A program made the translations under genes and the position numbers. Below are positions 1 through 42,813 of a stretch of 42,813 bases of DNA, piece after piece; positions within the stretch are counted from its first letter, which is position 1, and the number at the start of each line of letters is the position of its first letter. The notes below the pieces were generated by a model, which searched no databases, had not been told where the DNA came from, and worked only from the letters and a program-made list of their open reading frames with translations. The stretch spans positions 1 to 42,813 of the forward strand of contig DASYZR010000141.1 in NCBI GenBank assembly GCA_035945995.1. The letters run 5' to 3'. This DNA is from a bacterium (GTDB lineage: Bacteria > Sysuimicrobiota > Sysuimicrobiia > Sysuimicrobiales > Segetimicrobiaceae).

Positions 1-64
1 CGGCCAGCCGGCGCGCGACAAACCGCAGTCGTTCGTCCATCACCGAACACTCCTTCCAGGGCAT
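1..64 (-). CDS. IS481-family transposase, N-terminal fragment (runs off window)
   Basis: Read on the minus strand from ATG at 64, the sequence gives MPWKECSVMDERLRFVARRLA before the window ends. This matches the N-terminus of IS481-family transposases, whose next residues (outside the window) form the first helix-turn-helix ahead of a DDE integrase core. A second in-frame ATG at 40 (MDERLRF...) could be the real start. A purine-rich stretch (ggaaggag) sits between the two ATGs and would serve as ribosome binding site for the second. Whether the rest of the transposase is intact cannot be judged. Confidence 0.75.
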   Translation of the reverse strand, partial: MPWKECSVMDERLRFVARRLA

Positions 65-140
65 CGCTCCCCCCCTTTCAGAGGGAGGAGGTGTTACCCA
101 TGTGTCCGGTACAACCTGTTACCTATGTCTCGGGTCGGTC
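1..140 (-). mobile_element. IS481-family insertion sequence, 5' end (cut by window start)
   Basis: This is the left end of an IS481-type element: a transposase start reading out of the window at 64 and, upstream of it on the minus strand, about 70 bp of leader. The leader carries two similar 12-mers (acataggtaaca and acatgggtaaca on the minus strand) of a kind I associate with IS481 ends. The outer terminus lies near 130-145 but I cannot fix it without the other inverted repeat, and no target duplication is visible. Confidence 0.7.
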
Positions 141-205
141 AGGGCTGGCGAAGGTGTCAGAAAAGCAGGCCCCCAGTTACCCCCCAACCTGCGACGGAGA
201 TCACG

Positions 206-257
206 TCCTTGGCTGTTAACCGGAGGGTTGCAGGTTCGAGTCATGCCCGAGGAGCCA
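206..257 (+). pseudogene. tRNA-Asn (GTT) 3'-half fragment
   Basis: Positions 213-219 read CTGTTAA, the anticodon loop of tRNA-Asn(GTT). They are followed by a plausible variable region, a T-arm with loop TTCGAGT (235-241) flanked by gcagg/catgc (one mismatch in the T-stem), and the acceptor 3' strand CCGAGGA plus GCCA ending at 257. No matching 5' acceptor strand (TCCTCGG) or D-arm lies upstream, so this is a 3' half and not a functional tRNA. Such fragments typically remain as attachment-site copies when an element integrates into a tRNA gene. That origin is inference; the resemblance to tRNA-Asn is direct. Confidence 0.75.
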
Positions 258-306
258 AGCAATGCTCCCAGCGTGTTGCGTCTAGCCTGCTACTCCCCTG
301 CTACCA

Positions 307-435
307 ATGGCCAGAGAAAGCCCATATCAGATCGAACTGTCCGTCGAGACCCGCAAGACGCTGGAGGCCATTGCGGGGAAGTATTCGTCATCGTATCGTA
401 ATGTCGTGCGGGCAAAGGTCGTGCTCTACGCCGCA
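307..435 (+). pseudogene. IS630-family transposase N-terminal remnant
   Basis: From ATG 307 the first ~43 codons (MARESPYQIELSVETR...VVRAKVVLYAA) match the conserved N-terminus of IS630-family transposases, including the R-A-K-x-V-L-x-A-A segment of the first helix-turn-helix. After about 435 the similarity stops. The reading frame stays open to 735, but none of the three frames resembles the expected second HTH or DDE domain. It is therefore a truncated remnant. It begins 50 nt after the tRNA-Asn fragment. Confidence 0.7.
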
Positions 436-534
436 CCGTTCCTTCGGCCGGAAATCTTAGCTTCAAGCGCAAGGCATCCTTCGTGCGCCGCGTCGTCCGA
501 GACTACGTTGCCGCGCCCATCGACCGCCGTTTCC

Positions 535-783
535 CTACCGCGCGGGCGGGATTCGAGTGTCACCCTGGGGCCGCTGCTCCCAGGCGCGGAGCCGGTCCTC
601 CGCAACACCTGTCGCGGTAAGAACCGGCTGAATCGCCTCCTCAGTGAAACGGTCATTCCCGAACACGACAACAGCGCGGTAGTGGACCGCCGAGATCCCG
701 ATCCGTTGCGCGGCCTGCTCGACGCTCACACGTGAGCGGAGTTGCCGGTATTGAACAGGGTTTTGTGTTCGAGGGGAAGCCAT
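535..783 (-). CDS. Possible small HTH-type protein (doubtful)
   Basis: This is an 82-residue frame from ATG 783. The central part (VSVEQAAQRIGIS, then a helix-rich stretch ending in EDRLRAWEQ) resembles an XRE-like helix-turn-helix, and codon third positions are G/C rich as in real genes of the window. Against it: no Shine-Dalgarno sequence precedes the ATG, the flanks are degenerate mobile-element sequence, and I do not recognise the family. It may be a fragment of a larger gene broken by insertion. The interval between the IS630 remnant (435) and this frame (535) holds nothing I recognise. Confidence 0.35.
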   Translation of the reverse strand: MASPRTQNPVQYRQLRSRVSVEQAAQRIGISAVHYRAVVVFGNDRFTEEAIQPVLTATGVAEDRLRAWEQRPQGDTRIPPAR

Positions 784-830
784 GCATTGCGCTTCATTCT
801 GTTCGGGGAAAAGCATCCTGCCGAACGAAC

Positions 831-864
831 AAAAACGAAAGGGAGGATACCGAAGCACCCTCCC
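831..864 (-). terminator. Rho-independent terminator, minus strand
   Basis: On the minus strand GGGAGG (864-859) pairs with CCTCCC (846-841) across a 12-nt loop containing CTTCGG, followed by TTTCGTTTTT (840-831). It lies about 95 nt past the stop of the small minus-strand gene at 962-1195 and would end its transcript. Confidence 0.55.
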
Positions 865-961
865 CGACAATCGCGCAAATCAAAAAAAGAGTCTTCATGG
901 CACTCAGTTCTTTCATGCCTTCCTCCATCGTTAGGAACGGCAATACTCTGACGCTGTTCCA

Positions 962-1195
962 CTAGGCTAGTCCGCTTTCGGAAATGAATTGATCCACGGC
1001 TTCAGCCTTGGCCGCCTCCACGACAACGACACTAATATGCTCACGGCTCACAAACGGCCCCGCAACAAGATTGACGCCAAGCCGCTTCGCCAGCGCCGGG
1101 ATTTCCGGTGCCCGCTTGAGCAACAGGTCTCGCGTTTTCGCGTTCGAGGTGGGGCATATCTCCGCGCCATGGGAGGCGAGCAAAACGAAATGCAT
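962..1195 (-). CDS. Small conserved hypothetical protein, apparently cut short by an amber codon
   Basis: This 77-residue frame starts at ATG 1195 behind a good ribosome binding site (agaggtcg). It contains CPTSNAKTRDLLL and VAGPFVSREH, features of a widespread ~100-residue uncharacterised protein that I recall as a small alpha/beta domain; its function is unknown. Translation stops at TAG (964-962) just after SESGLA. The same frame continues with WNSVRVLP and MEEGMKEL, which matches how I remember full-length relatives continuing (Q-W-N-x-V-R, then MEEG), so TAG appears to replace a CAG glutamine codon. A T7 run at 888-882 would give a natural stop with one T fewer. I infer a decaying gene, in keeping with the mobile-element debris next to it. 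Confidence 0.6.
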   Translation of the reverse strand: MHFVLLASHGAEICPTSNAKTRDLLLKRAPEIPALAKRLGVNLVAGPFVSREHISVVVVEAAKAEAVDQFISESGLA

Positions 1196-1373
1196 TGAAA
1201 CGACCTCTTCGCTCGACTTTGGTGCCACCCTCCATCCCACCCGACGCCTGATGTGACCTGCCGAAATGCAGTAGCCGTTTTTCGGTCGGTTGCCCGTGCC
1301 GCCACCATTACCACTGCTACCACCGTGATACTGAGCCTGGACATGAACGACAGGGCCGGTCGGGGACCGCACC

Positions 1374-2318
1374 GTGGGGGGCCGCATCCAGCGTTACAAT
1401 CTGAGCGCCGAGCAGCGGCAGCGCGAGCCGCGCACCCCCGACGTCGGGGTGGTCAAGAAGGCGATGGACGCCATCGGGATCGACTACGCCAACCTCTTCC
1501 CGACCGCGCTCCTCAACATGGGAATCCTGCCCGAGGTGGATGTCCAGGTGGCCGTCAGCCGCGCCTACGCTCGGTGGATCACCGAGCGCGTGCTCCCCGA
1601 GGAGCCGCGGTTGCGCACGATGATTTCCCTGCCGTTCAACGACCCCGATGCCAGCGGGGAGATGGTCGAGGAGTTCGCCGATCGCCGCGGCGTCATTGGC
1701 TTCGTCGTCGGCAGCACCTTCCACCGGCCGGTCCATCACCGCAGTTACATGAAGGTCTATGCGGCGATCGAGGAGCGAGGCATGCCCCTTGCCTTCCACT
1801 CGACGTACAACTGGCAGGATCGCCTGACCGAGCAGTTCAACAAATTCCTCTCCGCGCACGGCGTCGGCCGCACACTCTACAACATCGTGCACCTCACCAA
1901 CTTGGTGGTGAATGGCATTCCCGAGCGCTTCCCGCGCCTGAAGCTTGTCTGGATGGAGAGCGGCGTCGCCTGGATCCCATTCCTCATGCAGCGCCTGGAC
2001 AATGAGTACATGATGCGTTCTTCAGAGGCTCCTCTCTTGAAGAAGCGGCCCAGCGAGTACATGTGCGAGTTCTATTACACCGTCCAGCCGATGGAGCGCT
2101 CCAATCTTGATCTGCTCGAGGCGACGTTCGCGGCCATCCACGCGGACACACAGGTCCTCTACGCATCAGACTATCCGCACTGGGACTTCGACCTGCCGAG
2201 CAGCATCTACGACCTTCCGTTTCTTTCGGAGGACGCCAAGCGCCGCATCCTCGGGGGGAACGCCATCAACCTGTACGGTCTGCCCTCGGCCACCACGAAA
2301 GTCGCGGTGGCAAGCTGA
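1374..2318 (+). pseudogene. Amidohydrolase (ACMSD-like TIM barrel), N-terminally truncated
   Basis: The 314-codon frame carries core and C-terminal signatures of the amidohydrolase-2 family: IGIDYANLFP, SRAYARWITE, LAFHSTYN (metal-ligand histidine region), WMESGVAWIPFLMQRLD and ASDYPHWDFD (aspartate ligand, final barrel strand). Relatives are usually 350-400 residues and begin with a D-x-H or H-x-H metal-binding strand. That segment is absent here: the first recognisable residues fall mid-domain, the best start is a GTG at 1374 without a convincing RBS, and an in-frame TGA lies at 1344. Without the first metal-binding strand it is unlikely to be active. Location beside IS and tRNA remnants suggests the 5' part was lost by rearrangement. 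Confidence 0.65.
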
Positions 2319-2341
2319 CCCAACGGAGGGAGACGCCGCGC

Positions 2342-2536
2342 CTAGGGCTTCGTGCCGCCCACTTGGTTCTTGAGCACCTCTTGCGCGTGCTCTGACGCGG
2401 CGCCGGCGGCTCGCTGGGCCGCGCCGACGGCGGTTCCAGACGACGGTCCCTTCGCCAGCTGCGTCGCCTGCTTCAGGCTCAGCGAGACAACCAGCGCGAG
2501 CGCGATGAGGAGACCCAAAGCCCCGACGTAGCGCAT
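2342..2536 (-). CDS. Small single-pass membrane protein, unknown function
   Basis: This is a 64-residue protein from ATG 2536, chosen over an upstream ATG at 2569 because GGGAG sits at the right distance and the protein then begins directly with its hydrophobic segment. Residues 3-20 (YVGALGLLIALALVVSLS) form a membrane anchor or uncleaved signal. The rest is Ala/Gly/Ser/Gln-rich and likely extracytoplasmic. No family is recognised. It is separated by 135 nt from the small gene upstream and converges with the truncated amidohydrolase. Confidence 0.55.
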   Translation of the reverse strand: MRYVGALGLLIALALVVSLSLKQATQLAKGPSSGTAVGAAQRAAGAASEHAQEVLKNQVGGTKP

Positions 2537-2671
2537 CTGTATGCTCCCGGGTCGGAACGACCCCAACATGCGGTGGCCTTGTGCCCGGTCCCGCGTGGGA
2601 TGTATGCCCCGGTCGGCGCGCGGCCAGACGGTTGGAGCGGCCTCTGCGGCCTCGTGCGCGCAGAGACCACG

Positions 2672-2878
2672 CTATACCGGTCCGCCGGCCTTCGGCGGCG
2701 ATTCTTGGCCCGAGGAGCGGCTCGTGGAATCGCTTTGCGCGACCGGGGAAACGGTCACGCGGCGGTGGCCGGTGGACTCCTCGTGCATCCGCTTGGCGGC
2801 GTCGGCGTGCTCGCGATGCACCGCGTGCATGTTCCACTGACACTCCGGGCAGGTGGCCTGCCACCCTCGCAAGGTCAT
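2672..2878 (-). CDS. Small Cys/His (zinc-ribbon-like) protein
   Basis: This 68-residue protein starts at ATG 2878 behind GGGAGGA. The N-terminus has C10-P-E-C13, followed by a histidine-rich helix (HAVHREH ... RMHEE) and GH, an arrangement like the short DUF1059-type metal-binding proteins with C-x2-C and H-x(n)-H. The C-terminal third is low-complexity and polar. It begins 14 nt downstream of the PRC-barrel gene and is probably in the same transcript. Metal binding is inferred from the residue pattern only. Confidence 0.6.
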   Translation of the reverse strand: MTLRGWQATCPECQWNMHAVHREHADAAKRMHEESTGHRRVTVSPVAQSDSTSRSSGQESPPKAGGPV

Positions 2879-2892
2879 CGTGGTCCTCCCGT

Positions 2893-3261
2893 TTACGGGC
2901 GATTCCCGCTGCGCCAGCCCGGGTGGTGCCGGAAGAACCCCGTCGTGCCGATTCGATAAACCTGCTCTTCCTGGTACGCGGGGCACTGCTCCGCCTCCGC
3001 CGCCGAGATGCGCAGCGAAACCGCCCGTTCCGTGATGCGGGCGACCATGGCGGCGGACGCCATCCGGTGCGTGGTCCACAGGTGGTGCCGGAAGCCGACG
3101 CCGTCGAAGATATCACGATCGGGATCTCCCAGAACGTGCGTCACATGACCGATGGGCGTGCCGTCCGAAGCGAGCACCGCCATGCCAGACTCGATGAGGC
3201 GCCACGAAACCTCTTCCGTGCCGTTGTCGCGCTGCGAAGCGCCCTCCTGCGAATCTCGCAC
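2893..3261 (-). CDS. PRC-barrel-like domain protein
   Basis: This is a 122-residue protein. Residues 20-95 look like a PRC-barrel or related beta-barrel: an opening strand ending in ESGMAVLASDGTPIGHV, a V-x-G-D-P-D-R-D-I-F-D-G-V segment, and a closing VARITERAVSLRISAAEAE strand typical of the 'barrier against degradation' half of this fold. The C-terminal ~25 residues are basic and unassigned. Such barrels occur in stress and envelope proteins of soil bacteria; the exact role is unknown. First gene of a minus-strand group with the Cys/His protein, and transcribed divergently from the tetronate operon (179-nt intergenic). Confidence 0.65.
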   Translation of the reverse strand: MRDSQEGASQRDNGTEEVSWRLIESGMAVLASDGTPIGHVTHVLGDPDRDIFDGVGFRHHLWTTHRMASAAMVARITERAVSLRISAAEAEQCPAYQEEQVYRIGTTGFFRHHPGWRSGNRP

Positions 3262-3440
3262 GGTCCGTCACCGCCCAACAGAGTGATTTCTGAGCTCCGC
3301 TGTACTCTTCGACTGCGCCCGGCGAATCCCCGGCGCCTCCTTCCGGCGGCCGGTTCCGCCGTCAGGCGGGCATTCTGCGCTCGATCGTCGAAAGGGACGT
3401 CGGCGACGATCCGCGGGAAGACGGTCGTGGAGATGCAGCC

Positions 3441-4226
3441 GTGCCGAAGCTCGCGGCCAATCTGACCATGATGTTTCAGGAAGTGAGTTTTCTCGACCGC
3501 TTCGCCGCGGCCGCGGAGGCGGGCTTCACCGGCGTCGAGTATCTCTTCCCCTACGATTTCCCGCCGTCCGAGATCGCCGGGCACCTCGCGCGGTACGGCC
3601 TGACGCCGGCGCTCTTCAACCTGCCGCCGGGCGACTGGGCCAAGGGCGAGCGCGGTACGGCGGCCTTGCCGGGCCGAGAGGATGAGTTCATGGCCGGGAT
3701 GGAGCGTGCGCTCGAGCACGCGCTCGCGGCCGGGTGCACGCGGCTTCATGCCATGGCCGGGATCTGGCCCGCGGGGCGGGACCGGCGCGAAGGGACCGCG
3801 GTCTTCGTCGCGAACCTCCGGCGTGCCGCCGACCGCGCCGCGGCGCACGGCGTCAGCGTGCTGATCGAGCCGATCAACAGGCGCGACATGCCCGGCTACT
3901 TCCTCACCACGACCCGCGAGGCCGCGGCGATCCTGCGCGAGGTGGGCCGCGACAACGTGAAGCTGCAGCTCGACCTGTACCACTGCCAGATCATGGAGGG
4001 CGATCTCGCCGCGCACGTTCGCGATCTGGCCGGCGAGTACGCCCACGTGCAGATCGCCGGCGTTCCCGAGCGTCACGAGCCGGACCGTGGCGAGGTCAAT
4101 TACTCCTATCTGCTCGAGCTGCTGGACGAGCTCGGCTACGACGGGTGGGTCGGCTGCGAATACCGGCCCGCCGGCGATACCCGCGCCGGCTTGGGATGGG
4201 CGCGACGCTGGGGTGTCGCGGCCTGA
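3441..4226 (+). CDS. otnI: 2-oxo-tetronate isomerase OtnI (hydroxypyruvate isomerase family)
   Basis: This 261-residue protein starts at GTG 3441 (MPKLAANLTMMF). It is a xylose-isomerase-like TIM barrel of the Hyi/OtnI family. Glu143 (LIEPINRRD) and Glu240 (GCEYRP) occupy the positions of the two catalytic glutamates of E. coli hydroxypyruvate isomerase, and LDLYH (178-181) supplies a metal-ligand region. Full length for the family. It is followed after 30 nt by otnK and then otnC, the arrangement of D-threonate/D-erythronate catabolic operons. The assignment as 2-oxo-tetronate isomerase (giving 3-oxo-tetronate) rather than hydroxypyruvate isomerase rests on this context. Confidence 0.85.
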   Translation: MPKLAANLTMMFQEVSFLDRFAAAAEAGFTGVEYLFPYDFPPSEIAGHLARYGLTPALFNLPPGDWAKGERGTAALPGREDEFMAGMERALEHALAAGCTRLHAMAGIWPAGRDRREGTAVFVANLRRAADRAAAHGVSVLIEPINRRDMPGYFLTTTREAAAILREVGRDNVKLQLDLYHCQIMEGDLAAHVRDLAGEYAHVQIAGVPERHEPDRGEVNYSYLLELLDELGYDGWVGCEYRPAGDTRAGLGWARRWGVAA

Positions 4227-4256
4227 CGCCGCGGACGGCGGCCCCGCGCGCGGACC

Positions 4257-5522
4257 ATGGCGATGCTGCTCGGGGCGATTGCGGACGACCTCACGGGCGC
4301 GACGGACCTGGCGAACACGCTGACTCGGCGCGGCATGCGCACCGTTCAGCTGATCGGCCCGCCGGGTCACGCCGCGCCCGAGGCGGTCGATGCGGTGGTG
4401 ATCGCCCTCAAGAGCCGCACGATCCCGGCGCCGGAGGCGGTCGCGCAGTCGCTCGCCGCGCTGGCGTGGCTGCGGGGCGGCGGCGCGGGACAGATCGTGT
4501 TCAAGTACTGCTCGACCTTCGATTCGACCGACCGCGGCAACATCGGTCCGGTGGCCGATGCGCTACTCGACGCGCTGGGCGCCGATTTTACCGTGTTCTG
4601 TCCCGCCTTTCCCGAAAACGGCCGGACGGTCTACCGCGGATACCTCTTCGTCGGAGACGTGCTGTTGTCCGAATCCGGGATGCGGGATCATCCGCTGACG
4701 CCGATGCGCGACGGGAACCTGGTGCGCGTGCTCGGCCGGCAGACGCCTCACAAGGTTGGGCTGGTACCCCTCGCCGCGGTGCGCCGCGGCGTGGACGCGG
4801 TGCGCGGCGAATTCGCGCGGCTGCGCCGTGACGGCCGCCGGCACGCCATCCTCGACGCGGTCGACGACGCCGATCTCCTGACCATCGGCGCGTCGGTGTC
4901 CGGTCTCGCTCTCGTGACCGGCGGGTCGGGCATCGCGCTCGGCCTGCCGGAGAACTTTCGCCGCGCCGGGCGGCTCGAGTCCGTGCAGCCGGCGGACCGG
5001 CTGCCCCGCGTGCGCGGAGCGGCGGCCGTGATCTCCGGCTCGTGCTCGACGGCGACGCTGGCGCAGGTGGCGGTTATGCGTGCGACGCATCCCGTCTTCG
5101 ACGTGGACCCGATGGCGCTGGCCGCCGGCGAGCCGGTCGTCGCGCGTGCGCTTGACTGGGCGGGGCCGCGTCTCGGCGCGAAACCGCTGCTGGTCTCGGC
5201 GAGCGCCCCGCCCGACCGCGTGCGCGTCATTCAAGACTCTTTGGGCCGCGAGCGTGCGGGGCGCCTTGTCGAGGACGCGTTGGCCGGCATTGCCCGCGGG
5301 CTCGTCGAGCGCGGCGTTCGCCGCCTGGTCGTCGCCGGCGGCGAGACCTCCGGCGCCGTCGTGCAGGCGCTCGGCGTGACCGGGCTGCGGATCGGCTCGC
5401 AGATCGATCCCGGCGTGCCCTGGACGGCGAGTCTCGGCGAGCCGGCGATCGCGCTGGCGCTCAAGTCCGGCAATTTCGGCGGGGAGGATTTCTTCGTGAG
5501 GGCATTCGCATGTCTCGACTGA
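4257..5522 (+). CDS. otnK: 3-oxo-tetronate kinase OtnK (DUF1537 / four-carbon acid sugar kinase)
   Basis: This 421-residue cytoplasmic kinase starts with MAMLLGAIADDLTGATDLAN, the DD-T-G-A hallmark of the four-carbon acid-sugar kinase family (N-terminal substrate domain, residues ~1-230). The C-terminal nucleotide-binding domain has VISGSCSTAT at about residue 258 and VAGGETSGAV at about 359. The family phosphorylates 3-oxo-tetronate with ATP to 3-oxo-tetronate 4-phosphate. It sits between otnI and otnC, and its last 13 nt overlap the start of otnC, so the two are probably translationally coupled. Specificity within the family is inferred from this gene trio. Confidence 0.9.
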   Translation: MAMLLGAIADDLTGATDLANTLTRRGMRTVQLIGPPGHAAPEAVDAVVIALKSRTIPAPEAVAQSLAALAWLRGGGAGQIVFKYCSTFDSTDRGNIGPVADALLDALGADFTVFCPAFPENGRTVYRGYLFVGDVLLSESGMRDHPLTPMRDGNLVRVLGRQTPHKVGLVPLAAVRRGVDAVRGEFARLRRDGRRHAILDAVDDADLLTIGASVSGLALVTGGSGIALGLPENFRRAGRLESVQPADRLPRVRGAAAVISGSCSTATLAQVAVMRATHPVFDVDPMALAAGEPVVARALDWAGPRLGAKPLLVSASAPPDRVRVIQDSLGRERAGRLVEDALAGIARGLVERGVRRLVVAGGETSGAVVQALGVTGLRIGSQIDPGVPWTASLGEPAIALALKSGNFGGEDFFVRAFACLD

Positions 5523-6142
5523 GCGAAGCGGCGGTGCGCGAGGAGATCTGCCGGCTCGGGGCGTCCCTGTTTGCGCGCGGTCTGAGCGTCGGGAGCGCCG
5601 GCAACATCAGCGTGCGGCTCGAGGACGGCTGGCTCATGACGCCGACGAACGTCTCGCTCGGGCGGCTCGATCCGGCGAGGCTCGCGAAGCTCGATGCGAC
5701 CGGCACGCTCGTCGCCGGCGACCCGCCGACCAAGGAGAGCGTCCTTCATCGCGTCATGTACGAGGAGCGGCCGCAGGCCGGGGCGGTGGTGCATCTGCAC
5801 TCGACCTACTCGGTCGCCGTCTCCGCGCTGGCGGACGTCGACCACGCAAACGTGCTGCCGCCGATCACCGCCTACTACGTGATGCGCGTCGGCCGGCTGC
5901 CGCTCGTGCCCTACTATCCGCCGGGGGACCGCGGTCTCGCCGAGGCCGTGCGGGGGCTGGCCGGCCGGCACCACGCGGTTCTCCTCGCCAATCACGGTCC
6001 GGTGGTGGCCGGCACCTCGCTGGACGCCGCCGCCAGCGCCATCGAGGAGCTCGAGGAGACGGCCAAGCTCTTTCTGATCCTGCGGGGCTCCAAGGTCCGT
6101 CTGCTCACCGAGGAGCAGGTGGCTGCCCTGAAGCCGATCTGA
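5510..6142 (+). CDS. otnC: 3-oxo-tetronate 4-phosphate decarboxylase OtnC (class II aldolase family)
   Basis: This 210-residue protein of the class II aldolase/adducin fold has GSAGNISVR (28-36, phosphate-binding loop), acidic Glu76 in TKES, the metal-ligand pair His95-x-His97 (VHLHSTYS) and His162 in ANHGPVVAG. OtnC enzymes decarboxylate 3-oxo-tetronate 4-phosphate to dihydroxyacetone phosphate, completing the route begun by OtnI and OtnK. The overlap with otnK and the matching family trio make this role more likely than L-fuculose- or L-ribulose-phosphate aldolase. Confidence 0.88.
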   Translation: MSRLSEAAVREEICRLGASLFARGLSVGSAGNISVRLEDGWLMTPTNVSLGRLDPARLAKLDATGTLVAGDPPTKESVLHRVMYEERPQAGAVVHLHSTYSVAVSALADVDHANVLPPITAYYVMRVGRLPLVPYYPPGDRGLAEAVRGLAGRHHAVLLANHGPVVAGTSLDAAASAIEELEETAKLFLILRGSKVRLLTEEQVAALKPI

Positions 6143-6159
6143 CATCCGGACTCGCCGCG

Positions 6160-7077
6160 ATGGACGATGACGAGATTCACGTCGCCACGGGAGCGTTCGG
6201 CTTCAGCGGGCGCGCCATCACCCGCCGGCTTCTCGCCACCGGCCGGCGCGTGCTCACGCTCACCGGCCATCCGGCCCGGCCGAACCCGTTCGGCGACCGG
6301 GTCCGGGTGGCGCCGTACCGGTTTGACGATCCGAACGAACTGGCCCGGACGCTGCGCGGAGCGGCCGTCCTGTACAATACCTACTGGGTCCGGTTTCCGC
6401 ACCGGGGCACGACGTTCGACACGGCGGTCGAGAGCACCAGGGTGCTCGTTCAGGCCTGCCGGGCCGCGGACGTCCGCCGGATCGTCCACTTGAGCGTGAC
6501 GAACGCCGCCGAAGACTCACCGCTCCCGTATTTTCGCGGCAAGGCCGTGGTGGAGCGGATCATCCGGGAGTCCGGCCTGTCCTACGCCATCCTTCGGCCG
6601 GCGCTCGTGTACGGCTCCGGCGACATCCTGGTCAACAACATCGCGTGGTTCCTGCGGCGCAGCCCGGTGTTCCCGGTCATGGGCAACGGCGGCTACCGGT
6701 TGCAGTGCGTGGACGTCGACGACCTGGCGGAGATCGCGGTCGAGGCCGGCGCGGGTTCGGAGAACGCCGTCGCCGACGTCGTGGGGCCCGAGACGCATAC
6801 CTTCGACGGCGTGGTGCGGCTCATCGCCCGGGCGGTCGGGAGCCGCGCGCGTCTCCTCCACACCCCTCCCGGCGTCGTGCGGGCGCTGCTCGCGGCGGCC
6901 GGCGCCGTCGTCCGCGACGTCGTGCTCACCCGTGGTGAGATCGCGGGGTTGATGGCCGAATTGCTCGTCTCGGTCTGTCCGCCGATCGCGCGCGGGCGTT
7001 TCAGCGATTGGGTGGCGCGACACGGCGAAACGCTCGGCCGGACGTACGCCTCGGAGCTGGCCCGGCATTTTCGCTGA
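6160..7077 (+). CDS. Atypical SDR / NmrA-like NAD(P)-binding protein
   Basis: This 305-residue protein lies 17 nt after otnC. It has a Rossmann N-terminus with G-A-F-G-F-S-G (residues 12-18, the atypical-SDR GxxGxxG), a Y-F-R-G-K motif (124-128) fitting the catalytic YxxxK, and LRPALVYGSGD typical of extended epimerase-like or NmrA-type SDRs (NDUFA9-like). It could act on a nucleotide-bound or quinone-related substrate, or be a tetronate-pathway oxidoreductase. The usual dehydrogenase of that pathway belongs to a different family (6-phosphogluconate/3-hydroxyisobutyrate type) and is absent. Function not assigned. Confidence 0.75.
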   Translation: MDDDEIHVATGAFGFSGRAITRRLLATGRRVLTLTGHPARPNPFGDRVRVAPYRFDDPNELARTLRGAAVLYNTYWVRFPHRGTTFDTAVESTRVLVQACRAADVRRIVHLSVTNAAEDSPLPYFRGKAVVERIIRESGLSYAILRPALVYGSGDILVNNIAWFLRRSPVFPVMGNGGYRLQCVDVDDLAEIAVEAGAGSENAVADVVGPETHTFDGVVRLIARAVGSRARLLHTPPGVVRALLAAAGAVVRDVVLTRGEIAGLMAELLVSVCPPIARGRFSDWVARHGETLGRTYASELARHFR

Positions 7078-7116
7078 CGTCTGGACGGCTCGTACCCACC
7101 ACACTCGGCCCGGCGG

Positions 7117-8466
7117 CTACGGCGGCGGGCAGATGTAGCCGGGCCCGTTTTGGTTGGGAAAGCACCCGACCGACTGTGGAAGGATCAGGCGCGGCAGCCA
7201 CAACACCACGTTCGGGAACAGAATGATCAACGTGATGACGAGAAAGAAGACGGCGTACAAGGGGACCGATTGGCGGAGGGCGCGGCTGAACGGAACGCCG
7301 GCCAGGGTCGAGGCCAGCAACAGGATCAGCCCGTAGGGCGGGGTGATCAGGCCGAACGCGAGGCTCACGATCACGAGCACGCCCATATGCACCGGGTTGA
7401 TGTGCCCCAGCTGCGTCAGCGAGAGGATGATGGGCATGAAGATCGCGATCGCCGGCGCCCCGTCGAGGAAATCGCCGGCGATGGTGAGGACGAGCACCAT
7501 CGCGTACATGATGACGATCCGGTTGCCGCCCGCGAGCGCTTCAATCCAGCCCCTGACGATCGTCGGACCGCCGAGATACGCAAGCAGCCATCCCACGGCC
7601 GAGGCGCTCGCGACCGCCGCCATCGGGAGGGAGTAGAGGACGGCCGCCTCCATGAAATCGCGAGGCAGGTGGCGGATGTGCCCCCGGTTCAGCAGCGGCA
7701 GGAGCACGACGAGGATGTACGTGACCGCGATCATGCCGGCCTCGGCGGGCGTGATGATGCCGAAGCCGACGCCGCCGACGATGATGATCGGGATCATCAG
7801 CGGCAGCAGCGCCGCGCGCGTTGCGCCGGCCATCTGGCCGAGCGTCGCCCGCTGCTTGCGGATGCCGGGCGGGCCGAAGACGTAACTGTAGACCATCAAC
7901 CCGACCCCGACCATGAGCCCGGGGGTGGCTCCGCCGAGAAACAGGCCCGCGATCGACACGCTTCCGACCGCCCCGTAGATAATGGCCATGATGCTCGGCG
8001 GCACCATCGCCGCGATGGTCGAGGCGGCGGCGACCAGCGCGGCGGAGAAGGCGGGATTGTATCCCTCTCGTTCCATGTAGGGCATGACGACCGTGCTGAT
8101 GGCGGCGACGTCGGCCGTCATCGAGCCCGAAATGCCGGCAAAGAGCATGCTCGAAACGCTGACCACATGCGCGAGGCCGCTGCGGAAGTGGCCGACGAGC
8201 GCCTGCGCGAAGCTGATCAGCCGCCAGGTGATGTTCGCGGACGTCATCATGTCGCCGGTCAGCAGAAAGAACGGAATCGCCAGGAACTCGAGCTGGTTGA
8301 TGCCGTTGAACATCTGCCCGACGATCGAGGCGAGCGTGATCTTGGTGAACAGCGTCGTGGTCACCAGCGCCCCCGCGATGAGGGCGAACGCCACCGGCAC
8401 CCCCTGGTAGCCGAGATAGATGAACGTCACGATCATCACGATCAGGGCGACGGCGTTGGTATCCAT
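7117..8466 (-). CDS. dctM: TRAP transporter large permease DctM
   Basis: This is a 449-residue, very hydrophobic protein with about 12 predicted helices. Family signatures include FFLLTGDMMTSA, SSMLFAGISGSMTADVAAISTVVMP and AAASTIAAMVPPSIMAIIYGA near residues 65-155, and GDFLDGAPAIAIFMPII and FGLITPPYGLILLLAS in the second half. It forms the ion-driven channel of a tripartite ATP-independent importer. ATG 8466 gives a normal N-terminus. The last ~20 residues (GCFPNQNGPGYICPPP end) are an unusual tail. Last gene of the minus-strand GH88-dctP-dctQ-dctM group, converging with the tetronate operon. Confidence 0.93.
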   Translation of the reverse strand: MDTNAVALIVMIVTFIYLGYQGVPVAFALIAGALVTTTLFTKITLASIVGQMFNGINQLEFLAIPFFLLTGDMMTSANITWRLISFAQALVGHFRSGLAHVVSVSSMLFAGISGSMTADVAAISTVVMPYMEREGYNPAFSAALVAAASTIAAMVPPSIMAIIYGAVGSVSIAGLFLGGATPGLMVGVGLMVYSYVFGPPGIRKQRATLGQMAGATRAALLPLMIPIIIVGGVGFGIITPAEAGMIAVTYILVVLLPLLNRGHIRHLPRDFMEAAVLYSLPMAAVASASAVGWLLAYLGGPTIVRGWIEALAGGNRIVIMYAMVLVLTIAGDFLDGAPAIAIFMPIILSLTQLGHINPVHMGVLVIVSLAFGLITPPYGLILLLASTLAGVPFSRALRQSVPLYAVFFLVITLIILFPNVVLWLPRLILPQSVGCFPNQNGPGYICPPP

Positions 8467-8478
8467 CCGGGGCGGCTT

Positions 8479-9129
8479 TTACGTCACCGGCAATCCGTGG
8501 GTCCCGGGCGACGTGTCGGCCGGCGACTCGTAGCCGCGGCGCCAGCCGTTGACCAGCTCCTCGATCGTGAAGAGCGCGGCCAGGGCGCCTCCCACCGGAA
8601 TCGCGGCGTACAGCACGGCGATGGGCGTGACCGACGGCATCAGGAAACTTCCGAACCCGTTGAGATAGTTGCGATAGCCGAACACGATCATGCACACGGC
8701 GGTGCCGAGAATCACCAGCCGGTTGAGCGTCTCGACCAGCAGGCGTTTGCGGCCGCGCAGGGACTGTCCGAGCGCGGTCAGTCGGAAGTGCTGGTCCCGG
8801 CGGACCGCCACGCCCATGCCCAGGAACACGCCCCAGACGAAGAAGCCGATTTCGAACTCCCCCGCGTCGAGCCATGGGCGGTCGATCGTGCGGAAGCTGA
8901 CGTCGGCCAGCTCGCAGAGGGTGAAGCCGAGCAGCAGCAGGGCGCAGACGACCATGAGGAATCGCTCCAGGACGTCGAGCGCCGGCCACTTGAGATGCCG
9001 GGACGCGCGGACGGTGATCCGCTGCTTGGGCGCCAGGACGACGCCCGCGGCGAGGGCCCCTTCCTCACCCGGGCTCCCGGCGTCAGCCGGGGCGTTCCCG
9101 CGCGCGGGGACGCCGGCCCGCCTCGGCAC
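8479..9129 (-). CDS. dctQ: TRAP transporter small permease DctQ
   Basis: This is a 216-residue protein with four membrane segments (roughly residues 57-77, 90-110, 133-153 and 166-190) and the DctQ signature WLDAGEFEIGFFVWGVFLGMGVAVRRDQHFR between helices 2 and 3. It bridges the large permease in TRAP transporters. The start is GTG 9129, directly behind the dctP stop codon, leaving an unusually long polar N-terminus of about 50 residues. No good internal ATG exists before the first helix, so the true start could be a weaker internal codon. It sits 12 nt upstream of dctM. Confidence 0.88.
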   Translation of the reverse strand: MPRRAGVPARGNAPADAGSPGEEGALAAGVVLAPKQRITVRASRHLKWPALDVLERFLMVVCALLLLGFTLCELADVSFRTIDRPWLDAGEFEIGFFVWGVFLGMGVAVRRDQHFRLTALGQSLRGRKRLLVETLNRLVILGTAVCMIVFGYRNYLNGFGSFLMPSVTPIAVLYAAIPVGGALAALFTIEELVNGWRRGYESPADTSPGTHGLPVT

Positions 9130-9130
9130 G

Positions 9131-10138
9131 TTACGTCACATTGCGCACGAGCTTCAGGAGCTGGACCGCGTACGGGCCCAGCTCCTGAGCCTGCGGATCC
9201 TGCAGCGGAGCCGCGAGCGTCACGAAGCTCTGCTTGTCGACCTTCTGGTTGAATTTCACCCCGAGCCCCTGCAGCGTCTTGACCGCGGCGGCGTCGTTCA
9301 CGAGCGCCTGCCGCGCCGCCCGCGGCAGGGCATAGCCGGCCGCCGCCTCCACCCATTGCTGCTGCTGGGCGGAGAGACTGTCCCACGTCTTCTGGCTCAT
9401 CCAGAGTTGGTTGTTGTTGGCCTCGTGCTGCGTCTTCGAGAGCACCGGGGCCGCTTCGTAGTGCTTGTTCTTGAGGTAGATGTCGTTCCCGTTTTCGGCG
9501 ATCTGCACGAGTCCGGTCTGCAGCGACGTGTACACCTGTCCGAACGGCATGTGCACCGGCACCGCGCGGTAGGCGCTGAAGAACGCGTCTTCGGTCTTCG
9601 TCGCCTGCACCCGCACCTTCTTCCCCACCAGGTCGTGCGCGCCCGTGACGGCGAACTTGGCATACATGTTCCGGAAGCCCAGCGTCATCAGGCCGAGCGA
9701 CCGCGCGCCCGTCGTATTGTCGAGAATCATCTTCTTGAAGTACGCGTTGATGCCGGGGTTCGTCACCGAATCGAGGAGATGTTTCTCGTCGCGAAAGATG
9801 AAATGAAGCGAAAACACGCCGGCCTGCGGCACGACGGTCGCGGTATTCGCGGTGGCGTTGATCGCGAAGTCGATGTCGCCCGTGCGGACTTTCTGCGCCA
9901 TCTCCGGTTCCTGCCCGAGCGCCGCGTTGGGGAACTGCCGGATGGCGAGCGTGCCGCCGCTCAACTGCTGCAGATGTTCCTGGAACCGGTCGGCCATGAA
10001 GCCGTAGGCGGTTTCGTGAGGTTGATCGTAGCCAAAGGTGAACGTCCGCGCGGCGCCCGCGGCCTGGACCCGCCTCACGCCCCACGCCGCTCCGGCCAGG
10101 GCGATTGTTCCACGCACGAACGAGCGTCTCGTCAGCAT
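9131..10138 (-). CDS. dctP: TRAP transporter solute-binding protein DctP (Tat-type signal)
   Basis: This 335-residue protein starts at ATG 10138 behind GGAGGT; an upstream in-frame ATG (10216) has no RBS. The N-terminus MLTRRSFVRGTIALAGAAWG is a twin-arginine-like signal. The mature part shows the DctP fold: TFTFGYDQPHETAYGF, FPNAALGQEPEMAQKVRTGDIDFAI, and VGKKVRVQATKTEDAFF with the conserved arginine of the carboxylate-binding site. The carboxylate-anchoring arginine fits sugar acids or other organic acids. Neighbouring GH88 and tetronate genes make a sugar acid the likeliest ligand (inference). Confidence 0.9.
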   Translation of the reverse strand: MLTRRSFVRGTIALAGAAWGVRRVQAAGAARTFTFGYDQPHETAYGFMADRFQEHLQQLSGGTLAIRQFPNAALGQEPEMAQKVRTGDIDFAINATANTATVVPQAGVFSLHFIFRDEKHLLDSVTNPGINAYFKKMILDNTTGARSLGLMTLGFRNMYAKFAVTGAHDLVGKKVRVQATKTEDAFFSAYRAVPVHMPFGQVYTSLQTGLVQIAENGNDIYLKNKHYEAAPVLSKTQHEANNNQLWMSQKTWDSLSAQQQQWVEAAAGYALPRAARQALVNDAAAVKTLQGLGVKFNQKVDKQSFVTLAAPLQDPQAQELGPYAVQLLKLVRNVT

Positions 10139-10234
10139 GCGCGACCTCCGGTCGTGGCGTCTTGGCCTGACCGAACGCGGTGCTGGTCCCGCCAAGGGTC
10201 CCACTGTTTTGCACATGGGGGCCGGGTCTCCTTC

Positions 10235-11407
10235 CTACCCTGGAAGAACCGGGCGTCCGGCCGCCGGCACCCGCCCCAGGCTGCGCAGATAGAAGTAGTC
10301 GCCCCAGATGAGCGCGGAGTCGACGCCCTCCCGGTGCGGGCGCGAGTAGCAGCCGTGGAGCAGCACCCCGTCGATCTCCTCGGGGGCGCGGTTCTGGCAG
10401 TGCGCCGCCAGCGCCTCGAGAAGCGACGCGGCCTCGTCGCGGTAGCGCCGCGCGCGGGCGGGCGAGGGATGCACCGCCGAGAGTTCGAGCAGGCCGTCCG
10501 CCGCGATCGCCGCCGCCGAGCTGTCGCGCGGGGCGTCGGGGATCGCGGGATCGTCGAAGTCCCAATATGGAACGCGGTCGGCCGGCAGCCGCCGGGTGAA
10601 ATAGTGGGCCGCCGCGTCCGCGGCGGCAAGGAATTGCCCGGCCCCGGTCTCACGATAAGCGATCGCGAATCCCGCGATGGCCCAGGCCTGACCCCGCGCC
10701 CAGGCGGACTCCGGCGCATGCCCCTGGAACGTCGTTTTCCGGGACACGGCGCCGGGCGTACGGCCGTAGACGACGAGGTGGTACGTGGACCCGTCCGGCC
10801 GGAAGAAGTGCCGCCGTGTAGTGGCCGCGTGCGCCGCCGCCGCCGCGGCATACCGGCCGTCACCGGTCTTCCGGGACGCCCACCACAGCAGCGGGAGGTT
10901 CATCATCGTGTCGATGGTGCTGGTCCCCACCCATTCGGGATCGCCCCGGGGTCCCCAGGCCTGAAGGTAGCCGCCGGTCTCTACGAATCTGCTGAGCAGG
11001 GTGCGGGCCGCCACGAGCGCCCGGGCGCTCAGGGCGCCGTCGTGGCCGAGCAGATCCCCGACCGCGTGGCTCGGATAGAACAGAAAGCCCAGGTCGTGGG
11101 TTCGATCGTCATGCTCGCGGCCGGCCAGACGCTCCGCCCACAGGCGGGCGGCGTCGGCGTACCGGGCATCTCCGCTCCATTGCGACGCGAGCCACAGGCA
11201 TCCCACCCAGAAGCCCGCGGTCCAATTGCCGTGCCGCCATGTCGTGCCCGTCCATCGCGGCCCGTCGCTCCCGGCGAGGGTCTTCCAGCGTCCCTCCTCG
11301 GTGACGTGCGGGAACGAATCGCCGAGGCGCCGTGCGGTGTGATCGATGGCGCGCAGCGTGAGGGCGAGGCGCGCGTCGAGGCCCGGCGGCCCGCCGGCCG
11401 GCGTCAT
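10235..11407 (-). CDS. Glycoside hydrolase family 88 (unsaturated glucuronyl hydrolase-like)
   Basis: This 390-residue protein has an (alpha/alpha)6-barrel pattern. Asp105 (HDLGFLFYPS) and Asp166 (TSTIDTMMNLPLLWWA) are 61 residues apart, the same spacing as catalytic Asp88 and Asp149 of the Bacillus UGL enzyme. RGQAWAIAGFA, WDFDDP and IWGDYFYLRSL are further GH88 signatures. The family hydrates the 4,5-double bond of unsaturated uronides left by polysaccharide lyases, releasing a 4-deoxy-5-keto uronic acid. No signal peptide is seen, so it is cytoplasmic and would act on imported oligomers. Its ATG overlaps the MaoC stop (ATGA), and a 96-nt gap separates it from dctP. Confidence 0.85.
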   Translation of the reverse strand: MTPAGGPPGLDARLALTLRAIDHTARRLGDSFPHVTEEGRWKTLAGSDGPRWTGTTWRHGNWTAGFWVGCLWLASQWSGDARYADAARLWAERLAGREHDDRTHDLGFLFYPSHAVGDLLGHDGALSARALVAARTLLSRFVETGGYLQAWGPRGDPEWVGTSTIDTMMNLPLLWWASRKTGDGRYAAAAAAHAATTRRHFFRPDGSTYHLVVYGRTPGAVSRKTTFQGHAPESAWARGQAWAIAGFAIAYRETGAGQFLAAADAAAHYFTRRLPADRVPYWDFDDPAIPDAPRDSSAAAIAADGLLELSAVHPSPARARRYRDEAASLLEALAAHCQNRAPEEIDGVLLHGCYSRPHREGVDSALIWGDYFYLRSLGRVPAAGRPVLPG

Positions 11408-11922
11408 CGCGCGGCGGATGAGCCGCGGGTGGGCGGGCGCCGCGGCGCGGACGCGCCGGCGCCGATGAGCTTCAGGATGTGCGTGCCGGCGCAGACGAGG
11501 TCGTTCCGCTGGTTCTTGATCGTCACGTCGGCGAACATCCTGCCTTCCGTCTCGTCGACCCGTACCACCGTGTAGTCGACCGTGATGGTGTCCCCGATGC
11601 GCACGGGTTTGATAAACCGGATCCGATCGTAGCCGTAGGAGACGACGACCTGCGGGACCGCGGCCTGAACGCGCTGCGTCATGAGCGTCGAGGTCGTGGA
11701 CATGAAGCCCACCAGCAGCGCGCCGTGGGCGATCCGGCCCGCGTACGGCGTCCCCCTCATATAGACTTCGTCCACATGGTTGGGATGCAGATCGCCGGTG
11801 ATCCCGGCAAACAGGTACACGTCCGATTCGGCGATTGTCTTGCGGAACTGGACGCGTTGGCCGAGCATGCCGGTGAGGGGCTTCCGGGCCGGCGCCGTGC
11901 GGGGAGCGGCTCGCCGTGTCAT
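11404..11922 (-). CDS. MaoC-like hot-dog hydratase
   Basis: This 172-residue protein is a single hot-dog domain. FAGITGDLHPNHVDEVYM (residues ~38-55) is the R-specific enoyl-CoA hydratase motif with catalytic Asp and His six residues apart. RIAHGALLVGFMST and PVRIGDTITVDYTV are also typical. It would hydrate a 2-enoyl-CoA to the (R)-3-hydroxyacyl-CoA. The N-terminal 17 and C-terminal ~15 residues are basic tails. First gene of the minus-strand group leading through GH88 to the TRAP genes, and divergent from the CaiB gene with only 41 nt between start codons, so the two promoters must be closely interlocked. Confidence 0.82.
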   Translation of the reverse strand: MTRRAAPRTAPARKPLTGMLGQRVQFRKTIAESDVYLFAGITGDLHPNHVDEVYMRGTPYAGRIAHGALLVGFMSTTSTLMTQRVQAAVPQVVVSYGYDRIRFIKPVRIGDTITVDYTVVRVDETEGRMFADVTIKNQRNDLVCAGTHILKLIGAGASAPRRPPTRGSSAAR

Positions 11923-11963
11923 CGGCGCGCAGGATTCTCCGCCGGCGCGGGCAATCCTGGGGC

Positions 11964-13139
11964 ATGTTCCTCGCCGGCGTGAAGGTCATCAGCCTGACGC
12001 ATTTTCTCCAGGGGCCGTCCGGCGTCCAGTTCCTGGCGGACCTCGGGGCGGACGTCGTGAAGGTGGAGCAGCCCGGCCGCGGCGCCTGGGAGCGCACCTG
12101 GTCGGGAGCCGGCGCGTACCTGAACGGCGAGAGCGTCTTCTACCTGCTCGCGCACCGGAACCAGCGCAGCCTGACGCTCGACCTCAAGTCGGACGCCGGC
12201 AAAGAGATCCTGTGGCGGCTGATCCGCGTCTCCGACGTGCTCGTGCAAAATTTCCGGCCCGGCGTGCTCGACCGGCACGGGTTCGGATACGACGAGCTCG
12301 CGCGCGCCAATCCACGGCTCGTCTACTGCGCCTGTTCCGGCTACGGTCCCGACGGCCCCTACCGCGAGCATCCCGGGCAGGATCTGCTGGTTCAAGGGGT
12401 CTCCGGCCTCGCGGCGATCACCGGCGCCGCCGACGATCCGCCCACCCCGGTGGGGACGGCGGTCGTCGACCAGCACGCGGCGGCGCTGCTGGCGCTGGGC
12501 GTGCTCGCGGCGCTGCACGGCCGCGCGCAGACGGGGAAGGGATGCCGCGTCGACGTCAACCTGCTATCGGCGGCGCTCGATCTGCAGATCGAACCGCTCA
12601 CCTACTATCTCAACGGCGGCCGCCTGCAGCCGCGGAGCCGCGCCGGACTGTCCACGACCTTCCACGAGGCGCCGTACGGCGTCTACCGGACCCGCGACGG
12701 CTGGATCGTGGTCTCGCTCGCGCCGGTCAGCCGGCTGGCCGAGGTCACGGGCAGTGAGGCGCTGTCCGGGTTCCGGGACGACGAGCGCTTCGAGCGGCGC
12801 GAAGAAGTCTCCGCCGCACTCGGCCGGGTGCTCGCCGAGCGTCCGACCGACGAGTGGCTCGGCCTCTTCCGGCCGGCCGGCATCTGGGCCGCCCCGGTCG
12901 CGGATTACGAACAGGTCGTGAGCGATCCGCAGGTGCGCTGGAACGAATCGTTTCTCGAGTTCGACCATCCACGAGCCGGCCGCGTCCGCGTGCTCGCACA
13001 TCCCATCCACTACGACGGCCGTCCGCTGCCTCTGCGGCGGCGGCCGCCGCTGCTCGGCGAGGACACCGACGAGATTCTGCGCGGCCTCGACTACACGCCC
13101 GCGGAGATCGCGCGGTTTCGAAGCGACAAGGTCGTGTGA
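11964..13139 (+). CDS. CaiB/BaiF (family III) CoA-transferase
   Basis: This 391-residue protein takes ATG 11964 as start because homologous sequence begins at once (MFLAGVKVISLTHFLQGPSG); upstream in-frame codons from 11916 are not conserved-looking. LGADVVKVEQPGRG, LDLKSDAGKEIL, VLVQNFRPGVLDRHGFGYDEL and GTAVVDQ are family signatures, and Asp169 sits exactly at the position of the aspartyl nucleophile of formyl-CoA transferase. It moves CoA between carboxylic acids via an aspartyl-CoA intermediate; the acid is unknown. Followed by an enoyl-CoA hydratase, so it probably activates the substrate of a short CoA pathway. Confidence 0.9.
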   Translation: MFLAGVKVISLTHFLQGPSGVQFLADLGADVVKVEQPGRGAWERTWSGAGAYLNGESVFYLLAHRNQRSLTLDLKSDAGKEILWRLIRVSDVLVQNFRPGVLDRHGFGYDELARANPRLVYCACSGYGPDGPYREHPGQDLLVQGVSGLAAITGAADDPPTPVGTAVVDQHAAALLALGVLAALHGRAQTGKGCRVDVNLLSAALDLQIEPLTYYLNGGRLQPRSRAGLSTTFHEAPYGVYRTRDGWIVVSLAPVSRLAEVTGSEALSGFRDDERFERREEVSAALGRVLAERPTDEWLGLFRPAGIWAAPVADYEQVVSDPQVRWNESFLEFDHPRAGRVRVLAHPIHYDGRPLPLRRRPPLLGEDTDEILRGLDYTPAEIARFRSDKVV

Positions 13140-13184
13140 GCGGTGCCGCGCGACGCGCTTTTGAAAGCGAGGTGATCGGGCCCG

Positions 13185-13958
13185 ATGCTGGTCGGCCTCT
13201 CTCGCCCCGGCGACGGGGTTGCCGTGGTCGAACTGAACAACCCGCCGCTGAACCTCGTGACCCTCGATCTCACGCGGCAACTCGGCGAGGTCTTGGACGC
13301 CGTGGCCTCGGACGGCTCCGTCCGGGCCGTCATCGTCGCGGGCGCCGGCGGGCGGGCGTTCTGCGCCGGGTCGGACGTGCGAGAGTTCGCCCCGGTCAGG
13401 GACCGGGTGGTCGAGGCGAAACTCCGACGCGAGAACGCGGTCTGGACGCAACTGGAGGATCTGCCGCAGCCGACGATCGCCGCGATCGAGGGATGGGCGC
13501 TCGGCGGAGGACTGGAGCTTGCCCTGTGCTGCGATCTGCGGGTCATCGCGGAGGACGCGCGGGTGGGACTGCCCGAAGTCCATCTGGGCGTTTTCCCCGG
13601 AACCGGCGGTCCGCTCCGCCTGGCCCGGCTGATCGGCGAAAGCCGGGCAAAGAGTCTGCTCTACCTCGGCGACACGCTGGCCGCCGCGGACGCGCTCGCG
13701 CTCGGGATCGCCTATCAAACGGTCCCACGCGGGGAAGCGCGGACCGCAGCACTGGCCCTCGCCCGGCGGCTCGCGGACGCGCCGGCGCAGGCCGTCCAGG
13801 CCTGCAAGCGCGCCGTTCGCGCGGCGGGTGACATGGAGCGGGACGCGGCGCTCGAGTATGCGCTCGAGCTGAGCGGCCGCGTCTTCCGGTGCGAGGATGT
13901 GCTCGAAGGCGCTTCCGCCTTTCTCGAAAAGCGGCCGCCTCGGTTCCGGCACCGCTGA
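13185..13958 (+). CDS. Enoyl-CoA hydratase/isomerase (crotonase) family
   Basis: This 257-residue crotonase has GGRAFCAGSDVREF (oxyanion-hole strand), GWALGGGLELALCCDLRV with Glu111, and LPEVHLGVFPGTGG with Glu131. The two glutamates are 20 residues apart as in rat mitochondrial hydratase (Glu144/Glu164), so hydratase activity is plausible. ATG 13185 follows a 45-nt gap after the CoA-transferase. A C-terminal helix ends with the usual EGASAFLEKRPPRF. It would act on the CoA ester made by the CaiB enzyme. Confidence 0.9.
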   Translation: MLVGLSRPGDGVAVVELNNPPLNLVTLDLTRQLGEVLDAVASDGSVRAVIVAGAGGRAFCAGSDVREFAPVRDRVVEAKLRRENAVWTQLEDLPQPTIAAIEGWALGGGLELALCCDLRVIAEDARVGLPEVHLGVFPGTGGPLRLARLIGESRAKSLLYLGDTLAAADALALGIAYQTVPRGEARTAALALARRLADAPAQAVQACKRAVRAAGDMERDAALEYALELSGRVFRCEDVLEGASAFLEKRPPRFRHR

Positions 13959-13970
13959 GGGAGCAGACTC

Positions 13971-14672
13971 ATGGTCGAATCCCTGCCCGTCGTCCTCATC
14001 CCGGGCCTCCTGTGCTCGCCGCGCCTCTACGCCGAGCAGCTTCCCGCATTGTGGCGATTCGGTCCGGTGATGATCGCGGACCACACGCGCGATGACAGCG
14101 TGGCGGGGATCGCGCGCCGCGTTCTGGCGGCGGCGCCGCCTCGATTCGCCCTCGTCGGGCTGTCGATGGGCGGGTATACGGCCTTTGAAGTCATGCGCGC
14201 GTCGCCCGGCCGGGTTGCCCGGCTGGCCCTCCTCGACACGTCGGCGCGGGCGGACACGCCGGAACAAAGCGACCGCCGCCGCGCCCAGATCGCACTCGCC
14301 CAACGTGGAAGGTTTGGAGAGGTGCTCGATCCGCTGTTTCTCTCCTGGGCGCACCGTTCCCGGCGGAACGATCCCGCCCTGCGGCGCGTCGTGCAACTCA
14401 TGGCGGAGGAGACGGGCCCCGAGGCGTTCGTCCGCCAGCAGACCGCCATCATGACCCGGCCCGACTCGCGGCCGGACCTCGCCGCGATTCGTTGCCCCAC
14501 CCTGGTCCTCGTCGGCGACGGCGACGAGGCCACCCCGCCGGATCGGGCGGCTGAGATCGCCGACGGCATCGCGTCGGCGCGCTTGGTCTCCGTGCCCGAG
14601 TGTGGTCATCTGTCCGCGCTCGAACGGCCGTCGCACGTCACGCGGGCGCTCGTCGAGTGGCTGGAACGGTGA
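13971..14672 (+). CDS. Alpha/beta hydrolase
   Basis: This 233-residue alpha/beta-hydrolase fold protein has an HG-loop equivalent (LIPGLLCSPRLY), nucleophile Ser65 in GLSMGG, an acid residue in LVGDGDEATPP (Asp183 or Asp185) and His213 in ECGHLSALERP. The strongly hydrophobic cap typical of lipases is missing. Relatives act as esterases, lactonases or C-C hydrolases such as 3-oxoadipate enol-lactonase, so specificity is open. Starts 12 nt after the crotonase gene and shares a GTGA overlap with the downstream RidA-like gene; same operon. Confidence 0.85.
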   Translation: MVESLPVVLIPGLLCSPRLYAEQLPALWRFGPVMIADHTRDDSVAGIARRVLAAAPPRFALVGLSMGGYTAFEVMRASPGRVARLALLDTSARADTPEQSDRRRAQIALAQRGRFGEVLDPLFLSWAHRSRRNDPALRRVVQLMAEETGPEAFVRQQTAIMTRPDSRPDLAAIRCPTLVLVGDGDEATPPDRAAEIADGIASARLVSVPECGHLSALERPSHVTRALVEWLER

Positions 14673-15067
14673 CCCGGGCCATCCAGCGGATCCGCCTCGA
14701 GGGCGTGCTGCCCCCGCCGGTCAGCCACTACTGCGACGCGGTGCGGGCCGGGGACTTTCTGTCCATCTCGGGAATGGTCGCGATGGATCAGCACGGCCGG
14801 GTGGTCGGACCCGGCGATGCGGCCCGGCAGGCGGAGCAAATCTTCGAGCATATTTCTCGCGTGCTGGCGCACGCCGGCGCCGACTTCTCCCGCGTGACGA
14901 GCGTTCTCATCCACCTCGTCAACATGGACGACAGGGTCCGAATCAACCCGGTCCGGATGCGGTACTTCGGGGAGCACCGGCCGGCCAGCACGCTCGTACA
15001 AGTGACATCACTTATTCATCCCGACCTGCTCGTGGAGGTCACCTGCACCGCGTACATCGGGTCCTGA
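14669..15067 (+). CDS. RidA/YjgF/UK114-family protein lacking the catalytic arginine
   Basis: This 132-residue protein starts at GTG 14669, overlapping the hydrolase stop. It has the RidA fold signatures FLSISGMVAMDQHGRVV, the Q-x-x-x-x-x-x-x-I mid-helix region, and PASTLVQVTSLIHPDLLVEVTCTAYI at the C-terminus. In active RidA deaminases an arginine occupies the position of Ser in PAST (Arg105 in RidA). Its absence argues against 2-iminoacid hydrolysis and for one of the other Rid subfamilies, which often accompany catabolic clusters. Last gene of the CaiB operon. Confidence 0.82.
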   Translation: MTRAIQRIRLEGVLPPPVSHYCDAVRAGDFLSISGMVAMDQHGRVVGPGDAARQAEQIFEHISRVLAHAGADFSRVTSVLIHLVNMDDRVRINPVRMRYFGEHRPASTLVQVTSLIHPDLLVEVTCTAYIGS

Positions 15068-15123
15068 AAAGACGTAACTCAGCCCGGCTCTTGCGCCTGC
15101 GACAGAGGATTTCAGTTGAATCC

Positions 15124-15145
15124 TGCATAATGCATGTAATATGCA
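15124..15145. promoter_or_regulatory. Palindromic operator candidate over the gntR start
   Basis: TGCAT-A-ATGCA (15124-15134) is a perfect 5-bp inverted repeat with a single central base. It shares its right half with a second arrangement, TGCAT-N5-ATGCA (15131-15145), whose last ATGCA contains the start codon of the GntR gene (15141). GntR/FCD regulators bind short dyads like this, so autorepression by blocking initiation is likely. Also contains CATAAT, a possible -10. Confidence 0.5.
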
Positions 15146-15818
15146 ATCTCCATTGCGCGAAACTATCGACTTCAAGACGCGCGAGCAGGCGGCCTACGAG
15201 ACCATCCGACGGGACATCATCCAAGGCCGGTGGGGTCCGGACGAGTCCCTGGTCATCAGCACGATTGCGGGGGAGCTCGGGGTCAGCCGGATCACCGTTT
15301 CGAACGCCATCAAGAGGCTCGCCGGCGAGGGGTTTGTCGGCATTGCCCCGCACAAGGAAGCCGTGGTGGCGCGCCTCGATCCCGAGGGCGTCCGCGAGAT
15401 CTACCTCATGCGGGCGGAGCTCGAGGCGCTGGCCGGCAGGGAGGCCGCCCGTCGCATCACGCCGGAGGCGCTCGCGGGGGCGCACCGGCTGAACGCGGTC
15501 GTGCGCGAGCGGCGCGCCGGCCTCCCCGATGCGATCCAGGCGCTGCGCGCGGCGGATCGCGCGTTCCACCGATACGTTCGTAGTACCGCGGCCATGCCGC
15601 GTCTCGATGAGCTCCTGGAAAATCTCGCCGATCAGTGCGAATACTACCGGTCGCGACTGCTCGACCCGACCCGGCTGGCGGCGCCTGATCCGCAGGCCCA
15701 CGAGGTGCTGCTGGACGCGTTGGCCGCGCACGACGGCGAGGCCGCGGCGCGTGTCATGCGGGATCACATTACGGCCGGCATGCGCACGGTGCTGGCCGCG
15801 CTGGAATACCGGCGGTGA
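15141..15818 (+). CDS. GntR-family regulator with FCD ligand domain
   Basis: This 225-residue protein has an N-terminal winged HTH at residues 12-75 (YETIRRDIIQGRW, LGVSRITVSNAIKRLAGEGFV) and a C-terminal all-helical FCD domain (residues ~85-215) with MRAELEALAGREAARR, ADRAFHRYV and HEVLLDALAAHDGEAAARVMRDHI. The Asp/His pattern of FCD metal-carboxylate sites is present. The ligand is probably an organic or amino acid. Its stop overlaps the start of the PLP enzyme gene (GTGA), so it likely controls the following transport/catabolism operon and itself through the dyad at its start. Confidence 0.9.
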   Translation: MQSPLRETIDFKTREQAAYETIRRDIIQGRWGPDESLVISTIAGELGVSRITVSNAIKRLAGEGFVGIAPHKEAVVARLDPEGVREIYLMRAELEALAGREAARRITPEALAGAHRLNAVVRERRAGLPDAIQALRAADRAFHRYVRSTAAMPRLDELLENLADQCEYYRSRLLDPTRLAAPDPQAHEVLLDALAAHDGEAAARVMRDHITAGMRTVLAALEYRR

Positions 15819-16891
15819 GCCGGTCCGCGGTCGCGGCCGCCCTTGCACGGCTGCCTCGAAAAGCGCTCGTGCGGCTGCCGACCCCGTTGGAACGCGCCCC
15901 AAACCTCTCCCGCACCCTGGGGATCGACCTCTGGATCAAACGGGACGACCTGACCGGCCTGGCCCTCGGAGGCAACAAGGCGCGCAAACTCGAGTACCTG
16001 GTGGGTGACGCGCTCGCCGATGGGGCGACCTCGCTCATGACAACGGCGGCCGCGCAGTCGAACTTCTGCCGGGCAACGGCGGCGGCGGCGGCGCGCGCGG
16101 GGCTGCGGGCCCAGCTGCTGCTCAGGGGCACGGGGGCGGAACCCATTCAGGGCAATCTGCTGCTCGACCGCCTCCTCGGCGCCGACATCCGGTTCACGAG
16201 CGACATGGATCCGTACTCCGACGCGACGCGGCGCCGGCTCAGCGCCTGGGCCGATGAGGAGCGGGCGCGCGGACGCCGGCCGTATCCGATGTATTTGCAC
16301 GGCGGCTCGCGCGCCGGCGCGCTGGGCACGGCCGCGTACGTGCGGGCGGCGATCGAGCTGGACGATCAGTTCGCCGCGGGCGGGATTCACCCCGCGCACG
16401 TCTACGTCGCGGCGGGGTCCGGCAGCACGCTGGCGGGACTGCTCGTCGGTGCCCGCCGGGCCGCCGAACGGCTCGCGCAGGCCCGGCTCGTGGGAGTGTG
16501 TGTCGGGGCGCTCTCGCCCGTGATCGGGCCGAAGATCCGCGAGTTTGCCCGCGCCGCCGCGGCGCTGCTCGACGCCACACCGCTCGGCGACGGCGTCGCG
16601 GCCGACGATGGCGTCACCCTCGACGACGGCCAACGCGGCGAGGCGTACGGCGTTCCCACGCCCGCGGCGCTCGACGCCATTCGCACCGCGGCGGCGGCCG
16701 ACGCGGTGATCTTCAATCCGGTTTACACCGGCAAGGCGTTTGCCGCGCTGCTCGCCGACGTCGCCCGCGGCGCGGTCACGGCCGGCAGTACCGTCGTGTT
16801 CATCAACACCGGCGGCGATCCACTCGTGTTTACCCACGCGGACCGTCTGGCCGCGCATCCCACTCCCCGACCGATCCAGGAGGTGACGTGA
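15815..16891 (+). CDS. D-cysteine desulfhydrase / ACC deaminase-like PLP enzyme
   Basis: This 358-residue fold-type II PLP enzyme has Lys55 in LALGGNKARKLEYL as Schiff-base lysine, AAAQSNFCRATAAAAA as substrate-carboxylate loop, VAAGSGSTLAGL as phosphate-binding loop and VFINTGGDPLVF near the C-terminus. This matches the D-cysteine desulfhydrase/1-aminocyclopropane-1-carboxylate deaminase group; relatives also include L-cysteate lyase. It starts with GTG overlapping the gntR stop and ends overlapping the start of the ABC binding protein. Co-transcription with a peptide-type importer suggests it degrades an imported amino-acid-like compound. Substrate not assignable from sequence. Confidence 0.85.
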   Translation: MSRSAVAAALARLPRKALVRLPTPLERAPNLSRTLGIDLWIKRDDLTGLALGGNKARKLEYLVGDALADGATSLMTTAAAQSNFCRATAAAAARAGLRAQLLLRGTGAEPIQGNLLLDRLLGADIRFTSDMDPYSDATRRRLSAWADEERARGRRPYPMYLHGGSRAGALGTAAYVRAAIELDDQFAAGGIHPAHVYVAAGSGSTLAGLLVGARRAAERLAQARLVGVCVGALSPVIGPKIREFARAAAALLDATPLGDGVAADDGVTLDDGQRGEAYGVPTPAALDAIRTAAAADAVIFNPVYTGKAFAALLADVARGAVTAGSTVVFINTGGDPLVFTHADRLAAHPTPRPIQEVT

Positions 16892-18447
16892 TGAGTGATG
16901 AGACCCTGGACGCCCGCGCGCGGCGGCTGACGCGGCGCCGGCTCCTCGGGACGGCGGCCACCGCGGCGGGAGGCGCCTGGGTGGGCGCCCGCGCCGGGGC
17001 GATCCCGGCGGCCTCGGCCGAGACGCGGCCCCCGGCCGGCGAGCTGCGTGTGTCGCTCCCCGCGCGCATCGTCGCGCTCGATCCGCTCGGCCCGCAGGCG
17101 GCGGAAGAATCCGTCCGCATCGTCGCCGCGCACATCTTCGACACCCTGGTCGTCGCGGACCCCCGGACGCGCGGGGTGCGGCCCGGGCTCGCGCTCAAAT
17201 GGGAGACCCCCGACCCCCGCACGTGGGTGTTCACGCTGCGTCCCGGCGTCAAGTTTCACGACGGCGCGCCGCTCGGCGCGCGGGACGTCAAGGCCTCGCT
17301 GGAACGCCTGCTCCGGCTCAAGGGTCCGTACGGTCCGCTGTGGGCCGCGGTCGACACCGTCGACGCGGCGGGCGATCTGGCCGTCCGCATCCGGACGAAG
17401 ACGCCGCTGGGCACGATGCTCGCCAACGCGTCCCTCCTGTCGATTCTGCCGGCGGGCAAGATGGACGCCGCCGGGTTCTTCAACCGTCCGGTCGGGTCCG
17501 GGCCGTTTGCGGTGACCGCGTACCGTCCCGACAGCGAGCTCGTGCTGGAAGCGAACCCGGGGTACTGGGGCGGCGCCCCCGGCGTTCGGACGCTGCGCTT
17601 CAAGGATATCCCGGAAATCGCCGCGCGCGTGACGGCCCTGATTACCGGGGAGATCGACCTCACGTACGGGCTGCCGCCGGACCAACTGGCGGCGCTGCGC
17701 GGCCACAACGATCTGCGCATCGTGGCCGAGCCCTCGTACCGGTACTACTTCATCTGGATGAACCTCAAGCGCGAACCGTTCACCGACGTGCGCGTCCGGC
17801 AGGCCATGATCTACGCGCTCGACATCGACACGATTCTCAACACGCTGCTGAAGGGGATCGCGCGGCGCATGACGGCGCCGATTCCCTCGACCGTGTTCGG
17901 ATACGCGCCGCAGCGGCCGTACGCGTACGATCCGCAAAAGGCGAAGCAGCTGCTCGCCGCGGCCGGCCGCCCGAACGGGTTCGAGACTGCGATGATCTGG
18001 AACCCCGGCTCCGGGCCGCAGGACCGGGAGGTCGCCCAGGCGCTCTTCTCCTACTGGAGCGCGATCGGCATCCGGGTCAAAGACGCGCAGTCGGAGCGCG
18101 CGCAGTGGCTCGACCGCCTGCTCAAGCTCGACTGGGACCTCGACATGCAGACGAACGGCGTCAATACCGGCGACGCGGACTTCGTGTTGCGGCGGCTCTA
18201 CACGTCGAGCGCGAACCGCATGGGGTACGCCAATCCGCAGGCCGACCGGGTGCTGCAGCTCGCGGCCGAGACGGTGGACCAGAACAAACGCAAGGTCTAC
18301 TACGCGCAGGCGTGCGCGATGATCTGGGACGACGCGGTCGGCATCTACCCGTTCGAACTCATCCAGACGTACGTCGCGCGCGCGCGGGTAGTGGGCTTCA
18401 CCCCGACGCCGAACTTCCCGACGTTCACGACGGTGACGGTCCGGTAG
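16891..18447 (+). CDS. ABC transporter substrate-binding protein, peptide/opine type (SBP_bac_5)
   Basis: This 518-residue exported protein starts at ATG 16891 behind aggaggt. The N-terminus (RRLTRRRLLGTAATAAGG) is Tat-like. The mature protein shows the DppA/OppA signature: LALKWETPDPRTWVFTLRPGVKFHDGAP, FFNRPVGSGPF, EANPGYWGG, YFIWMNLKREPFTDVRVRQAMIYALD. Full length. Family members bind di- and oligopeptides, opines, nickel or other small solutes. Followed 6 nt later by two matching permeases, with no ATPase gene in the cluster. Confidence 0.92.
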   Translation: MSDETLDARARRLTRRRLLGTAATAAGGAWVGARAGAIPAASAETRPPAGELRVSLPARIVALDPLGPQAAEESVRIVAAHIFDTLVVADPRTRGVRPGLALKWETPDPRTWVFTLRPGVKFHDGAPLGARDVKASLERLLRLKGPYGPLWAAVDTVDAAGDLAVRIRTKTPLGTMLANASLLSILPAGKMDAAGFFNRPVGSGPFAVTAYRPDSELVLEANPGYWGGAPGVRTLRFKDIPEIAARVTALITGEIDLTYGLPPDQLAALRGHNDLRIVAEPSYRYYFIWMNLKREPFTDVRVRQAMIYALDIDTILNTLLKGIARRMTAPIPSTVFGYAPQRPYAYDPQKAKQLLAAAGRPNGFETAMIWNPGSGPQDREVAQALFSYWSAIGIRVKDAQSERAQWLDRLLKLDWDLDMQTNGVNTGDADFVLRRLYTSSANRMGYANPQADRVLQLAAETVDQNKRKVYYAQACAMIWDDAVGIYPFELIQTYVARARVVGFTPTPNFPTFTTVTVR

Positions 18448-18453
18448 CCGCGC

Positions 18454-19374
18454 GTGGGCCCGTACATCCTGCGCCGGCTGGCGCTCTCGGCGTTCGTGCT
18501 CTGGGGCGCGCTCACGATCGTCTTCGTGGCCGTGCGCGTGGTGCCCGGCGATCCCGCCCAGATGATGGTGGGCGCGCAGGGGACCCGCGAGGACGTCGAC
18601 GCGCTGCGGCACCGCCTGGGGTTGGACCGGCCGCTGGCGGCGCAGTATGCGCGCTACCTGGGTCAGGCCGCGCGCTTCAAGTTCGGCGACTCGCTCCGGC
18701 TCGAGGTGCCGGCCGCGGCGGCCGTCGGGCAGCGGCTCGGCGCGACGGCGCTGCTTGCGGGGTGCGCGATGCTCCTGGCCGGGGCGGTCAGCCTGCCGCT
18801 CGGGATCCTGGCGGCGATCCGGCGCCGGTCGGTGACCGATGCGCTCGTCTCGCTGGCCTCCCTGCTCGGGCAATCCGTGCCGAACTTCTGGCTCGGGATC
18901 ATGTTCATTCTCGTGTTCGCGCGTGTGCTCCGGTGGCTGCCGAGCGCGGGGGTGGGGGGTCCGGCGCACCTCGTGCTGCCGGTCGTGACGCTGTCGCTGC
19001 TGCTCATTGGGGTGTTGACGCGCCTCGTCCGCAGCGGGCTGCTCGACGTGGTGCGCGAGGACTACATTCGGTCGGCGTACGCGAAGGGGCTCGGCACGCC
19101 GTTGGTGCTCGCGCGCCACGCGCTCCCGAACGCCCTGATTCCGGTCGTCACGGTCGCCGGACTCCAACTCGGCCAGCTCCTCGCCGGTGCCGTCATCGTG
19201 GAGACGGTCTTTGCCTGGCCCGGGGTCGGCCGGCTGCTGGTCGATGCCATCAGCAACCGGGATTACCCGGTCGTCCAGGTGGCCGTGCTGGTCATCACGG
19301 CCAGCTTCATCGTCGTGAACCTGCTGGTGGATCTAAGCTACGCGTACCTCGACCCGCGGGTGCGGTATCGATGA
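18454..19374 (+). CDS. ABC transporter permease, DppB type
   Basis: This is a 306-residue inner-membrane permease with six helices. The start is GTG 18454 (MGPYILRRLALSAFVLWGAL), with VRVVPGDPAQ after helix 1, and the cytoplasmic EAA-like loop DVVREDYIRSAYAKGLGTPLVLARHALPNALIPV that docks on the ATPase. It ends in DLSYAYLDPRVRYR, as DppB proteins do. Its stop overlaps the start of the partner permease (ATGA), implying coupled translation and a heterodimeric channel. Confidence 0.92.
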   Translation: MGPYILRRLALSAFVLWGALTIVFVAVRVVPGDPAQMMVGAQGTREDVDALRHRLGLDRPLAAQYARYLGQAARFKFGDSLRLEVPAAAAVGQRLGATALLAGCAMLLAGAVSLPLGILAAIRRRSVTDALVSLASLLGQSVPNFWLGIMFILVFARVLRWLPSAGVGGPAHLVLPVVTLSLLLIGVLTRLVRSGLLDVVREDYIRSAYAKGLGTPLVLARHALPNALIPVVTVAGLQLGQLLAGAVIVETVFAWPGVGRLLVDAISNRDYPVVQVAVLVITASFIVVNLLVDLSYAYLDPRVRYR

Positions 19375-20285
19375 CGGCGGGCACGCCGGCGGCGCCGAAC
19401 GTGGCTGCGGCCCGGGGCCGGGAGTCCGCGCCGCCGTCCCAGACCCGCCGGGGCGCGCGGGCCCGCGCACATCTCGCCGGGTGGAGCGTGCCGCTGGTCG
19501 TCTTCGCCCTGATCGCCTCGACCGGTCCGTTGCTGCGCCCGTACGACCCGGTCACGGTGCGGTTGGGCGACCGGCTTCGCCCGCCCGGCGCGGTGCTGGG
19601 GGACGGGTCGCGCGCGTGGCTCGGCACCGACCAGGTGGGCAAGGATCTGCTCGCCCAGGTCCTGCAGGGGGCGCGCATCTCGATGCTCGTGGGAGCGGTC
19701 ACCGTGCTGACCGCCGCGGCCGTCGGGCTCGCGGCCGGGGTCGCCGCCGGTGTGTCCGGCGGCGCGCTCGACGCCGCGCTGATGCGTCTTGCGGACCTGC
19801 AGCTCGCCTTCCCGTCCATCCTGCTGGCGATCCTGATCGCGGCCGTCCTCGGCCGCAGCGTCGCGAATGTGATCATCACGCTGGCGATCACCCGATGGGT
19901 CACGTTCGCCCGTGTGGCCCGGGCGTCGGCGCTGGTGACCAAAGAACGCGAGTTCGTCACCGCGGCCCGTGCCGTCGGCGCCGGCTCCGCCCGGCTCGTC
20001 ACGAGGCACATCCTGCCGTTCGCGGTGACGCCCCTCGTCGTCGTGGCGACCGTCGAGTTGGGCCTCGTGATCCTGGCGGAGGCGTCGCTCAGTTTCCTCG
20101 GGCTCGGCACGCCGCCCGAGCACCCGTCGTGGGGTCTCGTGATCGCCAACGGACGGGACTATCTCAGCACGGCGTGGTGGATCTCCACGATTCCCGGACT
20201 GGCGCTGAGCCTCGTCGTGATTGCGATCGGCCAGTTTGGGGACCGGCTGCGCGACCACCTCGATCCCCGGCTGGCATTGGAATGA
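19371..20285 (+). CDS. ABC transporter permease, DppC type
   Basis: This 304-residue partner of the DppB-type permease begins at ATG 19371 inside its stop. A variable polar N-terminus (~35 residues) precedes helix 1. HWLGTDQVGKDLL-type motif (WLGTDQVGKDLLAQVLQGARISM) and the EAA loop EFVTAARAVGAGSARLVTRHILP are diagnostic of DppC/OppC. It ends in DRLRDHLDPRLALE. Together with the preceding genes it makes an importer that still needs ATPases encoded elsewhere. Confidence 0.92.
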   Translation: MTAGTPAAPNVAAARGRESAPPSQTRRGARARAHLAGWSVPLVVFALIASTGPLLRPYDPVTVRLGDRLRPPGAVLGDGSRAWLGTDQVGKDLLAQVLQGARISMLVGAVTVLTAAAVGLAAGVAAGVSGGALDAALMRLADLQLAFPSILLAILIAAVLGRSVANVIITLAITRWVTFARVARASALVTKEREFVTAARAVGAGSARLVTRHILPFAVTPLVVVATVELGLVILAEASLSFLGLGTPPEHPSWGLVIANGRDYLSTAWWISTIPGLALSLVVIAIGQFGDRLRDHLDPRLALE

Positions 20286-20313
20286 AGGCGCACTACGCGG
20301 GAGGAGGACGGCG

Positions 20314-21714
20314 ATGACGGAATCGATCACCTACACCAAGACGGTGCCGGTGGCGGCCGCGACCGAGGTGCTCGTGGTGGGCAGCGGGCCGGCCGGACTC
20401 GGGGCGGCGATCGCGAGCGCTCGTACCGGCGCGCGGACGCTGCTCGTGGAACGGTATGGGTTCCTCGGGGGCAACCTGACCGCGGGGCTCGTCGGCCCGT
20501 GCATGACCTCGTACAGCCTCGACGGCAAGACGCAGCTCATCAAGGGGATTTTCGAGGAGATGGTGCTCCGGATGGAGCGGATCGGCGGCGCGATTCACCC
20601 GTCGAAGGTCGCGGCGGCGACGGAGTACTGCGGGTTCATCGAGTACGGGCACGACAAGGTGACGCCCTTTGATCCCGAAGCGGTGAAGCTGGTGGCGATG
20701 GAGATGTGCCTGGAGGCCGGCGTCGAGCTGCTGCTCCACACGTTCGTGGTCGACGCGGTCGTGAACGGGGGGGCCCTCTCCGGCGTCGTCGCGGCCAGCA
20801 AGTCGGGTCTCGAGGTCCTCCGCGCCGCGGTCACGGTGGACTGCTCCGCCGATGCCGACGTCGCCGCCCGCGCCGGCGTGCCGTTCGAAGTCGGCCGCGC
20901 CGAGGACGGGCTCACGCAGCCGATGACGCTGTTCTTCCGCGTCGCGAACGTGGACGACGCGCGCGTGAAGGCGTACGTCCGGGCGCACCCGGACGACTAC
21001 CGGCCCTTTGCCTCGCTGGTGCAGCAGGCCCGGGACCGGGGTGAGTTCCCGATTCCCCGCCGCGGCGTCGGCTTGTACAAGACGCTCGAGCCGGGTGTCT
21101 GGCGGATCAACACCACGCGGGTCCAGCGGCTCGTCGGGACCGACGCGCGGGATCTCACCCGCGCGGAGGTCGAGGGGCGCCGCCAGGTGAAGGCGTTGAT
21201 GGCGTTTTTCCGGAAGTGGCTGCCCGGTTTCGAGCGGTGCGAGCTTCTGGACACCGCGACGCACATCGGCGTGCGCGAAACCCGCCGGATCCTGGGAGAT
21301 TACACGCTGACGCTGGATGATCTGGCGCGGGGGCGTGAATTCGACGATGTCATCGCGCGGGCCGGCTATCCCGTCGACATTCATAGTCCGACGGGGGACG
21401 GCGGCGGCGTGACGGGCGAGCTTGCGACCGCGAACATCTACCAGATCCCCTTCCGCTCGCTTCTGCCGCGCGGGATCGAGCAGCTGTTGGTGGCCGGGCG
21501 GTCGTTGTCGGCGACGCATGAGGCGCTGGCCGCCGTGCGGGTCATGCCCCCGGCGATGGCGATGGGGCAGGCGGCCGGCACCGCCGCGGCGATGGCGGTG
21601 AGAAGCGGGACGCCCCCGCGGCGGATCCCGGTGCGCGATCTGCAGGCGCGGCTGGTGCGGGACGGCGTGTACCTGGGCGACCGCGTCGCCGCCGTGATCG
21701 ACGCGCGGGCCTGA
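20314..21714 (+). CDS. FAD-dependent oxidoreductase (PF12831-like)
   Basis: This 466-residue protein starts at ATG 20314 with ggaggacg as RBS. The N-terminal dinucleotide-binding fold is VLVVGSGPAGLGAAIASARTG, with the ribose-binding Glu in LLVERYGFLGGN. TVDCSADADVAARAG and the C-terminal flavin motif LLVAGRSLSATHEALAAVRVMPPAMAMGQAAG are typical of 'FAD_oxidored' proteins. It probably oxidises the substrate brought in by the Dpp-type importer or its PLP-enzyme product. It lies 28 nt after the permease gene and is the last gene of that operon. Confidence 0.87.
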   Translation: MTESITYTKTVPVAAATEVLVVGSGPAGLGAAIASARTGARTLLVERYGFLGGNLTAGLVGPCMTSYSLDGKTQLIKGIFEEMVLRMERIGGAIHPSKVAAATEYCGFIEYGHDKVTPFDPEAVKLVAMEMCLEAGVELLLHTFVVDAVVNGGALSGVVAASKSGLEVLRAAVTVDCSADADVAARAGVPFEVGRAEDGLTQPMTLFFRVANVDDARVKAYVRAHPDDYRPFASLVQQARDRGEFPIPRRGVGLYKTLEPGVWRINTTRVQRLVGTDARDLTRAEVEGRRQVKALMAFFRKWLPGFERCELLDTATHIGVRETRRILGDYTLTLDDLARGREFDDVIARAGYPVDIHSPTGDGGGVTGELATANIYQIPFRSLLPRGIEQLLVAGRSLSATHEALAAVRVMPPAMAMGQAAGTAAAMAVRSGTPPRRIPVRDLQARLVRDGVYLGDRVAAVIDARA

Positions 21715-21836
21715 GAGAAAACGAAAAAATCTTCCCCCGGCGGCAGGAAGTGCTCCAGGATCGTCGAACCGCCGCACCCTAGTGCGGAGACAGTGAAGCA
21801 GCCGCCGGCGGCCGTCGGGCCGCCGGCCACACACCA

Positions 21837-23141
21837 GTGGGGGGAGAGCCGCACACGCTCCAGCTCGTGCGTCGCCGCCATCCTCGTCGCGTTCAATGGT
21901 TCGGCTGGCTGGCCGTCGGCGTGCTCGTGCCGATGCTGGCCGTGCCCGGCTTGGCGGGTGCCCCGCCTCTCTGGCCGGCCGTCCGCGCCTCGCAAGGCGC
22001 GTCGGTTCCGGTCGCCCCCGGTGTGGTCTACAGCCATTATGTGCTTCGGACCGCGGCCGGGCCGCTCAGCATCCATCATCTCCGTCTCGACCTCGGCACC
22101 CCGTCGGTGCGCCTCGGCACGGCGCTGGCCAACAATCAGCTCATCAGCGGCGACGAAACCGTCTCGTCCATGATGACGCACTGGAGCGGGGTCGTCGCCG
22201 GGGTCAACGGGGATTTCTTCGATATCGGCGACTCGGGGATGCCGCTCAACGTCATGGTCAAGGATGGGCGGCTGCTTCGGAGTCCGTCCGGATGGACGGC
22301 GCTGGCGATCGGCAAGGACGGACGCGCCCGCATCGCGCACTTCCGGTGGTCGGCGTCGATCCTCCTTCCGGAGACGCGGCAGTCCTATTGGGTCGCCGGG
22401 TTCAACACCGGGATCATCCGGAACGGGCTGACCGTGCTGTCCAACGTGCGCGGGTACGGCGCGCCGCCCCCGAGCCCGTGGACGCACCAGACCGTGGTCG
22501 AGCTCGCCCCCGAGGACGACTCCCAGGACGCGTCGTCGTTCCCCCTGCAATCCGCACCCTCACCGGACGGCGCGTCGGCCCGGTATGCCGTGAAGCAGGT
22601 GTGGCCCCAGCAGGCCTACTACGCGCCCTTCCCCAAAGGTGAGATCCTCCTGGTCGGTCACGGCGGCGCGGCGGACTGGCTCCTGCGCAGCGTTCGGGCC
22701 GGCATGACGATCGACGTCAATCTCGGGACCGCGCCCGATTGGCGCGACCTCGCCACGGTGGTCGGGGGCGGGCCGCTCCTGGTCGACCAGGGCTACCCCG
22801 TCGACGATCCCTACAACCCGGTCCCCCACGAGCGGGACAAGCGCAATCCGGTGTCCGCGGTCGGGATCACGCGGGACGGCAGAACGATGCTGCTGGTGGC
22901 CGTCGACGGCCGCCAGCCCCGCGTGAGCATCGGCCTCACGCAGCCGCAGCTCGCCGCCTACATGCGGTGGTTGGGCGCGTACGAGGCGATGGAGTTCGAC
23001 AGCGGCGGTTCGGTCACGATGGCCGTGCAATTCCCGGGCCGCCGCGGGCCGGTCGTCGTCAACTCCCCGTCGGACGGGCACGAGCGTCCGGTCGCCAACG
23101 CGCTCCTGGTCTTCAGCCTGCGCGTCGCGAGGCGGCGCTGA
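21837..23141 (+). CDS. Exported phosphodiester glycosidase (NAGPA) domain protein
   Basis: This 434-residue protein starts at GTG 21837; residues 18-42 form a signal peptide or anchor (basic RRRHPRRVQW then hydrophobic WLAVGVLVPMLAVPGLAG). The remainder is a DUF2233/NAGPA domain: VVAGVNGDFFD (residues ~120-130), VVGGGPLLVDQG, RNPVSAVGITRDGRTMLLVAVDGRQP, and GAYEAMEFDSGGSVTM, with the Asp and Gly residues of the active-site region. Bacterial members remove GlcNAc-1-phosphodiester or related decorations from envelope glycans. A 10-bp stem-loop precedes it. It stands alone between two operons; the role here is a family-level inference. Confidence 0.85.
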   Translation: MGGEPHTLQLVRRRHPRRVQWFGWLAVGVLVPMLAVPGLAGAPPLWPAVRASQGASVPVAPGVVYSHYVLRTAAGPLSIHHLRLDLGTPSVRLGTALANNQLISGDETVSSMMTHWSGVVAGVNGDFFDIGDSGMPLNVMVKDGRLLRSPSGWTALAIGKDGRARIAHFRWSASILLPETRQSYWVAGFNTGIIRNGLTVLSNVRGYGAPPPSPWTHQTVVELAPEDDSQDASSFPLQSAPSPDGASARYAVKQVWPQQAYYAPFPKGEILLVGHGGAADWLLRSVRAGMTIDVNLGTAPDWRDLATVVGGGPLLVDQGYPVDDPYNPVPHERDKRNPVSAVGITRDGRTMLLVAVDGRQPRVSIGLTQPQLAAYMRWLGAYEAMEFDSGGSVTMAVQFPGRRGPVVVNSPSDGHERPVANALLVFSLRVARRR

Positions 23142-23203
23142 CCCGGCGCTACGCCTTGCGCCATTTCATCGTCATTCGGCCACCTCCGCGGCAGCGCCCG
23201 GTC

Positions 23204-23234
23204 GTCGACCCCTCCACTATCTCTATAATGGAGG
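23204..23234 (+). promoter_or_regulatory. Promoter with TATAAT and flanking dyad, osmC operon
   Basis: A perfect TATAAT lies at 23224-23229, 35 nt before the osmC start, with only a weak GTCGAC (23204-23209) upstream. The -10 is bracketed by CCTCCA (23211-23216) and TGGAGG (23229-23234), an inverted repeat that a redox-responsive repressor could use. No such regulator gene is adjacent. Confidence 0.45.
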
Positions 23235-23263
23235 TATCCAAGTACAAGGGGGGGTCGCCGACA

Positions 23264-23707
23264 ATGCCCGCGGTTCGACGCGCCGACGTAACGTGGACGG
23301 GAGACCTGCTCTCGGGATCCGGTGTGGTGACGGCCGGCTCGAGCGGAGCGTTCAAGGAGCTGGCCGTAAGTTGGGCGTCCCGCACCGAGGCACCCGGAGG
23401 CCGGACGAGTCCGGAGGAGCTGCTCGCGGCCGCTCACGCCAGCTGCTTTGCGATGGCCCTCTCGTTCGGCCTGGCCAATGCAAAGACACCGCCCAGCCGG
23501 CTGCAGGTCAGCGCCGCCGTAACCTTCGATCGCGTGGACGGCGGCTTTCGAGTCGTGTCCAGCGCCCTCACCGTGCGCGGATCGGTCCCCGGTCTCGATC
23601 AGGACGGCTTTCGCAAGGCGGCGGAAGCGGCGAAGGACGGCTGCCCGATCTCCCTGGCGCTCAAAGGGAACGTCCAGTTGAGCGTCGCGGCGACGCTCGA
23701 GACGTAG
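23264..23707 (+). CDS. OsmC/Ohr-family peroxidase-like protein
   Basis: This 147-residue protein starts at ATG 23264 behind AAGGGGGGG; an upstream in-frame ATG at 23229 lies on the -10 box and is rejected. RTSPEELLAAAHASCFAMALS gives Glu51 and peroxidatic Cys61, and KDGCPIS gives resolving Cys127, the two-cysteine arrangement of OsmC/Ohr. These proteins reduce organic and fatty-acid hydroperoxides with thiols. Thirty-two nucleotides downstream begins the Sec-containing disulfide oxidoreductase, a plausible electron donor or partner in the same transcript. Confidence 0.9.
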   Translation: MPAVRRADVTWTGDLLSGSGVVTAGSSGAFKELAVSWASRTEAPGGRTSPEELLAAAHASCFAMALSFGLANAKTPPSRLQVSAAVTFDRVDGGFRVVSSALTVRGSVPGLDQDGFRKAAEAAKDGCPISLALKGNVQLSVAATLET

Positions 23708-23739
23708 CCGGACCCACGACACGGAGAGGAGGCGCGAAC

Positions 23740-24426
23740 GTGCCGTTGCTGAGAGACCAGGACCGCCTGGCGCTCACCGACATCTTTGCGAAGCAACTCT
23801 CGACACCGGTCACCGTCGATCTGTTTACGCAGCGGGCCTCGCCGCTCGTGCTGCCCGGGCACGACTGCCAGACCTGCCGCGAGACCGAGGAGCTGCTGGG
23901 GGAGGTGGCCGGTCTCTCCGGCCACATCACGCTCCAGACCCACGATTTCGTCGTCGAGGAAGAGGCGGCCCGGCAGGCCGGCGTGGACCGGATCCCCGCG
24001 CTCGTGTTCCGGGGCAAGAACAAAGGCACCCTGCGGTACTTCGGCACGCCGGCCGGGTACGAGTTCGGCGTGCTCATCGCGGACCTGCTCGAGGTCGCCA
24101 CCGGCACCACGCAGCTCGCGGCGGCCACCCGCGAGCAGGCGGCCGCCCTGCCGTCTCCCGTCCACATCAAGGTCCTGGTCACGCCGACCTGACCCCACTG
24201 CCCGCGTGCGGCCAGGTTGGCCCACCAACTCGCGATCGAGAGCCCGCAGGTGACCGCCGATGTCATCGAGGTGGCCGAGTTTCCGGACGTGGCGCAACGC
24301 TACCAGGTGTACGGCGTGCCCAAGACGATCGTCAACGAGCAGGTCAGCATCGAAGGCGCCGTGCCGGAGACGCGGTTCCTGCGCCTGGTGCTCGACGCGG
24401 TGGGCGCGGGCGGCGCCGGCGGCTGA
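23740..24426 (+). CDS. Two-domain protein disulfide oxidoreductase with in-frame TGA (predicted selenoprotein, Sec151)
   Basis: The start is GTG 23740 behind gagagaggagg-like AGGAGG. Residues 1-~125 form a glutaredoxin/thioredoxin-like domain with C43-Q-T-C46 and cis-Pro motif RIPALVF. The second domain opens with HIKVLVTPT, then TGA (24190-24192), then PHCPRAARLAHQL and cis-Pro motif YGVPKTIVN. The frame is the same on both sides of the TGA and ends at TGA 24426. Relatives (PDO proteins of thermophiles and many bacteria) carry CPxC here, so the TGA falls on the N-terminal nucleophilic cysteine, the usual Sec position. A hairpin suited to SelB lies at 24206-24225. Total 228 residues if read through; 150 if terminated, which would delete the active second domain. 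A TGC-to-TGA mutation or base-call error is the alternative. Confidence 0.8.
24206..24225 (+). promoter_or_regulatory. Bacterial SECIS-like element
   Basis: GTG (24206-24208) pairs with CAC (24223-24225), C24209 is bulged, GGCC (24210-24213) pairs with GGCC (24219-24222), and the apical loop is AGGTT (24214-24218). The E. coli fdhF mini-SECIS has the same plan: lower pairs, a one-base bulge, a short upper stem and loop AGGUCU. The hairpin begins 14 nt after the TGA, within the range tolerated by SelB. The bulged base here is C and not U. Confidence 0.65.
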
Positions 24427-24445
24427 GACCCGCGCCGCGGTCACG

Positions 24446-25453
24446 TTAGCCCCGCCCGGCCTCGGGGGCTCCGACCACCAGCACGGCCGTGCCCCGGATC
24501 TCGCCGCGGCGGACGGCGTCAAGAGCCTCGTTCGCGGCAGTCAGCGGAAACGGGTGAACCTCCGTGCGCACCGGCACGCGGGGGGCGAGCGCCAGGAATT
24601 CCTGCGCGTCCTTCCGCGTGAGGTTGGCCACGGATCGCACGACCCGCTCTTCCCACAGGATGTCGTAGGGAAACGCGGGGATGTCGCTCATGTGAATGCC
24701 GGCCGCGACGACCACGCCCCCCTTGGCGAGCGCGCGCAGCGCCGCGGGGATGAGCGCCCCGATGGGCGCGAAGATGATCGCCGCGCCGAGCGGCGCCGGC
24801 GGCGGCTCGAGCGAACCGCCGGCCCATTCCGCGCCGAGCGTGCGGGCGAACTGCTGGTCCGCCGCGTCCCCCGGCCTCGTGAACGCGAAGACGCGCCGGC
24901 CCTGCCACCGCGCCACCTGGATGATCATATGCGCCGCGGAGCCAAACCCGTACAGGCCGAGGGGCGTCGCGTCGCCGGTCATCCGGAGCGCCCGATAGCC
25001 GATGAGCCCTCCGCACAAAAGCGGGGCGGCCTCGAGGTCCGGGTAACCGTCCGGGAGGGGAAAGCAAAACCGGTGGTCGGCGACGGTGTACTCCGCGTAC
25101 CCGCCGTCGATCTGATAGCCGGTGAACCGCGCGTTGTCGCAGAGATTCTCGCGGTCCGTGCGGCAGTACTCGCAGCGCCCGTCGGTGTAGCCGAGCCACG
25201 GCACGCCGACACGGTCGCCCGGGGAGAACCGGACCGCGTCTGCGCCGGCCCGCACCACCGTCCCGACGATTTGGTGGCCGAGCACCAGCGGGAGTTTCGG
25301 GTTGGGAAGCTCGCCGTCGGCCACGTGGATGTCGGTCCGGCAGACGGCGCAGGTATGGACGCGGATCAGCACGTGGGCGGGGCCCGGCTCCGGCACCGGC
25401 AGGTCGACGGCCCGGAGCGGGGTCTTGGCCGCCGCCAGAATCATGGTGCGCAT
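24446..25453 (-). CDS. Zinc-dependent medium-chain alcohol dehydrogenase
   Basis: This is a 335-residue MDR protein. The catalytic zinc region is C38-R-T-D-I-H and G-H60-Q-I-V-G (Gln replaces the common Glu). The structural-zinc lobe reads TDGRCEYCRTDRENLC, supplying Cys94, Cys97 and Cys105, but Asp91 occupies the position of the usual first cysteine. The NAD(P)-binding loop GLYGFGSAAHMIIQ follows. It probably interconverts primary alcohols and aldehydes. ATG 25453 lies 37 nt past the cold-shock terminator. It converges with the selenoprotein gene across 19 nt, and no dedicated promoter is evident. Confidence 0.9.
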   Translation of the reverse strand: MRTMILAAAKTPLRAVDLPVPEPGPAHVLIRVHTCAVCRTDIHVADGELPNPKLPLVLGHQIVGTVVRAGADAVRFSPGDRVGVPWLGYTDGRCEYCRTDRENLCDNARFTGYQIDGGYAEYTVADHRFCFPLPDGYPDLEAAPLLCGGLIGYRALRMTGDATPLGLYGFGSAAHMIIQVARWQGRRVFAFTRPGDAADQQFARTLGAEWAGGSLEPPPAPLGAAIIFAPIGALIPAALRALAKGGVVVAAGIHMSDIPAFPYDILWEERVVRSVANLTRKDAQEFLALAPRVPVRTEVHPFPLTAANEALDAVRRGEIRGTAVLVVGAPEAGRG

Positions 25454-25482
25454 CGGGCGTCCTCCCTCGCGCAGACATCGGC

Positions 25483-25517
25483 AAACGAAGAGAGCAGCCG
25501 GTTGTCCGGCTGCTCTC
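25483..25517 (-). terminator. Rho-independent terminator of the cold-shock gene
   Basis: A perfect 12-bp stem (GAGAGCAGCCGG with CCGGCTGCTCTC, 25490-25501 and 25506-25517) has a 4-nt loop and is followed on the minus strand by TTCGTTTGC. It lies 39 nt beyond the cold-shock stop codon and separates it from the alcohol dehydrogenase gene. Confidence 0.85.
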
Positions 25518-25555
25518 CCGCAATGATGTGGCGTCCAGAAACGCCGCCGGTTTGT

Positions 25556-25762
25556 TTAACCGATGACGCGGACGTTGCTCGCCTGGGGACCCTTTTGCCC
25601 CTGGGTCGCCTCGTACTCGACCTTTTGGCCTTCGTTGAGGGTTTTGTAGCCGTCCCCCTGGATCGCGCTGAAGTGCACGAACAGATCCTTGCCCCCGGTC
25701 TCCGGGGTGATGAATCCATACCCCTTCTCGCCATTGAACCACTTCACCGTCCCGGTTGCCAT
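25556..25762 (-). CDS. cspA: Cold-shock protein, CspA family
   Basis: This is a 68-residue single cold-shock domain: [18 protein letters not shown] contains RNP1 (KGYGFI), and DLFVHFSAI is RNP2. The C-terminus [15 protein letters not shown] is typical. It binds single-stranded RNA/DNA and acts as an RNA chaperone. Start ATG 25762 follows an AAGGCAGGTG-type leader, transcribed from the predicted promoter at 25824-25852 and ended by the 12-bp terminator hairpin; monocistronic. Confidence 0.97.
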
Positions 25763-25823
25763 CCTGCACCTGCCTTCGAAATCGTGCTACCAACCGACTT
25801 TTGCAGTCTGCTGATGCTTCCTG

Positions 25824-25852
25824 AGTATGCCAAACCCTGCCCTCGCGCGCAA
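25824..25852 (-). promoter_or_regulatory. Predicted sigma-A-type promoter of cspA
   Basis: On the minus strand TTGCGC (25852-25847) and CATACT (25829-25824) are separated by exactly 17 nt. Initiation near 25817 would give a leader of about 55 nt. Both boxes are weak matches, so this rests mainly on spacing and position. Confidence 0.4.
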
Positions 25853-25916
25853 GAACCACGTATGCCGGACGCAGCCCGCGCACCTGGCGCACAACCGTTC
25901 GAGCGCGCTCGGCCGC

Positions 25917-26117
25917 CTACGTCCCTGGGCTCAGCGGCTCGTGGTCCGGCTCTTGAGGGGTCGGCCCAGGGTCCGTGCCGGGTGCGGGTACGGCCTCGTC
26001 CGGTTGCGGGACCGGACTGCCGGGGCGGGATTGTCTGCGGGCCAATTTCGCCTCGCGCTTTGCCTTTTGTTTCAGTTCACGTGCGCGTTTCGCCGCGTTG
26101 TAATTTGGACGCTTCAA
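25917..26117 (-). CDS. Small basic, charged protein, unknown function
   Basis: This is a 66-residue protein. TTG 26117 is chosen as start because AGGAG (26130-26126) lies eight nt before it and the protein then begins MKRPNYNAAKRARELKQKAKR, the form in which I recall this short family; a GTG at 26126 overlaps the RBS. The N-terminal 35 residues are a basic helix with probable coiled-coil character; the C-terminal half is proline-rich and acidic. Often seen as a lone small gene; function unknown, nucleic-acid binding conceivable from charge. Confidence 0.6.
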   Translation of the reverse strand: MKRPNYNAAKRARELKQKAKREAKLARRQSRPGSPVPQPDEAVPAPGTDPGPTPQEPDHEPLSPGT

Positions 26118-26149
26118 ACACCACACTCCTATAGACGCCGGTTATTGAA

Positions 26150-26158
26150 AGTATACCA
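26150..26158 (-). promoter_or_regulatory. Extended -10 promoter for the small basic protein gene
   Basis: The minus strand reads TGGTATACT, a TG-N extended -10 with 5/6 match to TATAAT. Transcription would start near 26143, about 26 nt ahead of the TTG start and just upstream of its AGGAG. No good -35 is seen, as is usual for extended -10 promoters. Confidence 0.45.
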
Positions 26159-26258
26159 CCGGTCGGGGACCTCCACAGCCTCTCCACACGTCCTCCATCG
26201 TCGATCCATGACGCGGCCGCATGCTGAGGCTTGAGACAACGAACGGGAGGGTGGAGAC

Positions 26259-26639
26259 ATGAGGATCGTCGTTGGAATACTCCTGGTGCTGGCGCTCGCG
26301 GCCGGCATCTCGGGCGCGTACCACTTCGGCTTTGCACAGGGCGTCGCGCAGAGCGGGCATCTGCCGGCGCCGGCGCCGGGCGCGCCGTACCCGATGTACC
26401 CGTACGGCTACTACGGGTATGGGTGGCACTTCGGCTTCTTTGGCTTCTTGTGGCCCCTGTTGTGGATCTTCCTGATCGTGCTTCTGTTCCGCGGGCTGTT
26501 CCGGGGCGGGCGCGGCTATTGGGGCGGCGGGCCGTGGGGTGGCGGACCGTCGGGCGGAGGGGCCCCCCGCTGGCTCGAAGAATGGCATCGCCGGGCGCAC
26601 GAGTCGCCGAGCCGGACCGGCCAGACCGGCACGGCGTGA
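26259..26639 (+). CDS. Small Gly/Tyr-rich membrane protein
   Basis: This 126-residue protein starts at ATG 26259 behind GGGAGG. Residues 3-22 are a signal anchor. Residues 45-62 are rich in Tyr/Gly/Phe/Trp, and 60-80 form a second membrane helix (FFGFLWPLLWIFLIVLLF). The cytoplasmic-side tail is glycine-rich and ends in PRWLEEWHRRAHES, a short helix resembling the end of SHOCT-associated membrane proteins. It directly precedes a two-component system, where proteins of this shape are often found; it may be a target or accessory of that system. Function unknown. Confidence 0.72.
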   Translation: MRIVVGILLVLALAAGISGAYHFGFAQGVAQSGHLPAPAPGAPYPMYPYGYYGYGWHFGFFGFLWPLLWIFLIVLLFRGLFRGGRGYWGGGPWGGGPSGGGAPRWLEEWHRRAHESPSRTGQTGTA

Positions 26640-26646
26640 GTCCGAT

Positions 26647-26699
26647 GCAGGCGGGCGCCTGAGCCTGCGGCGCAGCCACAGCGCGCGGCGCCCGCCTGC
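26647..26699 (+). other. Large intercistronic stem-loop ahead of the response-regulator gene
   Basis: GCAGGCGGGCGCC (26647-26659) and GGCGCCCGCCTGC (26687-26699) form a perfect 13-bp stem. The 27-nt loop holds a small CTGC/GCAG hairpin. There is no T-tract, so it is not a classical terminator. It occupies almost the whole gap between the membrane protein and the response regulator, and may set their relative expression by partial termination or RNA protection. Confidence 0.6.
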
Positions 26700-26714
26700 G
26701 CGCTCCCGCGGACG

Positions 26715-27395
26715 ATGCGAACCATTCTCGTAGTCGACGACGAGCCCAAGATCGTCAAGATCGCGCAGGACTACCTGGAGCGCGGAGGGTTTCGTGTCCT
26801 CACGGCCGGCGACGGTCGTGAGGTGCTGCCGGCCGTGCGCCGCGAGAAGCCGGCGCTCGTCGTCCTTGATTTGAAGCTCCCGGAGCTGGACGGGTTCGAC
26901 GTGATGCGCGCGCTGCGCAAGGAGTCCGACGTCCCGGTCATCATGCTGACCGCCCGCGCCGACGAGGCGGACCGGCTCATCGGACTCGAGTTGGGCGCCG
27001 ACGACTACGTCGTGAAGCCGTTCAGTCCGAGAGAATTGGTGGCCCGCGTGCGCGCGGTGCTGCGGCGGTGGGAGGGCGCGCGGGCCGGCACCGAGGTCGT
27101 CCGCGCGGGCGAGCTCGTCCTCGACGTGCGGCGCATGCAGGCGAGCGTCGGGGACCGGGTGCTGCCCTTCACGCCGACCGAGTTCCAGCTCGTGGCCCTG
27201 CTCGCGCGCGAGCCCGGCCGGGTGTTTACCCGCGGCCAGCTGCTCGAGGCCGTGCGCGGGATCGCGGTGGAATCGTACGAGCGGGCGATCGACTCGCACG
27301 TCAAGAACATCCGCCGCAAGATGGAGCCGGATCCCCACCGGCCGCGCTACGTCCTCACGGTCCCCGGCATCGGGTACAAGTTCGCCGACGCATGA
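26715..27395 (+). CDS. OmpR/PhoB-family response regulator
   Basis: This is a 226-residue protein. Receiver domain (1-~115): acidic pocket Asp8/Asp9, phosphoacceptor Asp52 (LDLKLPELDG), Thr79 and Lys101 (KPFSPREL). Winged-helix effector domain (~130-225): FTPTEFQLVALLAREPGRVFTRGQLLE, then SHVKNIRRKMEPDP and VPGIGYKF. It binds DNA as a phosphorylated dimer. The RBS is weak, and a strong stem-loop ends 15 nt upstream. The stop overlaps the histidine kinase start (ATGA), so the pair is co-translated. Confidence 0.95.
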   Translation: MRTILVVDDEPKIVKIAQDYLERGGFRVLTAGDGREVLPAVRREKPALVVLDLKLPELDGFDVMRALRKESDVPVIMLTARADEADRLIGLELGADDYVVKPFSPRELVARVRAVLRRWEGARAGTEVVRAGELVLDVRRMQASVGDRVLPFTPTEFQLVALLAREPGRVFTRGQLLEAVRGIAVESYERAIDSHVKNIRRKMEPDPHRPRYVLTVPGIGYKFADA

Positions 27396-28564
27396 CACCG
27401 AACTGTCCCGGCCCTCCGGTTCCCTGGCGGCGCGGCGCGCACGGGGGAAGCCGGCCGCCCTGGTGGCCCGAGGACGAGCCGTGGCCCCCGCGCGGGCGTC
27501 CGGCCACCGAAGCGTGGCGGCGCATGCGGGGGCGCTTTCTGCGGCGCGCGGTCGTGTTCTTCGCCGCCGTCGTCGTGCTCACGTCCGTCCTGTCGTCGTT
27601 CGTGGAGTGGGGGACGCGGGGGTGGCTCCACGCCGCGGGCCGCGGCGCCCCCGGCGGGTGGGCCCCGGGGATCCACGCCCTCGTGACCGCGGCCGTGCTC
27701 TTCGTGCTCGTGATGGCGTTCGCCGGCCCGCGGGGCTGGCGCCGCCTGACCGGCCCGCTCGACGACGTCATGGCCGCGCTCGGGCGCGCCGCCGACGGCG
27801 ATTTCTCGGCCCGCGTGCCGGACCGCGGCTCGCTCGAAGGACGGACGCTCGCCCGCTCATTCAACGCGATGGCCGAGCGTCTGCAGCGCCAGGAAGAGCA
27901 GCGCCGCAATCTCCTGACCGACATCTCCCATGAGCTGCGCACGCCGCTGGCGGTGTTGCAGGGGACGCTCGAGGGCATGCTCGACGGGGTCTACCCGCGC
28001 GACAACGAGCATCTGTCGGTGGGCCTGGAAGAGACGCAGATGCTCGCCCGGCTGATCGAGGACCTCCGGACGCTCGCGACCGCCGAGAGCGCCGGCCTGC
28101 GGCTCACCAAGGCGCCCACCGACCTCGGCGCGCTCGCGAACGACGTGGTCGCCGCATTTGGCAGCGAGGCCGCGGCGGCCGGCGTGACCGTCTCGCTCGA
28201 GGCCCCGCCGGCGCTCCCGTCCGTGGATGTGGACGCGGAGCGGATCCGCCAGGTCCTGACGAATCTGATCGGCAACGCGCTGCGCTACACGCCGCGCGGC
28301 GGCGCCGTGCGCGTCCGGTGCGACGTGGCCGGCGCCGACCACGTGGGCCTCACGGTAGAGGACACCGGGACCGGGATCCCGCCGGAGGATCTGCCTCACG
28401 TCTTCGACCGCTTCTACAAGTCGAAGGACTCTCGCGGCACCGGCCTCGGGCTGGCCATCGCGAAGAGCCTCGTGCAGGCGCACGGGGGCGACATCGACGT
28501 GCGGAGTGAGCCCGGCCGGGGAACGTCGTTCCGCATCGTCCTGCCCCGCCAAGCGGCGGCCTGA
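27392..28564 (+). CDS. Membrane sensor histidine kinase
   Basis: This is a 390-residue protein with a proline-rich cytoplasmic N-terminus (~1-48), TM1 (~52-72), a very short external loop of about 22 residues, TM2 (~94-111), HAMP (~112-165), and a HisKA domain with His180 in DISHELRTPL. The HATPase domain has NLIGNALRYTPRGG (N box), VEDTGTGIPPEDL (G1), FDRFYKSKDSRGTGLGL (F/G2). The tiny extracytoplasmic loop suggests sensing within the membrane or through a partner, for which the small membrane protein two genes upstream is a candidate. It phosphorylates the overlapping response regulator. Confidence 0.95.
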   Translation: MTPNCPGPPVPWRRGAHGGSRPPWWPEDEPWPPRGRPATEAWRRMRGRFLRRAVVFFAAVVVLTSVLSSFVEWGTRGWLHAAGRGAPGGWAPGIHALVTAAVLFVLVMAFAGPRGWRRLTGPLDDVMAALGRAADGDFSARVPDRGSLEGRTLARSFNAMAERLQRQEEQRRNLLTDISHELRTPLAVLQGTLEGMLDGVYPRDNEHLSVGLEETQMLARLIEDLRTLATAESAGLRLTKAPTDLGALANDVVAAFGSEAAAAGVTVSLEAPPALPSVDVDAERIRQVLTNLIGNALRYTPRGGAVRVRCDVAGADHVGLTVEDTGTGIPPEDLPHVFDRFYKSKDSRGTGLGLAIAKSLVQAHGGDIDVRSEPGRGTSFRIVLPRQAAA

Positions 28565-28624
28565 GCGCGGCCGGCCTCCGCGCCGCTTCGGTAGCGCCGA
28601 GGGGCCCTCCCGGTCCGCCGAGAA

Positions 28625-30109
28625 GTGAACCCGCGCATGACCGCACGCCCGTCCGTTCGCCAGCCGATCCCGGGCGCCGACGTCATCGTCGCCGGCGGGG
28701 GGAACGCCGCGCTCTGCGCCGCGATCGAGGCGGCCGGATCCGGCGCGCGGGTGCTCCTGCTCGAGCGGGCTCCGGAGCCCCTTCGCGGGGGCAATAGCCG
28801 CCACACCCGCAACATCCGGTATCTGCACGACGCGCGCACGGCCTTCGTCACGGGCCCGTACCCGCGCGATGAATTCCTCGATGACCTCCTCCGGGTCGGC
28901 GGCGGACAGGCGAACCGCGCGCTCGCGGAGATGACGATCCGGGAGTCCCGCGGGCTGCCGGACTGGATGGAGCGCCAGGGCGTGCGCTGGCAGCAGCCCC
29001 TGCGGGGCACGCTCCACCTGTCCCGGACCAACGTGTTCTTCCTCGGCGGCGGCAAGGCGCTCGTCAACACGTACTATGACCGCGCGCTGCGCCTCGGCGT
29101 CCGGGTCTGCTACGACGCGGCGGCGACCGGGATCGAGGACCGGGGGCCGGCCGGCTGCGCCGTCGCCGCGACGATCGGCGGGGTGCGCCGGACGGTGCCC
29201 TGCCGCGCCGCCGTCGTCGCCGCGGGCGGATTCGAAGCCAACATCGAGTGGCTCGCCCGTTATTGGGGCGAGGCCGCCCGGCGGTTCAAAGTTCGCGGCA
29301 CGCCGTACAACGACGGCACGATGCTGGCGGCGCTGCTGGACCGCGGCGCGCAGCCGGTCGGGGATCCCCGGGGCTTCCACGCGCTCGCCGTGGACGCGCG
29401 CTGCCCGCAGTTCGACGGCGGCATCGTGACGCGGGTCGATTCCCTGCCGTTCGGGATCGTGGTGAACCGCGAGGGCCGGCGATTCTACGATGAGGGGGAG
29501 GACATCTGGCCGAAGCGGTACGCGATCTGGGGACGCCTCGTCGCCGAGCAGCCGGATCAAATCGCGTACTCCATCTTCGACGCCAAGGCGTGGGGCCGCT
29601 TCATCCCGCCGGCCTACCCGCCGTACCGCGCGGAGTCGCTGGCGGCGCTCGCGGCGCAGCTGGACGTGAACCGCGCGCAGTTCCTCGCGACCGCGGAGGC
29701 GTTCAACCGCGGCGCGCCGCCGGGCGGCCGCGCCGACATGCGCGCGCTCGACGGCGCGGCGACCTCCGGGGTGGCGCCGCCCAAGACCAACTGGGCGGCG
29801 CCGCTCGACACGCCGCCCTTCTACGCGTTCCCGGTGCGGCCCGGGATCACGTTCACCTATCTCGGCGTGACGGTGGATGCGCAGGGCCGGGTGCTGACGG
29901 CGTCGGGCGCGCCGATGCCGCATGTGTACGCGGCGGGCGAGTGCATGTCCGGCAACATCCTCCTGCGCGGCTACCTCGGCGGGTTCGGACTGACGATCGG
30001 CACGGTGTTCGGGCGCCTCGCCGGCCGCGAGGCCGCATCACACGCCATGGGCCGGAACGCCGGCGGCGGGACGCGCGCCGCGGCCGCGGCGGATCATGTA
30101 CGCGCCTGA
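28625..30109 (+). CDS. tcuA: FAD-dependent tricarballylate dehydrogenase TcuA
   Basis: This is a 494-residue protein from GTG 28625 (ATG 28637 gives 490 and is also possible). The FAD-binding N-terminus is VIVAGGGNAALCAAIEAAGSG with Glu in LLLERAPE. GGNSRHTRNIRY, AVVAAGGFEANIEW, VNREGRRFYDEGEDIW and the fumarate-reductase-like C-terminus YAAGECMSGNILLRGYLGGFG identify the TcuA branch of the SdhA/FrdA flavoprotein family, which oxidises tricarballylate to cis-aconitate. The overlapping tcuB gene (14 nt) is the expected electron acceptor and supports the assignment over other FAD dehydrogenases. Confidence 0.87.
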   Translation: MNPRMTARPSVRQPIPGADVIVAGGGNAALCAAIEAAGSGARVLLLERAPEPLRGGNSRHTRNIRYLHDARTAFVTGPYPRDEFLDDLLRVGGGQANRALAEMTIRESRGLPDWMERQGVRWQQPLRGTLHLSRTNVFFLGGGKALVNTYYDRALRLGVRVCYDAAATGIEDRGPAGCAVAATIGGVRRTVPCRAAVVAAGGFEANIEWLARYWGEAARRFKVRGTPYNDGTMLAALLDRGAQPVGDPRGFHALAVDARCPQFDGGIVTRVDSLPFGIVVNREGRRFYDEGEDIWPKRYAIWGRLVAEQPDQIAYSIFDAKAWGRFIPPAYPPYRAESLAALAAQLDVNRAQFLATAEAFNRGAPPGGRADMRALDGAATSGVAPPKTNWAAPLDTPPFYAFPVRPGITFTYLGVTVDAQGRVLTASGAPMPHVYAAGECMSGNILLRGYLGGFGLTIGTVFGRLAGREAASHAMGRNAGGGTRAAAAADHVRA

Positions 30110-31259
30110 GTTTCTGCGCGAGGCGCAGCGCCAACTCACCGTCTGCAACGCCTGCCGGTACTGCGAGGGGTACTGCGCGGTCTTTCCCGCGCTCGAACTG
30201 CGGAGCGAGATCGCCTCGGGGGACCTGACCTACCTGGCGAATCTCTGTCACGACTGCCGGGACTGCTACACCGCGTGCATGTTCACGCCGCCCCACGAGT
30301 TCGCGCTCAACATTCCCAAGGTGCTCGCGGAGGCCCGCGTGCGCACGTACGAGCACTACTCCCGGCCGCGCGCGGCGGGCCTCTTCCGGCGCAGCCCCGG
30401 CGGCACGGTGGCGATCGCGCTGGCCGGCGTCGCCGGGGTGTGGCTCGCGATCGTCGCGTTCGTCGGGTCCGGGACGCTTTGGGCGGCCCACCGGGGGCCG
30501 GGGGCGTTCTACGCCGTGGCGCCGTGGCCGGGCATCGTCGTCCCGGCGCTCGCGGTCGCGGTCTACGGGGTGATCGTGGCGCTGGCCGGCGCGTGGGAGT
30601 TTGCCCGCGACATCCGCGGCGCGCCGGCCGCGGGCCCGTCCGCGGACGGGGGAGGCCGGCCGCGTCGCCCCCCGCCGCTCGACACCATCCGGCGGGCCGC
30701 GCTCGACGCCGTCACGCTGCGGTTCCTCAAGGGGGGCGGCGCGGGCTGTTACTATCCGCGGGAGCGGGGCTCGTCGCGGCGCCGGATCCTGCACCACCTG
30801 GTCGCCGGCGGGTTTCTCGCCGCGTTCATCTCGACGACGCTGGCCGCGATCGAGCAGGACATCCTCGGCCGGATGCCGCCGTTTCCCCTCTGGAGCCTGC
30901 CGGTGCTCTTCGGGACCGCCGGCGGCGTGCTCCTGATCGCCGGTACGACCGGCCTCGTCCTGCTGAAGGTCCGGAGCGATCCCGCACCCGCGTCGTCCGT
31001 GATGACGGGGATGGACTACGCGTTTCTGGTGCTGCTCGATCTCGTCGCGATCACGGGGATGCTGCTGTTGATCCTTCGCGGGACGCGGCTCATGCCGCCC
31101 CTGCTGGTCGTGCACCTCGGCCTCCTGGTTGCCTTCTTCGTCACCGCGCCGTACGGCAAGTTCATCCATTTCATCTACCGGTACCTCGCGCTGGCGCGGC
31201 ACGCCGCGGAGGAGCGGTGGGACCTGTGGGGAGGGCAACCCGATGAAGCTCCACGATGA
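30096..31259 (+). CDS. tcuB: TcuB-type membrane Fe-S electron-transfer protein
   Basis: This is a 387-residue protein. The N-terminal domain carries two complete clusters: C17-x2-C20-x2-C23-x3-C27 and C51-x2-C54-x2-C57-x3-C61, both 4Fe-4S type. From residue ~105 onward there are six hydrophobic segments with histidines suited to heme (for example RRRILHHLVAGGFL and LLVVHLGLLVAFF). TcuB reoxidises the flavin of TcuA and passes electrons to the quinone pool. Overlaps tcuA by 14 nt and the next gene by 17 nt, so the three are translationally coupled. Confidence 0.88.
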   Translation: MYAPEFLREAQRQLTVCNACRYCEGYCAVFPALELRSEIASGDLTYLANLCHDCRDCYTACMFTPPHEFALNIPKVLAEARVRTYEHYSRPRAAGLFRRSPGGTVAIALAGVAGVWLAIVAFVGSGTLWAAHRGPGAFYAVAPWPGIVVPALAVAVYGVIVALAGAWEFARDIRGAPAAGPSADGGGRPRRPPPLDTIRRAALDAVTLRFLKGGGAGCYYPRERGSSRRRILHHLVAGGFLAAFISTTLAAIEQDILGRMPPFPLWSLPVLFGTAGGVLLIAGTTGLVLLKVRSDPAPASSVMTGMDYAFLVLLDLVAITGMLLLILRGTRLMPPLLVVHLGLLVAFFVTAPYGKFIHFIYRYLALARHAAEERWDLWGGQPDEAPR

Positions 31260-32067
31260 ATGGGTCACGTATGATTCCGGCGGCGCCGCGGTGCAGGCAT
31301 ACCAGGCGTGGCCCGACCACGGCGGCGACCCGCTGCCGGCGATCGTCGTGATCATGGAAATCTGGGGCGTCGACGGGCACGTCCAGGATCTGGTGCGCCG
31401 CTTCGCGACGGCCGGTTATCTCGCGTGCGCGCCCGAGTTATACTCGCACGGCGGCCGGCCCCCCGACGCCCTGTCCCAGGAGCGGATCGGCGCGGTCAAG
31501 GCGTTCATGGACACAGTACCCCCGGCCGTCTGGCACACTCCCGCCGACCGCGACGCGGCCGCAGCGAAACTCCCGGCGCCGCAGCGCGCGGGCCTCCAGG
31601 AGACGATGGGACAGCTCTTCAGGCCCGACCGGCCCTTCGACCGCTACGTCGGCGACCTTCGGGCGGCGGTCCGGCATGTGCAAGGTCACCCGCGGACCCG
31701 GGGCGCCCGCGTCGGGTCGACCGGGTACTGTATGGGCGGGGCGCTGTCCGGGCGGCTGGCGTGCGCGGAGCCGGCGCTCGCCGCGGCGGTGATCTATTAC
31801 GGGGCCGCGCCGCCGGCCGATCAGATTCCGAACATTCGCTGTCCGGTGCTCGGCTTCTACGGCGGGGACGATCCGCGGATCACCGACGGCGTGCCGGCGC
31901 TCGCCGAGGCGATGACGGGGGCCGGCAAGTCCTTCGAGTACCACGTGTATCCGGGCGCGCCGCATGCGTTCTTCAACGACGACCGGCGCTCGTACCGTCT
32001 CGGCCCGGCGCGCGACGCGTGGGCTCGCACGCTGGGTTTCTTGGCCCGGCACCTGGCGGCCGCGTGA
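31243..32067 (+). CDS. Dienelactone hydrolase family protein
   Basis: This 274-residue alpha/beta hydrolase starts at ATG 31243 inside tcuB. It has the DLH layout: Glu39 in MEIWG, nucleophile Cys163 in GYCMGG, Asp in GGDDPRI (209-210) and His241 in PHAFFND. An insert of about 50 residues between the second helix and the nucleophile elbow is longer than in ClcD-type enzymes. The family opens lactones of aromatic and furan breakdown. Coupling to tcuAB suggests that the upstream substrate is a lactone or ester of a polycarboxylate (inference). Confidence 0.87.
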   Translation: MKLHDEWVTYDSGGAAVQAYQAWPDHGGDPLPAIVVIMEIWGVDGHVQDLVRRFATAGYLACAPELYSHGGRPPDALSQERIGAVKAFMDTVPPAVWHTPADRDAAAAKLPAPQRAGLQETMGQLFRPDRPFDRYVGDLRAAVRHVQGHPRTRGARVGSTGYCMGGALSGRLACAEPALAAAVIYYGAAPPADQIPNIRCPVLGFYGGDDPRITDGVPALAEAMTGAGKSFEYHVYPGAPHAFFNDDRRSYRLGPARDAWARTLGFLARHLAAA

Positions 32068-32158
32068 TGCCGCGCCTCGCCGCGGAGGCATAGCCGTACC
32101 GGACGATCACGCCGCCGGCCACGCCGTCCCGCTGGCGCCGTTTACGGCCCCGGCGGTG

Positions 32159-32695
32159 ATGCGGCCGGCGCTCGCCGAAATTTTCTGGGCGTTTCTGCTC
32201 GTCGGCTGCACGGCCTTCGGCGGCGCCATGTTCTGGGCGCAGCGGATGCTGGTCCGCCGCCGGCGCTGGCTGCGACCGGAAGAGTTTGCCGATCTGCTCG
32301 GGCTGTGCCAGTTTCTCCCGGGCCCCAACGTCATCAACCTCGCGACCGTGCTCGGCGAGGGATACCGCGGGCTCCCCGGCGCCGTGGCCGCCCTCGCGGG
32401 GCTGCTGCTGCTCCCGATGCTGATCGTCGCCGCGATCGCATCACTGTACGCCCGGTATGGCGCGCTCGGGCTCGTGCACGGCGTCTTCGCCGGCATCGCC
32501 GCCTCGGCGGCGGGCCTGGCGTTGGCGCTCGCGGGACACGTCGCGCGGCCGGTGGTCACACAGCGTCCCGCCACGTCGCTGCCCATCATCGCCGCGGCCT
32601 TCGTCGCGGTCGGCCTGCTGCGCTGGCCCGTGGCGTGGACGCTCCTGGCACTCGCGCCGGTGAGCATCGCGCTCGTCTGGCGGCGGCCGGCATGA
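32159..32695 (+). CDS. chrA: Chromate transporter (CHR family), N-terminal half protein
   Basis: This 178-residue membrane protein corresponds to the first half of ChrA: EIFWAFLLVGCTAFGGAMFW, RRRRWLRPEEFADLLGLCQFLPGPNVINLATVLGE and about five hydrophobic segments. ATG 32159 is taken as start; GTG codons slightly upstream cannot be excluded. Short-chain CHR proteins act as pairs encoded by adjacent genes, and the second half follows with an ATGA overlap. They export chromate or related oxyanions by proton exchange; the real substrate can be another anion. Confidence 0.85.
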   Translation: MRPALAEIFWAFLLVGCTAFGGAMFWAQRMLVRRRRWLRPEEFADLLGLCQFLPGPNVINLATVLGEGYRGLPGAVAALAGLLLLPMLIVAAIASLYARYGALGLVHGVFAGIAASAAGLALALAGHVARPVVTQRPATSLPIIAAAFVAVGLLRWPVAWTLLALAPVSIALVWRRPA

Positions 32696-33222
32696 CCGCG
32701 GACGCCACCCTGGGCGCGCTCGCGCGCGTGTTTGCGGGAGTCTCGCTGCTCGCCTTCGGCGGCATCAACACGGTCCTGCCGGAGATCCATCGTGAGGCCG
32801 TCGAGCTCTCGCGCTGGATCACGGACCGGCAGTTCGCCGACCTGTATGCGCTCAGCCAGGCGGAGCCCGGGCCCAACTCGTTCATCGCGACGCTGATCGG
32901 GTTCCAGGCGGCCGGGATCGCCGGCGCCGTCGTGTCGACGATGGCGATCTGTCTGCCCCCGGCGGCGCTGGCCTATCTCGTCGCGCGGGTATGGGGCCGG
33001 ATTCGCGGCACGGCGTGGCGGGCGGCGATCCAGGCGGGGCTCACGCCGGTCATGGTCGGGCTCATCGCCGCGACCGCGCTCATTCTCATCCGCGCCGCGG
33101 ACCGCAGCGCCGCGGCGTTCGCCGTGACCGCGGCCACCGCCGTCCTGGCCTACACGACGAACATCAACCCGTTGTGGGCCTTCGCCGTCGCGGGACTCCT
33201 GGGCGCGGCCGGCGTGTTCTGA
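32692..33222 (+). CDS. chrA: Chromate transporter (CHR family), C-terminal half protein
   Basis: This 176-residue partner of the preceding protein has LARVFAGVSLLAFGGINTVLPE, the conserved RWITDRQFADLYALSQAEPGPNSF segment, and five membrane segments. It ends in AFAVAGLLGAAGVF. The start codon overlaps the stop of the first half, implying equal production of the two halves. Followed by a 57-nt gap before the acyl-CoA dehydrogenase. Confidence 0.87.
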   Translation: MTADATLGALARVFAGVSLLAFGGINTVLPEIHREAVELSRWITDRQFADLYALSQAEPGPNSFIATLIGFQAAGIAGAVVSTMAICLPPAALAYLVARVWGRIRGTAWRAAIQAGLTPVMVGLIAATALILIRAADRSAAAFAVTAATAVLAYTTNINPLWAFAVAGLLGAAGVF

Positions 33223-33279
33223 CAGGACAAACCCGCGTTCCCTTCGTAGTGGCCGGAGAGCCCCATTGCCGGAGGACCG

Positions 33280-34446
33280 ATGCACTTCGAGCTGAGTGAG
33301 GAGCAACGGCAGATCGTCGACGCCGTCCGGAGCCTGTGCCGGCAGTTTCCCGACGCGTACTGGCGCGACCTCGACCGGACGGGCGGCTATCCCGAGGCGT
33401 TTGTCAAAGCGCTCTCCGGCGGCGGCTGGCTCGCCGCGCTGATTCCCGAGGCCTACGGGGGCACCGGGCTCGGCGTCACCGAAGCGTCGCTCATCCTCGA
33501 AGAGATCAACCGGTCGGGCGGCAACTCCGGCGCCTGCCACGCCCAGATGTACATCATGGGCACGCTCCTGCGGCACGGCAGCGAGGCGCAGAAGCAGCGG
33601 TGGCTCCCCCGGATCGCCTCGGGCGAGCTGCGCCTGCAGGCGTTCGGCGTGACCGAGCCGGCCGCCGGCTCCGAGACGACCCGCATTCAGACGACCGCGG
33701 TGCGCCGCGGCGACCGCTACGTCGTCAACGGGCAGAAGGTGTTCATCTCGAGGACCGAGCACTCCGACCTGATGCTCCTGCTCGCCCGCACGACGCCCTA
33801 CGAGGAGCTCGCCGACAAGACGCGGGGCCTCTCGGTCTTCATGGTCGATCTCAAGGAGGCCGTCGAGCGCGGCGCGATCCAGATCAAGCCCATCCGGCTG
33901 ATGCTCAACCACCATTCGACCGAGCTGTTCATCACCGATCTCGACGTCCCCGCCGACAACCTGATCGGCGAGGAGGGGCTCGGCTTCCGCTACATCATCG
34001 ACGGCTGGAACGCGGAACGGATCCTGATCGCCGCCGAATCGATCGGCGACGGGCGCTGGTTCGTGGAGCGCGCGGCGCGCTACGCGAGCGAGCGCGTCGT
34101 CTTCGGCCGGGCGATCGGCGCGAATCAGGGCGTGCAGTTCCCGATCGCCCGCGCCCACGCGCACCTGGAGGCGGCCAGCCTGGTGCGGTTCCAGGCGGCG
34201 TGGCTGTTCGACCGGCAGCGGCGGTGCGGCGCCGAGGCCAACACGGCCAAGCTGCTGGCCGCGGACGCGGCGTGGGAGGCGGCCAACGCCTGCCTCGACA
34301 CGCACGGCGGCTTCGGGTTCGCCGCGGATTACGACGTCGAGCGCAAGTTCCGCGAGACGCGGCTCTACACGGTGGCCCCGGTGGCGAACAACCTCGTGCT
34401 GGCCTATCTCGGCCAGCACGTGCTGGGGATGCCGAAGTCGTACTGA
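33280..34446 (+). CDS. Acyl-CoA dehydrogenase
   Basis: This is a 388-residue flavoenzyme. The N-terminal helical domain contains ALIPEAYGGTGLGVTEASLILEEI. The middle beta domain has QAFGVTEPAAGSETTRIQTTAVRRGDRYVVNGQKVFISR. The C-terminal domain has RILIAAESIGDGRWFVERAARYASER, FGRAIGANQGVQFPIA and CLDTHGGFGFAADYDVERKFRETRLY. FAD and acyl-CoA signatures are all present. The usual catalytic base region is AADYDVERKF. With the adjacent MaoC and CoA-transferase genes it forms a CoA-thioester oxidation unit. Confidence 0.93.
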   Translation: MHFELSEEQRQIVDAVRSLCRQFPDAYWRDLDRTGGYPEAFVKALSGGGWLAALIPEAYGGTGLGVTEASLILEEINRSGGNSGACHAQMYIMGTLLRHGSEAQKQRWLPRIASGELRLQAFGVTEPAAGSETTRIQTTAVRRGDRYVVNGQKVFISRTEHSDLMLLLARTTPYEELADKTRGLSVFMVDLKEAVERGAIQIKPIRLMLNHHSTELFITDLDVPADNLIGEEGLGFRYIIDGWNAERILIAAESIGDGRWFVERAARYASERVVFGRAIGANQGVQFPIARAHAHLEAASLVRFQAAWLFDRQRRCGAEANTAKLLAADAAWEAANACLDTHGGFGFAADYDVERKFRETRLYTVAPVANNLVLAYLGQHVLGMPKSY

Positions 34447-34471
34447 GACGTCGCACCGCGCGAGGGATCCG

Positions 34472-34975
34472 ATGGGGCGCTCCGCCGCGGAAGGCCGGTA
34501 TTTCGAGGACTTCGAAGTCGGCGACGTGTACGAGCATCCGTGGGGCCGCACCGTGACCGACGCGGACAACGTCTGGTTCACCAACCTGACGATGAACACG
34601 AACCCGGTCCACTTCGACTACGCCTACGCCGCCAAGACGGAGTTCGGCCGGCCGCTCGTCAACAGCGCGTTTACGCTCGCCCTCGTGACGGGGCAGTCGG
34701 TGGTCGACATCAGCGAGAACGCGTTCGCCAACCTGGGCTGGGACAAGGTCACGCTGCCGGCGCCGGTGTTCGTGGGCGACACGCTCTACGCGGAGACCGA
34801 GGTCCTCGAGACGCGCCCGTCGCGGTCGCGGCCGAACGTCGGCATCGTCAGGGTCCGCAGCCGCGGCTACAAGCAGGACGGCACGGTGGTCATCGAGTTC
34901 GAGCGGACCCTCATGGTGTACCGGCGCGGGATGTCCCCCCGGCGCGATCGGCCGCGGCCCGCGGTCAAGAAATGA
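34472..34975 (+). CDS. MaoC-family dehydratase (mesaconyl-CoA hydratase-like)
   Basis: This 167-residue hot-dog protein begins GRYFEDFEVGDVYEHPWGRTVTDADNVWFTNLTMNTNPVHFDY, which resembles the MaoC subgroup of mesaconyl-CoA/itaconate-type hydratases. The hydratase motif is N-T-N-P-V-H-F-D. FVGDTLYAETEVLETRPSRSRPNVGIVRVRSRG completes the second strand set. It would hydrate the enoyl-CoA made by the dehydrogenase 25 nt upstream. A branched C4/C5 dicarboxylic CoA ester is a reasonable guess for its substrate, but not provable here. Confidence 0.88.
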   Translation: MGRSAAEGRYFEDFEVGDVYEHPWGRTVTDADNVWFTNLTMNTNPVHFDYAYAAKTEFGRPLVNSAFTLALVTGQSVVDISENAFANLGWDKVTLPAPVFVGDTLYAETEVLETRPSRSRPNVGIVRVRSRGYKQDGTVVIEFERTLMVYRRGMSPRRDRPRPAVKK

Positions 34976-35062
34976 CGCCGGACGCACCGGGGCGCGCGGC
35001 GGGCCGCGGGCCGGAAGCGGCGGAGCACACGGCGGAGCGCGGGCCGGCGGCGGCGTAGCGCG

Positions 35063-36253
35063 ATGGCGGGGGTGCTTCACGGGATTCGTGTCCTCGACCT
35101 GACCCGCAACATCGCCGGACCGTACTGCGCGATGATCCTCGGCGACCTCGGCGCCGAGGTGGTGAAGGTCGAGCGGCCCGGCGGCGGCGACGACACGCGC
35201 GCGTGGCTCCCGCCGGCGTGGAACGGCATCAGCACCACGTTCCTCGCGTTCAACCGGAACAAGCAGAGCGTCGCCGTGGACCTGGACCGGGACGAGGGCC
35301 GTGACGTCGTCCTCCGGCTGGCGCGCCGCAGCGACGTGCTCCTCGAGAGTTTTCGCCGCGGCAGCCTGGCGCGGCGGGGGCTCGACTACGGCCGCGTGAG
35401 CGCCGAAAATCCGCGGATCGTGTACTGCACGATCACCGGCTTCGGCACCGTCGGCCCGCAGCGCGACCGCCCGGGCTACGATCCGGTGCTCCAGGCGTAC
35501 TCGGGCATCATGAGCCTGACCGGCGAGCCGGGCGGGCGGCCGCTCCGGACCGGACCCTCCATCGTCGACAACGGCACGGGCATGTGGGCCGCGCTCGGCG
35601 TCGTCTGCGCGCTGCTCGCGCGGGAGCGCACGGGCCGCGGCGGGCACGTGGAGACGAGCCTGCTCGAGACCGGCGTGACGTGGATCGGCTACCATCTGCT
35701 CGGGTATCTCGCCACCGGCCGGGTGCCGCCGGCGGTCGGCACGGCCGCCGCGATGATCGCGCCGTATGAGGGGTTTGCGACCCGCGACGGATACTTACAA
35801 TTGGCGGCCGGGAACGACCGGATCTGGCTGCGGCTCTGCGAGGTCCTGAACCTGCCGGGCCTGCCCGGCGACCCGCGCTTCCGCTCGAACGCGGACCGCG
35901 TCGCCCACCGCGACGAGCTGCACGAGATTCTCGAGGCGCGCTTCCGCACGGAGAGCGCCGCGCACTGGGAAGACGTGCTGCTCGAGCACGGCGTCCCGTG
36001 CAGCCGGGTCCGGACGCTGGCGGACGTCGCGTCGGATCCCCAGGTGGCGGCCCTCGGCCTCCTGGCCTCCGTCCCGCACCCGGAGATCCCCGGATTTGCG
36101 ATGGTCGACCTGCCGGTGGCGATCGACGGCCGCCGCGCCGCGGACCAGGTGGCGCCTCCCGCGGTGGGACAGCACACGGACGAGGTGCTCGGCGATCTGG
36201 GGTATTCCGCGCAGGAGGTCGCCGCGCTGCGCGCGCGCGGCGCCGTGGGGTGA
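35063..36253 (+). CDS. CaiB/BaiF (family III) CoA-transferase, second copy
   Basis: This 396-residue protein starts at ATG 35063. RVLDLTRNIAGPYCAMILGDLGAEVVKVERPGGGDDTR is the family N-terminus. Asp169 in TGPSIVDNGTG sits at the nucleophile position of formyl-CoA transferase, and LLARERTGRGGHVETSLLE follows. It differs clearly from the copy at 11964 and lacks its partners, so it serves another acid. It stands 87 nt after the MaoC gene and immediately before a Liv-type importer, suggesting that the imported acid is activated here by CoA transfer. Confidence 0.92.
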   Translation: MAGVLHGIRVLDLTRNIAGPYCAMILGDLGAEVVKVERPGGGDDTRAWLPPAWNGISTTFLAFNRNKQSVAVDLDRDEGRDVVLRLARRSDVLLESFRRGSLARRGLDYGRVSAENPRIVYCTITGFGTVGPQRDRPGYDPVLQAYSGIMSLTGEPGGRPLRTGPSIVDNGTGMWAALGVVCALLARERTGRGGHVETSLLETGVTWIGYHLLGYLATGRVPPAVGTAAAMIAPYEGFATRDGYLQLAAGNDRIWLRLCEVLNLPGLPGDPRFRSNADRVAHRDELHEILEARFRTESAAHWEDVLLEHGVPCSRVRTLADVASDPQVAALGLLASVPHPEIPGFAMVDLPVAIDGRRAADQVAPPAVGQHTDEVLGDLGYSAQEVAALRARGAVG

Positions 36254-36357
36254 TCGGGGCCGACCGCGGCGGGCGGAGGGGTTCGCGTCCCGCGATGGAA
36301 CCTTCGGTGAGTGCGGACCGTGGTAGGCGCGGTGGGGATCCACGAGGGGGGTTGTCG

Positions 36358-37659
36358 ATGAAACGATTCCGGTCAGCGGCTCGGCCCGGGCTCGTCGGGA
36401 TACTGTGTCTCGGGATGGTGGGGGCTCTGGCCGCCGGCTTCGGGCCTTCGGCGGGCGGCGCGTCGCCGCTCGTGGTCGGCGTGCTGTCGCCGTTCACCGG
36501 CGCGGACGCCGTGCTCGGCGCGGCGCACTTTGCCGCCTGCTTCCCCGCCGCCCGTCAGATCAACGCGGCCGGCGGCATTCTCGGCCGCCAGGTGATCTGC
36601 AAGCAGTTCGATACCCGCGGCGAGCCCGCCGACGCGGTCCCCGCGGCCCGGCAGATGGTCGCCAGCACGCCGAATCTATTCATGGCGATCGGGGTGTCGT
36701 CGGATGAGGCCTCGAGCGTCATGCCGATTCTCGATCAAAACCACGTACCGACGTTCAGCCAGACGGGGCAGTCGGAGTTCAACCAGAGCAAGTTCACGTA
36801 CTTCTACCGCCTGGTGCCGGCCGACGAGTACGACGCCTACGCGATGGTCGGGATCGCCGTCTATCTGAAGCACTACAAGCGGATCGCGCTTGTCTTCGGC
36901 AACGACATCGGCTCGCAGACCTTCGTGGCCCCCGCCATCCAGGCAATCAAGAAAGTGGGCGCCACGGTCGTGATCAATCAGGCCATCGCCCTCAACCAGT
37001 CCTCCTACCGCACCGAGGTGACGAAACTGCTCGCGGCCAAGCCGGACGTGATCCTGACCGAGGCGCTCGGCCCCGCCGACGCCATCTACCTCTCCGAGGT
37101 CAAACAGCTCAACAACGGCATGATTCCGGTCATCGGGTCGTCCGCCACGATCGATCCGGTCTGGTTCAAAGCGGTTTCCCAGGCCATCGGCACCGCCGAC
37201 CTGGTCAAGTACTTCCTCGCCAACGACACGCCGTCCACGTTCAGCGGGCCGGGGTACAATGCGTTCAAGACCAACCTGCTGGCGTCGGCCTCCCAGTACC
37301 CGGCCGCGCCCAAGTATGCCAAGCGCGGCTCCACCATCCACCTGTACGACGGGATCGTCATGACGGCGCTTGCGGCGACCGCCGCCAAGAGCACCAGCCG
37401 GACCGTCTTCCAGCCGTGGATCGTCAAGATCGGCGACGGGACGCCGGGGGCGCAGGTTGCCGCGACCTACGCGGAGGGCGTGCAGGCGCTCAAGAAGGGG
37501 CTCGCCATTCGGTACGATGGCGCGGGCGGGCCGACGCACTTCGACAAGTGGCACAACTCCAACAACGGCTTTGTCGTGGTCCGCTACAACGAGAAAGGCG
37601 ATGAAGTCCAGGTAGGCACCCTCACGAACGCGCAGATCACCACGCTCAGTACGCCATGA
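36358..37659 (+). CDS. Branched-chain-type ABC transporter substrate-binding protein (LivK-like)
   Basis: This is a 433-residue exported protein. ATG 36358 gives a signal peptide with basic start (MKRFRSAARPG) and hydrophobic core (LVGILCLGMVGALAAGFG). The mature domain is a periplasmic-binding type I fold: LVVGVLSPFTGADAVLG, AARQINAAGGILGRQV, PILDQNHVPTFSQTGQ and RIALVFGNDIGSQTF. Ligands of this family include amino acids, amides and aromatic or dicarboxylic acids. The neighbouring CoA enzymes favour an organic acid. A strong hairpin follows the stop codon. Confidence 0.92.
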   Translation: MKRFRSAARPGLVGILCLGMVGALAAGFGPSAGGASPLVVGVLSPFTGADAVLGAAHFAACFPAARQINAAGGILGRQVICKQFDTRGEPADAVPAARQMVASTPNLFMAIGVSSDEASSVMPILDQNHVPTFSQTGQSEFNQSKFTYFYRLVPADEYDAYAMVGIAVYLKHYKRIALVFGNDIGSQTFVAPAIQAIKKVGATVVINQAIALNQSSYRTEVTKLLAAKPDVILTEALGPADAIYLSEVKQLNNGMIPVIGSSATIDPVWFKAVSQAIGTADLVKYFLANDTPSTFSGPGYNAFKTNLLASASQYPAAPKYAKRGSTIHLYDGIVMTALAATAAKSTSRTVFQPWIVKIGDGTPGAQVAATYAEGVQALKKGLAIRYDGAGGPTHFDKWHNSNNGFVVVRYNEKGDEVQVGTLTNAQITTLSTP

Positions 37660-37706
37660 CCGGGAGCGCGCGCGGCGACGGCGGCCGGCGCGGTCCCGGG
37701 TAGGCC

Positions 37707-37733
37707 GGCGGGTCCCGGGTCCGGGGACCCGCC
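37707..37733 (+). other. Stem-loop between binding-protein and permease genes
   Basis: GGCGGGTCCC (37707-37716) and GGGACCCGCC (37724-37733) form a perfect 10-bp stem with a 7-nt loop and no T-tract. Hairpins at this place commonly protect the binding-protein mRNA or partly stop transcription, giving excess binding protein over permease. Confidence 0.55.
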
Positions 37734-37757
37734 GCGGCACGGGGGAGACGCGACCCG

Positions 37758-38642
37758 TTGAGCATCTACGCGGCTGCCTTCGGCTTCGGCCTGGTGAGCA
37801 CCGCGGTGATCGCGATCGCCGCGGTGGGGTTCACCATGCAGTTTGGGATTACGAACCTGATCAACCTCGCCTTCGGCGAGGTCATGATCTCGTCGGCGTT
37901 CGTCGCGTACGGACTGAACCAGGCCGGGGTCAACATCTGGCTCGGTCTGGTGGTGGCGGTGGTCTTCGGCGCGGCCCTCTCGCTCGTCCTGAACCGGTCG
38001 CTCTACGCGCCGTTCCAGCGCCGCGGCACCTCCCATATCGGGATGGTGATCGTGACCCTCGCGGCCGGGCTGATGGTGAGCAACGTGCTCCTCGCCGCCG
38101 TCGGCCCCGACAACGTGTCGTACGCGGCGGCCGACGCGGTGGCCGTCAGGGCGGGCGGGCTGATTCTGACCCGGGTCCAGGTGGTGGTCATCCTCATCGC
38201 CGTGGCAGCCATGGCCGCGGTGCACGCCCTGCTGACGTTCACGCGCCTGGGCAAGGCGATGCGCGCCACGGCGGCCAACGCGACGCTGGCCCGCAATTGC
38301 GGCATTCCCACCGCGCGGATCATCGATCTCGTCTGGATCATCACCGGCGCGCTGTGCGGGCTGGCGGGCACGGTGGCCGCGATCAACTCCGGGTCGTTCG
38401 GCGTGAGTGACGGCGCCACGTACCTGATCGTGATCCTGGCGGCCGCCGTCCTGGGCGGCGCCGGACAGCCCTACGGGGCCATGTTGGGGGCGGTGGTGAT
38501 CGGCGAGATGACCGAGCTGAGCGCGGCCGCGCTCTCGCCGCAGTACAAGGAGGTCGTGGCCTTCACCGTGCTGGTGGCGGTGATGATCCTGCGCCCGCAG
38601 GGCCTGCTCTCGAAAATCGGCGCGCTCGGGTCCGCGGGCTGA
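37758..38642 (+). CDS. livH: ABC transporter permease LivH-type
   Basis: This is a 294-residue membrane protein starting at TTG 37758 behind GGGGGAG. Helices include VGFTMQFGITNLINLAFGEVMISSAFVAYGLNQAG (LivH signature N-L-x-x-G), and the cytoplasmic loop LGKAMRATAANATLARNCGIPTARIIDLVWIITGALCGLAG contacts the ATPases. Normal length. The stop codon overlaps the start of the fused LivM-LivG gene (TGATG). Confidence 0.92.
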   Translation: MSIYAAAFGFGLVSTAVIAIAAVGFTMQFGITNLINLAFGEVMISSAFVAYGLNQAGVNIWLGLVVAVVFGAALSLVLNRSLYAPFQRRGTSHIGMVIVTLAAGLMVSNVLLAAVGPDNVSYAAADAVAVRAGGLILTRVQVVVILIAVAAMAAVHALLTFTRLGKAMRATAANATLARNCGIPTARIIDLVWIITGALCGLAGTVAAINSGSFGVSDGATYLIVILAAAVLGGAGQPYGAMLGAVVIGEMTELSAAALSPQYKEVVAFTVLVAVMILRPQGLLSKIGALGSAG

Positions 38643-40438
38643 TGGACGCCGGCCAGCTCTACTACGCCACGACGCTGCTCGTGTACGCCGGCGTGGACGT
38701 CATAGCGTGTCTCGGCCTGAATCTTCAGTTCGGCGTCTCGGGCCTGGTGAACTTCGGGTTCATCATCTTCCAGGCCGCCGGCGCCTATACCGCCGCGGTG
38801 ATGTCGATGCCGCCCGCGGCGGGCACGTTCCAGCAGTACGTCGGCGGCTGGGGGCTGGCGTTTCCGCTGCCGTGGCTGGGCGCCGCCGTCGTCGGGGGGC
38901 TCCTCGCGATCCCCATCGGTCTCGTGGTGCTGCGCCGGCTGCGCAGTGACTACCAGGCCATCGCCCTGCTCGTCATCTCGGTCATCGCCAATACCGTGAT
39001 CACCAACGCCCGGCCGTTCCTGAACGGCGCCGCGGGGCTGGCCCTCGTGCCGCCCCCGCTGACGGGCCTGATCGACACGAAGACGATCGGGTATCAGTGG
39101 CTCTATGTCACGCTCACCGTGCTGGGATGCGCCGCGGCCTACGTCGTCGCGGAGCGGATCGTCAATTCCCCCTACGGCCGGACGCTGCGGGCGATGCGCG
39201 AGCGCGAGTTGGCGGCGGCGTCGCTCGGCAAGAATCTCGTGCTCCTCAAGATGGTGATGTTCGTCGTCGGCGGGGTGCTCGCCGGGTTGAGCGGCGCGAT
39301 CCTCGTCGGGTACATCGGGGTGTGGGCGCCGGCTACCTGGCTCTATCCGGAGACGATCGTCCTGTTTGCCGCCCTGATCGTCGGCGGGCGGGGCAACAAC
39401 CTCGGCGCGCTGCTGGGCGCGCTCCTGGTGCCGGTCGCGTTCGAGGAAGCCACGCGGTTCATCCCGCAGATCGGTCCCCCGGGGTTCATCCCCGCCATGC
39501 AGCGCGTGGCCATCGGACTGTTGATCGTGGGGTTCCTGTGGTTCCGCCCGAGCGGCACGCTGCCGGAGCGGCGGCGGGTCTTCCCGCGGCGGCTGCTGCC
39601 GGACGATCACCCGGCGGGACCTTCCCCAGCCCCGCGGCCCGCGGCGGCCTCGTCCGGCGGCCGCGTCGCTGCCGATCCCTCGCTGCCGCTGCTGCGCGCG
39701 GAGAATATCGCGCGGCACTTCGAGGGCCTGCGGGCGGTGGACGGCGTATCCCTGGACTTGTATCCGGGGCGGCTCACGGGGCTCATCGGCCCGAACGGCG
39801 CGGGCAAGTCCACGCTGCTGGCGGTCCTGGCCGGCACGCTGCCGGCGTCTGGCGGACGCGTCCTCCTGGACGGCCAGGACGTTACGCATCTGCCCGCCTT
39901 CCGGCGCGCGCAGCGGGGGTTGGTCCGCACCTTCCAGCTGTCGTCGGAATTCGCCCAACTCACCGTCCTGGAGAACCTGCTCGTCGCCGTGCCCGGGCAC
40001 CCGGGCGACACGCTCCTCGGCGCGCTGCGCGGCCGGCCGTTCTGGTGGCCCGCCGAGGCCCGGCTGGTCGAGCAGGCGCGGGCGCTGCTCGAGCGATTCC
40101 GGATGGGCGCCGCGGAGTCGCAGTACGGGGGCAGCCTGAGCGGAGGGCAGCGGCGCCTGGTCGAGATCATGCGGGCGTTGATGCTCCGGCCCCGGGTGCT
40201 CCTGCTCGACGAGCCCATGGCCGGGGTGCACCCCTCCGTCGTCGATGAGATCGCGTCGGCCCTCGAGGGGCTCCGCGACGAGGGGCTCGCCATCCTGATG
40301 GTCGAGCACGAGCTCTCGATGGTCGATCGCCTGTGCGACCCGGTGATCGTCATGGCCCAGGGCCGCGTCATCGGCCGGGGATCCATGACCGCGCTTCGCG
40401 GGCAGCGCGAGGTAGTCGAGGCCTACATTGCCGGCTGA
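38642..40438 (+). CDS. Fused LivM permease - LivG ATPase
   Basis: This 598-residue protein joins two usually separate subunits. Residues 1-~305 form a LivM permease (CLGLNLQFGVSGLVNFGFIIFQAAGAYTAA near the start; cytoplasmic loop YGRTLRAMRERELAAASLGKN; last helix before WFRPSGTLPERRR). A Pro/Ala/Ser-rich linker spans ~315-345. Residues ~346-598 form a LivG ATPase with Walker A GPNGAGKST (383-391), signature LSGGQ (499-503), Walker B VLLLDEPMAGV and H-loop MVEHELSMV. The frame is continuous with no stop. Fusion fixes 1:1 stoichiometry. LivF follows with an 11-nt overlap. Confidence 0.92.
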   Translation: MDAGQLYYATTLLVYAGVDVIACLGLNLQFGVSGLVNFGFIIFQAAGAYTAAVMSMPPAAGTFQQYVGGWGLAFPLPWLGAAVVGGLLAIPIGLVVLRRLRSDYQAIALLVISVIANTVITNARPFLNGAAGLALVPPPLTGLIDTKTIGYQWLYVTLTVLGCAAAYVVAERIVNSPYGRTLRAMRERELAAASLGKNLVLLKMVMFVVGGVLAGLSGAILVGYIGVWAPATWLYPETIVLFAALIVGGRGNNLGALLGALLVPVAFEEATRFIPQIGPPGFIPAMQRVAIGLLIVGFLWFRPSGTLPERRRVFPRRLLPDDHPAGPSPAPRPAAASSGGRVAADPSLPLLRAENIARHFEGLRAVDGVSLDLYPGRLTGLIGPNGAGKSTLLAVLAGTLPASGGRVLLDGQDVTHLPAFRRAQRGLVRTFQLSSEFAQLTVLENLLVAVPGHPGDTLLGALRGRPFWWPAEARLVEQARALLERFRMGAAESQYGGSLSGGQRRLVEIMRALMLRPRVLLLDEPMAGVHPSVVDEIASALEGLRDEGLAILMVEHELSMVDRLCDPVIVMAQGRVIGRGSMTALRGQREVVEAYIAG

Positions 40439-41198
40439 CCCGCGGCGCCCCGCGCCGTATTTCGTCGCCGACGGCGTGACCGCGGGCTACGGCCCGGTGC
40501 CCGTGATTCGCGGGGTCAGCCTGAGCGTGGGGGCGGGGGAGATCGTGGCCGTGATCGGCCCGAACGGGGCCGGGAAGAGCACGCTGCTCAAGGCGATGGT
40601 CGGCATCCTGCGCGTCACGCAGGGCGGCGTGCGGCTCGGCTCCGAGGACGTGACCAACGCCGCCCCGGAGGCCCTCGCCCGGCTCGGCGTCGGCTACGTC
40701 CCGCAGATCGGGGATATCTTCGAGCCGCTGACCGTGCACGAGAATCTCGAGATGGGCGGCTTCTTGCTCGCCCCGGCCGCCGTCACGCGGCGGATCGGCG
40801 AGGTCTGCGCCGTGTTCCCGCGGCTCGGCGGGATGCTCCGGCGGCGGGCCGACAAGCTGAGCGGCGGCGAGCGGAAAATGCTCGCGATCGCGCGCGTATT
40901 GATGCTGGACCCCCGCGTCCTCATCCTCGATGAGCCCACCGCGAACCTGTCGCCCCAGCTGGCCGACGCGCTGCTGCGGGAGCGCATCCGCGGGCTGGCC
41001 GAAGCCGGCAAGGCCGTGCTGCTCGTCGAGCAGCGGGCGAGGGCGGCGATGCAGATCGCCGACTGGACGATGGTCCTCGTCTCAGGTGCCAACCGGCTGG
41101 AGGGCCGGTCCGGGGACCTGCTGGGCCGGCCGGATTTCGAGGCGCTGTTCCTCGGCGCGGCAGGCGCCGTGTCATCGGAAGCCTCACGCGTGCGCTAG
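40428..41198 (+). CDS. livF: ABC transporter ATPase LivF-type
   Basis: This 256-residue ATPase starts at TTG 40428 inside the end of the fused gene. Walker A GPNGAGKST (~44-52), Q-loop YVPQIGDIFEPLTVHENLEMGG (LivF-type), signature KLSGGERKMLAIARVLM, Walker B VLILDEPTANLSP and H-region VLLVEQRARAAMQIAD, where Gln replaces the switch histidine as is common in LivF. It would pair with the LivG domain of the fused protein, completing an importer with all parts present: binding protein, LivH, LivM-LivG and LivF. Confidence 0.93.
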   Translation: MPADPRRPAPYFVADGVTAGYGPVPVIRGVSLSVGAGEIVAVIGPNGAGKSTLLKAMVGILRVTQGGVRLGSEDVTNAAPEALARLGVGYVPQIGDIFEPLTVHENLEMGGFLLAPAAVTRRIGEVCAVFPRLGGMLRRRADKLSGGERKMLAIARVLMLDPRVLILDEPTANLSPQLADALLRERIRGLAEAGKAVLLVEQRARAAMQIADWTMVLVSGANRLEGRSGDLLGRPDFEALFLGAAGAVSSEASRVR

Positions 41199-41255
41199 CG
41201 CCGATCCCCGTCCTTCACGCCGCGCCGGCACGTCGAATTCGCGAGGGAACCTGAG

Positions 41256-41570
41256 ATGTGCAGAAACATCAAGACGCTCTTCAACTACCGTCCACCCGCG
41301 ACGGCCGAGGAGATTCGCGCCGCGTCGCTCCAGTTCGTCAGAAAGATCAGCGGGTTTGCGAAGCCGTCGAAGGCCAACGAAGGCGCCTTCCTGGCGGCGG
41401 TGGATGACATCGCCGGCATCGCGGGCCGTCTGCTCGGGTCGCTCGACACCAACGCGCCGCCGAAGAATCGAGCAGACGAGGCCGCCAAGGCGAAAGCGCG
41501 GGCCGCGGCGCGATTCGGCGCCGCGGCTAGCCCAAGTACAGCGCCTCCAGCCCGACGAGCCGCTCCGTGA
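41256..41570 (+). CDS. DUF2277 family protein
   Basis: This is a 104-residue protein. MCRNIKTLFNYRPPATAEEIRAASLQFVRKISGF and the final KNRADEAAKAKARAAARFG match the small DUF2277 family, an all-helical cytoplasmic protein of unknown function. The family normally ends at about residue 88-92; here the frame runs on for some 13 residues (SPSTAPPARRAAP) that overlap the 3' end of the opposite-strand permease gene by 44 nt. The extension looks like read-on into the neighbour after loss of the original stop. Confidence 0.85.
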   Translation: MCRNIKTLFNYRPPATAEEIRAASLQFVRKISGFAKPSKANEGAFLAAVDDIAGIAGRLLGSLDTNAPPKNRADEAAKAKARAAARFGAAASPSTAPPARRAAP

Positions 41571-42327
41571 TCAGTACGACGGCCACCGCCATCGCGATGC
41601 TGATGGTGCCGGCGACCGCGAGCGTGGGGTCGAACGAGAACCGCAGATAATCGAACAGTTCGATCGGCAGCGGCACCCGCCGGATGCCGTGCAGCAGCAG
41701 CGAGATGTTGAATTCGTCGTAACTCGTCACAAACGCAAAGATCGCCCCCGAGATCACCGCGCCCTTGATGAGGGGCAGCGTCACCCGGCGGAACGTGGCG
41801 AGCGGCCCCGCGCCGAGGTTGCGCGCCGCCTCCTCGAGGGTCCGGTCGAACCGGACGAGCACGGCGCTTACGATCAGCACCACGTAGGGGATGCAGATCA
41901 GCGTGTGGCCGACGACGAGCTGCGCGAGGCCGCCCCCTTTGCCCCACCCGATCGCATAGAAGTAGATGAGGAGCGCGATCCCGGTCAGGATGCCCGGGAC
42001 GGCGATCGGCGCGATCATGAGAAGACGCATCGCCGTCCGGAACCGGCCGGAGAAGCGGACCAGCCACAGGCTCGCCATCGTCCCGATCGCCGTCGCGACG
42101 ACGGTGACGATCGCCGCCAGCTCGAGGCTGAACTTGAACGAGCGCACGAGCGTGCGGTTGTGCGCGAACGCCGCGAACCAGCGGAGCGACAGCCCCTCGG
42201 GCGGGAAGCGGAGATAGGCGCCGGAGTTGAGGGCCGCGATCACGACGATCACGACGGGGGCGAGCAGAAAGACGTAGAGCAGCACCGTGATGCCGGTCAG
42301 CCACAGCCGTTCGCCGCGCCGGACCAT
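41527..42327 (-). CDS. ABC transporter permease, PotC-type (polyamine/opine family)
   Basis: This is a 266-residue permease with six helices: helix 1 ITVLLYVFLLAPVVIVVIAALN, the PotC-type FPPEGLSLRWFAAF segment, and EAA loop RTLEEAARNLGAGPLATFRRVTLPLIKGAV. SYDEFNISLLLHGIRRVPLP is characteristic of spermidine/putrescine-type PotC proteins. ATG 42327. It starts 3 nt beyond the stop codon of the upstream permease; the binding protein and ATPase would lie outside the window. Confidence 0.9.
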   Translation of the reverse strand: MVRRGERLWLTGITVLLYVFLLAPVVIVVIAALNSGAYLRFPPEGLSLRWFAAFAHNRTLVRSFKFSLELAAIVTVVATAIGTMASLWLVRFSGRFRTAMRLLMIAPIAVPGILTGIALLIYFYAIGWGKGGGLAQLVVGHTLICIPYVVLIVSAVLVRFDRTLEEAARNLGAGPLATFRRVTLPLIKGAVISGAIFAFVTSYDEFNISLLLHGIRRVPLPIELFDYLRFSFDPTLAVAGTISIAMAVAVVLITERLVGLEALYLG

Positions 42328-42330
42328 GCG

Positions 42331-42813
42331 TCAGGCCGCCGGGTGCGCCGCCCGGCCGAGCGCGCGCAGGTAGGTCCACAGGACGGCGATTGTGATCACG
42401 AAGAACACGATCGCGAACGCGCTGCCGCCGGGCCAGTTGAAGAGCTCGGTGATCGTCCGGATCACGAGGATCGGCACGGTCAGCACCTTGAAGCCGCCGA
42501 GGAGCGACGGGATCACGTAGGAGCTGATGGTCAGCACGAAGACCAGGATCGTCCCCGCGGCGACGCCCGGCAGGCTCAAGGGGAAGGTGACCCGCCAGAA
42601 GGTCCGCCAGAACCCCGCGCCGAGCGAGCGCGCGGCGAGCTCGATCTCCGGATCGACGCTCCGGATCGGTCCGGTGATCGCCAGCACCATGAAGGGAATG
42701 AAGACGTGCACGAGCCCGATCGTCACCCCGAGGTCGTTGTACATGAGCGGCAGCGGGCGCAGGCCGAGTCCTTGGAGCGTCTGGTTGATCAGTCCCGTGT
42801 CCTGCAGCAGGAT
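42331..42813 (-). CDS. ABC transporter permease, PotB-type (partial, 5' end outside window)
   Basis: The C-terminal 160 residues of a PotB-type permease are visible; the frame is open to the window edge (ILLQDTGLINQTLQGLGLRPLPLMYNDLGVTIGL). EAA loop PEIELAARSLGAGFWRTFWRVTFPLSLPGVAAGTILVF and SSYVIPSLLGGFKVLTVPILV are family signatures, and the last helix is FAIVFFVITIAVLWTYL. It forms a heterodimer with the downstream PotC-type protein. An ATG at 42744 is internal and not the start. Confidence 0.9.
   Translation of the reverse strand: MLLQDTGLINQTLQGLGLRPLPLMYNDLGVTIGLVHVFIPFMVLAITGPIRSVDPEIELAARSLGAGFWRTFWRVTFPLSLPGVAAGTILVFVLTISSYVIPSLLGGFKVLTVPILVIRTITELFNWPGGSAFAIVFFVITIAVLWTYLRALGRAAHPAA

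Follow-up and report, generated by a model that had tools for sequence, protein, structure and literature searches.

How did the 3′ half of a tRNA-Asn(GTT), running from the anticodon stem-loop to the CCA, come to lie on a contig that holds no complete tRNA gene? The window analysed here is the whole of this contig (C141, 42.8 kb), which belongs to a genome (G000) assembled in 181 contigs with an estimated contamination of 2.6%. The original prediction had read the fragment as a probable attachment-site scar marking the edge of an old integrated element. Our analysis leads to a related but different picture, which we build up from the fragment itself, its flanks and the corresponding sites in other genomes.

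When we searched window 180-330 against its own genome with BLAST, a single other place was found, C59:20077-20140 (92% identity over 64 nt, E 2.8e-20), which corresponds to the 3′ part and first flanking bases of an intact tRNA-Asn(GTT) gene at C59:20049-20123. In a direct alignment with this gene, the identity covers 211-257 (46 of 47 bases), the sole mismatch being an A for a C at position 243 in the T stem. ARAGORN found no tRNA in the window, Rfam gave nothing in window 1-3000 at E values up to 5, and none of the 50 RF00005 matches of the genome is on C141. For the missing acceptor strand, the best 7-mer among starts 121-205 fits at 5 of 7 positions, and the RNA folding of 180-260 was no better than that of shuffled sequences (z +1.05). 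We therefore rejected a degenerate tRNA-Asn gene, as there is no fold and neither a 5′ half nor an acceptor-stem partner upstream. The prediction of a half that runs from the anticodon loop to the CCA and lacks its 5′ part was thus confirmed, as were its expectation of an intact gene elsewhere in the genome and the 3′ end at 257: upstream sequence does not complete a tRNA, and the half matches the genome's own tRNA-Asn. Only the predicted start at 206 has to be corrected, to 211.

The identity starts two bases ahead of the anticodon loop, and in genome G005, where a displaced tRNA-Asn 3′ half also occurs, the half starts at the first base of the loop (equivalent to window 213). These starting points suggest that strand exchange took place within the anticodon loop. 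Each of the 12 family genomes has one full-length tRNA-Asn match, and the extra matches are 3′ halves, seen in G002, G005 and the window only. In searches of phage and plasmid DNA, the matches listed (8 of 353 phage records and 10 of 89 plasmid records) lie mainly within the tRNA-like part. The features of the region are collected in Table 1.

Table 1. Features at the left end of the window (positions are those of the window)
Feature	Position	Strand	Basis or remark
IS481-family insertion sequence end, transposase start	1-141	-	repeat in C142 and plasmid matches
Sequence to the left of the half-site, from a secondary chromosomal site or from the other arm of the element	142-210		69 bases
tRNA-Asn(GTT) 3′ half, anticodon stem-loop to CCA, putative attachment-site core	211-257	+	46/47 to C59
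Anticodon loop CTGTTAA, presumed crossover (overlap) region	213-219	+	starting points of identity
30-nt spacer, perhaps a diverged ATCAAG... leader	258-287	+	likeness to C59 flank
Direct repeat TGCTAC(T/C)-N4-TGCTACC, 11-bp period, putative arm-type integrase sites (P′ arm)	288-305	+	
Possible IS630-type transposase N-terminal fragment (weak)	307-444	+	tblastn

Up to about position 900, to the right of the half, we found only unassigned sequence, repeats, remains of mobile elements and a helix-turn-helix-like ORF. Farther on, G006 matches over 279 bases from 917, and the match of the gene block to G011 starts at 1353. The contig starts within an IS481 element that ends at base 141. Window 1-141 reappears identically as the opening of contig C142, all of the plasmid matches to it that were listed (8 of 46 records) stop at base 141, and one plasmid record examined is an annotated IS481 transposase. 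On C142, at 140-367, the same IS481 end cuts an integrase C-terminus. C141 and C142 were considered as the two sides of a single IS481 insertion, which was rejected because both show the same end of the element. The prediction had placed the half between an IS481 end and an IS630 remnant, and while the former is established, the latter is weakly suggested: window 307-444 resembles by tblastn (44% over 43 aa, E 0.01) a helix-turn-helix ORF immediately preceding an annotated IS630 transposase, has no Pfam match, and may be an IS630 transposase N-terminus.

Farther to the right, about 60 nt at 467-527 have four further copies in the genome (79-88%), two on C111 and one each on C96 and C15, those on C111 being near an integrase gene, and an 82% match is also present in G001. 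A reading of 426-527 as an IS3 or IS481 transposase remnant was discarded, since its frames disagree and a peptide search gave one record at E 5. On the reverse strand, 535-870 holds the 111-aa helix-turn-helix-like ORF (HTH_31, E 0.0036, below the cut-off). Its relatives in G001 (68-78% amino acid identity) occur at three sites, of which one has an integrase gene on one side and a fragment of an integrase on the other.

In the 43 class genomes, the left flank of the half (142-210) matched nothing beyond the window itself at an E value below 0.02. Its first bases (142-154) share a 13-nt exact match with the flank of the genome's own tRNA-Lys gene, and 1 of 200 shuffles was equally good; this likeness is suggestive only, since genomes throughout the class match this stretch exactly over 15-17 nt. 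We compared the flank with the spacer between integrase and core in G005, with the sequence preceding the half in G002 and with the integrase tail on C142, and rejected a relationship in all three cases as the scores were no better than those of shuffles.

On the right side, sequence likeness continues past the CCA. Of the first 22 bases, 16 are identical to the C59 tRNA-Asn flank, compared with at most 11 for 35 other tRNA flanks of the genome, drawn from the tRNA loci fetched and some perhaps repeated. A gapped alignment with the C59 flank was no better than shuffles (p 0.19). The same comparison with flanks of full-length genes of other genomes gave 0 of 500 for G005, 0.008 for G003 and 0.04 for G011, the remaining ones being above 0.05. 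A leader, ATCAAG, was found at most two bases from the CCA at nine places in 7 of the 43 class genomes (control 0), next to tRNA-Asn in five genomes, tRNA-Lys in two and a tRNA of unassigned type in two. The seven genomes with the leader all belong to the family, whose other members (of 12) do not have it at their tRNA-Asn. Such a patchy distribution would be expected of a sequence derived from an element. The spacer in the window is perhaps, at most, a diverged form of this leader.

The flank of the genome's own tRNA-Lys, used as a control, scored highest of all against the window flank (28), because both carry TGCTAC(T/C)C(T/C)CCTGCTACC. When we searched the 43 class genomes for a tRNA 3′ end followed by CCA, 22-40 nt and TGCTACYCYCCTGCTAC, with the reversed pattern as control, five places in four genomes were found and the control gave none. 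Besides the window half, these are the tRNA-Asn of G005 (identified by sequence) and the tRNA-Lys of the genome itself, G011 and G021 (all three identified by ARAGORN), so that the other four places are intact tRNA-Asn or tRNA-Lys genes. The distance from the CCA to the repeat is 30 nt in the window, G005, G011 and G021, and 31 nt at the tRNA-Lys of G000. The strict pattern occurs at only 1 of the 12 family tRNA-Asn genes, and the C59 flank in the genome itself does not have the repeat. Among the open-licence papers listed for integrases, arm-type sites and attP sites, no title or abstract opening described this repeat.

Several of these repeats are associated with integrase genes. In G021, an integrase C-terminus (Pfam Phage_integrase, E 1.9e-9) points towards the adjacent tRNA-Lys, and its stop codon and the repeat overlap. 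In G005, the intact tRNA-Asn with its repeat opens a stretch of 21.8 kb that ends in the displaced tRNA-Asn 3′ half, and about 0.1 kb before this half lies an integrase remnant. It was recognized by tblastn from two stretches similar to the C74 integrase, one of 50 aa (54%) and one of 41 aa (41%); the single ORF called there has no Pfam match. In IMG/VR, the repeat is present on five contigs that represent four distinct sequences, L179 sharing the context of L181. In two of these (L183 and L180), it is at, or at most five bases from, the start codon of an integrase gene, recognized by Pfam in L183 (E 1.6e-24) and by tblastn to an integrase of the window's genome in L180 (E 7e-15). For the other two of the four sequences, no integrase was found near the repeat among ORFs of at least 120 aa; the L179 repeat is near genes that by eye resemble phage terminase, and that of L182 is within a cluster of such repeats, with 14 TGCTAC(C/T) units in about 200 bp (8076-8272). 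The integrase associations in G021, G005, L183 and L180 lead us to read the TGCTACC repeat as putative arm-type integrase sites, judging from position and recurrence.

The genome has seven Phage_integrase matches, none of which is on C141, and therefore we regard the window fragment as a relic site and not as an element. Contig C1 has a broken integrase gene (296-1293) directed towards a tRNA-Ser gene, which is possibly another used attachment site of this genome.

The tRNA-Asn locus itself could be followed in genomes of the same genus by means of a neighboring secreted-repeat lipoprotein gene (Pfam Lipoprotein_15 in G000, recognized by eye in G001 and G002). In G001, the tRNA-Asn lies about 160 bp ahead of this gene, with no insert. 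In G002, the tRNA-Asn is followed by a 1.2-kb insert and a displaced, eroded half, and then by the same lipoprotein gene; the insert (L058, about 9087-10310) gave no integrase in tblastn searches with five integrase queries, and its very small size could possibly reflect an internally deleted island. On C59 of the genome itself, about 1.2 kb with a cupin gene separates the tRNA-Asn from the lipoprotein gene and there is no second half. The tRNA-Asn site is thus one that inserts use, and the window fragment is not part of it, since C59 resumes its native neighbors about 1.2 kb after the tRNA-Asn. The intact tRNA-Asn on C59 and the fragment on C141 do not bracket an island.

Taken together, we consider it very probable that window 211-305 represents a relic tyrosine-integrase attachment site, composed of a core and the element's own P′ arm. 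The fragment is nearly identical to the genome's own tRNA gene and spans the stretch from the known anticodon-loop subsite to the 3′ end; most likely, it is the leftover docking site of a mobile element of which the rest appears to be gone. The half-site would be on the element side (attP or attL type) and not a displaced chromosomal copy, because what follows it on the right, with the leader and the TGCTACC repeat, is like the element side of other junctions. The scar proposed in the original prediction is therefore upheld in kind, by its endpoints, the intact gene and the halves in G002 and G005, with its polarity reversed. That it marks the edge of an element still present found no support, as the 42.8-kb contig has neither a second half-site nor a Phage_integrase match, as native neighbors follow the tRNA-Asn on C59 and as the IS630 remnant is weakly suggested.

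The relic could have arisen as follows. An element of the kind that integrates into tRNA-Asn and tRNA-Lys genes would have carried the tRNA 3′ half, which would serve to rebuild the tRNA split by integration. Its integrase would have bound core sites around the anticodon loop and arm sites past the CCA, and strand exchange would have occurred inside the loop. The segment would then have been left away from a tRNA gene once the remainder of the element had decayed or insertion sequences had displaced it, IS481 on the left and probably IS630 on the right. Core binding, arm binding and strand exchange are assigned here by analogy with tyrosine integrases in general.

How the attachment site reached its present position may be explained in two ways. 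In the first, an element whose attP was of tRNA-Asn type inserted at a secondary site of the chromosome, so that 142-210 would be host DNA and 211-305 the end of the element, for which we see a little under an even chance. A junction at a secondary site is expected to show the core and then the P′ arm on its right and unrelated sequence on its left, as is seen here, and the use of such sites is documented for the integrase-driven island SGI1 in the account given of it (PMC2297512); however, the opposite junction was not found, and no relative has a counterpart of 142-210 by which this flank could be shown to be host DNA. In the second, the window holds a whole attP or tandem junction in which 142-210 is the integrase-side arm, brought there by a plasmid, a tandem array or a rearrangement mediated by insertion sequences; we see this as a real possibility that falls somewhat below even. 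The integrase remnant just before the displaced half of G005 suggests that the integrase would precede the core and P′ arm in the circular form, and an integrase C-terminus follows the identical IS481 end that opens C142. Against this, the shared IS481 end means that C141 and C142 are not two sides of one insertion, and 142-210 resembles neither the G005 spacer nor the C142 tail better than shuffles do.

Outside the attachment-site reading, a duplicate of the tRNA-Asn gene with its 3′ flank could have lost its 5′ half, perhaps in connection with the IS481 insertion. The likeness to C59 does extend about 20 nt past the CCA, as a duplicate would show, and IS481 is 69 bases to the left. However, IS481 ends at 141 and not at 211, and therefore did not itself cut the tRNA; the family genomes each have one full-length tRNA-Asn match and their extras are 3′ halves only; the break falls at the anticodon loop, a known integrase subsite as outlined in the Islander catalogue (PMC4383910); and the flank has the TGCTACC repeat that is absent from the C59 flank and present at integrase-associated sites. 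Such a duplicate is thus very unlikely. A chimeric assembly, with a tRNA-Asn 3′ half fused to unrelated sequence, is more improbable still, for despite the fragmentation and contamination estimate of the assembly and a contig that starts at a repeat, the half differs from the genome's own tRNA-Asn at one core base and in the flank, and so does not come from reads of that gene, and the junction lies 69 bases inside sequence present once in the genome.

Read as the relic of an attachment site, the window fragment is a known kind of feature and a common genome scar, here well preserved and ectopic. As outlined in the Islander catalogue, tyrosine-integrase islands are integrated at tRNA genes, with an anticodon subsite that comes with a 3′ fragment (PMC4383910). 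Like the sites described there, the window has a fragment spanning the anticodon loop and everything 3′ of it, with an intact tRNA in the genome; unlike them, fragment and intact tRNA bracket no island, no integrase accompanies the fragment, and the fragment bears an element-side arm and not the displaced chromosomal flank. The G005 insert, which includes sulfatase, solute-binding protein and MFS transporter genes, shares with the window the core, the spacer length and the TGCTACC repeat, but it is still at the tRNA-Asn with both ends and an integrase remnant. As far as SGI1 is described in PMC2297512, an integrase that inserts its island elsewhere than at the primary site would leave an ectopic junction such as that in the window; in contrast, the primary site of SGI1 is thdF and not a tRNA gene, and the window has one junction and no element.

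We advance as a speculation, which is rather unlikely to hold in full, that tRNA-Asn and tRNA-Lys genes in this class are both targets of one integrase lineage whose TGCTACC arms lie 30-31 nt from the CCA, that arm geometry and not tRNA identity defines the family, and that the window records an integration away from any tRNA gene. If so, the spacing rule would by itself be enough to map the scars of this lineage genome-wide, including places from which the integrase has disappeared. The preserved putative arm sites make such scars searchable, as a tRNA 3′ end followed after 30-31 nt by the TGCTACC repeat, and a search of this kind reached the tRNA-Asn or tRNA-Lys genes of three other class genomes and the genome's own tRNA-Lys, two of them having integrase remains at the site or in the insert (G021 and G005). 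In poorly known lineages, attachment-site scars reveal which tRNA genes have been used as entry points for mobile DNA.

Follow-up and report, generated by a model that had tools for sequence, protein, structure and literature searches.

The question raised by this locus is whether a protein disulfide oxidoreductase (PDO) gene with a single in-frame TGA at its C-terminal redox site is terminated there or is read through, with selenocysteine (Sec) inserted at the TGA. The gene lies in a 42,813-nucleotide stretch of DNA (contig DASYZR010000141.1, positions 1 to 42,813; hereafter the window) from a bacterium of the uncultured phylum Sysuimicrobiota. A preliminary description had predicted a two-domain disulfide oxidoreductase with Sec in place of the active-site Cys, and had left open whether such a family was already described. 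It was: a "Homolog of AhpF N-terminal domain (Grx-like domain protein)", with the model TIGR02187, a UxxC motif and the example ABB15282.1, is listed in selenoproteome tables (PMC13188914, PMC9312934), whose entries give Kryukov and Gladyshev (2004) as the source and class the family as a high-confidence prediction. A survey of 2006 (PMC1794560) names Carboxydothermus hydrogenoformans and Symbiobacterium thermophilum as organisms that have it. Since the UxxC form of TIGR02187 has been catalogued since 2004, the window gene joins a known selenoprotein family. The paper on Sysuimicrobiota makes no mention of selenium (PMC11604079).

Results

The PDO Gene and Its In-Frame TGA

The features of the locus are listed in Table 1. 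The residues around U151 read VTPT-U-PHC-PRAA, this TGA is the sole internal one of the read-through, and the terminal TGA occupies 24424–24426. The translated product was matched by the NCBIfam model TIGR02187 (NCBI name PDO_seleno_TRX) over residues 6–219 with 240 bits (1.6e-71), for which the curated cut-off is 185 bits, and by Pfam Thioredoxin_3 over residues 141–217. V193, P194 and K195 of the cis-Pro loop (GVPK) in the C-domain are invariant in the alignment, and U151 is aligned with the first Cys of the C-terminal CPYC in the archaeal PDO structures 1j08 and 1a8l. With its full-length score, its CxxC and UxxC sites and the GVPK loop, the window protein has the features of the selenoprotein subtype of TIGR02187. 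The preliminary description is thus borne out in its main observations, as both the read-through and the structural alignment place the only internal stop at the first Cys of the C-terminal CPxC, the downstream part is the rest of a thioredoxin fold, and a conventional CxxC is present in the first domain.

The same description had regarded the frame as continuous across the TGA, which agrees with its retention in 19 phylum genes and with the mostly synonymous changes found downstream. Against the orthologue from the same genus, the 70 codons after the TGA differ 6, 1 and 21 times at codon positions 1, 2 and 3, respectively, and 20 of the 27 changed codons are synonymous. Judged from this codon comparison, the post-TGA segment is under purifying, coding-type evolution.

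Table 1. Features of the PDO locus in the window, with the group of Sec-PDOs that lacks the N-terminal redox site.
Feature	Position	Strand	Basis or remark
OsmC-family peroxiredoxin, 147 aa	23264..23707	+	TIGR03562 156 bits, PF02566 59 bits
Shine-Dalgarno-like GGAGAGGAGG ahead of GTG start	23723..23732	+	Read directly from sequence
PDO gene, predicted to contain Sec	23740..24426	+	228 aa via one-TGA read-through; GTG start, TGA stop
C43-Q-T-C46, redox site of N-terminal thioredoxin domain	23866..23877	+	Intact in window protein
In-frame TGA, predicted Sec151	24190..24192	+	First residue of C-terminal U-P-H-C site
Cys154, putative resolving residue of UPHC site	24199..24201	+	Invariant in protein alignment
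SECIS-like hairpin core GGCCA-GGT-TGGCC	24210..24222	+	RNAalifold, compensatory pair, AGG codon
Sec-PDOs without N-domain CxxC, UPHC kept	L035, L036, L038–L048 (families f2, f3, f4)

Relatives with TGA or Cys at the Predicted Sec Codon

Full-length TIGR02187 genes were counted in a phylum sample of 43 genomes, which gave 20 relatives with one TGA and 10 with Cys. Twenty genes that each carry one TGA represent a recurrence far beyond chance. All 19 TGA genes that were extracted retain both the frame and the sequence VTPT-U-P[HY]C beyond the TGA, and the codon at the Sec151 position is TGC or TGT in the 10 Cys genes. The Sec and Cys forms co-occur in two genomes, namely that of the window (G000) and G025; the Cys paralogue in G000 (C70:14791-15438, L021) shares 42% identity with the window protein. 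A TGA PDO of G042 is seemingly split into C85:8111-8587 and C20:2-322, with one TGA in each piece.

Beyond the phylum, TGA occurs at the matching codon in named records of Gemmatimonadetes, Chloroflexi, Acidobacteria, Bacillota, Zixibacteria and Aquicultor. Most other relatives from named genomes carry Cys, and 64 Cys rows from outside the phylum align at the TGA. The comparison of homologues proposed in the preliminary description hence gives TGA or Cys at this codon, in the phylum and elsewhere. Only distant relatives, with less than 30% identity among the matches listed, were detected in plasmid sequences, and one relative was found in viral contigs. A 108-protein tree requires approximately 11 changes of the Sec/Cys label, of which at least 6 are forced by starred branches, indicating repeated gain or loss of Sec. 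A Gemmatimonadetes record groups with the window protein in one Sec-PDO clade (support 100/98), to which the Sec-PDOs of f2–f4 do not belong.

SECIS-Like Hairpin Downstream of the TGA

Bacterial SECIS elements are stem-loops placed right behind the UGA, and their small apical loop contains a guanosine (PMC1088965); the window hairpin agrees with this rule in both position and apical-loop G. The sequence GCC AGG TTG GCC starts 18 nt 3' of the TGA, the first loop G is 22 nt past the UGA, and the hairpin is of the bacterial SECIS type with the pattern CCA-GGY-TGG. RNAalifold recovered the 5-bp GGCCA/TGGCC stem unaided from 28 of the 35 TGA sequences; the seven left out were a duplicate and six whose hairpins take another form. 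The resulting 97% of cells that pair therefore describes the common hairpin form and not all Sec genes. One stem pair, the sole covarying one, is G-C in 22 sequences and A-U in 5, with both sides changed. The folding energy of the window hairpin did not stand out from that of shuffled versions of the same GC-rich sequence (z −0.53), so that the case for the hairpin stands on conservation rather than on stability.

This conservation is visible in codon choice. Arg in the loop is encoded by AGG in 18 of 19 TGA genes of the phylum, whereas all 10 Cys genes use CGN, and AGG makes up 14 of the 654 Arg codons (2%) in the window genes; these counts are not independent trials, because the sequences are related. 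The contrast is weaker outside the phylum, where AGG is present in 6 of 16 TGA rows and 8 of 64 Cys rows, one of these TGA rows being a duplicate of a phylum row. The PDO gene of G023 is identical to JACQTN010000491.1 over its length. The CCAGG form is missing from the phylum TGA gene L046 and from several outside genes. Variant hairpins were seen in outside TGA PDO genes, such as GTGTGC-AGGTTG-GCACAC in L085:4451-4495 and GGCCAGTCTGGCC in L105. The hairpin and the TGA are also found together in other phyla. Within Sysuimicrobiota, the SECIS-like hairpin predicted here is specific to the TGA genes, and its AGG signature shows a SECIS constraint at the level of synonymous codons.

Sec Machinery of the Genome

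The window's genome (4.15 Mb, 181 contigs, 98.8% complete) contains all four components for which a search had been suggested. The selA (551 bits) and selB (329 bits, or 352 bits when joined to its in-frame neighbour) genes adjoin each other on contig C155, which also carries a tRNA-Sec with the anticodon TCA that scored 70.8 bits, above the Rfam cut-off. The selD gene was located on contig C5 (G000:C5:47185-48105, L016; 387 bits). It has one in-frame TGA of its own (ACAG-U-ASKLSP), and GGCGCAGGTTCTGCGCC 3' of this TGA forms a hairpin that shares the AGGTT apex of the PDO hairpin; selD of this genome is a probable selenoprotein gene as well. One clear copy of thioredoxin reductase (377 bits) was detected in the genome, where a thioredoxin reductase is located at C135:7682-8569. 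In the window itself, no RNA family was matched by the Rfam scan and no tRNA was reported by ARAGORN.

Across the phylum, selA was not found in G038–G040 (94–95% complete), where the PDOs are of the Cys type only. A TGA PDO is accompanied by an absent or weak selA in G017, G023 and G024, which are 69–77% complete, and in G031, which is 93% complete. Two selA-selB pairs were observed within one genome in G007 (C34, C11) and G006 (C42, C106).

A second tRNA with a UCA anticodon was also noticed in the window's genome, in a pair at G000:C24:4244-4440 (L002:1502-1698). It has a long variable arm and scores 56.6 bits as tRNA-Sec, and 23 bp past it lies an odd tRNA whose anticodon is TGC and whose acceptor stem is long. 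This resembles the tRNA-Sec-like or allo-tRNA groups (PMC7609411). A sequence of a same-genus genome (G001:C10:21085-21168) shares 80% identity with the second UCA tRNA and has a CCA anticodon.

N-Terminal Redox Site and Gene Context

The N-domain CxxC is absent from 13 of 19 Sec rows of the phylum versus none of its 10 Cys rows, while outside the phylum it is absent from 1 of 15 Sec rows and 1 of 64 Cys rows. In the Sec-PDOs concerned, this site is replaced by, for example, EGELAE or VEMVEY. The loss among Sec proteins amounts to two changes on the 108-protein tree, corresponding to a single clade plus one additional row, and the window protein is placed outside the clade lacking the site. 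The association of this loss with Sec is suggestive only.

The OsmC-family gene lies upstream of the PDO gene, separated by 32 bp. In G002, of the same genus, OsmC is again upstream with one aspartate-dehydrogenase-like gene between; in G000 it immediately follows the Cys paralogue, and in G007 and G010 it is found on the downstream side of the PDO. The OsmC genes near PDOs fall in two different OsmC subfamilies, and the synteny is limited to one PDO family (f1). A recurring downstream gene of approximately 455 aa, which is not OsmC, was identified for family f4 (L139, L141, L142), and no gene neighbourhood common to all PDOs of the phylum was found. Because OsmC neighbours recur, an OsmC-PDO pair is plausible, making the OsmC-family peroxiredoxin a possible redox partner of the PDO.

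Discussion

The PDO gene almost certainly reads its internal TGA as selenocysteine, as deduced from comparative sequence evidence, and the explanation that best covers the whole is a Sec-containing PDO with two thioredoxin folds in one chain, which we regard as highly probable. An annotation that treats the TGA as a stop would shorten the gene to 150 residues. Such a 150-residue N-domain protein, followed by a decaying pseudogene, is what a true stop would imply, and TGA is indeed the commonest stop in the window, ending 16 of 21 sampled genes. A decaying remainder is, however, hard to reconcile with the frame and the VTPT-U-P[HY]C sequence maintained in the 19 phylum genes, with the predominance of synonymous changes, or with the return of TGA at exactly this codon in Chloroflexota, Acidobacteriota, Bacillota and others, so that termination appears very improbable. 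A sequencing or assembly error that turned TGC or TGT into TGA might be suspected in metagenome-style assemblies of many contigs, but the identical TGA recurs in 19 separate phylum assemblies as well as in named MAGs from other phyla, and it coincides with the AGG hairpin codon. The independence of these assemblies refutes an error in practice, and its probability is negligible. A genome-wide change in the meaning of TGA was not adopted as an explanation, since the 16 sampled genes mentioned above, and the PDO gene too, end in TGA.

It was also considered that UGA is decoded as Ser or Cys, instead of Sec, by the second UCA-anticodon tRNA (C24:4244-4330). Its score as tRNA-Sec lends this some credit, and tRNA-Sec-like and allo-tRNAs carrying Ser or Cys are known (PMC7609411). 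Nevertheless, the UCA anticodon is not conserved, being CCA in the closest relative of this tRNA, from a same-genus genome; a proper tRNA-Sec shares its contig with selA and selB, the hairpin indicates SelB, and TGA is still the common stop. Decoding as Ser or Cys is accordingly rated as a very slim prospect. A different objection accepts Sec insertion and competes only with the part assigned to OsmC: the OsmC neighbour may be unrelated, the main partner being another, such as peroxiredoxins or ribonucleotide reductase via thioredoxin reductase. The Sec-PDOs of f2, f4 and other phyla have no common OsmC neighbour, and this objection is somewhat favoured, even though G000 (both paralogues), G002, G007 and G010 have OsmC-family genes beside or close to the PDO.

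For the Sec-containing PDO, the following mechanism can be proposed. SelB with Sec-tRNA-Sec, bound to the hairpin, would decode UGA as Sec; the U151 selenolate would attack a substrate disulfide or hydroperoxide, and C154 would resolve the selenenylsulfide. Electrons might flow from NADPH through thioredoxin reductase to the C-site, either directly or through C43-Q-T-C46 of the N-domain. The likeliest role would be that of a cytosolic thiol reductant in peroxide or disulfide repair, by which the adjacent OsmC-family peroxiredoxin is plausibly served. A bolder proposal is that, in this phylum, Sec at the C-site renders the N-terminal CxxC expendable, converting a two-site relay into a one-site selenoenzyme, and that the Sec-PDO of the window protein's family is a dedicated reductant of an OsmC-type peroxiredoxin; we consider this unlikely. 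The N-site loss in two Sec lineages nonetheless provides a testable case for the role of Sec in a two-site redox relay.

The window gene is a well-supported new Sec-PDO from an uncultured phylum, and the family itself is already known. It adds a phylum in which Sec-PDO is common and the Sec and Cys forms exist side by side. The catalogued selenoprotein of TIGR02187 (ABB15282.1) is the closest in kind, sharing the model, the UxxC motif and a Sec predicted from UGA, a likeness that is drawn from the catalogue description; it belongs to another phylum, and the OsmC-family neighbour is a feature of the window member. The Cys-type PDOs of archaea and thermophiles (1a8l, 1j08) likewise have two thioredoxin domains with a CxxC N-site and align over the full length, but their C-site is CPYC, of which the first Cys is replaced by TGA in the window gene. 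The N-terminal domain of AhpF (1hyu, 1zyn, 4o5q) also has paired thioredoxin folds, with weak similarity to the window protein, which lacks the flavin domain and scores 55.8 bits with TIGR03140, far under the AhpF cut-off. The nearest contrast is offered by the paralogue of the same genome, L021, which belongs to the same family but carries TGT at the Sec position, a CGC Arg codon and no CCAGG hairpin, and is placed in a separate clade of the tree.
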